From NCBI GenBank assembly GCA_029556915.1, contig JAKQIT010000050.1, forward strand, positions 62,001-126,000: 64,000 nt of DNA. Direction: 5' to 3'. The notes beneath the pieces are model-generated. The model was given only the letters and a program-made list of their open reading frames with translations. It was not told where the DNA came from and did no database searches. Below are positions 1 through 64,000 of this stretch, piece by piece (position 1 is the stretch's first letter; every line of letters begins with the position of its first letter). The stretch is from Pseudomonadota bacterium. Its GTDB lineage: Bacteria > Pseudomonadota > Gammaproteobacteria > Burkholderiales > Methylophilaceae. The position numbers and the translations under genes were made by a program.

Positions 1-365
1 GCTTTGCTATTAGTATTCATGAGGCAAATCGCGCTTGGTCAACCAAGTTTTCTGATGTAAAAGCCATGGCGCAGGTGACACAAACGATGTTGCGCATGGC
101 GCTAGATGCATTTGCGCGCTCTGATGAAACCAAAGTGCAAGAAATTGCGCAGATGGATGAAAAAGTCGATGAGCAATATCAGGCATCTATTCGCCAAATG
201 ATTACTTTTATGTTGGAAGATCCACGTACCATTTCAATGACACTTGAAGTGCTGTTTGTGGCCAAAGCCATTGAACGTATTGGCGACCATGCAAAAAATA
301 TTTCAGAGTATGTGGTGTATATGGTTAAAGGTAAAGATGTAAGACACACCGCAGCCACAGATTAG
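1..365 (+). CDS. phoU: PhoU phosphate signalling protein, 3' end only
   Basis: The reading frame is open from base 3 at the window edge to a TAG at 363-365, so this is the C-terminal part of a longer gene. Family features include VLFVAKAIERIGDHAKNISE, the metal-binding helix motif (E-R-x-G-D-H-A-x-N) of the second PhoU repeat. PhoU is a cytoplasmic partner of the Pst transporter and the PhoR kinase and keeps the Pho regulon off when phosphate is plentiful. An internal ATG at 66 is not the start, because residues encoded upstream (FAISIHEANRAW) also fit PhoU. A strong terminator follows, and the next gene has Pho boxes, consistent with a phosphate-related neighbourhood. Confidence 0.9.
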   Translation, partial: FAISIHEANRAWSTKFSDVKAMAQVTQTMLRMALDAFARSDETKVQEIAQMDEKVDEQYQASIRQMITFMLEDPRTISMTLEVLFVAKAIERIGDHAKNISEYVVYMVKGKDVRHTAATD

Positions 366-380
366 CCAACTTTCAAATTA

Positions 381-410
381 AAAAAACCGTCTCTTGGACG
401 GTTTTTTTAT
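381..410 (+). terminator. Rho-independent terminator after phoU
   Basis: An inverted repeat with core arms CCGTC (387-391) and GACGG (397-401) around a 5-nt loop is extended by A and T tracts and followed by seven T. It lies 16 bases after the phoU stop. Confidence 0.88.
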
Positions 411-450
411 ATCTAATATTAGTAAGGTATCTGATTTAATTTTTAGTTCT

Positions 451-490
451 TTGTCATCTTTTTGTCACACAAACGCTTCAAAATTGTCAT
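451..490 (+). promoter_or_regulatory. Pho-box array (PhoB sites)
   Basis: TTGTCAT at 451-457 and TTGTCAC at 462-468 are separated by 4 bases. This is the 11-bp periodic direct repeat of a Pho box (consensus CTGTCAT, 4-nt spacer, CTGTCAY). A third exact TTGTCAT lies at 484-490, again in register (451, 462, degenerate at 473, 484). The array sits 42-81 bases upstream of the porin start, where PhoB would replace the -35 element. It predicts phosphate-starvation induction of the porin. Confidence 0.8.
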
Positions 491-531
491 GTTGAAAATT
501 TAATTAACGGTTTTATTAAGGGAGTAAAAAA

Positions 532-2016
532 ATGAATACTAAATTACGTCATATTGTAGTGAGTGCATTGGCGAGTGCATCATTGCTGGCTTTTACCGTC
601 AATGCTATGGCAGATACCACAGATGATATTGTGAATGCGTTGGTTGCCAAAGGTGTGTTAACAGAAGAGGAAGGCGCGTTGTTGATGAAAGGCCGTACCG
701 GTGAGAAAGAGGCGGCTGAAAAGAAAAAAGAATCATCAGTATCCGCTAAATATAAAGATGGCTTAAGTTTTGAAAGCGGTGATGGAAAATTTAAAGCGTC
801 CATCAATGGTCGCGTGCATGCTGATTATCGCTTTTTTGACCATAATGATAGTGACAGTAATTCGACCTTGCCACCAGCAAGCATTACTAACTCAATAGCT
901 AACACCAATAGTGTGGCAGATACATTTGATATGCGTCGCGCACGCTTGGGCTTTAAAGCAGCTTGGAAAGATTATTATGAAGCGGAAGTAGTAGCTGATC
1001 TTGGCAACACAACCACTTTAGATGTAGGTTATTTAAATGTCGCTTGGTGGAAACCAGTGCAATTCCGTTTTGGTCAATTCAAAATGCCAATGAATTTAGA
1101 AGAGCTCACTAGCTCAAATAATATTGATTTTATGGAGCGTTCTTATGTGAATGCGCTAGCACCTGCCAAAGAGATTGGTGTGATGGTACACGGTACACCA
1201 TTCAAAGGTGTAACTTATGCGCTAGCGGCTTCAAATGGTAATGCTAAAAATGCAGAAACTGATATTCGTGAAGATGGTAAAGATGTTATTGGTCGCGTCA
1301 CAGCAAACTTTGCCGAAATGATGGATAACAAGGAAATGGTATTGCATGCCGGTGCATCATTCTCACAAGGTGATTTACCGCAAGGTACTGTAGGAGCGAA
1401 TGGCCGTACTGAAGCGCGTGGCGCAACTTTTTATACTTCACCAGTGTTAGGCAATGCAGCATTTAGCAATATTGATAGAAGTCGTCTTGGCTTAGAAGGT
1501 GCGGTTGCTTATGGTCCATTTAAAGTGCAAGCTGAGTGGATGCAACTTAACAATGACTTTAAAACATTGGTGCGTAGCTATGATTTAGACACTGAAAACT
1601 GGTATGCAGAGGCTTTATGGACAATTACAGGTGAAGCTTACGCTGATGCCTATAAAGGCGGTGTATTTGGCGGCTTAAAACCTAAAACTGATTTTGACCC
1701 AGCAATTTTCAAAGGCGGTTTATGGGAAGTGGGCGCACGTTATAGTGAGTTTGATGCTTCAGATTACAATGCTGTTGGTATTGCCCAAGGCACTGTAGAT
1801 GCAGGCATTACTACTAAAGCCAAAGGCTTTGCAAAAGCTGAAGCATGGACATTGGGCTTAAAATTCTTACCAACTTCAAATATGCGCTTTATGCTTAACT
1901 ATGTGGACACCGATTTTAGTGATGTGATTGGTGGGGCAACAGGTGGCGTGGTGGTTAACCAAAAACGCATCGACGATGAAAAAGCCGTTGTGATGCGTGC
2001 ACAATGGATGTTCTAG
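532..2016 (+). CDS. Phosphate-selective porin, OprP/OprO type
   Basis: The 494-residue outer-membrane protein has a signal peptide (about residues 1-27, ending near NAMA), a short charged alpha-helical segment (about 30-65, Glu/Lys rich), then a long beta-barrel region ending in phenylalanine (AQWMF), the usual outer-membrane assembly signal. Segments such as MRRARLGFKAAWKDYYEAEVVADLG and RFGQFKMPMNLEELTSS are typical of the OprP/OprO family, which passes phosphate or polyphosphate. GGGAG precedes the ATG by 7 bases. The Pho-box array just upstream and phoU beside it support phosphate uptake as its role. Anion specificity cannot be read from the sequence alone. Confidence 0.87.
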   Translation: MNTKLRHIVVSALASASLLAFTVNAMADTTDDIVNALVAKGVLTEEEGALLMKGRTGEKEAAEKKKESSVSAKYKDGLSFESGDGKFKASINGRVHADYRFFDHNDSDSNSTLPPASITNSIANTNSVADTFDMRRARLGFKAAWKDYYEAEVVADLGNTTTLDVGYLNVAWWKPVQFRFGQFKMPMNLEELTSSNNIDFMERSYVNALAPAKEIGVMVHGTPFKGVTYALAASNGNAKNAETDIREDGKDVIGRVTANFAEMMDNKEMVLHAGASFSQGDLPQGTVGANGRTEARGATFYTSPVLGNAAFSNIDRSRLGLEGAVAYGPFKVQAEWMQLNNDFKTLVRSYDLDTENWYAEALWTITGEAYADAYKGGVFGGLKPKTDFDPAIFKGGLWEVGARYSEFDASDYNAVGIAQGTVDAGITTKAKGFAKAEAWTLGLKFLPTSNMRFMLNYVDTDFSDVIGGATGGVVVNQKRIDDEKAVVMRAQWMF

Positions 2017-2058
2017 CGTCAAAAAATATAAATCCCTAAGTGGTTATTAACCACAGTG

Positions 2059-2086
2059 TAACCCGCGCTAGTCGCGGGTTTTTTAT
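2059..2086 (+). terminator. Rho-independent terminator after the porin
   Basis: Arms AACCCGCG and CGCGGGTT close a short loop and are followed by a T run (2079-2084). Confidence 0.88.
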
Positions 2087-2145
2087 TGGTAAAATGAAAG
2101 CTAAGCTCAGGTATAATTTAACTGTCAATAAACCGAAAGTAACGC

Positions 2146-2784
2146 ATGTACAAACACCCGCTTTTAAACCGAGATAAAATGTCACCTCAAGAGGCACTAG
2201 ACCTTTTAATTGAGGGAAATCATCGGTTTACCAATAATTTAACAGTGAATAAAGATTTGCTGAGTCTGGTGAGCATCACCAAAGATAGGCAACATCCATT
2301 TTGCTCGTTTTTAAGTTGTAGTGATTCGCGCGCACCGGTAGAAATGCTGTTTGACCAAGCCTTGGGCGATGTGTTTAGCGTGCGCTTGGCAGGCAATATT
2401 GCTTCGGATAAAGTGATAGGCAGCCTAGAATTTAGCTCTAAATATTTAGGTAGCAAAATCATTGTCGTGCTCGGGCACACAGATTGCGGCGCGGTGAAGG
2501 CGGCGTGTGATAACTTTAGAGAAGGCCATATTGGCGAGATTATCAATTTGATTCGCCCAGCGGTGCGGATGGAAAAAACCATTGCTGAGCAGCGTGATTC
2601 CAGCAACGCACATTTTGTGAACGAAGTTTGTGCGTTAAATGTGCGCGTGCAAATTAACGAAATTATTCATAGCAGCGATATTATTCAAGATATGCTCGCC
2701 GCTAAACAAATTGGCATGGTGGGCGGCATTTATAATCTTGCCACGGGCGAAGTGCAGTTTTTAGCGGACACTTTAATGCTGTAA
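2146..2784 (+). CDS. Beta-class carbonic anhydrase
   Basis: The 212-residue cytoplasmic zinc enzyme interconverts CO2 and bicarbonate. The zinc-ligand motifs are clear: SCSDSRAPVEMLF (Cys with the Asp-Arg dyad) and GHTDCGAVKAA (His and Cys). FSVRLAGNIA between them is also a family signature. The ATG at 2146 has only a poor ribosome site; a second ATG at 2176 (MSPQEALDLL, where family homology begins) is a possible start. The SulP transporter lies downstream on the same strand; the 267-base gap contains a REP-like palindrome, so co-transcription is uncertain. Functional pairing in bicarbonate supply is an inference from this neighbourhood. Confidence 0.9.
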   Translation: MYKHPLLNRDKMSPQEALDLLIEGNHRFTNNLTVNKDLLSLVSITKDRQHPFCSFLSCSDSRAPVEMLFDQALGDVFSVRLAGNIASDKVIGSLEFSSKYLGSKIIVVLGHTDCGAVKAACDNFREGHIGEIINLIRPAVRMEKTIAEQRDSSNAHFVNEVCALNVRVQINEIIHSSDIIQDMLAAKQIGMVGGIYNLATGEVQFLADTLML

Positions 2785-2848
2785 AAAAACGATGCAGTTA
2801 TAGCCAGTTTGAGAGCAAATAAAACGGCTTTTTTTGCTGAATTTTACC

Positions 2849-2905
2849 CTCGAGAAAAAATAATGCCTCTGCAAGCCAGTCTGCATGCGGCTTACAGAGC
2901 ATCAA
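2849..2905. repeat. REP-like palindrome, copy 1
   Basis: Stem GCCTCTGCAAGCC / GGCTTACAGAGC (2865-2900) surrounds the loop AGTCTGCATGC. The left flank CCCTCGAG plus an A-rich stretch looks like the tail of the family in reverse orientation. It is intergenic, between the carbonic anhydrase and sulP. Confidence 0.7.
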
Positions 2906-3051
2906 AATGATTTGGTGCCAAAATGGCATAAAATCAAGTCTTAAATTGTGACGTAATTTTCAAGTGTTTTGCAGCCAGTTTTGCGCGATAAGCATGTATA
3001 ATTCTGCGCTAGTTTCTCCATCCTAGAACGATAAAAATTGAAAGCCTACTC

Positions 3052-4422
3052 ATGAGCCATCGGCAAGATACCAGCACACTTTTGCGCACACTCAAGTTTT
3101 ACCTCAACCCCAATGATGGCCGTTATGAAGATTTAGCCAAAGGCAATATGGCTAAAAATATCATGAAAGATTTAACCGCTGGCTTGGTAGTGGCGATGGT
3201 GGCGATTCCGTTGGCGATGGGTTTTGCCATGGCCAGTGGTTTGCGCCCAGAGCAAGGCATTGTCGGTGGTGCGGTGGCGGGTTTACTCGGCGCGTTATTT
3301 GGCGGTAGTAAATATCAAGTATATGGCCCAACGGCTGCGTATATCCCCATTATTGCGGGTTTAATGGCAACTTATAATCATAGTTTTTTGGTGCTAGCTT
3401 CAGTCGTTGCGGGCGCATTGTTGATGCTAACCGGCTTACTTAAAAAAGGCAAAGTGGTTACGCTGGTGCCGCATTCGATTGTGGTGGGCTTTACTATCGG
3501 TATCGCGGTGGTGATTGCATTCTCGCAAATGGGTGAAGTTTTCGGCTTCCACAATAAAATTGGCTACGACTTTATCGGCCAAATTAAAAAAACCATAGAA
3601 TATATGGGCGAAATGAATATCTACGCAGTCATTGTTGCGCTTTCTACTTTTGCTATTTGCAAAGTGCTGATTAAAATTTCCACGTTTATTCCCGCGCCCG
3701 TGTTTGGCTTAGGTTTGGGTTGGTTGGCAGCGGCAACGTTTTGGAAAGACAAAGGCTTAGTGCTCATTAAAGATAAATACGGCAGCATCCCTACTGATTT
3801 TTGGGTGATTACGCCACCCCAATTGCCCGATATGACCACAGGCCAAGTGTGGTTTGATTTACTGTATTTTGCTGTGGCAATTTACTTTGTGGCGGCGGTG
3901 GAAAGCTTGTTGTGCAGCCGCATGGCAGACCGCATGGCCAATAACACAGGCGTGCCTTACAACCCCAATAAAGAGTTGTGGGGGCAGGGCATGGTGAATA
4001 TTTTTACACCATTATTCAACGGATTTCCACATACTGGCGCCTTGGCAAGAACAGCCGTGAATATTCGGCTAGGCGCTGTTTCTCCACTCGCTGGCATTGC
4101 CAAATTCACCTTTAAATTATTGCTTGCCGCTTACTTGGCAACCTATTTAGAACAAGTGCCAATGGCGTGCATAGGCGGTATTTTGCTATATGTGGCTTCT
4201 GGCATGGTGAAGTGGAGAGAGATTCAAGAAGTGCTTGAAATGAAAAGCAAATTTCACTTTTGGCTGATGATTTACACCGCCATTATGGTGCCGCTCACCG
4301 GCTTTTTAACAGCGGTGTTAAGCGCAATTGCGATTTTTGCTGTCGCCGTGCTGATGAAAAAAGTGCCGTTACACCACAAAAAAGAAGATACAGTGGAATT
4401 GGATTTGGCAGAAGCCAATTAA
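3052..4422 (+). CDS. SulP-family anion transporter without STAS domain, probable bicarbonate or sulfate transporter
   Basis: The 456-residue polytopic inner-membrane protein has about ten hydrophobic helices. The SulP signature is present: DLTAGLVVAMVAIPLAMGFAMASGL, then the substrate-site motif VYGPTAAYIPIIAGLM. Most SulP proteins end in a cytoplasmic STAS domain. This one stops about 20 residues after the last helix (KKEDTVELDLAEAN), so STAS is absent. Carbonic-anhydrase-linked SulP proteins are often bicarbonate carriers (BicA-like), which is the functional guess here; sulfate remains possible. The ATG at 3052 has a weak AAAG-type ribosome site, and the following 30 residues look like a normal SulP N-terminus. 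Confidence 0.82.
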   Translation: MSHRQDTSTLLRTLKFYLNPNDGRYEDLAKGNMAKNIMKDLTAGLVVAMVAIPLAMGFAMASGLRPEQGIVGGAVAGLLGALFGGSKYQVYGPTAAYIPIIAGLMATYNHSFLVLASVVAGALLMLTGLLKKGKVVTLVPHSIVVGFTIGIAVVIAFSQMGEVFGFHNKIGYDFIGQIKKTIEYMGEMNIYAVIVALSTFAICKVLIKISTFIPAPVFGLGLGWLAAATFWKDKGLVLIKDKYGSIPTDFWVITPPQLPDMTTGQVWFDLLYFAVAIYFVAAVESLLCSRMADRMANNTGVPYNPNKELWGQGMVNIFTPLFNGFPHTGALARTAVNIRLGAVSPLAGIAKFTFKLLLAAYLATYLEQVPMACIGGILLYVASGMVKWREIQEVLEMKSKFHFWLMIYTAIMVPLTGFLTAVLSAIAIFAVAVLMKKVPLHHKKEDTVELDLAEAN

Positions 4423-4518
4423 AATTTATTAGAATCAATCAATTTCGTCAGAGTGTGTAAAGCTCACTCTAATCTTTGAGTTAATGGGCGCGCTTTAGCG
4501 CAGGGTTGAGCATCAGCA

Positions 4519-5031
4519 TCAGCTTTTCCATGGTAGGCATGATTTCTTTTCTTCGTTGAGATTGCCATTTACGGATTCGGCTTTCACCTTTTCCCATTCC
4601 TCCTTAAGCATTTCCTGAGAGCGTTCGACGAGTTCTTGAATGGCTTTGTCTAGTTCTTGTTTCTTGCTCTGATCTGTGAAATTTGGAATGTCCTGAATTA
4701 GCTTCTGAATTTTTTGATCGAGAGCGCCATTCGGATTTAGTCTCAACTGAATTACATGGCGAAGGCGGTCGATCTCTTTAAGCACCTCGTGCTCTTTCTC
4801 TGTACCCGCTAAGCCTGAGTAGAACCAATTGTGAGTAAGGCCACAATAGGCACCAATGTCTAAGCGAAGCTGTTCTAGCCATTTGATACGCTGACTCGTT
4901 ACGGTGTTGATGAAGCTGGTTTTGCGAGTCGTTTTGTAATTGACAATCAAATTCCATGCGCCAAGACCAAAGGTCAAAAGGATGCCAGCACTGTAGATTA
5001 TATCTTTGATTTCCATAAATGATTCGTTCAT
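4519..5031 (-). CDS. Unknown single-pass membrane protein with coiled-coil cytoplasmic part
   Basis: I do not recognise a family. The product is about 170 residues: one hydrophobic helix near the N-terminus (IIYSAGILLTFGLGAWNLIVNY), then a highly charged, largely helical region (about 35-150) and a Lys-rich end. ATG at 5031 is preferred; an in-frame TTG at 5046 would add five residues. It stands alone, divergent from nothing recognisable, with sulP convergent on one side and a gene-free stretch on the other. This architecture is common among small accessory or abortive-infection-like membrane proteins, but nothing in the sequence fixes a role. Confidence 0.6.
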   Translation of the reverse strand: MNESFMEIKDIIYSAGILLTFGLGAWNLIVNYKTTRKTSFINTVTSQRIKWLEQLRLDIGAYCGLTHNWFYSGLAGTEKEHEVLKEIDRLRHVIQLRLNPNGALDQKIQKLIQDIPNFTDQSKKQELDKAIQELVERSQEMLKEEWEKVKAESVNGNLNEEKKSCLPWKS

Positions 5032-5437
5032 GATGGTGATGCCCAATAGATTTTAAGCGGACGCATTCTTACGCCTAATATTTTGTAAATGTTAATTTTT
5101 TCATCTTACTTTTCTTTTTAAATCTTATCATTAAGTTGTTCTTGGTTCGTATCATAATGTTTAGCTATTCCGGGCGCAACTTGTTTGTTTTTTCTGCTCG
5201 CGAGGGTGTATTGATGCATCTTAATTTAGCAAAATATTTAACCAAATCTCATGTTGGTTTGCGCCCTGAAAAAGTCGCAAATTGTTCAATATAAATTTTA
5301 GTTATATTAAATAAAACTTGTCCGAGAGAAAATTATACCGATGAGAGCCGCTTGGCAGGCGGCTTAGTGGACAGGTGAAATGATTTGACGTGTTTTTAAC
5401 AGCAAAAATGTGTTTTTAAAGCCATTTTTTGCGTGAT
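5032..5437. other. Gene-free stretch with two inverted repeats
   Basis: No convincing reading frame is present. Two structures stand out: exact arms GGGCGCAA (5172-5179) and TTGCGCCC (5259-5266) 79 bases apart, and a tight hairpin AGCCGC / GCGGCT (5346-5364). The hairpin lies downstream of fdx on the minus strand but lacks a T run, so calling it the isc-operon terminator would be weak. The rest is A+T rich. Confidence 0.5.
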
Positions 5438-5779
5438 TTAGCGGTGGCCTTCTTTGGCCATATTGATGCTGTATTTGGGAATTTCTACCACTAAGTCTTC
5501 GCTGCCAACAATGGCTTGGCAACTCAAACGTGATTTGGGTTCTAAGCCCCAAGCTTTATCGAGCAAATCTTCTTCTTTTTCTTCTTGCGCATTGAGTGAA
5601 TTAAACCCTTCGCGCACAATCACGTGGCAGGTGGTGCAGGCGCACACTTTATCGCAAGCATGGTCAATATCAATGTCGTTATTGAGCAAGTTATCGCAAA
5701 TAGAAACACCTGCTTCAGCCTCAAAAGCCGCGCCTTCTGGGCAAAGCTCAATGTGCGGTAAAACAATAATTTGTGGCAT
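5438..5779 (-). CDS. fdx: ISC-type [2Fe-2S] ferredoxin
   Basis: The 113-residue adrenodoxin-like ferredoxin has the cluster motif C-x5-C-x2-C in ACDKVCACTTCHVIV, with the fourth Cys in LSCQAIVG. It donates electrons during Fe-S cluster assembly on IscU. It is the last gene of the isc operon; its ATG overlaps the hscA stop by one base (TAATG), so translation is coupled. The length is normal for the family. Confidence 0.95.
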   Translation of the reverse strand: MPQIIVLPHIELCPEGAAFEAEAGVSICDNLLNNDIDIDHACDKVCACTTCHVIVREGFNSLNAQEEKEEDLLDKAWGLEPKSRLSCQAIVGSEDLVVEIPKYSINMAKEGHR

Positions 5780-7668
5780 TATAGTTGGATATCCTCTAAG
5801 TTTTTGCCAGCTAACGCCTTGGCTACGCTGGCATTCATGCGGGCTTGGGCAAAGGCTTCAGTGCTGTGGTTTAGTGCGTCAACCGCTTTGTTAATCGCAT
5901 CCGCATCACCTGCTTGGCTGGTTGCCTTTAGGCGCTCAATTTCGGTTTCAATTGCCTGTTTATCTGCGGTGCTGATTAAATCACCATCCACTTTTAGCGC
6001 TTGTGTAATGGATTGAATAATCGCGCCCGCATTCACTCTGGCCTCAGTCAGCATCCGCGCGTGTTTGTCTTGCTCCGCACCGCTAAATGAATCTTTTAAC
6101 ATGCGGGTGATTTCATCTTCACTTAAGCCGTAAGAAGGTTTCACCACGATATTGGCCTCAACACCGCTAGTTTGTTCACGGGCAGACACGCTTAATAAAC
6201 CATCGGCATCTACCGTAAAGGTCACGCGAATGCGCGCCGCTCCTGCAGCCATGGGCGGAATACCGCGTAATTCAAAGCGTGCCAGTGAACGGCAATCGGC
6301 TACCAATTCGCGCTCACCTTGCACCACTTGGATGCTCATAGCGGTTTGGCCATCTTTATAGGTGGTAAAGTCTTGCGCACGCGCCACGGGCAGTGTGCTG
6401 TTGCGCGGAATAATTTTTTCAACCAAACCGCCCATCGTTTCTAGCCCAAGTGAAAGCGGCGTGACATCAAGCAATAATAAGTCGCTGTCACTGCGATTGC
6501 CCACCAGCGCATTGGCTTGGATGGCGGCACCGAGCGCGACGACTTTATCGGGGTCTAAATTAGTGAGCGGTGTTTGCTGAAAGTATTCCTCTACAGCATG
6601 GCGCACTTGCGGCATACGCGTTGCCCCACCCACCAAAACGACGCCTTTAATGTCAGTAATATCTAACTGTGCATCACGCATGGCTTTGCGCGTAGGAGAC
6701 AGTGTTTTTGTGACTAAATGTTGGGTTAACTCTACAAATTGTGTGGCGGTTAAGGTCACATCCACCATGGTGCCATTGCTTAATTTGCACACAATTTGAG
6801 CTTCAAAGTTGTCCGTCAGCCATTCTTTGGCTTGGCGCGCTTTGGTGAGTAACAGCCTTGTGTCTTCTTCATTAAGCGGGGAAAAGTTTTTGCTGGTTTC
6901 GCGTACTTTGTCTAGCACCCAGCAATAAATACGATGGTCAAAATCATCACCACCCAGTGCGGAGTCGCCATTGGTTGCCAATACTTCAAACACGCCTTTG
7001 GTGAGTTTTAAAATGCTGACATCAAACGTGCCACCGCCTAAATCATAAATAACAAAAATACCTTCCGCGTTGTTATCTAAGCCATAAGCCACTGCGGCGG
7101 CAGTCGGCTCATTGAGTAAACGCAGTACGTTTAAACCAGCCAGCCGTGCCGCATCTTTGGTGGCTTGGCGTTGCGCATCATCAAAATAGGCTGGCACGGT
7201 AATCACCGCGCCAGTGAGCTCGCCACCAAGTGCGTTTTCAGCGCGTTTTTTTAACGCGTTTAGAATTTCAGCAGAAATTTCTACCGGTGTTTTTAAGCCT
7301 GCACGCGTTTGTAGCTGCACTTGTTTTTTTGCTGAGTCATCTTCGACAAAACGATAAGGAATATGTGCTCTATCTGCAATATCGTGCAAACTGCGTCCCA
7401 TAAAACGTTTTACTGAGGCTATGGTGTTGGTTGGGTCAGCGCTAAGTTGGGCTTGCGCTTCATGCCCTACAATCACTTTTCCATCTGGCGCGTAGCGCAC
7501 AACCGATGGCAATAATCCATGACCATGAGCATCCTGCAACACTGTGCTCATGCCGCTACGCACGGTAGCAACAAGAGAGTTAGTGGTGCCTAAGTCAATG
7601 CCGACCGCCAGTTTATGTTGGTGAGGTGCGGCCGATTGGCCTGGTTCAGAAATTTGTAAAAGTGCCAT
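5779..7668 (-). CDS. hscA: Fe-S cluster assembly chaperone HscA (Hsp70 family)
   Basis: The 629-residue specialised Hsp70 has an ATPase domain with [13 protein letters not shown] near residue 24, the connect segment [13 protein letters not shown] and the [13 protein letters not shown] signature, followed by a substrate-binding domain. It binds the LPPVK loop of IscU and, with HscB, drives cluster transfer. Both partners are encoded just upstream. The length is as expected. The start is set by homology ([11 protein letters not shown]), with no strong ribosome site. Confidence 0.96.
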
Positions 7669-7698
7669 GTATGTCAGTTAAGCGTAAGTTAGTTGCTT

Positions 7699-8232
7699 TT
7701 AATCAAGCAATGCGAGTGCTTGTTTGGTATCTGCGCTTACTTTATCAATAAAAATGAGTTTGCGCGCAATATCCGTTGCGCTTTTAAAGTCTTTTTTTTC
7801 GTCAAAGTGTGTTTTAAATTCTGTTTGCAAATCATTCTCTTGCGTTTTGAGTTCACGCGCGAGGCTTTCAATTGCTTGAACATTACTTGCCTGTATGGCA
7901 TCTTCTAACAGCTCGCGCCATTCCATTTGTTGCATTAAAAAGTCTGTGGGCATGGCGGTGTTGGTTTCAGATATTGCTGTAATGCCTTGCAGACTTAATA
8001 AATAAGCCGCTCGCAGCGCTGGCTGTTTTAACGTTTGGTAGGCATCGTTGGCAAAAGTGGCGGTTTGCATAGATTGCATTTTTTCACTCGTACTGGCAGT
8101 TACAAATTTGTCAGGGTGAGCTTCGGCCTGTATTTTTCTGTAACTAGTTGCTAATGCGTTGAGTGAAATATCAAAATTAACCGCAAGCCCAAAAAACTCA
8201 AAATAGTTTTGTCTCACATGATGTCGGTTCAC
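7699..8232 (-). CDS. hscB: Co-chaperone HscB (J-domain protein)
   Basis: The 177-residue J protein has an N-terminal J domain with the HPD motif (EAHPDKFV) that stimulates HscA ATPase, and a C-terminal three-helix IscU-binding domain. Translation starts at a GTG (8232) that overlaps the iscA stop by four bases (GTGA), which explains why no separate ribosome site is seen. It sits between iscA and hscA in the standard isc order. Confidence 0.95.
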
Positions 8233-8552
8233 ACGGTAAAGCTTTCACCACACCCACATTCGTCTTTCACATTGGGGTTGTTAAATTTAAAACCCTCGTT
8301 CAAGCCTTCTTTGGTGAAGTCTAGCTCAGTGCCATCAATGTAAACCAAACTTTTTGGGTCCACTATTACCTTCACGCCGTGGCTTTCAAACGCGACATCT
8401 TCTGCTTGTATTTCATCTACGAATTCTAATGTGTAAGCCATGCCTGAGCAGCCAGTCGTTTTAACGCCCAGACGTAAGCCGATGCCTTTGCCACGATTGG
8501 CTAAAAATTTTTCTACGCGGTTTGCCGCAGTTTGTGTCAATGTAATTGCCAT
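8229..8552 (-). CDS. iscA: Iron-sulfur assembly protein IscA
   Basis: The 107-residue A-type carrier has its three cluster/iron cysteines in the expected pattern: one in [13 protein letters not shown] and two in [11 protein letters not shown] at the C-terminus. It acts in maturation of Fe-S enzymes downstream of IscU. It is placed between iscU and hscB in the operon. Confidence 0.95.
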
Positions 8553-8569
8553 AGTTAATTACTCTAAAT

Positions 8570-8959
8570 TTATGCTTTTGCCGCTTGTTTTGCTTTAATG
8601 TCTGCAACGGCCGCTTTGATGGCATCTTCAGCCAATACAGAACAGTGAATTTTAACAGGTGGCAACGCTAATTCTTCAGCGATTTCAGAATTTTTAATCG
8701 CATAAGCCTCTTCAATGGTGCGGCCTTTAAGCCACTCTGTTACCAATGAACTTGATGCAATTGCAGAGCCGCAACCATACGTTTTGAATTTGGCATCTTC
8801 AATAATGCCCGCATCATTTACTTTTATCATTAATTTCATGACATCGCCACAAGCGGGCGCGCCCACCATGCCCGTGCCTACGTTAGGGTCATTTTTGTCT
8901 AAGCTACCCACATTACGCGGGTTTTCGTAGTGGTCTAAAACTTTGTCTGAATAAGCCAT
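8570..8959 (-). CDS. iscU: Fe-S cluster scaffold IscU
   Basis: The 129-residue scaffold has conserved ligands in GAPACGDVMKL (Cys and Asp), KTYGCGSAIASSS (Cys) and LPPVKIHCSVLAEDAI (Cys plus the HscA-recognition LPPVK). AAGGAG lies about 9 bases before the ATG. Clusters are built here with sulfur from IscS. Confidence 0.97.
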   Translation of the reverse strand: MAYSDKVLDHYENPRNVGSLDKNDPNVGTGMVGAPACGDVMKLMIKVNDAGIIEDAKFKTYGCGSAIASSSLVTEWLKGRTIEEAYAIKNSEIAEELALPPVKIHCSVLAEDAIKAAVADIKAKQAAKA

Positions 8960-8997
8960 TTTAATACTCCTTTATCTAGCCGAATTGGCTAGCCAAT

Positions 8998-10212
8998 CTA
9001 ATGTGCAGCCCACTGCACTTTGCTAATATCTACACCATCTTGATACATTTCCCAAAGTGGGGAGAGTTCGCGTAGTTTGCCAATTTTTTCTTTCAATAAG
9101 GCAATGGTGTAATCCACATCGGCCTCGGTGGTAAAGCGCCCGATTGAAAAACGAATCGAGCTGTGCGCGAGTTCATCACTTCTACCCAAAGCACGTAGCA
9201 CATAACTTGGCTCTAGGCTGGCAGAAGTACAAGCAGAACCGCTTGAAACCGCAATGCCTTTCACCGCCATAATCAATGATTCGCCTTCCACATAGTTAAA
9301 GCTGATGTTCAAATTATGCGGCACGCGATGCGCTAAATCACCGTTCACGTAAACTTCTTCTATGCTTTCTAAGCCATGTAAAAGCCTATCGCGTAGTTTG
9401 CGAATACGTGCATTTTCCACGTCCATTTCTTCACGTGCGATACGAAAAGCTTCACCCATGCCAACAATTTGGTGTGTGGCCAAGGTTCCAGAGCGCATAC
9501 CGCGCTCATGGCCGCCACCGTGCATTTGCGCTTCAATGCGAATACGTGGTTTACGGCGCACAAATAAAGCACCAATGCCTTTAGGGCCGTAGGTTTTATG
9601 CGCGCTAAAGCTCATTAAATCAACTGGTAATTTTTCTAAGTCTATATGCACTTTGCCTGTAGCTTGCGCAGCGTCCACATGAAAAATAATATTATTTTCA
9701 CGGCAGATTTTTCCTATGCCTTCAATATCTTGAATCACGCCAATTTCATTATTCACCAACATCACAGAGGCTAACACCGTATCTGGGCGAATGGCCGCTT
9801 TAAATTTTTCCAAGCTGACCAAGCCATCTGAATCCGGCTCTAAAAATGTTGCGGTAAAGCCTTGACGCTCTAACTCACGCACAGGGTCAATTACCGCTTT
9901 ATGCTCGGTTGCTACTGTAATAATATGCTTGCCTTTGGTGCCTGCATAAAAATTTGCCGCGCCTTTAATGGCCAAGTTGTTAGACTCTGTCGCGCCAGAA
10001 GTCCACACGATTTCACGTGGGTCTGCATTGACTAGTTTCGCCACTTCATTGCGCGCTTCTTCCACGGCTTTTTCTGCAGTCCAACCGTAGGGGTGGCTGC
10101 GTGATGCAGGGTTGCCGTAATGCTCCGTTAAATAGGGAATCATTTTTGCGGCCACACGTGGGTCAACAGGCGTGGTGGCAGAATAATCTAAATATATCGG
10201 GTCTCTATCCAT
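8998..10212 (-). CDS. iscS: Cysteine desulfurase IscS
   Basis: The 404-residue PLP enzyme removes sulfur from cysteine as a persulfide and passes it to IscU. The PLP lysine lies in [20 protein letters not shown] and the catalytic cysteine loop is [20 protein letters not shown]. The long active-site loop and total length fit group I (IscS) enzymes. It lies directly upstream of iscU and directly downstream of another desulfurase gene, an unusual duplication. Confidence 0.96.
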
Positions 10213-10256
10213 GTTGTTAGTCTTAACTTTCTTAATTGCTCAATAACTTCTCTCAC

Positions 10257-11402
10257 TCAAGCCGCCATTGCGACCATCTGTTTCAAACGATTTAACTCTT
10301 GTTTAAGTGTGACCAAAAACTGGTCTATTTGTTCGGTTGTATTGCTGGCATCTAAGCTCACCCGTATTGCCCCACGTGCCAAGTCTGGTGCAACCCCCAT
10401 GGCTAATAATACATGGCTAGGTTCGGTGCTGTCGCTTGAGCACGCCGAGCCACTGGCAACAGCAAAGCCTTTCTTATCAAGCGCCATCACTAAGGTTTCG
10501 CCTTCAATATTGTTGAAAGCAAAAAAGCTGGTGTTGGGTAATCTGGTAGATTTTTCGGCAAAAATTGTTGCGCCTAAATTATGTAAACCTATTTCTAATT
10601 GCTGACGTAGTTGTAGTGTTTTTTGCGCATGGTTGACTAAATTATTCACAGCCAACTCACTTGCTAAGCCAAAACCGACAATGGCAGCCACATTTTCTGT
10701 GCCGCTGCGTAAGCCTTTTTCTTGCCCACCGCCCAGCATAAAAGGCATCATGTCCACGCGTTTATTTAAAATTAGCGCACCTGCACCTTGTGGGCCATGA
10801 ATTTTATGGCTAGAAACCGTCATGGCGTTCACGTTTAAATCGCTAAAGTTTACAGAAATTTTACCTAAAGCTTGCACCGCATCAGTGTGCATGTAAGCGC
10901 CATGTTTTTTGGCTAACTCAGCAACACGCGCAATATCTTGAATTGCGCCAGTTTCATTATTGGCTAACATCACAGAAACCAAGCTGGTAGGGCGCGCTAG
11001 CAGGCTTTCTAAGTGAGTAAAGTCAAACTCACATTGCGCATCTACACCAATTTTTGCAAGCTTAAAGCCACGTGATTGCAGCATTTCCGCAGGACGTGTC
11101 ACACACGGGTGCTCAATAGCGCTAATGGCGATTTGCGTATTAGGCAGTTTTGTTGTCATGCCGTTGATGGCAAAATTATTGGCTTCAGTGCCGCTGGCAG
11201 TAAATATCACTTGGCTAGGGTAAGCACCAACGGCATTTGCCACTTGCTCACGCGCTTGTTCCACTGCATCGCGCGCGGCGCGGCCATAAGCATGACGACT
11301 GGTGGCATTGCCTTGTTGCGCAGTCATCCATGGCAACATAGCCTCCAATACACGCGCATCAAGAGCGGTAGTCGCGTTGTGGTCAAAATAAACGTGCGCC
11401 AT
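10257..11402 (-). CDS. Second cysteine desulfurase (NifS/IscS-like)
   Basis: The 381-residue class V aminotransferase-fold PLP enzyme has its PLP lysine in SSHKIHGPQGAGALIL and a catalytic cysteine in SGSACSSDSTEPSHVLLAMG. It begins MAHVYFDHNATTALD, the usual NifS/IscS start. It is clearly a paralogue of the next gene rather than a recent copy, since the two differ at most positions. Placement between iscR and iscS makes it part of the isc operon, but whether it feeds IscU or another acceptor cannot be told. The intact active site argues that it works. Confidence 0.92.
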   Translation of the reverse strand: MAHVYFDHNATTALDARVLEAMLPWMTAQQGNATSRHAYGRAARDAVEQAREQVANAVGAYPSQVIFTASGTEANNFAINGMTTKLPNTQIAISAIEHPCVTRPAEMLQSRGFKLAKIGVDAQCEFDFTHLESLLARPTSLVSVMLANNETGAIQDIARVAELAKKHGAYMHTDAVQALGKISVNFSDLNVNAMTVSSHKIHGPQGAGALILNKRVDMMPFMLGGGQEKGLRSGTENVAAIVGFGLASELAVNNLVNHAQKTLQLRQQLEIGLHNLGATIFAEKSTRLPNTSFFAFNNIEGETLVMALDKKGFAVASGSACSSDSTEPSHVLLAMGVAPDLARGAIRVSLDASNTTEQIDQFLVTLKQELNRLKQMVAMAA

Positions 11403-11409
11403 GATGGTG

Positions 11410-11904
11410 TTAAATCGCAGTTTCCATAATGCCAGTTTTACGTGGCGAAAAATGTATGGCGTTAGTGGGCAAGCCGGCTTCTTTTCTACGTTGATTTTCG
11501 ACTAAATCAGCCAAGCTGACGCCTGATAAATAGTCTAATATTTTGATGTTGAGCGAAGCCCATAAATCATGCGTCATGCAACGGCCTTCATCATGACAGT
11601 TTTCCGTGCCACCGCATTGCGTTGCGTCAATCAATTCATCGACTGCAGCAATAATACAAGAAACACTAATTTGCGCGGCTGGTTTAGCCAAACGATAACC
11701 ACCACCTGGGCCACGCACGCTAGTGACCAAATCTTGCTTGCGTAAGCGGCTGAACAACTGCTCTAAATAAGACAGCGAAATATGTTGGCGCTCGCTGATG
11801 CCTGCCAAGGTCACAGGGCGGATATTATCAGCACCCGCAGTTTCACTTAACGCCAAGTCTAGCATCGCGGTGACTGCAAAACGTCCTTTGGTGGTGAGTC
11901 TCAT
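11410..11904 (-). CDS. iscR: Isc operon repressor IscR (Rrf2 family)
   Basis: The 164-residue [2Fe-2S] winged-helix regulator begins [19 protein letters not shown], almost identical to the classic IscR N-terminus, so the start is put at 11904. A longer frame from 11937 ([11 protein letters not shown]) would overlap the predicted -10 box. Cluster ligands are visible in [19 protein letters not shown] (three Cys, then His). The recognition helix ([18 protein letters not shown]) is typical. IscR senses Fe-S supply and represses its own operon; a matching operator lies directly upstream. Confidence 0.95.
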
Positions 11905-11937
11905 TTTATGTGCACAACTAAAGTCATTGAAGTGCAA

Positions 11938-11970
11938 ATTGTATAATAACCTAGTATTTTAGTCAATTAT
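11938..11970 (-). promoter_or_regulatory. isc operon promoter with IscR type-1 operator
   Basis: On the minus strand a -35 TTGACT (11966-11961) and a -10 TACAAT (11943-11938) are separated by exactly 17 bases. The 25-bp segment 11946-11970 aligns end to end with the E. coli IscR type-1 consensus (ATA...GACT...AGTC...TAT) with four mismatches, and it covers the -35 and spacer. Binding there would block polymerase, as in the known autoregulation of iscR. Confidence 0.75.
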
Positions 11971-12124
11971 TATTTAACCGAACAATTGACAATTTTTTGT
12001 GACAATGCGTGGCAGTAAATTGGCACTAAAAAAGGATGTTTTTTTATCTATCTTCACTATAGGCGCTCTGTACCAGTGCTTGGCATCACCATTCTCGCTA
12101 AGTGCTAAAGCACTAAGTCGAATG

Positions 12125-12166
12125 CGAAAGCCAGTACCCATGCGGTTTCCAGTGGCATAAAAAAAC
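12125..12166. repeat. Degenerate REP-like palindrome, copy 2
   Basis: GAAAGCC, loop AGTACCCATGC, GGTTTCC, then CATAAAAAAA. The loop matches the copy at 27288 exactly, but the stem has diverged. The preceding bases 12061-12124 hold a short AAGTGCT / AGCACTT dyad and no gene. Confidence 0.55.
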
Positions 12167-12190
12167 CCCGCAATTATGCGGGGTTTTTGT
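12160..12190 (-). terminator. Terminator after the cytochrome pair
   Basis: Arms ACCCCGCA and TGCGGGGT surround a 4-nt loop with A and T tracts on both sides. It could act in both directions but lies 14 bases beyond the stop of the minus-strand cytochrome gene. Confidence 0.88.
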
Positions 12191-12203
12191 TGGCATATCT
12201 GGG

Positions 12204-13553
12204 CTATTTCAAACTATTGATCCACTCGGCGATTTGTTTTACGTCTTCAGCAGGCACTTGTGGCATGGGCTGCATGGGCATGTAACCTGGCCAGTTTTCT
12301 GGTTTTGGTGTTTTCACCAATTCCACAATTTGGTCGGCGGTGTAGCCTTTGGCTGCCACTTCTTTATAGGCTGGCCCTACCACTTTGATGTCCGCGTTGT
12401 GGCATGCGAGACAGCCGTGTTTTTCGGCTAGGGCTTGGCCAGGCTTCACGTCTGCTTGTGTGGCTATGGGCGTTGCTGGTGCGTTTTTAGCCTCCTCAAA
12501 CGCGGCAAGTGATTCTCTTTGGAACAGCTCGGTTTTCGCGTGTGAGGCATCTAGCACAGGTTTCACCAAGCCCATACGCATACCGTGGCGTAAGCTCGCC
12601 ATTGAAAGAATAGCAATAATCATCACTGCAACCACCGTCCACACACGTTTTGCATGTAGGTCATCATTGAAAAAGTCTTTCAATAATAGGTATAGCGCAA
12701 ATAGTGCTAAGGCAACGGTGAGGATGATGCCCCAGAAATAACCATTTTCAAAAAAAGCTTCAATACCGTAATCAGGAAAGCTAAACAGCACCAATGGGCC
12801 TACAAAGAAGTTAAGCACAGTGGGGATAATGAACCATGTTTTACCTGTACGTGTAAGCACCACGCCTGCTTCACGGTCTTCTGCATTATCACTTTTGCGT
12901 TTGTACATACCATACACCAACATAAACACGCCTGTTACTGCAAATGTTGCTAAGTAAAAATGTACTAAACGAAAGAAAGTATCAGCGCGTAATAACGCAT
13001 CCCAAAAGTGAGTGGTGTAAGTCCAAGTACTTGGCGTCATAGCGAGTTGCACATTAGCCATAAATGCCCATGGCAAGGTATAGAACAAAGCAACACCCAC
13101 CATACCAATAAAAATGTGTAAGGTTTTGCGATGCTCTAGCGTATGCCAAGTATATTTATACAAATATGAGAGCAAGAACGCCACCACGTTACCGTAAATG
13201 ATATGCAACCAATGCGGCGAAATCATAATAGATGACGAGTAAAACAACGGCGTCAGCAATATACTTACCAGCAATAGCGGTGCTACACCCCATAACGCCC
13301 CCATGTTTTCTGAAATGGTCACAGGCGTGGTGAGCAAGTAGGCCACACGGTCAAAAATTGGATTTTTCTCTTTATGGCCTTTGCTGTTAAAATACACCGA
13401 GGCCAGCGACGCCCCCAACAGCACGTTAATAAACAGAATATGCACTACCCAAGCCACAATCAACAGACCGTGGAAAAATGGTTCCATGAACTCCAGCCCC
13501 ATGGTGGGCAATGGCAACGGAATGTCACCAGGAATGATTCTAAAATCGGTCAT
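12204..13553 (-). CDS. Membrane protein with C-terminal cytochrome c domain (partner of the CydA-like protein)
   Basis: The 449-residue inner-membrane protein has about eight or nine hydrophobic helices in residues 1-340, with several conserved-looking His and charged residues (for example HTLEHRKTLHIF). The last 80 residues form a class I cytochrome c domain: HGCLACHNADIKVVGPAYKEVA, with MPMQPMPQV supplying a Met ligand. The ATG overlaps the stop of the upstream CydA-like gene by four bases, so the two are surely made together. It probably passes electrons between the quinone pool and periplasmic c-type haems. I know of no firmly assigned function for this pair. Confidence 0.7.
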   Translation of the reverse strand: MTDFRIIPGDIPLPLPTMGLEFMEPFFHGLLIVAWVVHILFINVLLGASLASVYFNSKGHKEKNPIFDRVAYLLTTPVTISENMGALWGVAPLLLVSILLTPLFYSSSIMISPHWLHIIYGNVVAFLLSYLYKYTWHTLEHRKTLHIFIGMVGVALFYTLPWAFMANVQLAMTPSTWTYTTHFWDALLRADTFFRLVHFYLATFAVTGVFMLVYGMYKRKSDNAEDREAGVVLTRTGKTWFIIPTVLNFFVGPLVLFSFPDYGIEAFFENGYFWGIILTVALALFALYLLLKDFFNDDLHAKRVWTVVAVMIIAILSMASLRHGMRMGLVKPVLDASHAKTELFQRESLAAFEEAKNAPATPIATQADVKPGQALAEKHGCLACHNADIKVVGPAYKEVAAKGYTADQIVELVKTPKPENWPGYMPMQPMPQVPAEDVKQIAEWINSLK

Positions 13554-14944
13554 TTTTTCACCTCATCTAATTGTTTTTGATAAGCGAGCGCAGGTTTATC
13601 GTGCGTTGCCAGTGAGGCCAAATACGCAGCTAAGGCTTTGCGCTCGGCATCTGTGCCTGTAAACGGCGGCATAAACGGCGTAGCAGCTGAGTTTAATGAA
13701 CCGATACGAATATAAATTGCCTCTTCACTCAAGCCAGCGGTACGCGCTTTCACTGAGTTAATACCATTGGTCGTGTGGCAATAACGGCATTGCATTTGAT
13801 AGAGATATTTACCTGCCACCAGTTTGTTTTGCTCGTTCACCTCACGGAAGTCTGGCGGCACAAACGCAGCGTGTTTTAAGTAGCCCGTTTTGTTAAGGTA
13901 AGGCACATCGGCCACACGCACGCCATTGGCATACATGTAGTCGTAGATGATGTACGGCTTACGCACAAATTCGCGCACGCGCTCAAACTCACCAATCAAG
14001 CCCATTGAGCCGATTAACATCATCACCGCTAAAAACACAGGTGCGTGTTTTGGTTTGGTATATAAAGAAACCGCGCCAATTAATACCATGCTTGAAAGTG
14101 CAACTATTAAATATGTGGCATATTCAGGGTGTGCTGCTAAACGACGTGTAATCGCGCCCATCCAAAATAAATCTTTGGCCGCTTGCGGAAACTGAGCATA
14201 ATACCAAGCACCAAACAGCACAAAGAAAGGAATACAAACCAGCAACACAGTGCCGTATAAACGCATTGCCTGTTGGCGCAATTCCAAATCTTTTTTAGTG
14301 AAAAACCAAGTCAGCAACATCGCCATAGCCGCTGCCCAAGCAATTGACCAGAACGTGCGGAAACCTAATGACGGAATCCAAGATGGATTAAATAATGCTG
14401 CAACATAATCTGGCTCCGCCGGAAAGTATGATTTCAGCCAATTACCTGGGGTCATCATAAAGCCCAAAATCGCTGTAATAATCGCCATGGTGAGCCATGA
14501 AGCAACCGCATAAGATAGAACCAAATTAAAGACTTTTTTCTTACCTTGTGTGCCAAGCGGATGTTTTTTCCATATCAGGAACAGCCACAGTAAGAGTATC
14601 ATCTCAGCATTAAAGACAATCCACTCAATAAACCATTTCCAGAAGAATACGCGAAGTAGCGCACCAATCGCTGCAGGGTTAATGATGTTAATGTGTATCC
14701 AAATACCAATCCCTGTCAATGCTCCAACAGCAGTTGCCAAAATAAAAAAAGTGAATAAAATTTTGTAAGAAAGCTGGTCTAGTTTTTGATCATTGTTTTT
14801 AATGGCTAACCACTGACTTAACACTAGAATAATGCTCCCACCTACAGCTGCTCCATGCGAGATGAACACATGTAAAATTGCATCAAATGCAAAAAGCAAA
14901 CGATGCCCAATAAATGGCATTTCAAAAATCGGATAATCAAACAT
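13550..14944 (-). CDS. CydA-like membrane protein fused to cytochrome c
   Basis: The product is about 464 residues. The N-terminal two thirds resemble cytochrome bd subunit I: an early His-rich helix (IGHRLLFAFDAILHVFISHGA), GALTGIGIWIHINIINPAAIGALLR and FFWKWFIEWIVFNAEMILLL. A periplasmic cytochrome c domain follows with CRYCHTT and a MPPFTGTDAERKALAAYLASL end. The ATG at 14944 has GGGAGG 10 bases upstream; a longer frame to 14974 lacks this. The canonical bd-oxidase Q-loop and a CydB partner are not seen. It is probably a quinol-linked redox complex with the next gene, divergent from a RegA-type redox regulator. The exact reaction is unknown. Confidence 0.72.
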   Translation of the reverse strand: MFDYPIFEMPFIGHRLLFAFDAILHVFISHGAAVGGSIILVLSQWLAIKNNDQKLDQLSYKILFTFFILATAVGALTGIGIWIHINIINPAAIGALLRVFFWKWFIEWIVFNAEMILLLWLFLIWKKHPLGTQGKKKVFNLVLSYAVASWLTMAIITAILGFMMTPGNWLKSYFPAEPDYVAALFNPSWIPSLGFRTFWSIAWAAAMAMLLTWFFTKKDLELRQQAMRLYGTVLLVCIPFFVLFGAWYYAQFPQAAKDLFWMGAITRRLAAHPEYATYLIVALSSMVLIGAVSLYTKPKHAPVFLAVMMLIGSMGLIGEFERVREFVRKPYIIYDYMYANGVRVADVPYLNKTGYLKHAAFVPPDFREVNEQNKLVAGKYLYQMQCRYCHTTNGINSVKARTAGLSEEAIYIRIGSLNSAATPFMPPFTGTDAERKALAAYLASLATHDKPALAYQKQLDEVKK

Positions 14945-15026
14945 ACCTTTACGCCTCCCTATATTTATAACCATAAATAAAACATGGGGATTTTATGAGT
15001 TATTAAACACTGGGAAAAGTGGCATA

Positions 15027-15040
15027 TCGTCGCGCGACAA
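15027..15040. promoter_or_regulatory. GTCGCGCGAC palindrome, possible RegA/ActR operator
   Basis: A perfect 10-bp palindrome GTCGCGCGAC (15029-15038), nearly symmetric over 14 bases, lies in the divergent gap between the CydA-like operon and the response-regulator gene. RegA/ActR/RegR-family sites contain GYGRC-type half sites, which this fits loosely. Assignment rests on position and rough motif match. Confidence 0.4.
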
Positions 15041-15113
15041 TACGTCACATCTTTTGTCAAAAAATTCAAAGAGATATAATTAGCTTATAAGAATTTTGTA
15101 ACACATTTAATAT

Positions 15114-15665
15114 ATGCCAGTTTCTTCAAAAAAGATGCTTATTGTTGACGATAATGTCACTTTTTGCCTAGTGCTAAGTCGGGCTATGATAAAGCGAGGG
15201 TTTGAGGTTGTGGTTGCTAACGATTTAGAAAACGCTAAGAAAATTACAAGTGGTGTCAGTTTTGACTTTGCTGTAGTAGATTTAAAACTTAGTAATGACT
15301 CCGGGCTGAAAGTCCTTAAGTTTTTGCATCAAAATAACCCAGATACTCGAATCGTTATGTTAACGGGCTACGCCAGTATTTCAACTGCTACAGAGTCCAT
15401 AAAAATGGGCGCAGTACATTATTTATCCAAGCCAGCTAATGCTGATGATATTGTTTCTGCATTACATAAAACGCGTGGAAATGAGTTTGAATCTATTCCA
15501 GATGTACCTCTCCCACTAGACCAGCTAGAGTGGGAGCATATTAATCGAGTATTGTTATCAAAGAATGGAAATATTACTGCAACAGCGTTGGCACTTAACT
15601 TACATCGCAGAAGTTTGCAACGAAAACTTGCCAAACATTCGCCATTAAACAAAGAAAAAATGTAG
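15114..15665 (+). CDS. RegA/ActR/PrrA-family response regulator
   Basis: The 183-residue protein has a receiver domain at about 8-120 (acidic pocket VDDN, phosphoacceptor Asp in AVVDLKL, Lys in YLSKPA) and a Fis-type helix-turn-helix at the end. The stretch LPLDQLEWEHINRVLLSKNGNITATALALNLHRRSLQRKLAKHSP is diagnostic of the RegA/PrrA/ActR/RoxR group of redox regulators. Usually a RegB/PrrB sensor gene is adjacent; here it is not in sight. The gene faces away from a haem-rich respiratory operon, a typical target class. It ends one base before the end of cysE, convergent. Confidence 0.9.
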   Translation: MPVSSKKMLIVDDNVTFCLVLSRAMIKRGFEVVVANDLENAKKITSGVSFDFAVVDLKLSNDSGLKVLKFLHQNNPDTRIVMLTGYASISTATESIKMGAVHYLSKPANADDIVSALHKTRGNEFESIPDVPLPLDQLEWEHINRVLLSKNGNITATALALNLHRRSLQRKLAKHSPLNKEKM

Positions 15666-15666
15666 T

Positions 15667-16404
15667 CTAGCGTTTCTTTTTACTATCAAATGCTTGTGCT
15701 AATTGTGCATCCGTTTTTTCATCGGTTAATTGCGCAATTTGTGTTTTGAGGGTTTGCAATTGCTCATCTTGCTTGTTAGCATGGTCTAGCAAACTGTGAA
15801 TGGCTTTAATCATGGGGTCGTTTTCATCGTTGCCCACCGCATAGGCGGCAAAACCAATTTTTTTGGCAGTTTCTTCGCGCTTTTTAGATTTTTCTTCCTC
15901 TAAAATTCGTGCGGGAATGCCGACAGCAGTTGCGTTTTCTGGGACATCTTTGACCACCACCGCATTAGAGCCGATTTTAGCGTTTTTGCCAATGGTAATG
16001 GGGCCAAGCACTTTTGCGCCAGCGCCAATCACTACGCCTTGCTCTAAGGTTGGATGGCGCTTACCTTTGTTCCAAGAGGTGCCGCCTAGCGTTACCCCGT
16101 GGTAAAGCGTGCAATCGTCGCCAATGACTGCGGTTTCGCCCACCACCACGCCCATGCCGTGGTCAATAAACACGCGGCGGCCGATGGTTGCCCCAGGGTG
16201 AATTTCAATGCCAGTGAGCCAGCGCCCAACGTGCGAAAAAAATCGCCCCGCCCAAAAAAACTCAGATTTCCACAACCAATGGCTAAAGCGGTGCATTAGC
16301 AAGGCGTGCACGCCAGGATATGTGGTGATAATCTCAAATTTTGTGCGTGCGGCAGGGTCGCGCTCAAACACAATTGAAATATCTTCTTTAAGCTGTCTAA
16401 ACAT
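15667..16404 (-). CDS. cysE: Serine O-acetyltransferase
   Basis: The 245-residue left-handed beta-helix acetyltransferase makes O-acetylserine for cysteine synthesis. It starts [25 protein letters not shown] and shows the hexapeptide region with the catalytic stretch [43 protein letters not shown] Lys/Glu-rich tail (about 180-245) is predicted to be coiled. CysM, which uses its product, is at 22.8 kb, and two cysteine desulfurases that consume cysteine are encoded at 9-11.4 kb. Confidence 0.95.
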
Positions 16405-16577
16405 GAACGTATTATGCCATAAATGTGGCGCAAACTGACTAGAGTGTCAGCGGCTAATATTTGTGCTAAAGTGAAGTTTATTGAGATGCCTGACGCTTTT
16501 GGAGTGAAAATTTACCGCAGATTTGTCACCCTAAAATAATCGAAAATTCGCATTAAAATTATATCAAATCATTTTTA

Positions 16578-16632
16578 TGCCTCCGCAAGCCAGTATCCAT
16601 GCGGGTTACAGAGGCATAAAAAATCCTCGGGG
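16578..16632 (+). repeat. REP-like palindrome, copy 3 (upstream of rlpA)
   Basis: TGCCTCCGCAAGCC, loop AGTATCCATGC, GGGTTACAGAGGCA, then a TAAAAAATCCTCGGGG tail. It would encode the first residues of an over-long rlpA frame, which argues against a start at 16577. Confidence 0.75.
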
Positions 16633-16645
16633 TTTTTTGCCCAAT

Positions 16646-17092
16646 ATGACGCACTTGTTTTTTAGGAGAAAAGTCATTAGAGTTTCCCATGTATTGCGCT
16701 ATTTAATTTTGCTTTTTACGCTAAGTGTTTTGTTGTTTTCACCTTTGCAATCGGATGCAAAATCCAAACAAAAGCAGCACACCAAAACCGTGAAAGTGCA
16801 AAAAAGTCAGGTGGGCGTTGCTTCTTTTTATGCTAAAAAGTTTCATGGCAGGCGCACGGCAAGTGGCGAAATTTTTAATAATAATGACCTTACCGCGGCG
16901 CATCTTACTTTGCCGTTTGGCACAAAAGTGAAGGTGACGCGTCTGAAAACCGGTAAATCGGTCATTGTGCGCATTAACGACCGCGGCCCACATGTGCGTG
17001 GGCGTATTATAGATTTATCTTACGGAGCGGCAAAAAAAATTGGCCTAGTGCAGGCTGGCACAGCGCGTGTGCGCATCGAAGTCGTTCAATAA
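16646..17092 (+). CDS. RlpA-like septal ring / cell-wall protein
   Basis: The product is about 148 residues: signal peptide (hydrophobic LRYLILLFTLSVLLFSPLQSDA), a Lys-rich linker, then the double-psi beta-barrel domain of RlpA: GVASFYAKKFHGRRTASGEIFNNNDLTAAH, LPFGTKVKVTRLKTGKSVIVRINDRGP and GRIIDLSYGAAKKIGL. RlpA proteins cleave or bind peptidoglycan glycan strands lacking stems. No SPOR domain is present, so this is a short form. ATG 16646 is the first ATG outside the REP copy but has no ribosome site. A strong AGGAG at 16664-16668 points instead to an ATT codon at 16676, still leaving a full signal peptide. Confidence 0.8.
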   Translation: MTHLFFRRKVIRVSHVLRYLILLFTLSVLLFSPLQSDAKSKQKQHTKTVKVQKSQVGVASFYAKKFHGRRTASGEIFNNNDLTAAHLTLPFGTKVKVTRLKTGKSVIVRINDRGPHVRGRIIDLSYGAAKKIGLVQAGTARVRIEVVQ

Positions 17093-17093
17093 A

Positions 17094-17237
17094 TGGGAGC
17101 TTCTATAAATACATTTTTTGGGTGCATTACTTCGTTGCGCGGTACTCGCAACCTCGCTGTATAACGCATACTATCTCGGTTTCTGTGTTCCGTGCGTCTC
17201 GTACTGTATCCCAAACTCTGCATTTATAGAAGTCCCA
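17094..17237. mobile_element. MITE-like element, 144 bp
   Basis: The ends are imperfect inverted repeats of about 30 bases: TGGGAGCTTCTATAAATACA on the left against TGGGACTTCTATAAATGCA read inward from the right, continuing into TTTTTTGGG / GAGTTTGGG. There is no coding capacity. The interior contains GTTGCGCGGTACTCGCAAC. It begins two bases after the rlpA stop and ends just before the end of the protease-TPR gene. This is the pattern of a non-autonomous transposable element. Confidence 0.62.
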
Positions 17238-17261
17238 AATGTGTATCCTAAAATGACCTGC

Positions 17262-18296
17262 CTAGCAGTTTGCCGTTTGGCAGTTTGTTTGTTGTACCAC
17301 TTTTAATTTTTCATTTAACAAATTGGCTGACTCTTGGTCAATTTCGTTAAGCGTGGCGGCGGTTTTGGTGGCTTCTTGTGTTTTTCCCGCTGCTATTTCG
17401 CTTAAGCCCAAGTAATATAGCGCGCCGCTGTGGCGCTTATTTTGTGCGTAAAGCTGCTGAAAATGCGCGGTGGCCTGTGCGTAATCTTTTAAGTTAAATT
17501 CTGCAATGGCTAAATAGTGCATCGCTTCCGTAGTGTTAGGTTCTGCTTGCGCCCATTCGCTGGCAATTTTCTTTAACATGGGCCAATCTTCAGTTTGATA
17601 CGGCTGAATCACGCGCATAAAATAAGGGCGCTTTTCTTCAGGGGCATCCCAAAAGGGCGGTTGACCTGCAGCAGGAATTTCTAAAGCGGGTTGATCAAGC
17701 AAGCGCTTCACCCATTCCACCGACATGTTGTAGTAAAACGCATTGCGACCTGGGCTTTTAAGCGTGATGATGCCGACCAATTTACCGTCATCACTAAACA
17801 TCGCGCCGCCACTCGCGCCCATTCTAAAATCGTTGGTAGAACGAATAATCACACTATCATCTAAAGGATAAAGCGCTTTTATAAAGCCATAGGTGGTGAG
17901 CGGTTTGGGCGCATTATTAGGAAAGCTAATGGTAAAAACAGGTTGCTCGTATTGCAAATCTTTACTGACGCCTAACTCAGCAATGGTGGTGTCTAATCCA
18001 TCAAAACCAATAATGCACAAATCATGCTGCCAATCGGCTTTAATGCTGGTAGCGCGGTGGCTTTCGCCGAATTTAATCACGTTAATGGCGGAGGCATTTC
18101 GCACCACATGGCAGTTGGTCACCACTTGGTCTTTAGCAACCACCACGCCCGAGCCCACACCATAATGCCCGTTGGGTAAAATCACGCGAATTTTAACCAC
18201 GCTAGATTTGAGTTGATATACCATGCCCTCGGGAGGCAGGGCAAAAGCAGAGCATGCGCAAAATATTAAGCTTAAAAAAGCGAACCAGTTTTTCAT
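17262..18296 (-). CDS. Periplasmic trypsin-like serine protease with TPR repeats
   Basis: The 344-residue protein has a signal peptide (MKNWFAFLSLIFCACSAFA), an S1-fold protease domain (about 25-210) and TPR-like helices at the C-terminus (AMHYLAIAEFNLKDYAQATAHF, GALYYLGLSEIAAGKTQEA). The catalytic triad is intact: His in NCHVV, Asp in HDLCIIGFD and Ser in GASGGAMF. There is no PDZ domain, unlike DegP. The substrate is unknown. The last residues (QQTNCQTANC) are encoded by a short direct repeat and may be non-ancestral. Confidence 0.8.
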   Translation of the reverse strand: MKNWFAFLSLIFCACSAFALPPEGMVYQLKSSVVKIRVILPNGHYGVGSGVVVAKDQVVTNCHVVRNASAINVIKFGESHRATSIKADWQHDLCIIGFDGLDTTIAELGVSKDLQYEQPVFTISFPNNAPKPLTTYGFIKALYPLDDSVIIRSTNDFRMGASGGAMFSDDGKLVGIITLKSPGRNAFYYNMSVEWVKRLLDQPALEIPAAGQPPFWDAPEEKRPYFMRVIQPYQTEDWPMLKKIASEWAQAEPNTTEAMHYLAIAEFNLKDYAQATAHFQQLYAQNKRHSGALYYLGLSEIAAGKTQEATKTAATLNEIDQESANLLNEKLKVVQQTNCQTANC

Positions 18297-18396
18297 GAAT
18301 CTACCCCAATATCAAAATGGTGAAGCAAGTGTATGATGATTGAGTCTTGGTGTATGTGACTTAAGTTCCAAATGGCATGTTTAATTTACGGCGCCT

Positions 18397-19137
18397 TTAA
18401 TATTTAGTATGTTTTTTCGGCGTGATTGACAAGGTCAGGATGCCGCGCAGCAAATTCACCTCTTCTTTTTCAAGCCGTGCACGGCTGTAAATGCGACGAA
18501 TCCGCTCGCTCAGTTTTTTTGGCGCTTGCGGGTTAAGGTAGCCAATTTTAATGAGCGTATCTTCAAGGTGTGCGTAAAAACCTTCTAGCGCTTCATTGGT
18601 GGCGAGTTCGGGAGTGTTTTCTGGTACATCCAATTTACCTTCAAGCACCGCCATGCGAATTTCATAGCACATCACTTGAACTGCCGCCGCAAGGTTAAGC
18701 GAACTGTACTCTGGGTTGGCAGGAATCATCGCCAATAATTGGCAGCAATCAAGCTCGGCATTGGAAAGCCCACTCATTTCGGTGCCAAACACTAAGGCAA
18801 TCGGCTGCGAGGCGGCTATTTTACTGGCGCGCGTAGCGGCTTCACGCACATTTACCAACTCATGCGAAATTTGGCGTTTTCGTGCGCTCATGCCAATGGC
18901 AAACGCACAGCCTGCAAGGGCTTCGCTGAGTGTTTCAGTTACAGTCGCGTTTTCAAGCAAATCGGCCGCACCAGTAGCAAGCGCCGTGGCGTGCGCATCA
19001 GGAAACTGCGCAGGTTTAACCAAATAAAGCTGGCTTAAGCCCATGGTTTTCATGGCGCGTGCGGCGGAGCCGATATTGCCAGGATGGCTTGTTTGGCATA
19101 AAACGACCCGAATATGATTAAAAATAGACTGTGACAA
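18397..19137 (-). CDS. trmJ: tRNA (cytidine/uridine-2'-O-)-methyltransferase TrmJ
   Basis: The 246-residue SPOUT methyltransferase modifies position 32 of tRNAs. Motifs include VVLCQTSHPGNIGSAARAMKTMGLSQLYLVKP at the N-terminus, ALVFGTEMSGLSN and YSSLNLAAAVQVMCYEI, the knot-forming AdoMet site. It is divergent from suhB, as is common in proteobacteria, where suhB-trmJ-iscR often cluster. Confidence 0.93.
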   Translation of the reverse strand: MSQSIFNHIRVVLCQTSHPGNIGSAARAMKTMGLSQLYLVKPAQFPDAHATALATGAADLLENATVTETLSEALAGCAFAIGMSARKRQISHELVNVREAATRASKIAASQPIALVFGTEMSGLSNAELDCCQLLAMIPANPEYSSLNLAAAVQVMCYEIRMAVLEGKLDVPENTPELATNEALEGFYAHLEDTLIKIGYLNPQAPKKLSERIRRIYSRARLEKEEVNLLRGILTLSITPKKHTKY

Positions 19138-19155
19138 TTTGGGGATACGCCTAAT

Positions 19156-19172
19156 AATGCTAAAATAGCATT
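19156..19172. promoter_or_regulatory. Perfect dyad between trmJ and suhB
   Basis: AATGCTA, AAA, TAGCATT is a perfect 7-base dyad midway between the two divergent starts. It contains TAAAAT, usable as a -10 box toward suhB. No regulator is assigned. Confidence 0.35.
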
Positions 19173-19199
19173 TTAACAGCTCTTTAAGAAATTTCCGTT

Positions 19200-20006
19200 A
19201 TGCATCCAATGCTCACCATTGCAGTTAAAGCCGCGCGTAAAGCGGGCGCTATTATCAACCGTGCCTCACAAGATGTCGGCTCATTGACTGTGCAGTCTAA
19301 AACTTATAATGACTTTGTTAGCGAGGTTGACCGCGCCGCCGAACAAGCCATTATTGACGTGCTCAAAGATGCTTATCCAGACCACGGCTTTTTGGGTGAA
19401 GAAAGCGGGGAGAGTAATAAACAGGCCGATAATATATGGATTATCGACCCGCTCGACGGCACCACCAATTTCTTACATAGCTTTCCGCAATATTGCGTTT
19501 CTATCGCGTTGCAGCAAAAAGGCGTACTCACGCAAGCCGTGATTTACGACCCAGTGCGCAATGATTTATTTACCGCCACCAAAGGCCGCGGCGCATTTTT
19601 GAACGATAAGCGCATTCGTGTCACCAGCCGCGCTAAATTGCAAGATTCTTTAATCGCTACGGGTTTTCCGTTCCGCGATTTTACGCATCTTGATACCTAC
19701 CTAGGTATGTTAAAAGACATGATTAAAAAAACCACTGGCATACGCCGCCCGGGCTCAGCCGCGTTAGATTTAGCGTATGTGGCTGCGGGTTGGGTTGATG
19801 GCTTTTTTGAAATCAATTTATCCGAGTGGGATATCGCTGCGGGTGGCTTGCTGGTGCAAGAAGCAGGCGGCATTGTGGGCGATTTTGAAGGCAACGAAAG
19901 CTGGCTAAAAACAGGTAATATTGTTGCGGCCAACCCAAAAGTATTTGCGCAGATGCTACAAGTGTTGGCACCGCATTTAACAGATGCTTTGAAGACGCCG
20001 AAATAA
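19200..20006 (+). CDS. suhB: Inositol-1-monophosphatase family protein SuhB
   Basis: The 268-residue Mg-dependent phosphatase-fold protein has metal-site motifs [34 protein letters not shown] and the C-terminal [18 protein letters not shown]. Besides phosphatase activity, SuhB joins rRNA antitermination complexes in enterobacteria. The start [16 protein letters not shown] matches the family. Confidence 0.95.
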
Positions 20007-20043
20007 AGCCTAATACGTCTTTTAAAACCGGTCTTCTTTTTAC

Positions 20044-20099
20044 CACCTCTGCAAGCCAGTATCCATGCGGCTTGCGGGGCATCAAAAATCTCTCGGGCG
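20044..20099 (+). repeat. REP-like palindrome, copy 4
   Basis: ACCTCTGCAAGCC, loop AGTATCCATGC, GGCTTGCGGGGC, then the ATCAAAAATCTCTCGGG tail. It lies in the gap after suhB (20007-20264), which holds no gene otherwise. Confidence 0.82.
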
Positions 20100-20264
20100 A
20101 TTAAAAATTTAAAAATCTTTAAATTCATCTCAAATTTTACGCATGCGATACCGTATTTTACACCGCTTAAATTCACCCAAACGGGCGATTGTTGATAAGT
20201 GGAAAGAGGCGTATTTTGTCAGTTAATTTACTTTGTAAATTTTTGAAAATTGAGGGCAATGATG

Positions 20265-20852
20265 ATGAAAAAAAATGTGTTAGGTTTATGTGCGGCGTTG
20301 CTTTTTGCTGCTCCTGCTATATCGCAAGCAGCTGTTTATAATGTAGATGCACGAGCAAACTCTACATCAGGTGGTACTGGTGTGGCAGTTGGCTTTAATG
20401 CGGGTGATGCTTTTACCGTGTCTGTGAACCCGCTGGATTTGTGGAATGCTGGTGCGTTACCACGTTGGTCAAATGCAAATGGCTTGACTGGCGCGAATTT
20501 GTTGGCAACGGGCGCGGCAGATACTAACGGTGACAACCCTGGTGTAGCAGCAGGTACAATCATTGGTCCTGGTGCTTTTGGTAACCATAGTCAAGGAGGC
20601 TTATCTGCTCCTTTTGGTTCACTCGTAGGCGAGTGGGGGAATGCGTTAGGTAGCTATTTCTTCATTGGTACGAATTACGCAGGTGTTGCTGCGGCCAGTA
20701 CGTTGAATTTATACTATTTTGACTCAAATAACGGCGATAATACTGGCAGTATCAATGTCAATATTGCGGCTGTGCCAGAGCCAGAAACGTATGCTTTAAT
20801 GTTAGCTGGTCTTGCTTTGGTGGGTTTCAGCGCGCGTCGTCGTCAGCACTAA
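20265..20852 (+). CDS. PEP-CTERM sorted exported protein
   Basis: The product is about 195 residues: signal peptide (MKKNVLGLCAALLFAAPAISQAA), a Gly/Ala/Asn-rich body without Cys, and a C-terminal PEP-CTERM tripartite signal, VPEPETYALMLAGLALVGFSARRRQ (PEP motif, hydrophobic helix, Arg cluster). Such proteins are processed by exosortase/EpsH-type enzymes and usually belong to exopolysaccharide-linked surface material. Three ATGs occur in a row (20259, 20262, 20265). GAGGG at 20252-20256 best fits the last two. The exosortase gene is not in the window. Confidence 0.85.
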   Translation: MKKNVLGLCAALLFAAPAISQAAVYNVDARANSTSGGTGVAVGFNAGDAFTVSVNPLDLWNAGALPRWSNANGLTGANLLATGAADTNGDNPGVAAGTIIGPGAFGNHSQGGLSAPFGSLVGEWGNALGSYFFIGTNYAGVAAASTLNLYYFDSNNGDNTGSINVNIAAVPEPETYALMLAGLALVGFSARRRQH

Positions 20853-20869
20853 TAGTTAGTTGAAATATT

Positions 20870-20901
20870 AAAGGCGCGCAATTATTTGCGCGCCTTTTTT
20901 G
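20870..20901 (+). terminator. Terminator after the PEP-CTERM gene
   Basis: Arms AAGGCGCGCA and TGCGCGCCTT with a 6-nt loop, followed by a T run. Confidence 0.9.
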
Positions 20902-20995
20902 TTTTACTTAACATCGCAAATTTTAGCTAAATTTGTACAAAAATTTGCCCACTTTTTTATGTGAGAAAAGTGCTTTTTTCTGTCAAATCTTTTTA

Positions 20996-21050
20996 CCTCA
21001 GCGCTAAGCCAGTCTGCATGCGGCTCTCACGGCATCAAAAATCTCTCGGG
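20996..21050 (+). repeat. REP-like palindrome, copy 5
   Basis: CCTCAGCGCTAAGCC, loop AGTCTGCATGC, GGCTCTCACGGC, then the ATCAAAAATCTCTCGGG tail; the stem is more degenerate. It abuts the xseA stop. Confidence 0.75.
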
Positions 21051-21056
21051 CGATTT

Positions 21057-22271
21057 TTAAGTCCTAATTTTGCTGATTTTTGCTTCAGCTACGCCCACCC
21101 CTAAAGTGAGTTTCACTTCATCATTTATGTTTAATTGCGTGGTGCTAGTTACAATTTCACCCACATTATTTTGCACAAAAGCGTAGCCGCGCGTCAGTAC
21201 AGCCTGTGGATTAAGGTGTTCAAGGCTATTTTTTAAGCGTAGTAATTGTTGTTGGTGGATTTGAAGTTGCCGCTGTAAGCTCGTTTCTAAGCGATGTGCC
21301 AGGTGCATGAGTTGTGTTGTTTTGTTGTTAATTTGCTGCGCAGGCGAGACTAATCTGCGCGCTAAATAATCCAGCTTTTGCGCCTGCTGGTTGAGTAACA
21401 ATTGCATTTGCTTATTCAGCTGGTTTTGCACCTGTGCGAGTTGGTTTTTGGTCGTTGCAATATCTACGCAGGCCAATTCGGCTGCGGCTGTGGGGGTGGC
21501 AGCGCGCATATCTGCCACAAAATCGCAAATGGTAAAGTCAGTTTCATGCCCCACGCCACTAATGGTGGGAATGGCCGAATCATCAATGGCGCGTGCGACA
21601 ATTTCTTCGTTAAACTGCCATAAATCTTCAAGGCTACCGCCGCCGCGACAAATAATCAGCGTATCAACTTCTTCACGTTTATTCGCGGTGCGAATCGCGT
21701 TTGCAATGCTTTGCGCCGCGTCTTTGCCTTGCACAGGCGTGGGGTAAATAATCACTTTAATATTCGGGTTACGGCGTTTTAGCGTTGTCAGTACATCGCG
21801 CAAAGCAGCCGCATCCGGCGAGGTGACGATGCCAATGGCGCGCGGATGCTTTGGAATGGCTTGCTTAAAAGCCGCATCAAATAAGCCTTCAGCGCTCAGT
21901 TTGGCTTTAAGTTTTTCAAATGCTTCAAACAAAGCGCCCAAGCCAGCGTGTTGTACAAACTCAACGGTGAGTTGAAAATCGCCACGCGCCTCATACAGCG
22001 TTACCGTGGCGCGCGCTTCAATTTTATCGCCTTCGCGCGGTATAAAATCCACATAACTATTACGGCCTTTAAACATTACGCAGCGCACTTGCGCGCCCGC
22101 ATCTTTAAGCGAAAAATACCAATGCCCACTGGCCGCGCGGGTAAAGTTAGACACCTCGCCAGAGACCCAAAACAGAGGAAAGCTCACCTCTAATATTTCG
22201 CGTGCGAAACGATTAAGCTCGGTCACAGTCAATATTCTTGCCGGCGTTAAATTTGATGGTGCATCTGCCAA
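21057..22271 (-). CDS. xseA: Exodeoxyribonuclease VII large subunit
   Basis: The 404-residue protein has an N-terminal OB-fold domain (VTELNRFAREILEVSFPLFWVSGEVSNFTRAASGHWYFSLKD), the catalytic domain with GIVTSPDAAALRDVLTTL, IICRGGGSLEDLWQFNEE and SGVGHETDFTICDFVADMRAATPTAAAE, and a long coiled coil (about 275-350, Gln/Leu rich). It degrades single-stranded DNA with XseB, which is not encoded nearby. Confidence 0.95.
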   Translation of the reverse strand: MADAPSNLTPARILTVTELNRFAREILEVSFPLFWVSGEVSNFTRAASGHWYFSLKDAGAQVRCVMFKGRNSYVDFIPREGDKIEARATVTLYEARGDFQLTVEFVQHAGLGALFEAFEKLKAKLSAEGLFDAAFKQAIPKHPRAIGIVTSPDAAALRDVLTTLKRRNPNIKVIIYPTPVQGKDAAQSIANAIRTANKREEVDTLIICRGGGSLEDLWQFNEEIVARAIDDSAIPTISGVGHETDFTICDFVADMRAATPTAAAELACVDIATTKNQLAQVQNQLNKQMQLLLNQQAQKLDYLARRLVSPAQQINNKTTQLMHLAHRLETSLQRQLQIHQQQLLRLKNSLEHLNPQAVLTRGYAFVQNNVGEIVTSTTQLNINDEVKLTLGVGVAEAKISKIRT

Positions 22272-22323
22272 AGCTTGCTCGCTTAATCGGTGATAAAATA
22301 GTTAATGTGATTATATATTGTGA

Positions 22324-22821
22324 ATGAAAATGCTAAATAAATTACTTGCAGGTCGCCGTGGATATTTTTTTGGTTTTGTGGCTTGTTTTGGTTTGGTTGG
22401 TCTCGCTTTGTGGATACAAACGCGCTACAACCTAGACCCATGCCCGCTGTGCATTACGCAACGCATTGTATTTATGTCACTTGGCATTTTGTTTTTAATT
22501 GCCGGTTTGGTCAATAAATTCCCCAAAGTATTTGCTGGTTTGCAGGTGATTACCGCGATGGTTGGTGCAGGCTGGGCGATGCGTCATTGGTGGATACAAG
22601 CACACCGCGAAACCATGATAGCTGATTGTGGTGTGGGCTTTGATTATATGTTTGAAAATTTTCCATTAAAAAAAGCCTTAAGTCTGGTGTTTAAGGGCAC
22701 GGGTGATTGTGCGGCGATTGATTGGACATTTCTCGGTATAAGCATTCCACAAATGGCCTTAATTGCGTTTATTGGGTTTGGGGTTTATGCCGTCTATTTA
22801 GCCAAATTGAGCAGAAAGTAA
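22324..22821 (+). CDS. dsbB: Disulfide bond formation protein DsbB
   Basis: The 165-residue inner-membrane protein has four helices. The quinone-linked Cys pair CPLC (NLDPCPLCITQRIVF) lies in the first periplasmic loop, and the second pair lies in the other loop (ADCG... and GDCAAI). It reoxidises DsbA and reduces quinone. First of a five-gene run on this strand. Confidence 0.94.
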   Translation: MKMLNKLLAGRRGYFFGFVACFGLVGLALWIQTRYNLDPCPLCITQRIVFMSLGILFLIAGLVNKFPKVFAGLQVITAMVGAGWAMRHWWIQAHRETMIADCGVGFDYMFENFPLKKALSLVFKGTGDCAAIDWTFLGISIPQMALIAFIGFGVYAVYLAKLSRK

Positions 22822-22823
22822 AT

Positions 22824-23711
22824 ATGTATAAAACATTAGACCAGTTTGTAGGCAATACGCCACTGGTAAAATTGCAACGCCTAAACCCTAACCAGAGTAA
22901 TACTATTTTGCTCAAACTTGAGGGCAATAATCCTGCGGGCTCGGTGAAAGATAGACCCGCACTAAGCATGATTATGCGTGCTGAAGCGCGCGGTGACATC
23001 AAGCCTGGCGACACATTGATTGAAGCCACCAGCGGCAATACCGGCATTGCGTTAGCGATGGTGGCAGCGATGCGCGGCTATAAAATGGTGTTGGTGATGC
23101 CAGAAAATCAAAGTATCGAGCGCCGCCAAAGCATGAAAGCTTACGGGGCTGAGCTGGTGCTCACGCCAAAAGATGGCAGCATGGAGTTAGCACGCGATGT
23201 TGCGCTAAAAATGCAAGCAGAGGGTGAGGGGATTGTGCTTGACCAATTTGGCAACATGGACAACCCGCAAGCGCATTATGAAGGCACTGGCCCTGAAATT
23301 TGGCGCGATACGGGTGGCAAAATCACGCATTTCGTTTCCAGCATGGGTACGACAGGCACGATTATGGGCACTTCGCGCTTTTTAAAAGAGCAAAATGCAA
23401 ATATTCAAATTATTGGCGTGCAGCCAGAAGAGGGTGCGCAGATTCCTGGTATTCGCAAATGGCCGGTGGAATATTTGCCGAAAATTTTTGAAGCTAAACG
23501 TGTAGATGATCTTATTTACGTGGGGCAAAAACAGGCAGAAGATACGACGCGTAAACTCGCAACGATGGAGGGTATTTTCGCTGGCATTTCAAGTGGCGGC
23601 GCGCTTTATGCCGCGCTGGAGCTTTCAAAACGGGTTGAAAATGCCACGATTGTCAGCATCGTTTGCGATAGAGGTGACCGTTACTTATCCACTGGAGTTT
23701 TTCCGAGTTAA
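22824..23711 (+). CDS. cysM: Cysteine synthase B
   Basis: The 295-residue PLP enzyme makes cysteine from O-acetylserine and sulfide or thiosulfate. The PLP lysine is in NNPAGSVKDRPALSM, the substrate loop EATSGNTGIALAM and the phosphate loop SSMGTTGTIMGTSRF. QPEEGAQIPGIRKWP favours CysM over CysK. The start MYKTLDQFVGNTPLVKL lies two bases after dsbB; a longer frame running back into dsbB is a shadow. Confidence 0.94.
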   Translation: MYKTLDQFVGNTPLVKLQRLNPNQSNTILLKLEGNNPAGSVKDRPALSMIMRAEARGDIKPGDTLIEATSGNTGIALAMVAAMRGYKMVLVMPENQSIERRQSMKAYGAELVLTPKDGSMELARDVALKMQAEGEGIVLDQFGNMDNPQAHYEGTGPEIWRDTGGKITHFVSSMGTTGTIMGTSRFLKEQNANIQIIGVQPEEGAQIPGIRKWPVEYLPKIFEAKRVDDLIYVGQKQAEDTTRKLATMEGIFAGISSGGALYAALELSKRVENATIVSIVCDRGDRYLSTGVFPS

Positions 23712-25690
23712 TGCGTCCATTTTTTGCTAGCTTAATAGCACTTGTTTTAAGCTTAGGCACGAGCAGTGCTTGGGCAGTGAGTTCGGTGAGCATTACTGCC
23801 GATGAAATTAATATTCACAAAATAGAAAATCAACCTGTCAGCCTGCGACAAGTATCTATTGCATTAGATTTAAATGCCAAAGAAACGCTGTTGGTTAAAG
23901 CTAACACAGCGCACTTTCAGCAAGCACTTGTTAACAAGGCCGAGGCGTGGATTGATTTAACTGGGCGCAAGCCTGCACAAATAAAAGCCGAACATATTGA
24001 ATATCAACAATTTGAAGCAAGAAAAACATGGCTTCATTTAGATTTGCTGGGCAACACACGGGCAGACTTTAGCACTGATGTTAAACAAAAGTCAGACAAA
24101 TTATGGGCGCAGGCTAAACTTAATTGCCTAGTGCCTAAAAATCTAGAAACTGAGCTTTGGCAATGCGAATCAGGGCAATATCAGTCTGATCGCATTCATC
24201 TCCCTTTTAGTTTAAATTTAAGCCCACAAAGCAACGGGTTTAACGCGGATTTCACCTTAAAAGAAGCGAATTTTAGCGATGAAGCTGGCCTGCATGCAGC
24301 AGAAAAATTATCTGGCAACCTGCATTTAAAAGTGCAAAAAACGGGCGATTATTATCGCTGGCAAAGTACATTGCAATGGGAAAATGGTGAAATGTTTTGG
24401 CAGCCGTTTTACTTTAGCGGCAGTGGGCATCAATTCTCTGCAACTGGTATTCTTCAGCCTGATAGCGTTATTTTTGAAAACGCTAAGCTTAATATTCAAA
24501 AAGTTGGGGAGCTTAATTTTAAAGGGAAAATGCGCCTTAAAGATTATCATCTCACCAGTTTTGATGCAGAGATGCCGACGTTAAACTTGAACGAGGCTTA
24601 CCCTTTAATTTTTAAGCCATTACTTGAAAAAACCGCTTTTAATAATGCCGATATTGATGGCAATGCCGCTTTAAAAGTATCTATGCGCGAAGGGGAAATC
24701 AAATCGTTTGAGTTACAACTACGTGACGTTAACATCGATGATAAAAACAAAAAATTTGCTTTTTATCATATTAACGCCGATTTGCCTTGGAGCTATGATG
24801 ACGCCAAGAAGGTAAGTTTTGCGTACCAAAGTGGGCTTCTGCTCAACTTGCCGCTAGGCGAAACAAACATGACTGCCGAAGTTAACCGCTATGCGCTGAC
24901 TTCGCCCAGCATCACCCTGCCTATTTTAGATGGCGCGTTGCAGTTAACAGATATTTCTGCTGCCCATATTGGGGCAGAATGGTTTTGGCACTTACAAGCA
25001 AAACTCAAACCCATCTCAATGGCTGATTTCAGCCGAGCACTCAAGCTGCCCGTGATGTATGGCTGGGCTTCTGCTGAGATTCCGATGGTGACTTACAGCG
25101 GTGGCAATTTAACGGCAGATGGCGAAATTGTACTGAATGTGTTTGATGGTACAGCTAATATCACAAACTTGACGATGAAGAACCCGTTGGGCGTTGCGCC
25201 AAAATTAAACGCGGATATCGCCTTACGTAATTTAGATTTGGGTAGCTTAACGCGCACTTATAGCTTTGGCGGCATAGAAGGCAAACTGGATGGCGATATT
25301 GATGATTTAGAATTACAAAGCTGGAAAACGGTGAAGTTTGATGCGCAAGTGCATAGTAGCGCGGGTAAATATCCTAAAAAAATATCACAGCGCGCAGTAG
25401 AAAACATTTCTGCGCTTGGAGGCGCTGGTGCGGCAGCGGCCATTCAACGCAGCTTTTTACAATTTTTTAAGCAGTTTAACTATGAAAAAATGGGTTTAAG
25501 CTGCAAATTACGCAATGATGTGTGCGAAATGGGCGGTATTGAGTCAACGCCACATGGGTATGTCATCGTTAAAGGAAGTGGCATCCCGCAGATTACCGTG
25601 ATGGGGTACAATCATACGGTAGGCTGGGGTGAACTGTTAGCCCGTATCAAACGGGTGACTGACGGCAATAGTAAGGCAATTGTTAAGTAA
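23711..25690 (+). CDS. ydbH: YdbH-like AsmA-family envelope protein
   Basis: The 659-residue protein has an N-terminal signal sequence/anchor (FFASLIALVLSLGTSSAWA) followed by long beta-rich repeats, as in AsmA-like bridge proteins. The C-terminal part (GKYPKKISQRAVENISALGGAGAAAAIQRSFLQFFKQFNYEKMGLSCKL) is the conserved YdbH signature. In E. coli YdbH with lipoprotein YnbE forms an intermembrane phospholipid bridge, and YdbL modulates it; all three are encoded here in order. The ATG overlaps the cysM stop by one base. Confidence 0.82.
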   Translation: MRPFFASLIALVLSLGTSSAWAVSSVSITADEINIHKIENQPVSLRQVSIALDLNAKETLLVKANTAHFQQALVNKAEAWIDLTGRKPAQIKAEHIEYQQFEARKTWLHLDLLGNTRADFSTDVKQKSDKLWAQAKLNCLVPKNLETELWQCESGQYQSDRIHLPFSLNLSPQSNGFNADFTLKEANFSDEAGLHAAEKLSGNLHLKVQKTGDYYRWQSTLQWENGEMFWQPFYFSGSGHQFSATGILQPDSVIFENAKLNIQKVGELNFKGKMRLKDYHLTSFDAEMPTLNLNEAYPLIFKPLLEKTAFNNADIDGNAALKVSMREGEIKSFELQLRDVNIDDKNKKFAFYHINADLPWSYDDAKKVSFAYQSGLLLNLPLGETNMTAEVNRYALTSPSITLPILDGALQLTDISAAHIGAEWFWHLQAKLKPISMADFSRALKLPVMYGWASAEIPMVTYSGGNLTADGEIVLNVFDGTANITNLTMKNPLGVAPKLNADIALRNLDLGSLTRTYSFGGIEGKLDGDIDDLELQSWKTVKFDAQVHSSAGKYPKKISQRAVENISALGGAGAAAAIQRSFLQFFKQFNYEKMGLSCKLRNDVCEMGGIESTPHGYVIVKGSGIPQITVMGYNHTVGWGELLARIKRVTDGNSKAIVK

Positions 25691-25711
25691 AAACTAAATG
25701 AAGGAACATAA

Positions 25712-25945
25712 ATGAAAAAATGGATGTTGGCATTACCTATCGCGTTTATCTTATCCGCTTGCGTCACCATTAATATTTACTTTCCCGCCGCGGCGGCAGA
25801 AAAAGCGGCAGATAAAATTATTGATGATGTTTGGCAGCTTAAAAATGGTGAAAAACCGAATGTAAAAACGGTAGAACCTAAAACGGCTGAACCCGCTGCT
25901 GAGCCTGCTACTGTTGAATCTAAACCAGCCGAGCCAGCTAAATAA
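25712..25945 (+). CDS. ynbE: YnbE-like small lipoprotein
   Basis: The 77-residue protein has a lipobox in ILSACVTINIYFP, so the lipid anchor would be Cys17. The mature part starts with a short beta segment (VTINIYFPAAAA), which in YnbE stacks on YdbH, then a Pro/Glu/Ala-rich tail (EPKTAEPAAEPATVESKPAEP) that is longer than in E. coli YnbE. AAGGAA precedes the ATG. Identification rests mainly on its place between ydbH and ydbL. Confidence 0.7.
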   Translation: MKKWMLALPIAFILSACVTINIYFPAAAAEKAADKIIDDVWQLKNGEKPNVKTVEPKTAEPAAEPATVESKPAEPAK

Positions 25946-25965
25946 GTCCATCAAAGGAAAAAATC

Positions 25966-26388
25966 ATGAAAAAAATATTATTCAGCTTAATAGTGTTGTT
26001 AAATTTATTGCTTGCTAGTTCATTCACAAATGCAGCGGGTGCTGATTTAGAAGTCAATACGCCAGCGATTTCTGCTATCAAAAGTAGTATGCAAGCACGC
26101 CACAGCCAGCTTGCGGCTTTTTACAGCAGTGGTGCGATTGGTCTGACAAAAGACGGCTTGATTGCGGTGAAAGATGCCAGCGCAGTACCACTTAAAGACC
26201 GTGGTGGGTTAAACAGTTTGGTAGCGGCGGAAAATGCCGACCGTAACAATTTATATAAAGAAATCGCTACTGCTAACGGCCACCCAGAATGGCAAGGGGA
26301 GATTCAAAGCACGTTTGCAGGCCGCTGGATAGATAAAGCACAAGGCGGATGGTGGTATCAGGGCGCGAGTGGCTGGGTGAAGAAATAA
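25966..26388 (+). CDS. ydbL: YdbL family (DUF1318) periplasmic protein
   Basis: The 140-residue protein has a signal peptide ending near FTNAAG, then the DUF1318 core: ISAIKSSMQARHSQLAAFYSSGAIGLTKDGLIAV and VAAENADRNNLYKEIATANGHPEWQGEI. The C-terminus is Trp/Gly rich (GGWWYQGASGWVKK). It is the last gene of the dsbB-cysM-ydbH-ynbE-ydbL run and is followed by a strong terminator. Confidence 0.85.
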   Translation: MKKILFSLIVLLNLLLASSFTNAAGADLEVNTPAISAIKSSMQARHSQLAAFYSSGAIGLTKDGLIAVKDASAVPLKDRGGLNSLVAAENADRNNLYKEIATANGHPEWQGEIQSTFAGRWIDKAQGGWWYQGASGWVKK

Positions 26389-26402
26389 TTCAGTTTTAAT
26401 TT

Positions 26403-26437
26403 AACAAAGGCTGCCTAGGCAGCCTTTGTTTTTTTGG
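26403..26437 (+). terminator. Terminator after ydbL
   Basis: Arms AACAAAGGCTGCC and GGCAGCCTTTGTT with a 2-base centre, followed by a T run. Confidence 0.92.
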
Positions 26438-26453
26438 TGTATCCTTATTGCTT

Positions 26454-27230
26454 ATGACTCCAACGCTTGTTTTTGACATTGAAACTATCCCCGACACTGC
26501 AGGTTTGCGCACCTTGCTGGATGTGCCTGCGCACGCTACAGATGATGACATCGCTAACATCGCGTTTCACCAGCGACGGCAGCAAAATGGTAGCGAATTT
26601 TTGCCTCTGCATCAGCATAAAATTTGTGCGATTTCATGCGCACTGCGTGAGGGAAATCACTTTAAAGTATGGAGTTTGGGTGAAAAAGAGGCGACTGAAA
26701 AAGAAATTATTCAGCGTTTTTTTGATGGGATTGAAAAATACACGCCGCAAATTATCAGTTGGAATGGCAGCGGTTTTGATTTGCCGGTGTTGCACTACCG
26801 CGCCATGATTCACCAAGTACGGGCGCCGCGCTATTGGGATTTAGGCGAGGACGACAAAGAGTTTAAGTGGAATAATTATATTAGCCGCTACCACATGCGC
26901 CACTTGGATTTGATGGACGTGCTGGCCATGTATAACGGTCGCGGTAATGCGCCCTTGGATGAAATTGCGCAGCTGTGTGGCTTTCCCGGTAAGTTAGGCA
27001 TGGACGGCAGTAAAGTGTGGGGTGCGTACCAAGCGGGCGAGATTGAAGCGATTCGCAATTATTGTGAAACCGATGTGGCCAATACGCATTTAGTTTTTTT
27101 GCGCTTTCAGCTCATGCGCGGGCACCTAACACCAGCGGCGTATGAAGCAGAAATTAACTTGGTGCGTGATACTTTAGGTGCTTATACAGGCGCACATTGG
27201 ACAGAGTTTCTGGCGGCTTGGAAGCGTTAA
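26454..27230 (+). CDS. Predicted 3'-5' exonuclease, DnaQ fold, PolB-like
   Basis: The 258-residue protein has exonuclease motif I in TLVFDIETIPD, motif II in SWNGSGFDLPVLHYRAM and motif III region EAIRNYCETDVANTHLVFLRF. This is the DNA_pol_B_exo2 type found as a stand-alone protein. The ATG at 26454 is preferred over a TTG two codons upstream; no ribosome site is visible, so the message may start very close to the ATG. The substrate is not known. Confidence 0.85.
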   Translation: MTPTLVFDIETIPDTAGLRTLLDVPAHATDDDIANIAFHQRRQQNGSEFLPLHQHKICAISCALREGNHFKVWSLGEKEATEKEIIQRFFDGIEKYTPQIISWNGSGFDLPVLHYRAMIHQVRAPRYWDLGEDDKEFKWNNYISRYHMRHLDLMDVLAMYNGRGNAPLDEIAQLCGFPGKLGMDGSKVWGAYQAGEIEAIRNYCETDVANTHLVFLRFQLMRGHLTPAAYEAEINLVRDTLGAYTGAHWTEFLAAWKR

Positions 27231-27287
27231 TTTTACGCTTTAATTTTTTTGCTTTTTTAGCATCATTTTTACGCATCTTCCTTTTAC

Positions 27288-27341
27288 CTCCTCTGTGAGC
27301 CAGTACCCATGCGGCTTGCAGGGCATCAAAAATCTCTCGGG
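27288..27341 (+). repeat. REP-like palindrome, copy 6
   Basis: CTCCTCTGTGAGCC, loop AGTACCCATGC, GGCTTGCAGGGC, then the ATCAAAAATCTCTCGGG tail. It lies in the 250-base gap between the exonuclease and the sensor kinase. Confidence 0.82.
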
Positions 27342-27415
27342 TGAAAATTAAGCCTATTAACTGCCTTTTTAAGCACACAATTTCCTAAACAAATTTCTTC
27401 TGTAGTTCACAAATA

Positions 27416-27433
27416 TTTATGTGATTGATATAC
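27416..27433 (+). promoter_or_regulatory. Shared promoter-like motif, copy upstream of kdpD-like gene
   Basis: TTTATGTGATTGATATAC lies upstream of the kinase start. An almost identical 18-mer (one difference) is upstream of kup at 29720-29737. GATATA could be a -10 box. Confidence 0.5.
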
Positions 27434-27480
27434 GGAAACCTTAAACTCTCCATCATGATATGCGTGTTGAGGTGGTTAAA

Positions 27481-29010
27481 ATGCAAAAATTTATTTTGAA
27501 TTTGTTAGTAATATTAGTGTTACTCACCCTAGTGACGCTGATCAACATGGGCTTTTTTAGCACGTTGGGCATTACGGGCGTTACTTTAATCTATTTACTT
27601 GTGGTAATCACAGTTGCTTATGTTTTTGAGCTTAAGTTAGCCATCACTGCGGCGATACTTGCATTTTTAGCAATTAATTATTTTTTCACCGAGCCGCGCT
27701 ATACTTTTCAAGTCGCAAACATTGAATCATTAGCTAGCTTAATCTGTTTTTTAATTGTCTCAATCACCATTACTTCGTTAGTCAAACAACTTAAGTTTCA
27801 AACGTTACAGTCTGAAATTGCCACTAAACACGCACAGTTTGGCAGGGCGTTGGCAGAAAATCTTGCCTTGGCAACTGAATCAAGCCATTTGCTAGATAAT
27901 ACTTGCCAATTACTGCAAGGCGAGTTTGCAAAACCATTTGCCATTTTGCTTGCGCAATCAAACGGCGAATATGCATTTAAGAATCAAGCAGGCAGCATCA
28001 ATGTGCCTGATAAACAGTTACTTGAGTGGGTGCGCACAAATGGCAAACCAGTTAGCCCATTTACCGATTACTGGACACGCAGCGCCTATTGGCTGATTCC
28101 CTTTAGCCGTTTGCCTAATCAAGACTCTGCCATAGACCCGATATTAGCCGTTGGCAATATCGATAACGAAGACTCTGATGACAGCAGTGTTGAAAAATAT
28201 ACAACGATTAAATCTTGTGTAGATCAAATATCACTGGCTTATCAGCGATTGGTTAACATTGAGAAATTAAAAAAGGCAGAGTTTTTGGCGAAAACGGAAG
28301 CATTGCAAAATGCTTTGTTGGCGAGTATATCGCACGATATGCGCACTCCACTGACGACTATTTTAGGCGCCGCTACCACTTTACAGCAAGATTATATTAC
28401 CCCAAACCAAACGAGCGAATTAACCGCGTTGATTGCCTCACAAGCGCAGTATTTGGCCAATACAACCGAAAATATCCTTGCGCTTATTCGATTAGAGTCT
28501 ACTCAACAACAATCTATTAATATGGATTGGCAATCGCCCGAAGAGTTAATTGGTGTGGTGGCTGAACAGTTTAAAAATAGACATGATGATACGCGTTTAG
28601 AAGTTAAAATCGCTGAGCCTGAGTTGCTTATTAAAGCCAATGCCAATTTAATCATCCAAGCGTTAGTGAACCTGATTGATAATGCAAAGCAGGCGCAAAT
28701 AGAATTAGTGAATTTAAATCCAGAAGCTAATCGCTTGCAGGAGCCTATTTTGATTGAAGTGAACAAGGCGGCTGAAAAAATTCAGATAAACGTACTTGAC
28801 CGCGGAGTCGGGTTTAATGAGGGATTTCAAGCAAGGGATATTCAGAAGTTTTCTACCACAAATCCTAAAGGTTTTGGTTTGGGTTTATCTATTGTGCAAG
28901 CGATTGCGAAAGCTCACAATGCAACGTTTACCATCAGCAATAGAGCGGGTGGTGGGGCGTGTGTTACTTTGAGTTTTAATGCAGAAAATGTAGGAATTAT
29001 TGATGCCTGA
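27481..29010 (+). CDS. KdpD-like sensor histidine kinase lacking the N-terminal KdpD/Usp domains
   Basis: The product is about 509 residues: four closely spaced helices (DUF4118 type; the INYFFTEPRYTFQVAN segment is characteristic of KdpD), a GAF-like region (about 125-250), a HisKA domain with the phospho-His in ISHDMRTPLTTILGAATTL, and a HATPase with NLIDNAKQA, DRGVGFNEG and GFGLGLSIV. Full KdpD adds about 390 N-terminal residues; here they are missing. ATG 27481 has GAGG upstream; ATG 27460 is the alternative. It overlaps the regulator gene by eight bases. Its likely role is potassium or turgor sensing. Confidence 0.85.
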   Translation: MQKFILNLLVILVLLTLVTLINMGFFSTLGITGVTLIYLLVVITVAYVFELKLAITAAILAFLAINYFFTEPRYTFQVANIESLASLICFLIVSITITSLVKQLKFQTLQSEIATKHAQFGRALAENLALATESSHLLDNTCQLLQGEFAKPFAILLAQSNGEYAFKNQAGSINVPDKQLLEWVRTNGKPVSPFTDYWTRSAYWLIPFSRLPNQDSAIDPILAVGNIDNEDSDDSSVEKYTTIKSCVDQISLAYQRLVNIEKLKKAEFLAKTEALQNALLASISHDMRTPLTTILGAATTLQQDYITPNQTSELTALIASQAQYLANTTENILALIRLESTQQQSINMDWQSPEELIGVVAEQFKNRHDDTRLEVKIAEPELLIKANANLIIQALVNLIDNAKQAQIELVNLNPEANRLQEPILIEVNKAAEKIQINVLDRGVGFNEGFQARDIQKFSTTNPKGFGLGLSIVQAIAKAHNATFTISNRAGGGACVTLSFNAENVGIIDA

Positions 29011-29692
29011 AAAAGCCGAAATATTAATCGTAGAGGATGATTTGCAAATCAGCCAGTTTTTGCATTCTAGCCTCAAGGCCACTGGTTACTTAACCCTCAC
29101 AGCAACGACTAATGAAATTGCAAAACGACTTTTAGCCGAACATAAACCTGCCCTAATTTTATTAGATTTAAACTTGCCTGATGGCGATGGACGAGATTAT
29201 ATATCGCATGTGAGAGAGCATTCAGATATTCCCATATTAGTGTTATCTGCCAGACAAACTGAGCAAGAAAAGGTGGAGTGCTTTAACCTAGGCGCTGATG
29301 ATTACTTGGCCAAGCCCTTTGGCATTAATGAACTACTGGCGCGCATCAAAGTTTGTCTTAAACATAGCGCTAAAATGACGCTACGAGATGATGTGTTTAC
29401 GCTGGATGAGTTAAGTATTGATACCGCCAACTCTGTTGTTAAACTAAATCATGAAGTTATACACCTGACACCAATAGAATTTAAGTTATTGTTTAGTTTG
29501 GCAAAAAAACCAGGCAAGGTATTTACGCACCGGCAGTTGTTGACTGAAATTTGGGGTGCAGATTATGTTGATGACACACATTATTTACGCATTCATATGG
29601 GGCGACTGCGTGCAAGGTTAGAAAAAAACGCAGCCAAACCGCGCTTTATATTAACCGAAGTGGGAATTGGTTACCGATTGGCTGCAAGCTAA
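29003..29692 (+). CDS. KdpE-like response regulator (OmpR family)
   Basis: The product is about 229 residues: a receiver domain with acidic pocket VEDD, phospho-Asp in LILLDLNLPDGDG and Lys in YLAKPFG, then a winged helix (LTPIEFKLLFSLAKKPGKVFTHRQLLTEIWG, YLRIHMGRLRARLE). It closely follows KdpE. No kdpFABC operon is in view; the next gene is kup, so this pair may control Kup-type uptake here. The ATG lies inside the kinase's last codons, giving translational coupling. Confidence 0.88.
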   Translation: MPEKAEILIVEDDLQISQFLHSSLKATGYLTLTATTNEIAKRLLAEHKPALILLDLNLPDGDGRDYISHVREHSDIPILVLSARQTEQEKVECFNLGADDYLAKPFGINELLARIKVCLKHSAKMTLRDDVFTLDELSIDTANSVVKLNHEVIHLTPIEFKLLFSLAKKPGKVFTHRQLLTEIWGADYVDDTHYLRIHMGRLRARLEKNAAKPRFILTEVGIGYRLAAS

Positions 29693-29719
29693 TCAGCGTT
29701 ACTAAAAAATAAAAAATTG

Positions 29720-29737
29720 TTTATGCGATTGATATAC
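29720..29737 (+). promoter_or_regulatory. Shared promoter-like motif, copy upstream of kup
   Basis: TTTATGCGATTGATATAC matches the motif at 27416-27433 at 17 of 18 positions, 49 bases before the kup ATG. Confidence 0.5.
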
Positions 29738-29748
29738 TGCAACTGATT

Positions 29749-29781
29749 TAATGCCCTTAACTTAACTTTAAGGGCATTTTA
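29749..29781 (+). terminator. Hairpin between kdpE-like gene and kup
   Basis: Arms AATGCCCTTAA and TTTAAGGGCATT end in a short T run four or five bases before the kup ATG. It may terminate the two-component transcript, or act as a 5' leader structure for kup, since kup shows no ribosome site between hairpin and ATG. Confidence 0.6.
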
Positions 29782-29785
29782 ATTT

Positions 29786-31660
29786 ATGAGTAATCAATCA
29801 AAAAGTGTAGCGGCACTGGCTTTAGGGGCCATTGGTGTCGTGTATGGAGATATTGGTACCAGCCCACTCTACACCGTTAAAGAGATTTTTGGTGAATCCA
29901 CTGGCATCGCACTTAATCATGTCAATATCATAGGCGCGATTTCTGCCATATTTTGGTTGCTGATGTTAGTTGTGACATTGAAATACGTTGTCTTGGTTCT
30001 ACGCGCTGATAACCGTGGCGAAGGTGGCGTGATGGCGCTGCTGGCACTGGCGGTTTCTTCCGCTTCAGCAAAGCCCTTGCGTAAAAAAATACTACTGGGT
30101 TTAGGTGTGTTTGGTGCTGCGCTTTTTTATGGCGATAGCATTCTCACCCCTGCCATTTCTGTACTCTCTGCGGTAGAAGGGCTAGAGCTAATTGCACCTA
30201 GCTCAAAAAGCTTTATATTGCCGATTTCTATAGCCATATTAATCGCGCTTTTTATGTTTCAAAAATATGGTACAGACACCGTAGGTAAGTTATTTGGGCC
30301 GATTGTCATGGCTTGGTTTGTTACATTGGGCACCATTGGTGTAAGTCATATTTTGCGTAATCCAGAAATATTGCAAGCACTTAATCCATTATATGCGTTT
30401 CACTTTTTGGCCGACCGTGGTGCTGGGGTATTTTTAGCAGTTGGTGCGGTAGTGTTAGCCATTACGGGGGCAGAAGCACTTTACGCAGACATGGGGCATT
30501 TTGGCAAACCCGCCATTCGCATTGCATGGACTGCGTTAGTGTTGCCAGGTTTGGCGCTTAATTATTTAGGTCAAGGCGCATTGTTATTAGCCACACCAGC
30601 AGCCGTTAGTAATCCATTTTATTTATCTTTTCCGCAAGAACTGCTTATCCCAGCCGTCGTTCTAGCCACATTAGCCACTATCATTGCCTCTCAGGCTGTT
30701 ATTTCTGGCGCTTACTCCATTACTCAGCAGGCTATTCAACTAGGTTTTTTACCTAGAATGCAAATTCTGCACACCTCTGCCAGCGAATCTGGCCAAATTT
30801 ATATACCTGCAATTAATTGGCTGTTACTAGTAGCGGTCATTATCACCTGCATATCATTTCAAAACTCCTCTGCAATTGCAGCGGCATACGGCATTGCAGT
30901 GACTGGCACTATGCTCATCACCACTATACTCACTTACTTTGTATTACGATATAACTGGAAATACCCACTTTGGTTGTCCTTGGGGGCTACTAGCATGTTC
31001 ATTTTGTTAGATGTGATGTTGCTTGCTTCATGTTCTGTGAAGTTTTTCAAAGGGGGGTGGTTTCCTGTTGCGCTCGCCATCTGCATGGTGATGATGATGT
31101 GGACGTGGAAACAAGGGCGCGAAATTTTACTTAAAAATATGCATGAAAACGACCCAAAACTAGAAGATTTTGTAAAAAGCTTGCATAACAACATAAAACC
31201 TAGAGTTGAACGTACTGCGGTATTTTTATGCAGAAACCCTGAGACAGTTCCGCAAGCATTAATGCACAATTTAAAACACAATCAGGTGTTACACCAAACC
31301 AATATTATCTTATCGGTAGTTTTTGCTGAGGCGCCCACAGTGCCGTTAGATGCGCGCTTAGAAGTCAACGAAATTGGCGCAGGCTTTTGGAAAGTGGTTG
31401 TACATTTTGGTTTTATGGAAAACCCCAATATTCCTAAAGCATTAGCGCAACTTCAACTGAGCCAAGAGTCCACTATAGACCCTTTCACCACCTCATATTT
31501 TGCAAGCCGTGAGACTATTGTTTCTGGCCCAGGTGGAAAAATGGCTAAATGGCGCGATGACTTGTTTGGCTTTATGTCACGCAATGCTGGCAGCGTTGTG
31601 AGCTATTTTAACATTCCAAGTAATAGCGTGATTGAGTTAGGTGCTAGAGTGAATATTTAA
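29786..31660 (+). CDS. kup: Potassium uptake permease Kup
   Basis: The 624-residue inner-membrane K+ transporter has about twelve helices in the first 430 residues and a cytoplasmic C-terminal domain. The family signature at the start is [23 protein letters not shown], with [24 protein letters not shown] and YADMGHFG further on. The length is normal. It sits after a KdpDE-like pair and behind a motif shared with that pair. Confidence 0.95.
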
Positions 31661-31743
31661 GATTGCAGCTTAGACTTTACGGTTGGTTTTAGATGCTGTT
31701 TATTAGCTTCAAAACTTCAAAATTTTAAGCATCTTCACTCAAG

Positions 31744-31799
31744 CACCTCTGTAAGCCAGTATCCATGCGGCTTGCAGGGCATCAAAAATCTCTCGGGCG
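31744..31799 (+). repeat. REP-like palindrome, copy 7
   Basis: ACCTCTGTAAGCC, loop AGTATCCATGC, GGCTTGCAGGGC, then the ATCAAAAATCTCTCGGG tail. Between kup and rlmD. Confidence 0.82.
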
Positions 31800-31900
31800 A
31801 AATTATTGCCTTTTTAAACACTTTTTCAGCGCGTGATTTTTAAAGCTTATCACTTTATTTTGCGTTAAAATTGCGCCTCAAAATATGCATAGGTTTTTTC

Positions 31901-33361
31901 ATGGCACGTCACGCTCGCAATCGCAATAAAGCACCCATAATTCCCGAAATCAAACATGCGATGATTGAATCGCTAGACCAAGAAGGGCGTGGGGTGGCGC
32001 ATGTGGACGGCAAAACCATTTTTATTGATGGCGCGTTGCCAAACGAAAGTGTCACTTTTCAATCACACCACATTAAAAGCAGCTATGAAGTGGCAAACGT
32101 GGTGGAAGTGCTCAAGCAATCTAACCAACGTGTCACGCCAAAGTGCCCGCATTTTGGCTTGTGCGGCGGTTGTAAGCTACAACATTTAGACTTTGCCGCG
32201 CAAGTAGCCGCCAAGCAGCGCTTGCTTGAAAATGACCTGAAACACATTGGTAAAGTGAAGGCAGAAAATATGTTGCCGCCGCTTTACGGCCCTACTTGGG
32301 GCTACCGTCATAAAGCGCGCTTGAGCGTGAAGTATGTAGATAAAAAGCAGCGTGTGCTGGTGGGCTTTAATGAAAAAGCCACCCGTTATGTGGCAGATAT
32401 GAATTCGTGTGAAGTGCTGGTTCCCAAAGTTTCTGCACTGATTGCACCTTTGCAGGCGATGATTTTTAATTTAAGTATTCGTGACCAAATACCACAGATT
32501 GAGTTGGCCGTCGGTGAAGCCGACCAGAAAAATGGCTTTGAGGGCGATGTGATTGTACTGATTTTCCGCATCATGGCGGCGCTAAATGCCAATGATGAGG
32601 CCGTTTTAAAAGCGTTTGCCGATGCGCACCAAGTGCAAGTGTGGACGCAAACCAAAGGCCCAGACACGATACAGCCATTTTACCCAAAAGCCGCACCAGC
32701 ATTGAAGTATAGCTTGCCGGAGTTTAATTTAACTTACCCGTTTAAGCCCAATGAGTTCACTCAGGTCAATCCACAAATCAACCAAGTGATGATACGTCGG
32801 GCGATGCAATTATTGCAGCCAAAAGCGGGTGAAAATATTGCTGACTTTTTCTGCGGCATCGGTAATTTTACTTTGCCCATTGCGCGCAGTGGCGCATCAG
32901 TGCTGGGGCTGGAGGGTTTGGCTAATTTGGTGGATAGAGCCAATGAAAGTGCAACATTAAACCAAATCAGTCACGTGAAATTTGGTGTGGCAGATTTATT
33001 TAAGATGACCGAGGCCAGTTTGGCTGAACTGGGTAGTTTTGATAAATGGCTGATTGACCCACCGCGCGATGGCGCGTTTGAATTGGTGAAATCATTGCCA
33101 GATGTTGCACAAAATAATGCCAACATCATTGGCGATGCCCTGCAAGCCAATATCCATGCGGCTTGCAGCGGTGCTAAAAACCTCTCGCACCAACCAAGCC
33201 GCATTGTTTATGTGTCCTGCAACCCAGCCACACTCGCGCGCGATGCAGGCGTGCTGGTGAATGAAAAAGGCTATGTTTTGCGCGCGGCGGGGGTGATTAA
33301 TATGTTCCCGCATACTGCACATGTTGAATCTATCGCTTTGTTTGAGTTTGGCAATAGTTAA
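31901..33361 (+). CDS. rlmD: 23S rRNA (uracil-1939-C5)-methyltransferase
   Basis: The product is about 486 residues: a TRAM domain ([30 protein letters not shown]), a [4Fe-4S] site [14 protein letters not shown], the AdoMet motif [17 protein letters not shown], and the catalytic [12 protein letters not shown]. It methylates U1939. The start [10 protein letters not shown] at 31901 is chosen; an upstream TTG frame is unlikely. The segment [22 protein letters not shown] just before the catalytic motif is encoded by a REP-like copy (33135-33190), so a dispersed repeat has become part of the protein. The frame is intact. Confidence 0.93.
33135..33190 (+). repeat. REP-like palindrome, copy 8, inside rlmD
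   Basis: GATGCCCTGCAAGCC, loop AATATCCATGC, GGCTTGCAGCGG, then GCTAAAAACCTCTCG. The match to intergenic copies is strong, yet it lies in frame within the methyltransferase gene. Confidence 0.75.
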
Positions 33362-33564
33362 CGCGTAGCATTAAATTGGTATGTGTTGCTTTTTACAAAC
33401 TAAAGAAAATTTAAAAGCGTTATCTGCCATTTTTTATGGGTAAGTTATTTGATTGCGCTTGCTAAAAGTGTTAGTATTTGCGCTGGTTATTTTGATTTTT
33501 TCCTAGTGAATCAAACAGTTAATTTGAATCTTATGTCTTATCAATTAAGTCATGGAGAAAAGTC

Positions 33565-33903
33565 ATGAAAGTTAAAGAACTCATTGTAATGCTTGAGCAG
33601 TTTGATGAAAATTTAGATGTGGTTTGTGTCACCAAAGATGTAGATTTTTTAGATATTAACCAATCTCTCAAAATGCTTGAAATTATTTCCATAGAGCCAA
33701 GAAAAACCAAGTTGGTGACGGCTCAAGACAAATTGCCCTCCGTAAAACTTAAGCAAACATCTACTGCAGCAGAAACGCAGATTGTAATAGAGATGACCGG
33801 TGGTTCTGCTGTGAAAAACACATACACACATGACAGGCGACGTGGTGTGGATAGACGTAGCGCGAGATACACGCCAAATAGCGCTGCTGGTTTCAGATTT
33901 TAA
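33565..33903 (+). CDS. Small hypothetical protein
   Basis: The 112-residue product has a good ribosome site (GGAG, 8 bases before the ATG). The first half (MKVKELIVMLEQFDENLDVVCVTKDVDFLD) is like a widespread small domain of unknown function, often seen in phage-like proteins of the form KVKELI..L..FD..L.V. The second half is basic, with DRRRGVDRRSARY near the end. Its end overlaps the end of eutC, convergent, by four bases. No function is proposed. Confidence 0.65.
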   Translation: MKVKELIVMLEQFDENLDVVCVTKDVDFLDINQSLKMLEIISIEPRKTKLVTAQDKLPSVKLKQTSTAAETQIVIEMTGGSAVKNTYTHDRRRGVDRRSARYTPNSAAGFRF

Positions 33904-34688
33904 GTTAATAATGGACGGGTGGCATCAATAACAGCCACATCACTTTCATCTTTGAGTGTTACGCCAGAAGCTTTAATGCGTAAAGCCTCTTTTATCAACC
34001 ACAGCATTTTCTTTGCCGCTGTTGCGTAACTTAGGCCTTCAGGGCGCACATTTGAAATGCAGTTACGGTTAGCATCGTTTAGGCCAACTTTAGGTTGATA
34101 GGTCAGATAAATGCCTAAACTATCGGGTGAACTTAAACCTGGGCGTTCACCAATCAGCATAGCGGTAATAGTTGCACCTAGAATTTCACCTATTTCATCC
34201 GCAATCGCAACACGGGCTTGAGAGGCAATGACCAGCGGATTTAGCGACCAATCGCTGGGCTTTTGCTGTTGAATTTCTACTAACAATGGTAAAACATGTC
34301 GTTCAACCGCAAGTGAAGACAAGCCGTCTCCCACCACAATAAGCAAGGTGACGGGTTTTGAAAGTCGAATGGTACGCAAATGTTCAGCACTTTTTTCACT
34401 TAATTGGCGGCCTAAATCGGGACGTAACAAATAAGTGGGGCGATTTTCTGCCTTGCTTTGTACTTGTAGTGTGGTGATGCCTAGCTCTTCTATTTGCTTT
34501 GCTAACACATCCACATCAAGCGCTAAGTGCACGGCATCGCGCGCCATGGCGTGACTCAGGCCGAAATCTAACACTTCTTTAGTGGGCAAACTTGTGCCCA
34601 CGCGCCCAATTGCAATACGTGCTCGCGTGTGGGCTTTAAGTTGTTGCCAAGGGTCACTCTTAGTGATTTCAGACGTTGTTTTGGTCAT
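33900..34688 (-). CDS. eutC: Ethanolamine ammonia-lyase small subunit
   Basis: The 262-residue protein has family features RARIAIGRVGTSLPTKEVLDFGLSHAMARDAVHLALD at the N-terminus, VVGDGLSSLAVERHVLPLL and IGERPGLSSPDSLGIYLTYQPKVGLNDANRNCISNVRPEGLSY. With EutB it forms the adenosylcobalamin-dependent enzyme that splits ethanolamine to acetaldehyde and ammonia. It overlaps the eutB stop by one base. Confidence 0.95.
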   Translation of the reverse strand: MTKTTSEITKSDPWQQLKAHTRARIAIGRVGTSLPTKEVLDFGLSHAMARDAVHLALDVDVLAKQIEELGITTLQVQSKAENRPTYLLRPDLGRQLSEKSAEHLRTIRLSKPVTLLIVVGDGLSSLAVERHVLPLLVEIQQQKPSDWSLNPLVIASQARVAIADEIGEILGATITAMLIGERPGLSSPDSLGIYLTYQPKVGLNDANRNCISNVRPEGLSYATAAKKMLWLIKEALRIKASGVTLKDESDVAVIDATRPLLT

Positions 34689-36091
34689 TATTCAGCCATC
34701 CGCAATAGTTGTTTTGGCATGTTTTGCAAAATGGGGTGCGTTTGTTGAATGGGCTGCACTTGGCCTTTGGCATCCATAATGTGCATTTTTTTCAGCCAAG
34801 TTTCAAATTCTGGCGCAGCTTTTAAGCCCAGCACTTTGCGCAAATACAGCGCATCGTGAAATGAAGTGGTTTGATAATTCAACATAATATCGTCTGCACC
34901 AGGAATGCCCATCATAAAGGTCAGCCCAGCGCTGGCGAGTAGCGTCATCAGGGTGTCCATATCATCTTGATCGGCCTCAGCGTGGTTGGTGTAGCAGACA
35001 TCGCAACCAAGCGGCACGCCGAGTAACTTACCACAGAAATGATCTTCTAAACCTGCGCGGATGATTTGCTTGCCATCGTATAGATATTCAGGGCCAATAA
35101 AACCCACTACCGTATTAGTAAGCAAGGGCGACAAATGCCGCGCAACCGCATAAGCGCGAGCCTCGCAAGTTTGCTGGTCAACGCCAAAGTTGGCATTAGC
35201 AGATAAAGCAGAGCCTTGGCCGGTTTCAAAGTACATGACGTTGTTGCCCACTGTGCCGCGGTTGAGTGAATGGGCGGCAGATTGCGCTTCTTTCAATAGT
35301 GCTATGTTGATACCAAAGCTTTGATTAGCTTTTTCCGTTCCCGCAATTGATTGAAACACTAAATCCACAGGCGCACCGCGTTCAATGAGCTGAATTTGAT
35401 TGGTCACATGGGTGAGTATGCAAGACTGTGTGGGAATCTCGTATTGATGAATCACTTCATCCACCATGTGATATAAATCCATCAGCGCAGGCAAGCTATC
35501 GGTAGCAGGGTTAATGCCAATCACTGCATCGCCTGCACCATACAAAAGGCCGTCTAACATGGATGCTGCTATGCCGCGCATATCGTCCGTAGGGTGATTA
35601 GGTTGTAAGCGCACCGATAAATGATTGGGCAAGCCAATGGTATTGCGAAAGCTCGTTGTGACACGACACTTTTTAGCCACCAAAATTAAATCTTGGTTAC
35701 GCATCAATTTGCTAACAGCGGCTGCCATTTCAGGGGTAATGCCGGTAGCAATGCGTTTTAATGTGGCAGTATCTGCTTCATCAGAAAGTAACCAATTACG
35801 AAAATCGCCTACAGTTAAATGGCTAATTTCACCAAAAGCCTGTTTGTTGTGCGTGTCTATGATAAGCCGCGTAACTTCATCAACCTCATAAGGGATGAGT
35901 AACTCTTCTAAAAATCGGGTGAGGGGCACTTCGGCCAAGCACATGCGCGCGACCATACGCTCAGCATAAGTTTCAGCAGCTACGCCTGCTAAAAAGTCAC
36001 CAGATCTAGCAGGCGAGGCCTTAGCCATCACTTGTTTTAAATCTGCAAACTGGTAAGAGTGTGTGTCTACCGTGTATTGATAACTTGACAT
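34688..36091 (-). CDS. eutB: Ethanolamine ammonia-lyase large subunit
   Basis: The product is about 467 residues, catalytic subunit with a TIM-barrel core. Motifs include RLQPNHPTDDMRGIAASMLDGLLYGAGDAVIGINPATDS, YFETGQGSALSANANFGVDQQTCEARAYAVAR and GVPLGCDVCYTNHAEADQDDMDTLM. ATG 36091 is preferred; a GTG two codons earlier is possible. No eutA reactivase or carboxysome-like shell genes lie nearby, so this is the simple nitrogen-scavenging type. A permease gene lies divergently upstream. Confidence 0.95.
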   Translation of the reverse strand: MSSYQYTVDTHSYQFADLKQVMAKASPARSGDFLAGVAAETYAERMVARMCLAEVPLTRFLEELLIPYEVDEVTRLIIDTHNKQAFGEISHLTVGDFRNWLLSDEADTATLKRIATGITPEMAAAVSKLMRNQDLILVAKKCRVTTSFRNTIGLPNHLSVRLQPNHPTDDMRGIAASMLDGLLYGAGDAVIGINPATDSLPALMDLYHMVDEVIHQYEIPTQSCILTHVTNQIQLIERGAPVDLVFQSIAGTEKANQSFGINIALLKEAQSAAHSLNRGTVGNNVMYFETGQGSALSANANFGVDQQTCEARAYAVARHLSPLLTNTVVGFIGPEYLYDGKQIIRAGLEDHFCGKLLGVPLGCDVCYTNHAEADQDDMDTLMTLLASAGLTFMMGIPGADDIMLNYQTTSFHDALYLRKVLGLKAAPEFETWLKKMHIMDAKGQVQPIQQTHPILQNMPKQLLRMAE

Positions 36092-36421
36092 GTCCACCGC
36101 ACCTTATTGAAAGTACACCCAAGTGAGGCACATTATGCGACGAGCTTAGCCAGCCCGCAAGAAAAGTTTTGTGTTCAAGTATTATCTGATTTAGTAAATT
36201 GATTACAAATTGTTACAAATATTCGGTTAACAAAATAATACTTGTAAAAAGTCATTATAAATTTATACTGACTCTGCATTTATTAACAATTTTTTTCTAA
36301 GAAAGTGAGCGCGGTAGTTTAAAAATTTATTCAGTCATATTGCAATTCGATTTAGTAGCATAGATTTGACTTTTACTTTTTACTTAAAGATTTTATAACC
36401 AATGACCTAGGGGGTAAGAAA
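36092..36421 (+). promoter_or_regulatory. Divergent eutB / permease control region
   Basis: This 330-base gap holds no gene. A plausible promoter toward the permease is TTGTAA (36242-36247), 16 bases, TATACT (36264-36269), which would give a leader of about 145 bases. A+T-rich ACAAAT/GTTACAAA-type repeats occur at 36200-36240. A sigma-54 site was looked for and not found. Confidence 0.4.
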
Positions 36422-37903
36422 ATGAGTGAGACAAAACATGCAAGCTCGGCATTAGAGCAAGATGCCGCAGATTTAAAAAAAATGGGCTACGAACAAGAGT
36501 TGCACCGACACATGGGTGGTTTTTCTAATTTCGCGATTTCTTTTTCAATTATCTGTATTCTAGCGGGTGGTATATCGGCTTTCCCATTGGCATTAGGTGG
36601 TGCTGGTGGGGCTTCAATAGGGATTGGCTGGCTAGTGGGCGCAGGTTTTGCAACTATTGTGGCCATGGCCATGGCACAAATTTCATCAAGCTACCCAACT
36701 GCAGGCGGCCTGTATCACTGGGGTTCTATTTTAGGTGGTAAAGGGTACGGGTGGTGCACTGCATGGTTTAATTTGCTGGGTCTCATTTTTGTGGTTGCTT
36801 CAGTTAACTTTGGTGTATATGACTTCTTTTTCAAAGGGTTAGCAGCACCTATTATAGGGATAGATGTTTCTGGCTATGGCTACGGTCATCAGATATTTTT
36901 CATCACTTTATTTACTGTGCTTCAGGCAATCTTGATTTATGCTTTTCCTAAATTTACCACTAAAATTACTGACTTATCTGGTTATTTAATTATGGCGATT
37001 GGCGGTATTTTAACCATGTCATTATTAGCATTTAACCAAACACCACTGGATTTTTCACGCCTATTTACCTTTACTAATTTCACTGGCGCTGAGGGCAGTG
37101 TTTGGCCAGCCTCAGAGGGCATGGTCATGCCATTCTTACTGGGGTTATTGCTTGCCATTTATACCATTACAGGTTTTGATGCTTCTGCGCACACTGCGGA
37201 AGAAACACGTGATGCTGCGCGCGCCGTGCCAAAAGGTATTGTAAGTTCGGTTGTTTATTCGGCTATTTTTGGTTATGTGATGATTTGCACCTTTGTGTTG
37301 GTGATGCCCGATGTAGCAACAGGCGTTAAACAAGGGTTTGGCTTTTTTGATGCGTTGCTTGGTACGTTGCCACCCATGCTCAAAGCAGTGTTAGGCTTGG
37401 GTATCTTTTTAGTTAACTTTTTGTGTGGTTTAGCTTGTTTAACTTCCACTTCACGTATGATGTTTGCGTTTGCACGTGATGGCGGCTTACCCGCTTCAAA
37501 TTTGTTGCGTAAAGTGCACCCAACATTAAAAACACCCGTAGCAGCAGTTTGGGTTTCAGCCATTTTAGCGATTGCAGCCACACTTTATGCAGCTGCTTTT
37601 AGTGTGTTGGCGGTGGGTTGTGCGGTATTTTTGTATATTTCATACATTATGCCAACAGCGGCGGGCATTCTAGCCGAAGGTAAAACATGGGTGCATAAAG
37701 GCCCATTTAACTTAGGTGGTTTATCTAAGCCTGTTGCAGTTTTAGCCGTACTTGGGGGTAGCTTTTTAGTGTTCGTTGGGGTGCAGCCACCAAACGAAAA
37801 AGTACTTTATGTAACAATTGCCATGTTAATTGTGATGGGCGTGTTTTGGTTTTTACTCGGTGAGAAAAAACGCTTTAAAGGTCCACCAGCTATTCAAGAA
37901 TAG
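36422..37903 (+). CDS. APC-family permease, probable ethanolamine or amino-acid uptake
   Basis: The 493-residue polytopic protein has about twelve helices. The start GYEQELHRHMGGFSNFAISFSIICILAGGISAFPLAL and SSYPTAGGLYHWGSILGGKGYGW are typical of the GABA/choline-type branch of APC permeases, and FDASAHTAEETRDAARAVPKGIVSS is the conserved mid-protein motif. Divergent placement from eutBC suggests it imports ethanolamine, but family members also carry GABA and other amines. GGGGG lies about 8 bases before the ATG. Confidence 0.82.
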   Translation: MSETKHASSALEQDAADLKKMGYEQELHRHMGGFSNFAISFSIICILAGGISAFPLALGGAGGASIGIGWLVGAGFATIVAMAMAQISSSYPTAGGLYHWGSILGGKGYGWCTAWFNLLGLIFVVASVNFGVYDFFFKGLAAPIIGIDVSGYGYGHQIFFITLFTVLQAILIYAFPKFTTKITDLSGYLIMAIGGILTMSLLAFNQTPLDFSRLFTFTNFTGAEGSVWPASEGMVMPFLLGLLLAIYTITGFDASAHTAEETRDAARAVPKGIVSSVVYSAIFGYVMICTFVLVMPDVATGVKQGFGFFDALLGTLPPMLKAVLGLGIFLVNFLCGLACLTSTSRMMFAFARDGGLPASNLLRKVHPTLKTPVAAVWVSAILAIAATLYAAAFSVLAVGCAVFLYISYIMPTAAGILAEGKTWVHKGPFNLGGLSKPVAVLAVLGGSFLVFVGVQPPNEKVLYVTIAMLIVMGVFWFLLGEKKRFKGPPAIQE

Positions 37904-37919
37904 TTTCTAAAAAACCTAT

Positions 37920-37951
37920 AAACCGCTTTGCGCAAGCTTAGCGGTTTTTTT
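37920..37951 (+). terminator. Terminator after the permease
   Basis: Arms AACCGCT and AGCGGTT with a 12-base loop, followed by seven T. Confidence 0.85.
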
Positions 37952-38090
37952 ATGAGTTGAGTTTTATATGTTTTTAACTTTGTGTCAAAATCTTGATTGA
38001 TAAGTGCTAGCCCCTACGAACTTTTTAAAGACATCTTTGCCGAATCTTGCAACAGGAGTTCCTAACAACAAGTTTAAGGAGGAACAGAAA

Positions 38091-38639
38091 ATGGCTAAGA
38101 TTGACCGTGTATTGGTGGGTGAAGCGCTGGTGATTGATAATCGCCCAGGCATTGAGAACTGCCCTGATTTACGCAACGTGGCGCATATTGATTTGGTCAT
38201 GGGACCGCGTGGCAGTTATGCTGAAGAGGCGTTCTGCCGCACTTTGACCGACCAAAAGCAAGGCGCAAATGGTTTGTTGGCAATTGTTGCACCCAATATG
38301 ATGGTGAAGCCTGCCACCGTGATGTTTAATAAAGTGACTATTCGTAATGAGAAACAAGCAGTGCAGATGTTTGGGCCAGCGCAACGTGGGGTGGCTATAG
38401 CGGTGATGGACTGTGTCGCAGATGGTACTATACCCAAAGCAGAGGTTGAGAATGTTTTTATTTGCGTGGGGGTTTATATCAGTACCCGGGCCGATATGGA
38501 CGAGCGTGTGCAGGATTGGAATTATGAAGCAACTAAACAAGCGATTAAAAACGCAGTTAATGGCCAACCCAATATTGATAAGCTATTAGCCAACTACAAA
38601 GATAGCTCGCATCCGTTTGAGGCTAAGCGTGCCGCCTGA
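38091..38639 (+). CDS. fae: Formaldehyde-activating enzyme homologue
   Basis: The 182-residue protein of the Fae family catalyses condensation of formaldehyde with tetrahydromethanopterin. The core matches well: HIDLVMGPRGSYAEEAF, VAPNMMVKPATVMFNKVTIRNEKQAVQMFGPAQRGVA, ENVFICVGVYI and NYEATKQAIKNAVNG. The catalytic His is present (His32 in NVAHIDLV). Compared with classic Fae (His17), about 15 extra residues (around IDNRPGIENCPDLR) precede it, and the tail is longer, so it may be a divergent paralogue. A perfect AAGGAGG precedes the ATG. It stands alone, not beside other H4MPT genes. Confidence 0.9.
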   Translation: MAKIDRVLVGEALVIDNRPGIENCPDLRNVAHIDLVMGPRGSYAEEAFCRTLTDQKQGANGLLAIVAPNMMVKPATVMFNKVTIRNEKQAVQMFGPAQRGVAIAVMDCVADGTIPKAEVENVFICVGVYISTRADMDERVQDWNYEATKQAIKNAVNGQPNIDKLLANYKDSSHPFEAKRAA

Positions 38640-38650
38640 TAAACAAAGTA

Positions 38651-38679
38651 AAAAAGCCCGAAAATTCGGGCTTTTCTAT
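38651..38679 (+). terminator. Terminator between fae and htpG, probably bidirectional
   Basis: Arms AAAAGCCCGAA and TTCGGGCTTTT around AA lie between convergent gene ends. Confidence 0.9.
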
Positions 38680-38701
38680 GAATAACTAGCTAAATAAGCG
38701 G

Positions 38702-40597
38702 CTATGCAATCAAGCTATTCATGCGTTTTACAAAACTTGCTGGGTCATCTAGCTGACCGCCCTCAGCAAGTAAGGCTTGATCAAACAGCACATGCGCTAA
38801 CTCGTTTTGCACACTGGTTTCGCTTTCAGATTCAATCCGTTTCACTAATTTGTGCGTTGGGTTGATTTCTAAAATCGGTTTACTTTCTGGCGCTTGTTGG
38901 CCTGCCGCTTTAAGCATACGTGTCAAGTTGCCAGACATATCAAACTTATCGCTCACCAAACATGCTGGCGAATCGGTCAGGCGGTGTGTCACGCGTACTT
39001 CTTTGACTTTATCGCCTAGCGTGCTTTTTATTTTTTCAACTAAAGTTTTAGCTTCTTCTTCAATTTTCTTCTGAATTTCTTTTTCAGTGTCGGTTTCAAG
39101 TTTGCCTAAGTCTAAGTCGCCTTTGGCAATAGATTGCAGTTTTTTACCTTCAAATTCAGTTAAGCTGCCTAATAACCACTCATCCACACGGTCGCTCATC
39201 AGCAAAACCTCGATGCCTTTTTTGCGGAAGATTTCCAAGTGCGGGCTGTGTTGAGCAGCGGCGAACGTGTCAGCGGTAATATAGTAAATCACCTCTTGCT
39301 CAGGCTGCATGCGGCTAATGTAATCGCTGAGCGATACGTTTTGCTCGTCTGTGTCCGCCTTGGTTGAGGCAAAACGTAACAAGCCGGCAATTTTATCTTT
39401 GTTAGCAAAATCTTCACCTGGGCCTTCTTTTAGCACGCGGCCAAACTCTTTCCAGAATTTTGTGTAGTCTTCAGGCTTATCTTTGGCCATATCTTCAAGC
39501 AACCCAAGCACTTTTTTCACTGAGCCATTTTTAATGGCTTCCACATCGCGGCTAGATTGCAAAATCTCGCGCGAAACATTAAGCGGCAAATCAGCAGTAT
39601 CAATCACACCGCGCACAAAGCGCAAATATTGCGGCATGAGTTTTTCCGCGTCTTCCATAATAAACACACGCTTCACGTACAACTTAATGCCGTGGCGGCG
39701 TTCGCGGTCGTATAAATCAAACGGCGCTTTTGATGGAATATAGAGTAATGAAATATACTCTTGTTTGCCTTCCACGCGGCTGTGCGTGTAAGCCAGCGGC
39801 GCTTCGTAATCATGCGAAGCATGTTTATAAAACTCGTGATACTCTTCTTCGCTAATATCGTTTTTACTGCGTGCCCACAAGGCGGAGGCTTTGTTCACGG
39901 TTTCCAGCTCGTCGAGTGTGACCATCTCGCCACCTGCACCATTTTCGCCTTCTTTCCACTCAGTCTTGTTCATCAAAATCGGTAAGGTGATGTGGTCAGA
40001 GTATTTACGGATGATGGATTTTAATTGCCAATCATTTAAAAACTCATCTTCATCAGCACGTAAATGCAACACGATTTCTGTACCACGGCTGGTTTTATCA
40101 GCCGCTTCAATGGTGAAGTCGCCTTCACCCGCAGATTCCCAACGCACCGATTCAATGCTGCCTGCGCGGCGCGTAGTAAGCGTTACTTTATCGGCGATAA
40201 TAAAGGCAGAGTAAAAGCCCACGCCAAATTGACCAATCAAATTGGCATCTTTGGCTTGGTCGCCACTCAATGCTTGCATAAATTCTTTAGTGCCGGATTT
40301 TGCAATCGTACCGATATTGGCAATGACCTCATCGCGGCTCATACCAATGCCGTTATCTGAGATGGTGATGGTGCGGGCGGCTTTATCAAAGCTCACTTTA
40401 ATGTTTAAATCGCTGTCGTTTTCATACAGTGCGCCATTGCTAATCGCCTCAAAACGCAATTTATCTGCCGCGTCAGATGCGTTAGAAATCAGCTCGCGCA
40501 ATACAATTTCTTTATTGGAATACAGCGAATGAATCATCAACTGTAAAAGTTGTTTGACTTCAGCCTGAAAGGCCATGGACTGTTTGGCTTGTGCCAT
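38702..40597 (-). CDS. htpG: Chaperone HtpG (bacterial Hsp90)
   Basis: The product is about 631 residues. The N-terminal ATPase shows [50 protein letters not shown] and [15 protein letters not shown]; middle and dimerisation domains follow ([32 protein letters not shown]). The start [11 protein letters not shown] at 40597 has AGGAG 9 bases upstream; a longer frame to 40624 is discounted. Confidence 0.96.
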
Positions 40598-40714
40598 GAA
40601 AAAACTCCTGAAAATATTAAACAAACACTTCAGAGTTTATGCGGGCGGAAGGTGAGAATTTCAAGCCTAAAAATGCAATTATTTTTGATGAAAATACATA
40701 CATATCATTTCACC

Positions 40715-40769
40715 TCCTCTGCAAGCCAGTATCCATGAGGCTTGCAGAGGCATAAAAATCTCTCGGGAG
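40715..40769 (+). repeat. REP-like palindrome, copy 9
   Basis: CCTCTGCAAGCC, loop AGTATCCATGA, GGCTTGCAGAGG, a perfect 12-bp stem, then CATAAAAATCTCTCGGG. Probably closest to the intact form. Confidence 0.88.
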
Positions 40770-40791
40770 TTTTTATTCAACTTTAAAAGCA

Positions 40792-40822
40792 ATAAAAAAG
40801 CACGCATGTGCGTGCATTTTTC
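40792..40822 (-). terminator. Terminator after the second PEP-CTERM gene
   Basis: GCACGCA / TGCGTGC with A-rich and T-rich flanks, 20-odd bases beyond the stop on the minus strand. Confidence 0.8.
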
Positions 40823-40842
40823 ATCCGTTATTTGGCTGAAAT

Positions 40843-41478
40843 TTAGGATTTTTTACGGCGAGCAGAAAAACCGATTAACCCTAAACCTGCCAGTAACATA
40901 GCGTAGGTTTCAGGCTCTGGCACATTGCTCACACTGGTTACGCTAATGTTATCAATCCCTACTTGCTCATCAGGAAAGGAGCTGCTGACAAAGTTTTCAG
41001 TTGAAAGTGTCAAACTGGTGACATTGCTAAGCACACTTGCAAGATTGCTACCCCAAACTGCTTGAGATAGTACGGCGCTATAGCTAGTCCATAAGCCATT
41101 GTTGGGTGGGTTGCTTGCGCTTGGGGATAAATCGAAACTCACAGATTGCGCGCCGCTGCTAATGGTGACTGTGCCAAAGCCGTTATAGTCGGATAAACGA
41201 TTATTGCTGTTAAGCGCATCAAATGACAAAGTACCGTTTAGATAAGCTGACCAATTACCCAAAGCGCTAACTGGCGCATGCAAGGCCATGTCGTTGCTGT
41301 TGGTATCAGTCGTATTAAGATAGCCGCCTGAATTACCACCTGAACTTACATAGGTTAAATCACCGTCAGTTAAGGTCCAGCCTTGGGTATCAGCATCAAA
41401 ACTATAAAGGATGTTGGCCTGCGCGCCTTGAGCAGCTAGACCTGAGAGTAAAACGAGTAATGCGTAAGGTGCTTTCAT
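40843..41478 (-). CDS. PEP-CTERM sorted protein, carbohydrate-binding-like body
   Basis: The 211-residue protein has a signal peptide (MKAPYALLVLLSGLAAQGAQA), a beta-rich body beginning ILYSFDADTQGWTLTDGDLTYVSSGGNSGGYL, reminiscent of laminin-G/CBM-type jelly rolls, and the C-terminal sorting signal VPEPETYAMLLAGLGLIGFSARRKKS. It is a likely exosortase substrate exported to the surface or matrix. A good ribosome site (AGGAG) precedes the ATG. It shares only the sorting tail with the protein at 20265. Confidence 0.85.
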   Translation of the reverse strand: MKAPYALLVLLSGLAAQGAQANILYSFDADTQGWTLTDGDLTYVSSGGNSGGYLNTTDTNSNDMALHAPVSALGNWSAYLNGTLSFDALNSNNRLSDYNGFGTVTISSGAQSVSFDLSPSASNPPNNGLWTSYSAVLSQAVWGSNLASVLSNVTSLTLSTENFVSSSFPDEQVGIDNISVTSVSNVPEPETYAMLLAGLGLIGFSARRKKS

Positions 41479-41659
41479 ACTTTTCTCCTACCTATTGTTA
41501 AGTTGAAAAAAAAAGACACTCAGTAAAACAACATTCATAGTTGAGTATACAACAGAATGGATTATTAGCGATATTTGTTGCAAGCAGGTGGAGATGCGCG
41601 TAAAAATTGCTAATGTAAAGTGGCATTTATTAAAAAATTTACCATGCATCTAATTTGGG

Positions 41660-41715
41660 CGCCCTGCAAGCCTTATTCTATGAGGCTTCCAGAGGCATAA
41701 ATTTTTCTCGGAGGG
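41660..41715 (+). repeat. REP-like palindrome, copy 10 (second loop type)
   Basis: GCCCTGCAAGCC, loop TTATTCTATGA, GGCTTCCAGAGGC, then ATAAATTTTTCTCGGAG. The loop differs from the AGTATCCATGC class. It lies in the 41479-41760 gap, which has no gene. Confidence 0.78.
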
Positions 41716-41760
41716 TAATTGATGCTTTTAACTACATTTTTACAGCTAAAAAATACCGTG

Positions 41761-43053
41761 TTAAGTCAGCACATCTGCCCAAATATTTTGTGCCCAAGCG
41801 TGTGCAAAAAAGCCTTCTTCTTCGCTTGATTTTACGGATACGCCGCCACCTTCGGCAGGTAACATTATTTTTTTGTTGACATCATAGCGATACACATTGG
41901 CTACATGTACGGCTTGTTTGTCATCCACAAAGCTGTAGCAGGTGTTGGCAAACACAGGGGTGGGGTCAGGCGCTTGGCCTTGCATCAGTTGCACAATGGC
42001 GCTAGCACAGACGCGCGCTTGGCTGGTGGCAATGTGAGCAGATTTTGGCAAGCCAGATGATACGCTATCGCCCACCACATGCACGTTAGGTGCTTTTTTT
42101 GACTCATAAGAAAGAAAGTCAACTTCGCACCAAGGGTAATCCTCTTCAAGCAGGTTGGCCATTTGCGCAGGTTTGCCTGCGCGTTGTGGCGGAATAATAT
42201 TGAGCACGTCGGCTTTCACTTGTTCAAACTCAGTGCTCACGGTTTTAGTGGCAACATCCACGCTGGTGATGGCGCTATCGGGGCGATATTCCACAATATT
42301 ATGGTAAAGTTCAGTCCATGCTTTTAAAAATAGCCCTTTTTTGGAGATGACTTCTGCGTTGGCATCCAGCACTATCACTTTACTTTTTGGTTTATTTTTT
42401 TTGAGGTAACTCGCCACTTGGCAGGCGCGCTCATACGGGCCGGGTGGGCAGCGGTAGGGCGCTTTGGGCACGTTCATCACAAACACGCCGCCATCAGGCA
42501 TGGCTTCAAGTTGTTTGCGCAAATTTTCAGTTTGCCAGCCGGCTTTCCACGCATGGGGGATTTTTTCCTGTGCTTCCATACTTTGCAGCATGGGTAAAGT
42601 GTCGTAATTAAAATCCACCCCCGGCGCAATAATCAAGCGGTCATAGCTAATTTCACCGCGCTGCATTTTTACTTTCTTGGCTTGTGTATCCACAGCGGTG
42701 ACTTCATCTTGCACCCATTTAACCCCATGGTTTTTTTGCACTAAATCATAGCCAAAGGTGATGTCGTTAATCGTTTTGCTACCGCCCAATACCAAATTGC
42801 TGATGGGGCACGATACGAATTGGCTATTTTTTTCAACCACCACCACTTCAATATTGCCCAAACTCCACATGCGAATATATTTAGCCGCTGTGGTTCCAGC
42901 ATAGCCGCCGCCAATGACCACCACGCGACCTAGTGGTGGTTTGCTTGCAAGGGCAAAAGCGTTTTGGCTGACTAACAGTGCGCCAGCCGCACCCGTGGTT
43001 TTAATAAAATCACGGCGTGTCATATTGAGTGCTTCACGGCTCGTTTTAGTCAT
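41761..43053 (-). CDS. fccB: Flavocytochrome c sulfide dehydrogenase, flavoprotein subunit
   Basis: The 430-residue periplasmic flavoprotein is exported by Tat (MTRRDFIKTTGAAGALLVSQNAFA, twin Arg). It has the FAD-binding VVVIGGGYAGTTAAKYIRM, the flavin-linkage/active-site region QFVSCPISNLVLGG, and RCPPGPYERACQV. It oxidises sulfide and passes electrons to a cytochrome c; a monohaem cytochrome gene overlaps its 5' end by eight bases. The pair matches FccAB / SoxF-type units in non-phototrophic betaproteobacteria. Confidence 0.9.
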   Translation of the reverse strand: MTKTSREALNMTRRDFIKTTGAAGALLVSQNAFALASKPPLGRVVVIGGGYAGTTAAKYIRMWSLGNIEVVVVEKNSQFVSCPISNLVLGGSKTINDITFGYDLVQKNHGVKWVQDEVTAVDTQAKKVKMQRGEISYDRLIIAPGVDFNYDTLPMLQSMEAQEKIPHAWKAGWQTENLRKQLEAMPDGGVFVMNVPKAPYRCPPGPYERACQVASYLKKNKPKSKVIVLDANAEVISKKGLFLKAWTELYHNIVEYRPDSAITSVDVATKTVSTEFEQVKADVLNIIPPQRAGKPAQMANLLEEDYPWCEVDFLSYESKKAPNVHVVGDSVSSGLPKSAHIATSQARVCASAIVQLMQGQAPDPTPVFANTCYSFVDDKQAVHVANVYRYDVNKKIMLPAEGGGVSVKSSEEEGFFAHAWAQNIWADVLT

Positions 43054-43444
43054 GGTTGGCTTTCAAAACTTGAGGGGCGATAGGATTTGCATTGGTCGGT
43101 TTTTGTTGCGCAAAAAAATCAGCTAACTGCTTAATTTCAGCTTCAGTTAAACCTCTGGCATGGTGGTGCATCACAGTTGATCTGCGGCTGCCATCTTTAA
43201 ACCCCAGCATTTTGGTGGTGAAATCAGTGCGGTCTTTACCTGCGAGCACCGCGTTACGCTCAATCGTGTTACCGGTTACCGCGTTGCCCAATGTGCCATG
43301 GCAAGCCGCGCACGATGCAGCTATCACACGCGTGTGGAGTGGTATGGTAGAAATAACAACATCCTCGGCAGCAAGGCCAATATTTGGCCCAACTACGGAG
43401 GATGCAATTAAAAATAATACTGTTTTAAATAGTTTTTTTGTCAT
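43046..43444 (-). CDS. Monohaem cytochrome c, FccA-like partner
   Basis: The 132-residue protein has a signal peptide (about 1-25, ending GLAA) and one haem site SCAACHGTLGNAV. A Met ligand is likely in TVMHHHARGLTEAEIKQLADFF. It lies directly before fccB and is probably the electron acceptor subunit. Classic dihaem FccA is longer, so this is the monohaem form. Confidence 0.85.
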   Translation of the reverse strand: MTKKLFKTVLFLIASSVVGPNIGLAAEDVVISTIPLHTRVIAASCAACHGTLGNAVTGNTIERNAVLAGKDRTDFTTKMLGFKDGSRRSTVMHHHARGLTEAEIKQLADFFAQQKPTNANPIAPQVLKANHD

Positions 43445-43542
43445 AACAATGGGCCAATAGAGTTGAGCGCATTGTCATTTTAATGATTTATAGCAAAAGT
43501 TGCGTGACTATTGTCACAAAATAGGGGTTTTAAATTTTACAA

Positions 43543-44040
43543 TTAATCAGGTTCTTCAAAGCATTTTTGCTCTTTACAACCATCATCTTTAACGCCTAAG
43601 CCAGTTAAAAATTCTATCATTTGCTTATTATCCGCATCTTGAAATGGGCGCAACAATGAAACATTGGCTTTCAATTTTTTGTTAACATCTGCACCGCTTT
43701 TAGCTAATAAAGTAGCCATGTCTTTAAAGTTACCAAAGGCTGCAAGATGAAAAGCCGTATTTTTTGATAGCGGGTGAATGTAATCTAGCTCAGCTCCTTT
43801 GCTAATTAGGTAGGTAGCCACCTCAATTTGACCTTTGTTAGCCGCCATTTGTAATGGAGACCAAGCAAAAGATTTGTAGTTTGCATTTGCAGGGTCTGCT
43901 TCAACAAATTTTTTGACTACTTTAATGTCGCCTTCAGTAATTGCGTTTACAAATTCAAGTGATTCATCATCCGTCACAGCATGAGATTGCAAAGAAAAAC
44001 TTAACGCTAAAACTGCCAATAGTGCACTCAACCATTTCAT
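43543..44040 (-). CDS. Periplasmic ankyrin-repeat protein
   Basis: The product is about 165 residues: signal peptide (MKWLSALLAVLALSFSLQSHA), then three or four ankyrin repeats (SFAWSPLQMAANKGQIEVATYLISKGAELDY, NTAFHLAAFGNFKDMATLLAKSGADVNKK). The tail contains two Cys (GCKEQKCFEEPD). GGAGAG precedes ATG 44040. Such proteins bind partner proteins and often sit beside catalases or toxins; here the neighbours give no hint. Confidence 0.8.
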   Translation of the reverse strand: MKWLSALLAVLALSFSLQSHAVTDDESLEFVNAITEGDIKVVKKFVEADPANANYKSFAWSPLQMAANKGQIEVATYLISKGAELDYIHPLSKNTAFHLAAFGNFKDMATLLAKSGADVNKKLKANVSLLRPFQDADNKQMIEFLTGLGVKDDGCKEQKCFEEPD

Positions 44041-44092
44041 GTAATTACTCTCCAAAAGTCTTAAAATTTACTACAAAAAATTAACAAAAAAA

Positions 44093-47000
44093 CTAAGCTA
44101 CATGTTTTCTTGCATTGCGGAACATCCGCATCCAAGCGCTATCTTCATCATTGCCACAGCGTGTCCACGTGTTTTGCACATTACGAATCACGCGTTCAGG
44201 GTGTGGCATCATAATACTAAAACGGCCATCTGTGCTAGTGAAACCTGTTAAACCTTGCGGCGAGCCGTTAGGGTTAAACGGGTATTGTTCTGTCGGCGTT
44301 GACGCGTTATCAATAAAGCGCATCGTGGCCAATTTTTTCGCTAGCACACTATTGACCATCGAACTGTCAGAAGGTTCTTTGTTTACATACTCGGTAAACC
44401 CTTCACCATGCGCCACGGCAATCGGCATTTTGCTACCTGCCATGCCGCTAAAGAATAAAGAAGGTGACTCTAAAATTTCAACCATTGCCAAACGCGCCTC
44501 AAATTGCTCCGATTTATTCTTCACAAAATGCGGCCAATGTGCGGTGCCGGGGATGATGCTGTGCAGATTGCTCATCATTTGGCAACCATTACATACGCCT
44601 AGCGCAAAGCTATCCGCACGGTTAAAAAACGCTGAAAATTCATCGCGCGCGCGCGCATTAAATAAAATAGACTTTGCCCAGCCTTCGCCAGCACCTAACA
44701 CATCACCATAGCTAAAGCCCCCGCACGCCACAAAGCCCGCAAACTCTTTAAGTGAAACACGGCCAGCAATAATGTCGCTCATGTGTACATCAAAAGTGGC
44801 AAAGCCTGCGCGGTCAAACGATGCGGCCATTTCCACATGGCCATTCACGCCTTGCTCGCGCAAAATCGCCATTTTAGGGCGTGCGCCAGTGTTAATGAAT
44901 GGCACAGCAATATTCTCTGTTGGATTGAAGGTTAGTTCGGTAAATAACCCGCGATTATGTTCATCTAAAATGCGGTCATATTCTTGCTGTGCGCAGTCTG
45001 GGTTGTCGCGCAGTTTTTGCATTTGGTAAGTGGTTTCAGACCAAGCGCGGTGCAAGTTCACACGGCTATCTGCAAAAATCACGTTGCCATTTTGTTTAAT
45101 TTCAATGCTGTTGCCTGTCACTACATCGCCAATCACATGGGCTAAGCCATTAAATTGTGCGGCAATCGTTTGTGCATCTGCAGCGGCAACTTGAATCACC
45201 GCCCCTAGCTCTTCGTTATACAGCACGCTGACTGCATCACCTTGCAGGCCAGAAATATCCACGTTCAGACCGCAATGCCCAGCAAAAGCCATTTCAACCA
45301 AAGTGGTAAATAAGCCACCATCTGAGCGGTCGTGATAAGCCAATAGCTTGCCATCAAGGTTGAGTTGTTGAATGGTATTGAAAAAGTGCTTTAATTGCGC
45401 GGCATCATCTACATCAGGTGCTACATCGCCCACTGCACCATACACTTGCGCAAGGCTAGAGCCACCCATACGGTTTTTACCCGCACCTAAATCTATCGCA
45501 ATCAGCTTGCTTGGCACATCAGTTTGCAATTGCGGAGTCAGTGTTTTACGTGCATCTGCGGTGGTGGCAAATGCCGTCACAACTAGAGAAATAGGCGAGG
45601 TCACCGCTTTTTTCTCGCCCTTGTCATCCCACACGGTCTTCATACTCATGGAATCTTTACCCACGGGGATGCTCACACCTAACTGCGGGCATAACTCCAT
45701 ACCGACTGCTTTCACTGTGGCGTACATGGCGGCGTCTTCGCCTGCGTGGCCTGCTGGCGCCATCCAATTGGCGGACAGTTTTAAATTGCTGATGTCATCA
45801 ATTTGGCAAGCGGCAATATTGGTTATCGCTTCGCCAATCGCCATTCGGCCAGAAGCAGGGGCGTTAATCAATGCCAATGGCGCACGTTCGCCAATCGCAA
45901 AGGCTTCGCCACTATAAGTTTCATATCCTGCTAGTGTCACAGCCACATCCGCCACAGGCACTTGCCATGGGCCTACCATTTGTTCACGCGCCACTAAACC
46001 TGTGACTGAACGGTCGCCAATGGTGATGAGGAACGTTTTATCGGCCACGCCTGGTAGGCGCAACACGCGCGCTGCTGCTTCTTTTAAGTCCACTTTATTG
46101 GTGTCAAATGCGCTGAAGGTTTTTTGCACACTTTTCACATCGCGCGTCATTTTTGGTGGCTTGCCAAGTAAAACAGACATATCCATATCAACAGGCTTGT
46201 TAGCAAAGTGCGTATCTTCAACTGTTAAATGACGCTCTTCTGTGGCAACTCCCACCACCGCAAATGGGCAGCGCTCACGCTCGCAAATTTCTTTAAAACG
46301 CGGTAAATCTTCTTGCGCAATCGCCATCACATATCGCTCTTGCGCTTCATTGCTCCAAAGCTCGCGCGGTGACATGCCAGGCTCTTCGTTATGCACGTCA
46401 CGCAACTGAAACACCGCACCCACGCCTGCGTCATTCACCAACTCAGGGAACGCGTTTGAAATACCGCCTGCGCCTACATCGTGAATGCTTAAAATGGGGT
46501 TTTTATCACCCAACTGCCAGCAACGGTCAATCACTTCTTGCGCACGGCGCTCTAGCTCTGGATTGCCGCGTTGTACAGAGTCAAAGTCTAAATTTTCAAC
46601 GTTGCTGCCTGTATCCATACTCGATGCTGCGCCGCCGCCCAAGCCAATCAGCATGGCAGGGCCGCCGAGCTGAATTAACGCTGCACCAACAGGAATAGGG
46701 TTCTTTTTAGAATGGCTGGCTGAAATGTTGCCTATGCCGCCTGCCAACATAATGGGCTTATGGTAGCCGCGCATTTCGCTATTAGATTCCAATTCAAAAG
46801 TGCGGAAATACCCCGCAATATTCGGGCGGCCAAATTCGTTGTTATACGCCGCGCCGCCCAATGGGCCATCAATCATAATTTGTAGCGGTGAGGCAATGCG
46901 GCTAGGGCGGCCGTATTGTGTCTTCTCCCATGGTTGCTCAAAATTTGGGATATTTAAATTTGAAACTGAAAACCCCGTTAAACCCGCTTTAGGCTTAGAG

Positions 47001-48007
47001 CCACTACCCGTTGCACCTTCATCTCTAATTTCACCACCCGCGCCTGTGGCCGCGCCAGCAAAAGGTGAAATCGCGGTGGGGTGATTATGTGTTTCTACTT
47101 TCATCAAGTAGTGCATTTTTTCGTTGGTGTATTGATATGCACCATCTTTTGTAGGGTAAAAGCGCTTAGTGCTGGTCTCTTCACTTTCCACAATCGACGA
47201 GTTGTCTGAATACGCTACTATTGTTTTGCCTGGGTTGAGCTTGTGCGTGTTGCGTATCATGTTAAATAGTGACAACTCTTGTTGCGCACCATCAATCACC
47301 CAATCGGCATTAAAAATTTTGTGGCGGCAGTGCTCTGAGTTGGCTTGCGCAAACATCATCAACTCAACATCGGTGGGGTTGCGTTTGATTTTGCTAAAGT
47401 TATCAAACAGATAATCCACTTCATCGGGCGAGAGCGCTAAGCCCATTTCATTATTGGCTTGCACCAATGCAACTTTGCCACCTTGTAAAATATCCACGCT
47501 GCTGAGCGGTTTTGGCGCATCGGCATGATAAAGCTTTGCGGCATCGTCTAAATTTTCGAAAACGCCTTCAGTCATGCGGTCGTGAATCAGCGGCAATAAC
47601 GCTTTGCGCTCATCTGCGGTGAGTGGAGCGCCATTTTTGGTTTGCACATAATAAGCAATGCCGCGCTCTACGCGCTGAATGTTTTCTAAGCCACAATGCT
47701 GCACAATATCGGTTGCGCGCGAAGCCCAAGGTGAAATAGTGCCAATGCGCGGAATCACCAATAGCAACTCACCTTTAGCAACTTCCGCCTGCATGGCTGG
47801 GCCGTAGGTAAGAATTTGCTTTAAGGTTTCTTGCTGGCTATTTTCAAGTGTGCCACTTACCCAAATGAAATGCCAAAACTCTGCATAAACATGCCCAATA
47901 TTAGGTTGAGATGCCAAACTCTTTTGGATTTTTTCAACACGAAAAGGTGACAAAGCAGCGCTGCCGCGCAAGCGCAACATTTGGGGTAAAGAGTTAGATT
48001 GGCTCAT
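44093..48007 (-). CDS. purL: Phosphoribosylformylglycinamidine synthase
   Basis: The 1304-residue single-chain enzyme is of the proteobacterial large type: PurS-like N-terminal domain, two AIRS-type ATP-binding halves ([54 protein letters not shown]), and a C-terminal glutaminase with nucleophile Cys in [12 protein letters not shown] and His in MMPHPERV. Fourth step of purine synthesis. The length is as expected and the frame intact. Confidence 0.97.
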
Positions 48008-48130
48008 GAAAATTGGGGCAAAAGAATGGTCAAAATTTAAGCCGCAATTTTACCAGAATAGTCAAAACTCAGCTTAAAAAATTGTGCTAAAAAATGTAGG
48101 TAAAAATGCTCATTTTTTAGGCGTTTTCAT

Positions 48131-48183
48131 CCCGAGAGGATTTTGTGCCTCTGCAAGCCGCGTAGAATAAGGCTTACAGAGGT
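48131..48183 (-). repeat. REP-like palindrome, copy 11, reverse orientation
   Basis: The tail comes first (CCCGAGAGGATTTTGTG), then GCCTCTGCAAGCC, loop GCGTAGAATAA, GGCTTACAGAGG. It has the second loop type, as at 49884. Confidence 0.82.
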
Positions 48184-48260
48184 GGCGTTGGGAAGATATG
48201 CAAAAATGAACGATTTTAGGCATTAAATTTGATACTTAAATCAGGTGAAAATCTAGATTT

Positions 48261-48293
48261 TGTAGGGCGTCAATAGCGAAAGCGTATTGCGCC
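48261..48293. repeat. Short hairpin repeat, TAGGGCG type
   Basis: GGCGTCAATAGCG and CGTATTGCGCC pair around AAAG. The layout GTAGGGCG...AGCGAAAGCGTATT...CGCC is like a short palindromic repeat seen in many bacterial genomes; only one copy is in this window. Confidence 0.5.
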
Positions 48294-48374
48294 GAAATAG
48301 GATAAATCAATTAATAAGCTTTACTTTTCTTATGAGCAAAACCAAGCTATTGCGACTCGTTCAAGAGCGTTTCA

Positions 48375-48902
48375 TTAGAGTTCTTTACGAAGCTTTTTTA
48401 CTTGATACTCAGTGATATTTAGTACCTGACTAATCTTAAAATCCGTGAATCCTTGCTCTTTGAGTTGTAATACAAGTCCTCTCCTTAAAGCAACATTATT
48501 TTTTTTATCGTAATAGTCCTGCATTGGGTCGCCTCCCTGCATAATTACCTCAGTGTAATACTGGTCGTTGTTTTGGCTGTATATAGGGATGTAAAGTACA
48601 CTTCCTCTTACTCCGGCAAAGCCAAGCAATACAGCAGATAAGCGCAAAACATACATGAGTAATTTCTGTTCATCACACTCTGTTGCAGCTTTGAGTGCAC
48701 ACTCTGACCATGTGGTTAGTGATTCTTTGTGCTTTGTCGTAGTATCTATCTGAGCGACTTGTACTAATAGCCTCTTCAATGCTTTTTCATACCATTTTTT
48801 GCGAAAAGTTTTATCTCGAGCTTGGCTTGCAATGTGGTCTGCCTCATCTCCGAGAATGGAGCGCATGGTCATTTCAAAGTGAATTTCAAATCCTGGATAC
48901 AT
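48375..48902 (-). CDS. Hypothetical protein with C-terminal helix-turn-helix
   Basis: The 175-residue product is not recognised. The first two thirds are mainly helical with a hydrophobic stretch (LMYVLRLSAVLLGFAGVRGSVLYIPIY). The end LKEQGFTDFKISQVLNITEYQVKKLRKEL reads as a helix-turn-helix, like a sigma-type or resolvase-type recognition segment. A perfect dyad lies 28 bases upstream of the start and could be its own operator. It is alone between purL and the DUF4197 gene. Confidence 0.6.
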   Translation of the reverse strand: MYPGFEIHFEMTMRSILGDEADHIASQARDKTFRKKWYEKALKRLLVQVAQIDTTTKHKESLTTWSECALKAATECDEQKLLMYVLRLSAVLLGFAGVRGSVLYIPIYSQNNDQYYTEVIMQGGDPMQDYYDKKNNVALRRGLVLQLKEQGFTDFKISQVLNITEYQVKKLRKEL

Positions 48903-48930
48903 GCTGTAATCAATCTAAATTGGCGTTTAT

Positions 48931-48952
48931 TTGACGAAATATTTTTCGTCAA
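48931..48952. promoter_or_regulatory. Perfect dyad upstream of the HTH orphan
   Basis: Arms TTGACGAAA and TTTCGTCAA around TATT form a perfect 9-base dyad 28 bases before the start of the minus-strand gene. It is a candidate operator and lacks a T run, so it is not a terminator. Confidence 0.5.
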
Positions 48953-49047
48953 AAGTGCAGTTCTAATCAAAAATTTAGGCCGACTATTGTAAATTAAGCA
49001 TAATGTTAATAAGTGTCGGTCGGTCAGAAATAAAGCTGTAGGAACGT

Positions 49048-49076
49048 CAAACTGGCTTTTTTAAAAAGCCAGTTCA
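49048..49076 (-). terminator. Terminator after the DUF4197 gene
   Basis: AACTGGCTTTTT / AAAAAGCCAGTT, three bases beyond the stop region on the minus strand. Confidence 0.75.
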
Positions 49077-49078
49077 AT

Positions 49079-49762
49079 TTACTTACCCAACGCCCCAAAA
49101 ACCTTCTTCAATAAACTGCTCGCTTGCCCCACTGGGTCTTTACGAATCGCCGCTTCTTCTTTGGCTATCATCAAATACACGCCATCCAGCGCTTTTTTGG
49201 TGACGTACTGGTTGATATTGGCATCTTCTTTTTTTACCACGCCAAATTTGCTGCCCATTTCGGCGTATTTATTGTAGCTTTCAGCCAGTTGCACGTTGGC
49301 GGTGGCTTTTTCTACAATCGGCAAAAATTTCTCGGCCATTTGGGTTGAGGTGGTTTTTTTAAAGTATTGCGTAGCGGCATCTTGCGGGCCAGTTAATATC
49401 GCTTTGGCATCGGCTACACTCATTTTTTTAATTGAATCAACCAGTAGCGTTTTAGCTTCTGGCACGGCGGCTTCGGCAGCGCGGTTCATTTTTAAAATCA
49501 GCTCGTCAGATTGTTTGCCCATGCCCATTAACTTCATGCCTTTTTCAATTTTTTTCAATGAGCTAGGCAGTGGAATTTTCACTTCTTTATTGCCCAAAAA
49601 GCCATCTGCCGCGCCCAGTGAGCTCACCGCTTTGCCCACGCCTTGGGTGAGGGCTTCTTTTAAGCCGCCGCTGGCTTCAGTATTAGTGAGGTCGCTCACG
49701 CCCAAAGCGCTGGCTTGTGTGGTGAATAAAACAAAACCTAAAGTTGCTAAAAGTTGACGCAT
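49079..49762 (-). CDS. DUF4197 family exported protein
   Basis: The product is about 227 residues: signal peptide (MRQLLATLGFVLFTTQASA), then the all-helical DUF4197 region: GGLKEALTQGVGKAVSSLGAADGFLGNKEVKIPLPSSLKKIEKGMKLMGMG, AAEAAVPEAKTLLVDSIKKMSVADAKAILTGPQDAATQYFKKTTS and NQYVTKKALDGVYLMIAKEEAAIRKDP. The length is typical. Function is unknown in the family. GGAGG sits 9 bases before ATG 49762. Confidence 0.88.
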   Translation of the reverse strand: MRQLLATLGFVLFTTQASALGVSDLTNTEASGGLKEALTQGVGKAVSSLGAADGFLGNKEVKIPLPSSLKKIEKGMKLMGMGKQSDELILKMNRAAEAAVPEAKTLLVDSIKKMSVADAKAILTGPQDAATQYFKKTTSTQMAEKFLPIVEKATANVQLAESYNKYAEMGSKFGVVKKEDANINQYVTKKALDGVYLMIAKEEAAIRKDPVGQASSLLKKVFGALGK

Positions 49763-49863
49763 GGTGAAATCCTCCAAAAAAAGTAAATTGCAAGCGCTAG
49801 CATAAACCTAATTGGTGAACTTTGCATGCGTGTAACTATTATTTACGATTGTAAATTAGCCAT

Positions 49864-49890
49864 AAAAAAAGGGGCTAAAAAGCCCCGAGC
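49864..49890 (-). terminator. Terminator after glgP
   Basis: On the minus strand GGGGCT, loop TTTT, AGCCCC is followed by seven T. It merges with the tail of REP copy 12. Confidence 0.85.
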
Positions 49891-49936
49891 AAAAAACAAT
49901 GCCCTGTAAGCCGCATAGAATAAGGCTTACAGGGCA
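49884..49936 (-). repeat. REP-like palindrome, copy 12, reverse orientation
   Basis: Tail CCCGAGCAAAAAACAAT, then GCCCTGTAAGCC, loop GCATAGAATAA, GGCTTACAGGGC: a perfect 12-bp stem in which two pairs differ from copy 9 in a compensated way. Confidence 0.85.
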
Positions 49937-49971
49937 GGTCAAAAGAAGATGTGTGTTTTTAAGGCTGATTT

Positions 49972-52485
49972 TTACACTTTTACATGCCAAATATTATTGG
50001 CGTAATCAGCAATCGCGCGGTCACTTGAAAACTTGGCCATATTTGCAACATTTAAAATCGCCATGCGTGTCCATTCGTCTTGGTTTTGGTAGAGCGCAGA
50101 CACTTTATCTTGGGTTTCAATATAGCTGGCGTAGTCGGCAAGTAACAAGTAATTGTCGTTATTCAGCAAGGTGTCCACAATTGCTTGGTAGCGGTGCGGC
50201 TCATCCACTGAGAAAAAGCCGCTGCCTATCATGTCAATCACTTCTTTTAGCGCTGGGTTGCTGTTGTAATAGTCACGTGGTTTGTAGCCATTCGCTTTTA
50301 CTTCAGCCACTTGCGGTGTGGTGAGTCCAAATATAAAGATATTTTCCATGCCCACTTCTTCAGCAATTTCCACGTTAGCACCATCGAGCGTGCCGATAGT
50401 GAGCGCGCCATTGAGTGCCATTTTCATGTTGCCGGTGCCCGAAGCCTCAGTACCTGCGGTGGAGATTTGCTCAGATAAATCGCTACCGGGGAATAAAATT
50501 TCAGCGGCGGACACTTCATAGTTGGGGTAGAACACCACTTTGAGTTTGTCGCCCACGTGTGGGTCGTCATTCACAATAAGCGCTACGTCGTTAATGAGGC
50601 GAATAATTTGCTTGGCCATCCAATATCCCGGCGCGGCTTTACCGCCAAAAATCACCGTGCGTGGCGTGATGTTTTTCTCACCGCTACGAATGCGGTTATA
50701 TAAAGTAATTACGTGCAACACGTTAAGTAATTGGCGTTTGTATTCGTGAATACGTTTAATTTGAACATCAAACAAGCTGTTTACGTTCACTTTAATGCCG
50801 GTTTTTTGCTCTATTTTTAATGCCAAACGTGCTTTGTTGGCTTGTTTTACTTGCGCACACGCTTTTCTAAAATCTTTATCTTTAGCCAATGGTGCAATTT
50901 TTTTGATTTTGGTTAAATCTTTTTTAAATTCACCTCCTATTGCTTTTTCAATCAGCGCGGTGAGGCCCGGGTTGGCTTGATTCAACCAGCGGCGCGGCGT
51001 GATGCCATTAGTGACGTTGGTGAATTTGTTGGGGTAAATTTTGGCAAAATCAGCAAACAAGAATTGTTGTAATAACTCGCTATGCAAAGCCGCTACGCCA
51101 TTCACCGTGTGTGAGCCCACCACAGCTAAATGCGCCATGCGCACGCGGCGGCCGTGTGTTTCATCAATAATGGACACGCGTCCCAGTAAATCGACATCAC
51201 CAGGGAAGTGGTGATTCACCATGTGTAAAAATTCAAAGTTAATTTTGTAGATAATTTCTAAGTGGCGCGGCAATAAGCGGCTGAATAAATCAACAGACCA
51301 CGTTTCTAGTGCTTCAGGCATTAAAGTGTGGTTGGTGTAAGCAAAAATTTTGATTGTTAAGCCCCAAGCAAAATCCCAAGCTAAACCATGCACATCTACC
51401 AACTGATACATCATTTCGGCTACGCCAATTGATGGGTGCGTGTCGTTGAGTTGAATGGCGATTTTTTCAGGCAGAATTTTCCAGTCGGCCTGTTTTTTCA
51501 TTTCATTGGTGCTTAAAAAGCGGCGCAAAATATCTTGAATGGAGGCTGAAACAAAGAAATATTGCTGTTTTAAGCGTAACTCTTTACCCAAAACTGAAGC
51601 ATCGTTCGGGTACAGCACTTTAGAAATATTTTCGGTTTCGTTACGCTCTTCAACGGCTTTTTCATAATCACCATCGTTAAAGTGGCGCAAGTCGAATTCA
51701 CGCGCGGCTTTGGCTGACCACAAACGTAAGCTGTTGACAGTGTCAGTACCGTAACCGGGCACTGGTACGTCATAAGCCATGGCTACCACATGCTCGCCAT
51801 CCACCCAATGTTGCGTTTCGCCTTTTTCATCGGCATATTTCACCACATGGCCATAAAAGCGAATGTTAAACGTGACTTCTGGGCGTTGAAACTCCCAAAT
51901 ATTGCCGTAGCGCAGCCAGTTATCGGGGTTTTCAACTTGTTGGCCATTTTCGATGCTTTGTCTAAACATGCCATATTCATAACGGATGCCATAACCAGTA
52001 GCGGGAATATCCATCGTTGCCATCGAATCCACAAAACAAGCCGCTAAACGGCCTAAACCACCGTTGCCAAGCGCGGCATCGGTTTCCATATCTTGGGTGG
52101 CTTCTATGTCGCGGCCCAACGCATGCAAACCCTCTTTTAATTCGTTGTTAATGCCCAAGTTTAGTGCAGCGTTGCCCAACATGCGCCCCATTAAAAACTC
52201 TAATGAGAGGTAATACACACGTTTTGGGTCTTTTTCGTAATAAGCTTCAGCCGTTTTTACCCAGCGTTCAACCACGTGGTCACGAATAGTAAAGCTTGAT
52301 GCATCGTACCAATCGCGCGGGGTGGCGGCATCATTGGTTTTAAAGCTAGAAAAGATTAAATGGTTTTGCAAGGCTTGTTTAATCGGCGTGAGCTTAGGAA
52401 TAACCGTTGCTTTGGTTGTTTTAGCTTTTGCTACGGTTTTAGTTTTTGCTTTGGCTTTAGTTTTGCTGGTTTCTGTTGATTTCAT
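49972..52485 (-). CDS. glgP: Glycogen phosphorylase
   Basis: The product is about 837 residues, a PLP-dependent GT35 enzyme releasing glucose-1-phosphate from glycogen. The PLP lysine lies in the EASGTGNMKMALNGALTIGTLDGANVEI region. Other motifs are DAALGNGGLGRLAACFVDSMA and VKRIHEYKRQL (here IKRIHEYKRQLLN). The first 30 residues are a Lys/Ala/Thr-rich low-complexity tail (KTKAKAKTKTVAKAKTTKA) not usual in the family. ATG 52485 is chosen over an upstream TTG. No other glycogen genes are adjacent. Confidence 0.95.
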   Translation of the reverse strand: MKSTETSKTKAKAKTKTVAKAKTTKATVIPKLTPIKQALQNHLIFSSFKTNDAATPRDWYDASSFTIRDHVVERWVKTAEAYYEKDPKRVYYLSLEFLMGRMLGNAALNLGINNELKEGLHALGRDIEATQDMETDAALGNGGLGRLAACFVDSMATMDIPATGYGIRYEYGMFRQSIENGQQVENPDNWLRYGNIWEFQRPEVTFNIRFYGHVVKYADEKGETQHWVDGEHVVAMAYDVPVPGYGTDTVNSLRLWSAKAAREFDLRHFNDGDYEKAVEERNETENISKVLYPNDASVLGKELRLKQQYFFVSASIQDILRRFLSTNEMKKQADWKILPEKIAIQLNDTHPSIGVAEMMYQLVDVHGLAWDFAWGLTIKIFAYTNHTLMPEALETWSVDLFSRLLPRHLEIIYKINFEFLHMVNHHFPGDVDLLGRVSIIDETHGRRVRMAHLAVVGSHTVNGVAALHSELLQQFLFADFAKIYPNKFTNVTNGITPRRWLNQANPGLTALIEKAIGGEFKKDLTKIKKIAPLAKDKDFRKACAQVKQANKARLALKIEQKTGIKVNVNSLFDVQIKRIHEYKRQLLNVLHVITLYNRIRSGEKNITPRTVIFGGKAAPGYWMAKQIIRLINDVALIVNDDPHVGDKLKVVFYPNYEVSAAEILFPGSDLSEQISTAGTEASGTGNMKMALNGALTIGTLDGANVEIAEEVGMENIFIFGLTTPQVAEVKANGYKPRDYYNSNPALKEVIDMIGSGFFSVDEPHRYQAIVDTLLNNDNYLLLADYASYIETQDKVSALYQNQDEWTRMAILNVANMAKFSSDRAIADYANNIWHVKV

Positions 52486-52560
52486 GTGATGACTCAATTT
52501 TACAGTTTAGATAGTATTTTGTTGATGCGTGTATTTTAGCAAAAAACGTGCCTGCTTTTT

Positions 52561-52615
52561 AGCCAACAAGCCAAGAGTTACAAATTTGCAACAATTTTGT
52601 TGGCTTAAGCCAACA
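52561..52615. promoter_or_regulatory. Palindromic operator candidate between glgP and the RpfE-like gene
   Basis: A perfect 18-bp palindrome TGTTGGCTTAAGCCAACA occupies 52598-52615, and a third half-site AGCCAACA lies at 52561-52568. Position between divergent genes suggests a regulator site. No matching regulator is encoded in the window. Confidence 0.5.
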
Positions 52616-52661
52616 GTTAAAGCTTGGCAGAACAATTTTGACCGTGTTGTTTGATGTTAAA

Positions 52662-53171
52662 ATGACAGCGATGAAAATGCTTAACTTAATACGTCAGTTT
52701 TTTGCAAAAAAGTCGACAAAACCCAATGCAGCACTTGCTTGGCAGCAAGCGGGAAACCAAGCAGATAATGCTTATTGGTTGTATGCAAGCCCCGTGCATT
52801 TAGTGTTGCAACGCGATACCTTTAGCTTGGCCGAGCCCGTGCCTGTGCCGTTAGCGCAAGATGAAATTTATAAATTAACGCTATCGCTTAATCAGCACTT
52901 TGCAGAAGACGGCATGCAGTTTTTTTGGCTTGAAAATCGTTGGTTTTTAAGGCTGGAGGCTAACCCCAAAGTTGATACATCGCCGCCTGAAAGTGCCATC
53001 AATCAAGACATTACTGCTTTTTTGCCAACAGGTGAGGGTGCGATGCAATGGGCAAAATTTCAAAATGAGTTGCAAATGTTATTGTTTAACCACCCTGTAA
53101 ACCTTGCGCGCGAAAATAACCGATTGCCAGCCATCAATAGTATTTGGTGTGATGGCGGCGGAGCAGTTTAA
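52662..53171 (+). CDS. Short RpfE-like protein upstream of recJ
   Basis: The product is about 169 residues. It matches the middle of the betaproteobacterial RpfE-type/AP-superfamily protein usually encoded before recJ: ADNAYWLYASPVHLVLQRDTFSLAEP, LTLSLNQHFAEDGMQFFWLENRWFLRLE, LPTGEGAMQWAKFQNELQMLLFNHPVNLARENNRLPAINSIWCDGGGAV. Usual members are about 300 residues or more, so both ends seem lacking here. It may be a short lineage form or a remnant; no frameshift is visible. Starts at 52662 or 52671 are both possible. Confidence 0.65.
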   Translation: MTAMKMLNLIRQFFAKKSTKPNAALAWQQAGNQADNAYWLYASPVHLVLQRDTFSLAEPVPVPLAQDEIYKLTLSLNQHFAEDGMQFFWLENRWFLRLEANPKVDTSPPESAINQDITAFLPTGEGAMQWAKFQNELQMLLFNHPVNLARENNRLPAINSIWCDGGGAV

Positions 53172-53177
53172 AGCAAC

Positions 53178-54068
53178 ATGCAAATCAAACCACGTATTTT
53201 TGATGACAACATAGCAAGTGCGCTCATCGCGCAAGGCGTCAATCCGCTACTGGCAAAGCTTTTTGCAGCGCGTGGCATTGTGGAATCGCAACAGCTCAGC
53301 GCAAATCTGGCTAGTTTGTTACCACCGCAAAGCTTAACCAATAACAAAGCGATGGCAAAATTGTTGGCTGATGCCATTGCCGACAATAAAAAGTTATTGG
53401 TGATTGGGGATTACGATGCCGATGGTGCCACAGCAACCGCGGTGGCAGTGAAAGGCTTAAAAATGTTTGGGGCAACTGTGGATTTTTTAGTGCCCAATCG
53501 TTTTGAATATGGCTATGGCTTAACGCCTGAAATTGTGCAGCTAGCCGCACAGCAAAAACCGGATATTTTAATCACGGTGGATAACGGTATTGCCAGCGTT
53601 GATGGTGTGGATGCGGCGAATGCACTTGGCATACAAGTGCTCATTACTGACCACCACTTGCCGGGTGAGATCACACCCAACGCTGCTTGTATCATCAACC
53701 CCAACCAGCATGGTTGCACATTTTTAAGCAAAAATCTGGCGGGTGTGGGCGTGATGTTTTATGCGCTATTAGCGTTACGGGCAGAGTTTCGCGCCCGTGG
53801 AAAGTTTGAAAATAGCGCAGAGCCTAATTTAACAGAGTTGCTTGATTTAGTGGCGCTGGGCACCGTGGCAGATTTGGTGAAGTTAGATGAGAATAACCGC
53901 ATTTTGGTCGAGCAAGGCTTGCGTAGAATCCGCGCTCGCGCTTGCAGTGCAGGTATTTTGGCGTTATTGCGTGTGAGTGGACGAGAGCCGCAACAAACCA
54001 CCGCACAAGACTTGGGTTTTTATCTGGGACCGAGAATTAATATTGTGAAGAAAACTTTGACCTACTGA
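53178..54068 (+). pseudogene. recJ: recJ 5' portion, interrupted by a mobile element
   Basis: RecJ is the 5'-3' single-strand DNA exonuclease of recombination and mismatch repair, normally about 565 residues. The N-terminal DHH core is intact: LLVIGDYDADGATATAVAVKGLKMFGA, LITVDNGIASVDGVDAANALGIQVLITDHHLPGE and LLDLVALGTVADLVKL. Family similarity runs to DLGFYLGPRIN (ends 54041), where INAAGR normally continues; instead the frame reads IVKKTLTY and stops. The DHHA1 and OB domains are missing. A mobile element starts here, so the 3' half should lie beyond the window. Confidence 0.9.
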
Positions 54069-54115
54069 CTGACTGATGTTATTTTTTTGATTTATATCAT
54101 TTAAATATAAAAGAT

Positions 54116-55954
54116 GTGCAAAATTTATCTTATACACAGTCTAGTGTAAAAATTAATACTATTTATAACTGGTATGGTATTCCTAAAACCTCTCAAAAGT
54201 TTTTAGATTTCACTCCAAGAACCTTTTCTAAGGATAGTCTTCTTGCGCATATTTTCGATGCGAATAAAACTGAAGATCCAATCAATACTAAAGAAGTAAT
54301 AAGAGCGTTTGGAAGTCTTAAGTATTTGGCAATGAGTGATTCTTGTTGGGCAATATTACAGAGTGAGCCTGAGTCGCTTTCATATCAGCAAATAGTGGAG
54401 TTGCTCATTTATCTTGAAGATCGAATTGAAGCACAAAATATCAAAGACAAATTCGAAAAAGCTACAAAGGAGAGAGTTTTCTTTGGGCGAGGCGAGATTT
54501 GCCTAAAAAACGGAGATACCGTATGGCTTGCAATTCGAAAATTCAAGTCTCGCTTTCCCTATTCTAGGAAGAGTTACTCTGACCTAATAGATGAATCCTT
54601 CTCAGCTACACCCTTTTCAACTATTGTCGAATTAAACGTTAAGGTTCAAGCTGCCTACGAAGATAGGTTAAAAGAAATTCTTAAGGCATGTGAAGAAGAC
54701 ATCAATCAGCATATGGAGTATGTTGAAGAATTTCATAAATTAAAGAATATCCCGCTAAGCACACCATACGAAAACAGTTTCAAAAATAGTTTTAGAAATG
54801 GGCATAAATATGTCAATTCAAAGTGCAACTCTATGGGCCATTGTGACGCAAGACTTGTAGAAGTTAGGAAATTGTATAGAGCTGATAACTTGGACTTATT
54901 TTGGAGAGAAGGTAATAGCTTTTACCCAGCTTCAAGTGTAAAACATTACGGATTTTATAGATTTGTAAATTTGGTAAATGACGAGCAAAGGTTTTATGGA
55001 GGCAGTGCAATACGCATTGGTGAAAAACTTTATGGATATTTTTTACCGGCGAGAATACTGCTTGCTTGCCAAATCGTATTGATGGCTACGACCGCAAGCA
55101 ATTCAGCTTCGATTCGGAGTTTATCTAGGGAGAGAATTCAAGAAACACCAGGTGCCTTTTACCTGGAATGCCTGAAAACAAAAACAAATAAACTTATCCG
55201 CCCAAAAATTGATAAGAGATCAAATTCATTGGCCGTAAAGGTTATTAATCTTCTCTTACAACACGATAAAAACATAGATTACTTTGGTTGGAAGAGAAAT
55301 TCAGATAGTGTTTTTTCAGTTCTCCATAACTTTGGGGAAGGCTATTTGTTTGAGCTTTTCTCTTATACCGAAGTATTCAAATATTTCAAAAAATGGCATG
55401 GCCTTAAGCCGTTTCGAATGGAAGATGTGCGTGACTTGGTGGCGCAACTTGATTATGTAACGCATAAAGACCCTTTTAAAACGCAAGCATTATTAAGTCA
55501 CCGTAATCTAGCAACAACAGATGCGTATTTAAAGGAAAATGTAATCGGTCTATTAAATAAAGCTAATGTTGCTGAGTTTATGCGGCGATTAGCCCCATCA
55601 ATAGTTTATTCAATAGCGCCGACTATGATCCAGGAACATGGTTTTGACCCTGAAAAAGTAGACACAAATTTACTTTTTCCCGTAAGTAATTATGATGATG
55701 TGACGGATGCACATTCGGATCGCTGGTTGCTGAACAAGGACGACTATCGCTTCCGCATTGATGCCGAGTCAATAAAACATTGCGCTTATCAAATGCACTA
55801 TTACAAAACACATTTTAACGCTTTGATAACTTCTAATGAATTAAGGTTTGTGTCATACCACTTACCGAGAATACTTTTCTGCAGGGCACTGTATAACCTT
55901 ATTAAAGCAAGCGAATACGGGAGCTTATTGCTTAAGGCGGAGGACCATATTTAA
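54116..55954 (+). CDS. Tyrosine-recombinase-like protein 1 of the element
   Basis: The 612-residue protein starts at GTG 54116. A catalytic-domain pattern is present: Arg334 (ASIRSLSR), Lys near 354-359, box II FRMEDVRD with Arg439, His462 (LLSHRNLATTDAYL) and the nucleophile Tyr471. The His normally three residues before the second Arg is replaced by Glu436. An unusual extension of about 140 residues follows the Tyr. The N-terminal 300 residues are unlike any domain I know. It is the first gene of the operon; its TAA overlaps the next ATG by one base. It probably acts in excision/integration with the other two recombinases. Confidence 0.78.
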   Translation: MQNLSYTQSSVKINTIYNWYGIPKTSQKFLDFTPRTFSKDSLLAHIFDANKTEDPINTKEVIRAFGSLKYLAMSDSCWAILQSEPESLSYQQIVELLIYLEDRIEAQNIKDKFEKATKERVFFGRGEICLKNGDTVWLAIRKFKSRFPYSRKSYSDLIDESFSATPFSTIVELNVKVQAAYEDRLKEILKACEEDINQHMEYVEEFHKLKNIPLSTPYENSFKNSFRNGHKYVNSKCNSMGHCDARLVEVRKLYRADNLDLFWREGNSFYPASSVKHYGFYRFVNLVNDEQRFYGGSAIRIGEKLYGYFLPARILLACQIVLMATTASNSASIRSLSRERIQETPGAFYLECLKTKTNKLIRPKIDKRSNSLAVKVINLLLQHDKNIDYFGWKRNSDSVFSVLHNFGEGYLFELFSYTEVFKYFKKWHGLKPFRMEDVRDLVAQLDYVTHKDPFKTQALLSHRNLATTDAYLKENVIGLLNKANVAEFMRRLAPSIVYSIAPTMIQEHGFDPEKVDTNLLFPVSNYDDVTDAHSDRWLLNKDDYRFRIDAESIKHCAYQMHYYKTHFNALITSNELRFVSYHLPRILFCRALYNLIKASEYGSLLLKAEDHI

Positions 55955-58314
55955 TGGCGGTTCGGGAAATGGGTGTTAAAAAGCTATTACCAGAACTAGA
56001 AAAGGATATTAAGTTCTCTGGGATTAGGCATCCTCGTATGCTTAGTGAGCCAGGGGAAAGTAGTATCACTTTCGATGTTGCCACCACTGGGGCGAAAAAA
56101 CAAAGGCTTCGGACAATAGATTTAAACAGCATAACTTTTGCCGGATATGGTGATAACAGTGTGTTTCAAGAACCTATTCCTTTTAGTCGATTTCCCTACA
56201 TTAAAGAAACAGTCTGGTATGCGCTAAATGAAACACTTAAGCGGCATAATGTTAGTAGCAACATTACAAATGAAATTAATGGGGTGATTCCTTTTCTCAC
56301 GTGCCTATATTCTTACCTGTTCCGGCATGGAATATATCGTCTTGAGCATGTCACACAAGACGATGTAAAGACGTGGTTAATTGATTTTATAGAACATGAT
56401 GGCTGGTGGAATCTTCTTGGCATGGGTCAGGCGCTTGAAAAGTTGATTGTAGACGCAAAAAAAGATCCCCCATTACGAATTTTTCTCTCGTCTGAATACA
56501 AAAAAGAAAGAGGATTCTTCTCATTTAACAAGACCTCCGTTTCGTGGTTGCTTGGTTTGCCTTTGCAGGGATTTCATTTCGGTGATATTCAGCGCAAATT
56601 GCATAGTGAGATATTTCCTGAATTAGCGATTGAGGGGTCCGGGTTAGGCGGTAACAATACTAGAGGTAAAATGACGAGCCAAGTGTTGTACACCGTGTTT
56701 AGGAAATTAAATTTTTATACGACTCAATTCCCAGAGGGGGTGGATCAGATTGGCTTTATTCCTATTCCAGAACCGATGGGCATGGCAAAGAAATTTGCAA
56801 AAGCACGAACACAAGAAAGAACGGCAAATATCACCCCCGAGTACGCAGTAAAACTTGTCACCGTCGCGTTTGACTGGGTTTACACCAAGTCTCCCGGTGT
56901 TATTGAACTGCTCACAATTGCACGCAAAGAAGCAGAGGTTCATGCGAAAAAAGGCAATAGCCGCAGTGCCTCAAAAAGCAACGTAAGATGGGCGGTTGAT
57001 AATCACTACCAAGCCATTAAGGAACAGTACGGTTTTGAGTGGGATTCGATCACGCTTGAAGGAAAAGGTGAGGCTGGTGACTCACTTAACGATTTGTTGG
57101 CTGTAGTCCAGTATGCCGCATTCACTTTAATAGGCATCAATCACGGTAGGCGAAAAAACGAGTTGATTGGTGAAGGTGATAAGCCTTATGGACTGTATCT
57201 TGGTTGCGTGAGTGTTATCGAGCAGCAAGTAGAGTTTGACCTCAAGAAAATCAATATCTATGTCGAAAAAACTTATCAGCAATGGAAAGAGTTTTGGTGT
57301 AACAAACTTGTTTATGATTCGGTAAGTATGTTGGAGAGCATCTATCAATTATTTAGACCCCTTAATACCCCTCCTATTCGGATTTCTAATTTTGAAGAAG
57401 CCAAAGAGCATAAGCTTATTCGCCGCAGGGTCTTAACCGATGTGCCCGAGTGGGCAGACAAAAGCAATTGGGTCGAGAAATTTAAAAGGGTCGAATACGG
57501 TCAAGATTCTCGCCCCTTCTTCAGGCTAGTTGATCCGGAAAGCTCTGTCTTAAGTCAAAAGTCCCATCCGAATCGCCGTCTCTTCGCCTGTTTATATCAC
57601 TACCGATACGAGTTCAGTGAGCTATTGGCACTCAGGGATCATCTAGTGCACAACGACACACTTATGACCCATAAGTATGTGACCGACCCAGATACGCGAA
57701 AGCTGGCCGAAACTATGCAGGAGGCTTGGAAGAACGAACAGGACGGTTTCGATAAGGTAATGGACGAAGTACAAAGGGAATATTTCAGAGACACTCTTAT
57801 TCAAATTATCAAAGGTGAGTGCGTCGGTGGGCGTTGGCCAAGGTTGGTTTCCAAACGATTAAAAACTCTTGCCAAGGATGCCGACTTTGTTGCATTGAGT
57901 GATGAAGACAAAGCATCTTTATTGACTGAAAAATTAACTCGCAAAGGCTATAAAGCGAATCCAAAATCGAATGGTATCTGCTTCTCAGGTTCAAACAAAA
58001 GCTCTGCTAGGTTAGCAAATTGTCATAGTAGCGAAGGATTGAACCAACAGAATGCTAGCCCGAGCATGTGTCATGGGTGCGTACATTTGTTTACCAATCA
58101 AAATTACCTGTCAGTAATGGAAGAAGAGTTGGCTGAGCTAGGAGGCCGTTCAAAAGATTTTCGATTGCCGATGCCTGTGAGGATTCAGGCCGAAAAGCAG
58201 TTCTCCGACCTCACAAAAATGATTCAACTAGAGCGCGAGATGGGTCAGGACAATCAGCGTTACTTGGCACAAAATATCCAGAATTGGACTGACTCAGGTA
58301 TTGCCAATGATTAA
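55954..58314 (+). CDS. Tyrosine-recombinase-like protein 2, with Cys-rich tail
   Basis: The 786-residue protein has a divergent recombinase core at 380-580: Arg399/400 (GINHGRRKNEL), Arg551 in LYHYRYEF (with Tyr where His is usual, His549 adjacent), His566 (LVHNDTLMTHKYV) and Tyr575. A long insert (410-540) separates the first Arg from the rest. The C-terminal part holds Cys676, Cys690, His691, Cys706 and Cys709, a possible zinc site (GICFSG, NCHSS, MCHGC). The ATG has GGCGGAGG upstream. In size and position it resembles TnpB of Tn554-type elements or the long integrase of trio islands. Confidence 0.75.
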   Translation: MAVREMGVKKLLPELEKDIKFSGIRHPRMLSEPGESSITFDVATTGAKKQRLRTIDLNSITFAGYGDNSVFQEPIPFSRFPYIKETVWYALNETLKRHNVSSNITNEINGVIPFLTCLYSYLFRHGIYRLEHVTQDDVKTWLIDFIEHDGWWNLLGMGQALEKLIVDAKKDPPLRIFLSSEYKKERGFFSFNKTSVSWLLGLPLQGFHFGDIQRKLHSEIFPELAIEGSGLGGNNTRGKMTSQVLYTVFRKLNFYTTQFPEGVDQIGFIPIPEPMGMAKKFAKARTQERTANITPEYAVKLVTVAFDWVYTKSPGVIELLTIARKEAEVHAKKGNSRSASKSNVRWAVDNHYQAIKEQYGFEWDSITLEGKGEAGDSLNDLLAVVQYAAFTLIGINHGRRKNELIGEGDKPYGLYLGCVSVIEQQVEFDLKKINIYVEKTYQQWKEFWCNKLVYDSVSMLESIYQLFRPLNTPPIRISNFEEAKEHKLIRRRVLTDVPEWADKSNWVEKFKRVEYGQDSRPFFRLVDPESSVLSQKSHPNRRLFACLYHYRYEFSELLALRDHLVHNDTLMTHKYVTDPDTRKLAETMQEAWKNEQDGFDKVMDEVQREYFRDTLIQIIKGECVGGRWPRLVSKRLKTLAKDADFVALSDEDKASLLTEKLTRKGYKANPKSNGICFSGSNKSSARLANCHSSEGLNQQNASPSMCHGCVHLFTNQNYLSVMEEELAELGGRSKDFRLPMPVRIQAEKQFSDLTKMIQLEREMGQDNQRYLAQNIQNWTDSGIAND

Positions 58315-58921
58315 CAAAATTCATGCATCCGAACAACAAAAGAAAGTATCTCGTTCGAAGATTACTGAGAAGCTAAGAGTGCTTAAGAACTGGTCTAAAG
58401 GAGGTTTGCCTTGGCAAACCGATGATAGAGGCAACGTAATAAGAGACTCGAATGGAGATAAGATTGTAGAATGGTTTCCAAGAAACAGCCGTCAATTCTG
58501 TGAGTGGAACAGAATGAAGTGCTCACAAGGTACGCAGAAATTAATTCCTGAGTTGAGCAGTATCAGCCGACAAACTTTCTCTAGAGAGTATAACGAAGAC
58601 TTAAAGAGTCAAGCTGAGGGTTTGTTCAAGGTGCTTATTGCGCTTGAAGAGAAGATGAATGCATCCTCTTCTAATGCAACCGAGATAGCCAAGCTAAAGC
58701 GTGACATTTCCTACTGGCAAGCGGTGGCTGAAGCTGAGGCCAATGCCTTATTGGAGATGATGCAAAGGCTCAACGAGATTGACAAACTGTACAACAAAGC
58801 TGAGCGCATCAGAAGAAATAATGAGGAACAACTCCAGGCAGAGATAAGAACTTTGAAGGCAGAGAACGCCGCTTTAAATAAAGTCGTAGCGAAGATTACA
58901 CCGTTGAAGGGTGTCGATTGA
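58307..58921 (+). CDS. Small coiled-coil protein 1 of the element
   Basis: The product is about 204 residues. The N-terminal half (LRVLKNWSKGGLPWQTDDRGNVIRDSNGDKIVEWFPRNSRQFCEWNR) looks like a small DNA-associated domain. The second half (about 95-195) is a long heptad-rich coiled coil ending QLQAEIRTLKAENAALNKVVAKI. It occupies the place of TnpC-type accessory proteins. The ATG lies inside the last codons of the upstream recombinase (8-base overlap), so a near one-to-one ratio is expected. No enzymatic motif is seen. Confidence 0.7.
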   Translation: MINKIHASEQQKKVSRSKITEKLRVLKNWSKGGLPWQTDDRGNVIRDSNGDKIVEWFPRNSRQFCEWNRMKCSQGTQKLIPELSSISRQTFSREYNEDLKSQAEGLFKVLIALEEKMNASSSNATEIAKLKRDISYWQAVAEAEANALLEMMQRLNEIDKLYNKAERIRRNNEEQLQAEIRTLKAENAALNKVVAKITPLKGVD

Positions 58922-59316
58922 TGACTAAGGAAAAAGGGAAAAGCGCGGCAGAAATCGCTCGTGATAACGTCACAAAGCTTCGCAGCTACGTTAACAAAAC
59001 CTCTGTCTCTGATATTCCAAAAAACCAATATCAAAAGTCATCAAGACAGCGAATTTGTAAAGAGTTGGGGATCACTTACTCTACGGTTGGCAGCAATGCA
59101 GACCTAGCCAGTCTATTCGACCAACTCGACAAGAAAACCAGTGCAAATAAATCCGAAGTAAAGCGGCCCAAGTCTAACAATACACTTCAGCTTAAAGCAC
59201 GAATCAGCACTTTGGAAAACCGGGTATCTTCACTGAAAGTGGAAAACGAGGCGTTACGTTCACAGATAAAACGATACGAGCACTTTGAAACCACCGGAAG
59301 GATGGCGCGGTCGTGA
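58921..59316 (+). CDS. Small coiled-coil protein 2 of the element
   Basis: The 131-residue product has a basic N-terminal helix region (KSAAEIARDNVTKLRSYVNKTSV), a short segment resembling a DNA-binding turn (YQKSSRQRICKELGITYSTVGSNADLASLF), then a leucine-zipper-like coil (LKARISTLENRVSSLKVENEALRSQIKRYE). In size it is close to TnpC of Tn554, though no residue-level match can be claimed. It overlaps both neighbours (TGATG and GTGA), so it is part of the coupled operon. Confidence 0.7.
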   Translation: MTKEKGKSAAEIARDNVTKLRSYVNKTSVSDIPKNQYQKSSRQRICKELGITYSTVGSNADLASLFDQLDKKTSANKSEVKRPKSNNTLQLKARISTLENRVSSLKVENEALRSQIKRYEHFETTGRMARS

Positions 59317-61520
59317 GCGAAGCTCAATTCAGCTTCAGGGGCTTGGTTCAACGGATTGTTAGCCACGGAGGTTTTGCAGGAGCCATATTTCTTGTAGAGC
59401 CTCTCAATTCCGCTTTTAGGGATTTAATAAAGGTCAAGCTGAATGCAAACGTACAGAGCAAAGTGCCTGCTCTTGGTGAGGTATGGGATATTACTGGTAC
59501 TCATGATGACGACATTTCTTATGGTTCGCAAATAATCGCTGAAGAAGCATTTCCAGTACTTCCGTCCGGTCGTGCTCTCGTAGAGTTCATTGGAAAAAAC
59601 CCAAAGTTCGCAGGTATTGGAATCCGAACCGCCCAAAATATGTGGATGTCATTCGGGGATGAACTTTACGACATACTGACTCAGCAGAATCGAGAGCTTC
59701 TTCTGACTAAAGTTCATCTGAATGACACGCTTGTGGAGATTCTTTTCGCGGCATGGGAAGAGTATGAGCGAATCATTCCAGTGGTGAGGTTTTTCCATGG
59801 ACTTGGATTCAACGCCAAACTTGCTAACAAAGCTGTTGAGTTTTGGGGTAAAGAAGCCGTAGAGAAGATTAAAGAGGATCCATACCGTTTATTGGCATTT
59901 GGGGGATGGGGTCAAGTAGACGCAGCAGCTCGGGATAAACTCAATGTTTCCAGCGATGCAGAGATACGTCTGATGGCTGCTGTTGAAGAAGTTCTATACA
60001 GGTCTTATGAAGACAAGCACACTGCACAGGACTACCAATCTTTACTCACTCGTACAGAACGGCTTTTAGGGGTCTCTCAGGACTCAGAGAGGGCAATTAA
60101 ACTGGCGCTGGCTGATGGGCGAGTTCAGGCATTGGAAGATGCCAACTATGGCAGCTTATATCAAGTGGCAGACGCGGCGGTTATGGAACGGTTTATCCGA
60201 GAGTGTATTACTGGAATCAGCCAAGGTGAAAACCATCAGATTTCGATGTTTCAAAAGTCTTTCTCAGATAAGCGTCTCGCAGAATTTGAAGCTAAACTAC
60301 CTTATCAATTGGCAGAAGAGCAGCGGCTAGCAATAAAAATGGTTGTTGAGCAAACATTTGCCGTCATTACCGGTGGAGCAGGAGTTGGGAAGACTACGGT
60401 TTTGCGTGGGGTTTATCACATGCTCCCGGAAAATGCCATAATCATTCAGGCCGCTTTGACCAGACAAGCTGCCTCACGCATGAGTAAATCAACGGGCCAG
60501 AATGCAATTTCTATAGACAAGTTGTTGTTTGCAGCTTCTAAGAATGAGCTTCCCGAGAACGCCTACTTTTTTATTGATGATGCCTCTACGTTGGATGTGC
60601 CTACTTTTTACAGGATTTGTAAGGCTCTGCCTACGGGCTCTAGGCTCTACCTCGTTGGAGACCAATACCAGTTGCCACCTATGGGCCCCGGTCTTGTTTT
60701 GCACCAATTGGTAGAAGAGGGCTATCCGCAGCTAACGAACCTTACAAAAGTTCATAGACAGCCTAATGAGGCAGGGATACCCATAGTCGCTGAAGCTATA
60801 CGGAATATGGCTCCACTCATTTTAGAACAGTTTGTGAGTGGCAAATCTAAAGGAATTGGAGTGTCGATTTATCCGACTTTCGATATGTCTACATTAATAG
60901 ACGATGTCCTAGCTGTGTACCGAGAATTCGACCATGCAGGTGAAGTCCAAATCTTGGCTGCACGAGATGAAACTTGTTTGCAAATTAATCGAGCACTACA
61001 CCTTGAGAACAAGGCCTATCGAGAATATAGCAAACAGGAAACTCATGCTTTATTAACAAATGAATTGGAACTATGTGAAGGCGATAAAATCCTCTACAAA
61101 AACTCCAATGACTTTAAGCGCAAACTGTTCAATGGTTCCCTTGGCGTCATAACACGGATTTATGACAACCCAATTTGTAAATCTAATGATTATGGTGACA
61201 TAGAAATAGTCGTGGCAGTAGCAGAGTTTGATTCAGCAGGAGCAATTCAAATAACAGAGAATGACCTTGAATATATCAACCTCGGGTATGCTATTGCCGC
61301 ACCAAATAGCCAATGGGAGCGTGTTGTAATCGTTTCCGAATTCGTTGAGAAAGTAAGTTCCATCGTGGATAACGCATGGTTTTATACTGCCGTAACTAGT
61401 TGCGAGAAGCAGGCTGTCATCGTTGGGTCACAAGTCAACTTTTCATATCACATCGGTATGCCCCCTAAAGCTTTTTCGCGGATTATAGGCTTAAGCTTTA
61501 AAAATACGGAGGTCATGTGA
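59313..61520 (+). CDS. RecD2-like SF1B helicase of the element, degenerate motifs
   Basis: The 735-residue protein starts at GTG. The N-terminal part (60-230) follows RecD2 with helix-hairpin-helix segments (KFAGIGIRTAQNM, FFHGLGFNAKLANKAVE, DPYRLLAF). Motor motifs are Walker A GGAGVGKTT (354-362), Walker B FFIDDAS (419-425; Asp-Asp instead of Asp-Glu), motif III GDQYQLPP (449-456) and HRQP (481-484). Late motifs are altered: YAIAAPNSQWERVVI lacks the usual HKSQG, and YTAVTSCEKQ lacks the Arg finger position of YTAVTRA. It may remodel DNA ends for the recombinases, possibly with weak ATPase activity. Confidence 0.8.
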   Translation: MSEAQFSFRGLVQRIVSHGGFAGAIFLVEPLNSAFRDLIKVKLNANVQSKVPALGEVWDITGTHDDDISYGSQIIAEEAFPVLPSGRALVEFIGKNPKFAGIGIRTAQNMWMSFGDELYDILTQQNRELLLTKVHLNDTLVEILFAAWEEYERIIPVVRFFHGLGFNAKLANKAVEFWGKEAVEKIKEDPYRLLAFGGWGQVDAAARDKLNVSSDAEIRLMAAVEEVLYRSYEDKHTAQDYQSLLTRTERLLGVSQDSERAIKLALADGRVQALEDANYGSLYQVADAAVMERFIRECITGISQGENHQISMFQKSFSDKRLAEFEAKLPYQLAEEQRLAIKMVVEQTFAVITGGAGVGKTTVLRGVYHMLPENAIIIQAALTRQAASRMSKSTGQNAISIDKLLFAASKNELPENAYFFIDDASTLDVPTFYRICKALPTGSRLYLVGDQYQLPPMGPGLVLHQLVEEGYPQLTNLTKVHRQPNEAGIPIVAEAIRNMAPLILEQFVSGKSKGIGVSIYPTFDMSTLIDDVLAVYREFDHAGEVQILAARDETCLQINRALHLENKAYREYSKQETHALLTNELELCEGDKILYKNSNDFKRKLFNGSLGVITRIYDNPICKSNDYGDIEIVVAVAEFDSAGAIQITENDLEYINLGYAIAAPNSQWERVVIVSEFVEKVSSIVDNAWFYTAVTSCEKQAVIVGSQVNFSYHIGMPPKAFSRIIGLSFKNTEVM

Positions 61521-63295
61521 AGATTGACCTTTTAGTAGAGGAGTTACCTGATTACGTTGACCTCGTTTTGATGATAGGTTTACCAGGTAGCGGGAAAACC
61601 GTCATCGCAAAGAAATTGGCTTCAGAAAAGGGATTGATTCACCTTGAGGCAGACCAGTTCTTTATTGATAACGAGACTGGAGAATATGTATTTGATCATA
61701 GCTCGCTAGATAAAGCTCATCAATGGTGTCTCGCGGAGACTAAGCGACTTTTAGAAGTGGGACAACGTGTAGTTGTTGCCAATACATTCGGTACAGTCAA
61801 GTCACGCAAAAGTTATTTCATGCTCGGATATAAGGTCGCTGTGCACACTGCGACTGGCAAATATAAAAGCATCCATGACTTATCTGAGAATGTTTTGAAA
61901 GAAATGCGTTTGAATTGGCAACCATATCATCTGTCAGAATTCGCTGCGAACATCGAGCCAAAAATAAAAAATGATCTCCGTTACATTTGGCCGGTTTCTG
62001 TTCAGTGGGGAAAGTTACCGGGCGGCTACAAATCTCCCATTTTTTTTGATGGTAAGTTGAAGATTATCGAACCATTTACGCGATATTGTCTCGACATTAC
62101 CAAAATAAACTCACGCTTCAAGCGACGTGAGCAGGCTCATAAATCAGAAATCAACAATGCAAGCCTCGCGTTGAAATTTTTAGCTGAGTTTATGCGAGTA
62201 CATAAACTTGAGTGGGATCAGGTGGACGACGGTTATCTTGAGCAATTTAGAACATGGTATCTAGAAAAAATTGAGCAGAGTTCTCAAACACGCAATAAGT
62301 TATCTCGAATGCGTACTGTAAACATTAGGCTGCGTGAGATTTATAACTTTTATCATTGGGCGCAAGAAGAGGCTTGTTTAGTTGAAAACTACATCGGCTG
62401 GGAATTGCAAAGCAAAATACGCTCGAAACTTCCCGCATATATCAAGGATGGTCAGTCGGCCCTACCGAGATTCGGCAGGGATAGCCTTCTATATCCCAAG
62501 CTTTTCCCAAACGTTGGTAGTTCAGCAGATGTTATCGATTACACCGCCAGCGACCGTGACAAAGATAAACTCAAAGAGCTTTTTGAAACACAGGGGGGCT
62601 CGGATTACTCACTGCGTCGCAATATACTGATTATGGAAATCGCCGCGTCAGTGGGATGGCGTCAAGGAAGTATTCACTCACTACTTATCGATGCTTTTTC
62701 AGATGAGAAGATTGAAGGTTGTGATACTGGTTTCTTGACTGTTCAGCCACCAGAGCAAAAGTACGGATATCAGTTTGAGTTTGAGGTTCCACTTGCCTTG
62801 GCGTTGAGGATTAACCGCCACATAAAAAGCGATAGAGCAAACTTATTGGCTAGCAAGAAACTTAAGGAAAATACAGCTAAACTACATTTATTTGTAAGCT
62901 CGACCACAGGAGAACCTCTGGCAAGAAATACCATAACAGAGATTTTTTCCAGAGCTTTCACCGCTATTGGTGCTCCACAAGGCGCGGGCATTCATTCATT
63001 TCGCCGCAGTTTCACAACAAATGAGCTCCGTTTCCAAATCGATTCGCGTAAACGCAAAAATCTTTCGACCGCTCCTGAGGACGTAATGTTGCCAGTGCAA
63101 AGAGCACTCGGTCACAAGAGTCCTCTCAGTCAGCAATCCTATGCAGATGCCTCTCAGTCACTCACAAGAGATACCGTTGAACGGGAACTGCGTGATGAAA
63201 ACCTGCACCTGAGAGCAGAACTTGCGGAAAAAGAGCGTGAGATTTCGATTCTCGTGGCAAACTTGAAAAGAAAAGGATCTCAGGAAACTAATTGA
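61517..63295 (+). CDS. Polynucleotide-kinase-like domain fused to a tyrosine recombinase
   Basis: The 592-residue protein starts at GTG behind GGAGG. Residues 15-150 are a P-loop kinase of the AAA_33/PNK-like type: Walker A GLPGSGKT (21-28), EADQFF (44-49), YVFDHSSLDKAHQWC and VVVANTFG. Residues 200-300 resemble a SAM-like core-binding domain, and 360-550 a complete tyrosine-recombinase catalytic domain: Arg382 (VGWRQGS), His493-x-x-Arg496 (IHSFRRSFT), His533 (RALGHKS) and Tyr542. A coiled coil (552-585) ends the protein. Of the three recombinases in the operon it has the most canonical active site. The fusion is, to my knowledge, unusual. Confidence 0.85.
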   Translation: MKIDLLVEELPDYVDLVLMIGLPGSGKTVIAKKLASEKGLIHLEADQFFIDNETGEYVFDHSSLDKAHQWCLAETKRLLEVGQRVVVANTFGTVKSRKSYFMLGYKVAVHTATGKYKSIHDLSENVLKEMRLNWQPYHLSEFAANIEPKIKNDLRYIWPVSVQWGKLPGGYKSPIFFDGKLKIIEPFTRYCLDITKINSRFKRREQAHKSEINNASLALKFLAEFMRVHKLEWDQVDDGYLEQFRTWYLEKIEQSSQTRNKLSRMRTVNIRLREIYNFYHWAQEEACLVENYIGWELQSKIRSKLPAYIKDGQSALPRFGRDSLLYPKLFPNVGSSADVIDYTASDRDKDKLKELFETQGGSDYSLRRNILIMEIAASVGWRQGSIHSLLIDAFSDEKIEGCDTGFLTVQPPEQKYGYQFEFEVPLALALRINRHIKSDRANLLASKKLKENTAKLHLFVSSTTGEPLARNTITEIFSRAFTAIGAPQGAGIHSFRRSFTTNELRFQIDSRKRKNLSTAPEDVMLPVQRALGHKSPLSQQSYADASQSLTRDTVERELRDENLHLRAELAEKEREISILVANLKRKGSQETN

Positions 63296-63561
63296 CTTAA
63301 CTCATTTTTGACATTGTTTAAGATTGTAGTTGGGTCGGATTCATTGCTATTTATTAAATAAGACAAAGTTAATAAAGTAAGGGGATGGATGCCGATAACT
63401 TTGGCAATAGCATCTATTTTCTCGACTGTTGGTGAATATAGCCCACGCTCTAATGTGCTGATATAGGTTCTGCTGGATATTTCTGAGAAATCTTCTTGTG
63501 TGATTTTTTTTACTTTTCTTGAAGTTTGAATAGCCAATCCGACTGATTTTTTTATGTTCAT
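63280..63561 (-). CDS. XRE-family transcriptional regulator
   Basis: The 93-residue protein has a Cro/CI-type helix-turn-helix (about 8-62): VGLAIQTSRKVKKITQEDFSEISSRTYISTLERGLYSPTVEKIDAIAKVIG. A short C-terminal helical tail follows. It converges on the recombinase operon (16-base overlap) and diverges from the next gene. Inverted repeats fill the 97-base gap before that gene, which is where such a regulator would bind. AAGGA lies 9 bases before the ATG, inside a perfect hairpin. Confidence 0.88.
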   Translation of the reverse strand: MNIKKSVGLAIQTSRKVKKITQEDFSEISSRTYISTLERGLYSPTVEKIDAIAKVIGIHPLTLLTLSYLINSNESDPTTILNNVKNELSQLVS

Positions 63562-63562
63562 A

Positions 63563-63585
63563 GGAACTTCCTTTATAGAAGTTCC
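63563..63585 (-). promoter_or_regulatory. Hairpin covering the XRE ribosome site
   Basis: Perfect arms GGAACTTC (63563-63570) and GAAGTTCC (63578-63585) with a 7-base loop end one base before the XRE ATG. The likely Shine-Dalgarno AAGGA is in the loop-stem border, so the structure may limit translation, or the DNA may be an operator. Confidence 0.5.
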
Positions 63586-63593
63586 ATCTAGCC

Positions 63594-63634
63594 AAAATGA
63601 ACAATATATAACTACAATGTATACTGTTCATTTT
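63594..63634. promoter_or_regulatory. Inverted repeat operator candidate between XRE gene and cargo gene
   Basis: Arms AAAATGAACA (63594-63603) and TGTTCATTTT (63625-63634) are perfect 10-base inverted repeats separated by 21 A+T-rich bases containing ATATATAAC and GTATACT. Location and symmetry fit two binding sites for a small XRE dimer controlling both directions. Confidence 0.6.
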
Positions 63635-63658
63635 TGACAAACTGTTCTAGGCTGTCTT

Positions 63659-64000
63659 ATGTTCCAAACCTTCAATCATGCCAAAATTCGTTTGCCATTT
63701 TCTTCTCCAGATGAAAGTGCTTGGGCTTATTTAGAGTTGATGGTCAATTCGTACTTTTTCTTTGCAGATTGCCTAATTACAGAAGATGCTATTAACATCA
63801 GCACTTCGTATATATTATCCAACCCAGGACAGTTGACCGAACTCAGTACAAATAAGAATGTGTCTATCAAGGGAGTTTATGTTATATCGCCACCCCATAT
63901 GAATTCGACCGAATCATGGAAAATGGACAGGGTTGCTCAAGTTAGTAGTGGTGTAACAATTGAAGATAATTACAAAGTGAACATTGAAATTTATGAATTA
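63659..64000 (+). CDS. Partial unknown gene, probable element cargo
   Basis: The reading frame from ATG 63659 stays open for 114 codons to the window end. The product begins MFQTFNHAKIRLPFSSPDESAWAYLE and continues with mixed sheet/helix character, no signal peptide and no motif I recognise. It diverges from the XRE gene across paired inverted repeats, the usual layout of a regulated cargo or defence operon in islands. No function can be assigned from this fragment. Confidence 0.65.
   Translation, partial: MFQTFNHAKIRLPFSSPDESAWAYLELMVNSYFFFADCLITEDAINISTSYILSNPGQLTELSTNKNVSIKGVYVISPPHMNSTESWKMDRVAQVSSGVTIEDNYKVNIEIYEL

Follow-up and report, generated by a model that had tools for sequence, protein, structure and literature searches.

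The window, by which we mean the whole 64-kb stretch of DNA analysed, contains an operon of six overlapping genes that the first-pass annotation had proposed as the core of a mobile element. The list of open reading frames places all six on the plus strand at the positions given there (Table 1). The span originally assigned to the operon, 54116..63295, does hold the six frames but leaves outside a broken recJ gene located directly upstream (53178-54032). The junction letters are TAATG between genes 1 and 2, ATGATTAA between genes 2 and 3, TGATG between genes 3 and 4, and GTGA at both the gene 4/gene 5 and the gene 5/gene 6 junction. Genes 2 and 3 overlap by 8 bases if gene 3, which ends at 58921, starts with the ATG at 58307; its other start option is a TTG at 58301. 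Gene 4, with its end at 59316, may likewise start at a TTG (58918) or an ATG (58921).

Table 1. Features of the six-gene operon and its surroundings in the window.
Feature	Position	Strand	Description	Basis
host recJ 5' part	53178..54032	+	residues 1-285, cut inside GPR|LNAAGR motif	NF008290
island left end	54033..54115	.	junction letters at both ends read by eye	
gene 1	54116..55954	+	tyrosine-recombinase-like protein, 612 aa	alignment, residues checked
gene 2	55954..58314	+	large tyrosine recombinase, 786 aa	alignment, residues checked
gene 3	58307..58921	+	coiled-coil protein, ~204 aa	weak coiled-coil-like matches and alignment
gene 4	58918..59316	+	small coiled-coil/HTH-like protein, 132 aa	profile matches, alignment
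gene 5	59313..61520	+	RecD2-like SF1B helicase, 735 aa	TIGR01448, alignment
gene 6	61517..63295	+	tyrosine recombinase, 592 aa, N-terminal P-loop kinase domain	profile matches, alignment
XRE-type HTH regulator	63280..63561	-	at operon end	HTH_3 E 1.6e-8
first cargo ORF	63659..64000	+	141 aa in full, extends beyond window	

The three tyrosine recombinases that had been proposed were recognized in alignments by their catalytic residues as the products of genes 1, 2, and 6, with gene 1 lacking the box-I arginine. In this protein, Lys354, Arg439, and Tyr471 are kept and Asn329 occupies the box-I Arg position; its counterpart from an Alteromonas plasmid matches Phage_integrase (PF00589) with 30.6 bits at a cut-off of 27.1. 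The alignment of gene 2 displays R400, H538xxR541, H566, and Y575, followed by a C-terminal cysteine pair (C706/C709), and no family match was obtained for it in Pfam, NCBIfam, or PHROGs. Gene 6 has R382, K415, H493xxR496, H533, and Y542, its matches to Phage_integrase and XerC/XerD are both under cut-off, and its kinase domain comprises residues 16-104. The reading of gene 5 as a RecD2-like helicase was upheld (TIGR01448, 293.5 bits, E 2.8e-87, under the 500-bit equivalog cut-off), as was that of genes 3 and 4 as coiled-coil proteins, the former by weak coiled-coil-like matches and the latter as a coiled-coil/HTH-like protein. PADLOC and PHROGs searches yielded weak or generic matches and nothing more, and the predicted structures of genes 2 and 1 had pLDDT values of 39 and 40, too low for use. 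The operon can be described as a recombinase module of six genes that includes a RecD2-type helicase of its own.

A genomic island interrupts the host recJ gene, and the operon forms the left end of this island. The 5' part of recJ aligns with positions 15-293 of the 577 in the RecJ model NF008290 (E 8.8e-104), and its frame continues into element sequence up to a stop at 54068, while the 3' part is located on contig C22 (L010:8943-9791). The interrupted motif is intact in all 11 same-genus loci read. The island was read over approximately 49 kb across two contigs, C49 and C22, of a draft assembly with 5.65% contamination. At its left end, ATTAATATTG (54036-54045) matches CAATATAA of the right end on C22 imperfectly and in inverted orientation, and the right-end letters are common to a second genome of the family, G717. 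Copper and cation efflux genes, as judged by reading of the translations, continue as cargo to the end of C49. No tRNA gene was found within the window. Annotated HTH genes near the operon end occur in the Alteromonas and Methylibium islands described below as well.

Adjoining the right end of the island on C22 is a second, complete but divergent recJ gene (recJ2) of 591 aa with DHH, DHHA1, and OB domains and no internal stops. At an identity of at least 66%, recJ2 is present in five of 150 genomes of the family, namely that of the window (G000), G676, G717, G732, and G761. The other 136 family genomes with a match had a best E value of 1e-65 or weaker, with identities of 35% or less among those listed. 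A recJ2 relative at 39% was seen in G526. Host recJ is split in three of the five recJ2 genomes, and both parts were seen in each: the break lies near residue 285 in G000, at DHH near residue 158 in the one-contig genome G676, and at motif I near residue 80 in G732. In G717, the 3' part alone was observed, broken at the G000 site and with recJ2 beside it; the 5' part was not found in this genome. No host recJ was seen in the fifth genome, G761, in which a 66% relative occurs without a recombinase in the stretch read. The insertions accompanied by recJ2 comprise three recJ motifs and two recombinase systems, and in G000, G676, and G732 recJ2 lies inside the insertion and adjoins the island end.

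A survey of genome neighbourhoods supported the proposed mobile-element core, as the genes were met in this order elsewhere, at different loci and together with different cargo. The six-gene order was found in a gammaproteobacterial MAG and on an Alteromonas plasmid, and a four-gene version on a Methylibium plasmid; the Alteromonas data come from the first of two plasmids, the second being NZ_CP018028. RecD2 and the two small coiled-coil genes are common to three of the four members found, gene 4 of the Alteromonas copy being assigned by its position alone. The kinase-recombinase fusion had also been counted as a core gene, but it is restricted to the copy in the window, the kinase being absent from the gene-6 counterparts of all three relatives. 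Pattern searches of genome contigs yielded 2 stretches with none confirmed and then 20 stretches with one locus, the G309 contig; in viral contigs searched with the gene-2 alignment, none of 48 pattern stretches was confirmed. G628 was dropped as a gene-2 relative, its match being in a 267-aa frame without partner genes. Three weak VPA1267 matches were obtained, in G065, G066, and G334.

In all four islands, the target gene is split and not restored. In the tRNA island (G309), which like that of the window lies on two contigs of a draft assembly, both halves of tRNA-Leu(UAA) were seen, and the putative stand-in is a tRNA-Leu(UAA) whose target site is occupied by a group I intron. The intron model was matched over its full length with 46.7 bits (E 9.4e-11), slightly under the gathering score of 50. 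The Alteromonas island splits nrdB, the severed C-terminal tail of which is located beyond gene 1, and has a second nrdB together with yfaE at its far end. The Methylibium island is flanked by dcd halves and carries a dCMP/ComEB-type deaminase (67.6 bits compared to a ComEB cut-off of 219) that has no homology to dcd and adjoins the operon rather than occupying the far end, making dcd the weakest stand-in case of the four. The predicted stand-ins are complete homologous genes in three islands and an analogous deaminase in one. In the recJ, tRNA, and nrdB islands they are positioned at the end away from the recombinases, in the latter two just inside an island end. As both dcd and nrdB are plasmid-borne in these cases, their stand-ins need not be essential. 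A distant four-gene relative, G422, splits rtcB, and a PF01139 search of its genome found the two rtcB halves only and no stand-in, which rules out that a stand-in is always present in islands of the wider kind.

Judged from gene content and position, the operon is likely to be the integration/excision module of a site-specific island that splits its targets and carries stand-ins for them. The recombinases (genes 1, 2, and 6) and the small factors (genes 3 and 4, like TnpC, GinD, and Srap) would form one complex that inserts the island into a host gene at a conserved site which it recognizes, and the RecD2-like helicase may unwind DNA in an excision or copy-out step. The insertion splits the target, as seen for recJ, tRNA-Leu(UAA), nrdB, and dcd, and a stand-in carried by the island would make this tolerable. 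With the target broken, loss of the stand-in would become costly to the host, resulting in an addiction-like effect. The equivalent of the target site is altered in recJ2 and in the intron-split tRNA-Leu, and therefore these stand-ins are probably not targets themselves. For a broader proposal we consider the chances to be even: that these islands form a class with a way of life that includes the breaking of costly genes, the complex being directed at the best-conserved functional sites in housekeeping genes. A target-matched stand-in with an altered attachment site, such as a divergent paralogue, a tRNA interrupted by an intron, or even another enzyme acting on the same metabolite, would then be a standard part, exchangeable between unrelated recombinase systems, that allows the insertion and at the same time makes an addict of the host.

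The best-surviving alternative, which we nevertheless regard as unlikely, is that the element belongs to the published gamma-mobile-trio group and has extra genes. For gene 4 there is a match to NF040697, the model of the VPA1267 family (E 1.4e-10), and VPA1267 falls inside VPaI-6 (VPA1253-VPA1270), which we take to be a gamma-mobile-trio island. However, the score of 41.5 bits is below the cut-off of 90, and neither genes 1-3 of the window nor those of the relatives match a trio-named NCBIfam model, if that collection includes any. The model of neighbouring accession, NF040692 (recomb_assoc), was also unmatched in the genome of the window, but this probe is uninformative because it matched in none of the 14 control genomes. 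That the operon marks an ordinary multi-recombinase cargo island of the GInt, SE, or Tn554 kind, with stand-ins as coincidental cargo retained by chance, appears improbable. The varied cargo, with efflux genes as judged from the translations, a UvrD-like helicase, and a distant Upx-like anti-phage protein, and the lack of a stand-in in G422 would be in line with this, but a gene with the function of the target was present in all four family islands read (one by analogy only), and recJ2 is found at the island end in three types of recJ insertion. Equally doubtful is a reversed order of events in which hosts acquired recJ2 or another spare by transfer before the islands landed in an old gene that was no longer needed: RecJ relatives are often found on plasmids (recJ2 has matches in 166 plasmid records, the top ones listed having 38% identity) and G761 has its relative apart from any recombinase seen, but the location of recJ2 within the insertion or, in G717, beside the recJ 3' part, the similar placement of the tRNA and nrdB stand-ins, and the 136 family genomes with a host-type RecJ match only point against it.

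The usual description of integrating elements is that they spare the target, either by choosing gene ends or by rebuilding the gene. The islands favoured by our reading, which split targets and carry stand-ins, cut genes in functional parts that are conserved, and they appear to supply a replacement; a stand-in, if working, would let the host survive the insertion and would hinder later loss of the island. If general, this would explain puzzling split core genes in assemblies and provide a route by which core functions (recJ, nrdB, tRNA, tmk) are replaced, as well as a concrete example of an integration site that is occupied by an intron. It would also offer a search rule for new islands, namely a core gene split by an insertion that contains a gene of the same function. 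That stand-ins are carried as a rule looks new, with the tmk island of P. putida as one published precedent, and neither the six-gene set nor such a rule was found described among the literature matches listed.

With respect to known systems, Tn554 and multi-recombinase islands, to which the operon had been likened, are the right neighbourhood, sharing several recombinases, small auxiliary proteins, and site-specific insertion. Tn554 is site-specific and has two recombinases unequal in size and a small auxiliary protein; in the passages on its recombination proteins (PMC10214605), TnpA, TnpB, and TnpC only are listed, with no helicase or third recombinase, in contrast to the six genes here, a comparison made by description. 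The same source describes SE as having a large and an ordinary recombinase, a recombinase-fold protein without catalytic residues, a coiled-coil auxiliary protein, a 6-bp footprint, and few selected targets (PMC10214605), all resembling the present element. SE are set apart by description through four core genes of other order and content, intA-tfp-intB-srap, the term 'helicase' being absent from the main text (PMC10214605), and their criterion is strand-biased recombination without an empty site.

GInt elements (PMC5385486) encode three tyrosine-recombinase-like proteins, one of them without the first catalytic Arg, and a small auxiliary protein in an operon at one end, followed by variable cargo and a far end, and they insert site-specifically; the recJ island shares this layout. 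A GInt overlap of approximately 6 nt has its parallel in the Methylibium and Alteromonas junctions as seen by eye. In the ginABCD operon, however, three integrases in a row precede ginD, whereas here the third recombinase is last and two coiled-coil genes and RecD2 stand between the recombinases. GInt insertion probably leaves the target not fully inactivated (PMC5385486), while the target is split here. Comparison by hhalign of the six-gene recombinases with the four-gene operons of G676 and G732, GInt proxies named GInt-type from architecture alone, gave probabilities of 0.1%, 2.8%, and 21% and thereby no support for a relation, the underlying alignments being shallow with 4 and 2 rows.

The gamma-mobile-trio island VPaI-6 resembles the element through gene 4, a distant VPA1267-family relative, and such islands carry defence cargo (Mahata et al. 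2024, as cited in the source consulted). In P. putida KT2440, a 65-kb island splits the essential tmk and has the essential stand-in PP_1964 as its last gene; dNMPK-bearing islands inserted in tmk are present in several genera and encode a pair of tyrosine recombinases together with a TetR regulator and an unknown protein (PMC10653934). The paper presents this island as a first-case example and not as a rule (PMC10653934). The target, tmk, is a different one, but the tmk island resembles those reported here in that it splits its target gene and carries a stand-in (PMC10653934), the stand-ins of the present islands being predicted ones.

The six open reading frames of the operon were found where the first-pass annotation had placed them, and their junctions overlap. 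Gene 5 was confirmed as RecD2-like (TIGR01448, E 2.8e-87, under the equivalog cut-off), and profile matches supported the proposed reading of gene 6 as a fusion in which a kinase domain precedes the recombinase. The coiled-coil gene 4 matched the VPA1267 family, under the cut-off. No matches to family models were obtained for genes 1 and 2. We regard both as recombinase-like because catalytic residues are conserved among four sequences and, for gene 1, additionally because its Alteromonas counterpart matches Phage_integrase. Gene 2 retains the Arg, His-x-x-Arg, His, Tyr set, and the first Arg is absent from gene 1. The recombinase products may act as a complex, and the predicted RecD2-like protein would have a helicase role.

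With gene 2 as query, matches were observed in 2 of 369 genomes of the class, namely the window's own and G309, a gammaproteobacterial MAG. The gene-2 alignment retrieved 3 of 300 genomes of the order; besides the window's own, these were G422, a distant relative, and G628, later discarded as a relative. Three of 72,556 plasmid records were recovered, two from Alteromonas mediterranea (one of them read) and one from Methylibium petroleiphilum PM1. The six-gene order recurs elsewhere: G309 gave direct matches to all six window genes, and the operon is a six-gene module. In Alteromonas, genes 2, 5, and 6 matched directly, gene 1 via Methylibium and gene 3 via G309, while gene 4 was assigned from its position and a 21% alignment. 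A reverse-transcriptase-family gene lies with an HTH gene directly 3' of this operon. For Methylibium, matches identify genes 1, 2, and 6, and position identifies a coiled-coil gene 3; its operon lacks RecD2 and gene 4.

Immediately upstream of the window operon, recJ breaks off after 'LGPRIN' and covers just model positions 15–293 of 577. The single RecJ-type 3' part in the genome is located on another contig, C22, and begins '..RLNAAGRLDDM'; the motif GPRLNAAGR is unbroken in all 11 same-genus loci read. Therefore, an island extends from window position 54033 to the end of the window's contig (40,341 bases) and resumes on C22 (8,658 bases). By reading of translations, its cargo on the window's contig includes copper and cation efflux genes and P-type ATPases. 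Further cargo comprises an IS1182 transposase close to where the contig ends, together with a UvrD-like helicase; adjoining the helicase is a 1147-aa protein with distant similarity to the model of the anti-phage protein Upx (420 bits against a cut-off of 1900). Adjoining the right junction and oriented inward is a complete second RecJ gene, recJ2 (591 aa), a putative stand-in for the split recJ. It has DHH, DHHA1, and OB domains and keeps DxD, DHH, and GGH as motif residues. Its identity to host-type recJ is about 31%.

The other relatives also interrupt host genes. The Alteromonas plasmid nrdB, beside nrdA, lacks its C-terminal tail, the model match stopping at 355 of 376, and the missing tail NYLVGQIDSAVSEDDFIDFQL was found past gene 1. 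This tail is the NrdA-binding part of NrdB. A complete nrdB with yfaE lies at the far end of the island. Each end of the island carries an exact tandem duplication of 99 bp (2.0 copies, 100%); these duplications probably represent contig overlaps (k=99) left unmerged at the junctions and hint that integrated and excised (circular) forms coexisted in the DNA sample. In G309, a tRNA-Leu 3' half lies close to gene 1 and the 5' half on contig C6, the two contigs apparently belonging to one island; once joined, the halves give tRNA-Leu(UAA). A second tRNA-Leu, located about 120 bases inward of the far junction, has a 234-base interruption after the first anticodon base and reads UAA when spliced in silico. 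Over its full length, the group I intron model aligns with this interruption at 46.7 bits (E 9.4e-11; the gathering score is 50), and the position of the interruption is, within a base or so, the site used by the island in the host tRNA. The remaining two tRNA-Leu genes found by a 5' pattern, which could miss a further UAA gene, are CAA and CAG. The split gene in the Methylibium plasmid is dcd; both ends of the insertion show inverted repeats TAATGTAGT and a 6-base stretch that is near-identical between them (GGCATC/GGGATC). The two stretches holding this island yielded no second Dcd homologue. A deaminase in it matches the dCMP/cytidine deaminase domain (E 1.4e-21) and ComEB under the cut-off; by established pathway knowledge, the predicted enzyme could offer another route to dUMP. 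It is the weakest case of a stand-in, i.e. an island gene covering the function of the split target.

Matches to recJ2 were obtained in 141 of 150 family genomes, with an identity of at least 66% in five (G000, the window's own, and G676, G717, G732, and G761). In the other 136 the best match was E 1e-65 or weaker; among the matches listed, identity was at most 35% and most were full-length frames, with fragments in the draft genomes G704, G803, and G814. At a threshold of E 1e-80, a search of 300 genomes of the order left just G000 and G526 (39% identity). RecJ relatives of recJ2 were also observed in 166 records of plasmids from Xanthomonas, Bacillus, and others (38% identity for the top matches listed); plasmid-borne RecJ-type genes are therefore common. 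G676 and G732, both of the same genus as the window's genome, carry a different, four-gene operon of three recombinase-like proteins and a small protein, labeled GInt-type on architecture only. The two operons differ, their three large proteins being 23–26% identical, and the insertions lie at two further recJ motifs, with recJ2 in each island. Thus, recJ2 accompanies two different recombinase systems and occurs with insertions at three sites. G761 has no RecJ match other than its recJ2 relative (66% identity), and no recombinase was seen in the stretch read; this gene may be a replacement that settled in the genome once the island had been lost.

In G422, a distant four-gene recombinase operon interrupts rtcB between LGTLGT and GNHFIE, and the island carries arsenic- and efflux-like cargo (by eye). 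The two halves are the sole RtcB matches in this genome, so no RtcB stand-in was found there, and not every island of the wider group therefore has a stand-in. Bacteria are not known to require RtcB.

Split targets, stand-ins, and associated features (L-numbers denote sequence stretches)
Genome or plasmid	Feature	Coordinates
G000	host recJ split near residue 285	
G000	recJ2	L010:10074-11849
G000	Upx-like protein	L010:14861-18304
G676	host recJ split at DHH codons; parts 49.5 kb apart; one-contig genome	
G676	GInt-type operon	L036:11217-16779
G732	host recJ interrupted within motif I, both parts on a single contig; 3' match listed has one TGA	
G732	GInt-type operon	L070:5412-11018
G717 (78% complete)	recJ 3' part alone, adjoining recJ2; begins at G000 codon; right-end letters same as G000	
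G761 (87% complete)	host recJ not found	
G761	recJ2 relative	L073:12611-14401
G422	rtcB split by island of about 28 kb	L089:8289-8858, L038:4111-4851
pAMCP48-600 (Alteromonas)	99-bp tandem duplications	L084:25234-25431, L014:6567-6765
pAMCP48-600 (Alteromonas)	reverse-transcriptase-family gene	L014:15478-16467

Taken together, the recJ, tRNA-Leu(UAA), nrdB, and dcd targets are split and, judged from sequence, complete putative stand-in genes lie inside the islands, one of them a stand-in by analogy only. Such genes would be immune to insertion and may confer addiction to the island. Tyrosine-recombinase transposons have been placed in five groups, ICE/IME, SE, GInt, RIT, and Tn554 (PMC10214605). 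According to the gene lists in that publication, none of SE, GInt, RIT, and Tn554 has this six-gene set (PMC10214605). As in gene 1, the first Arg is absent from GinC of GInts (PMC5385486). For stand-in carriage, the nearest functional precedent is the tmk island of KT2440, in which PP_1964 was demonstrated to be the essential thymidylate kinase; its authors term it a 'first-case example' and describe similar islands in several genera (PMC10653934).
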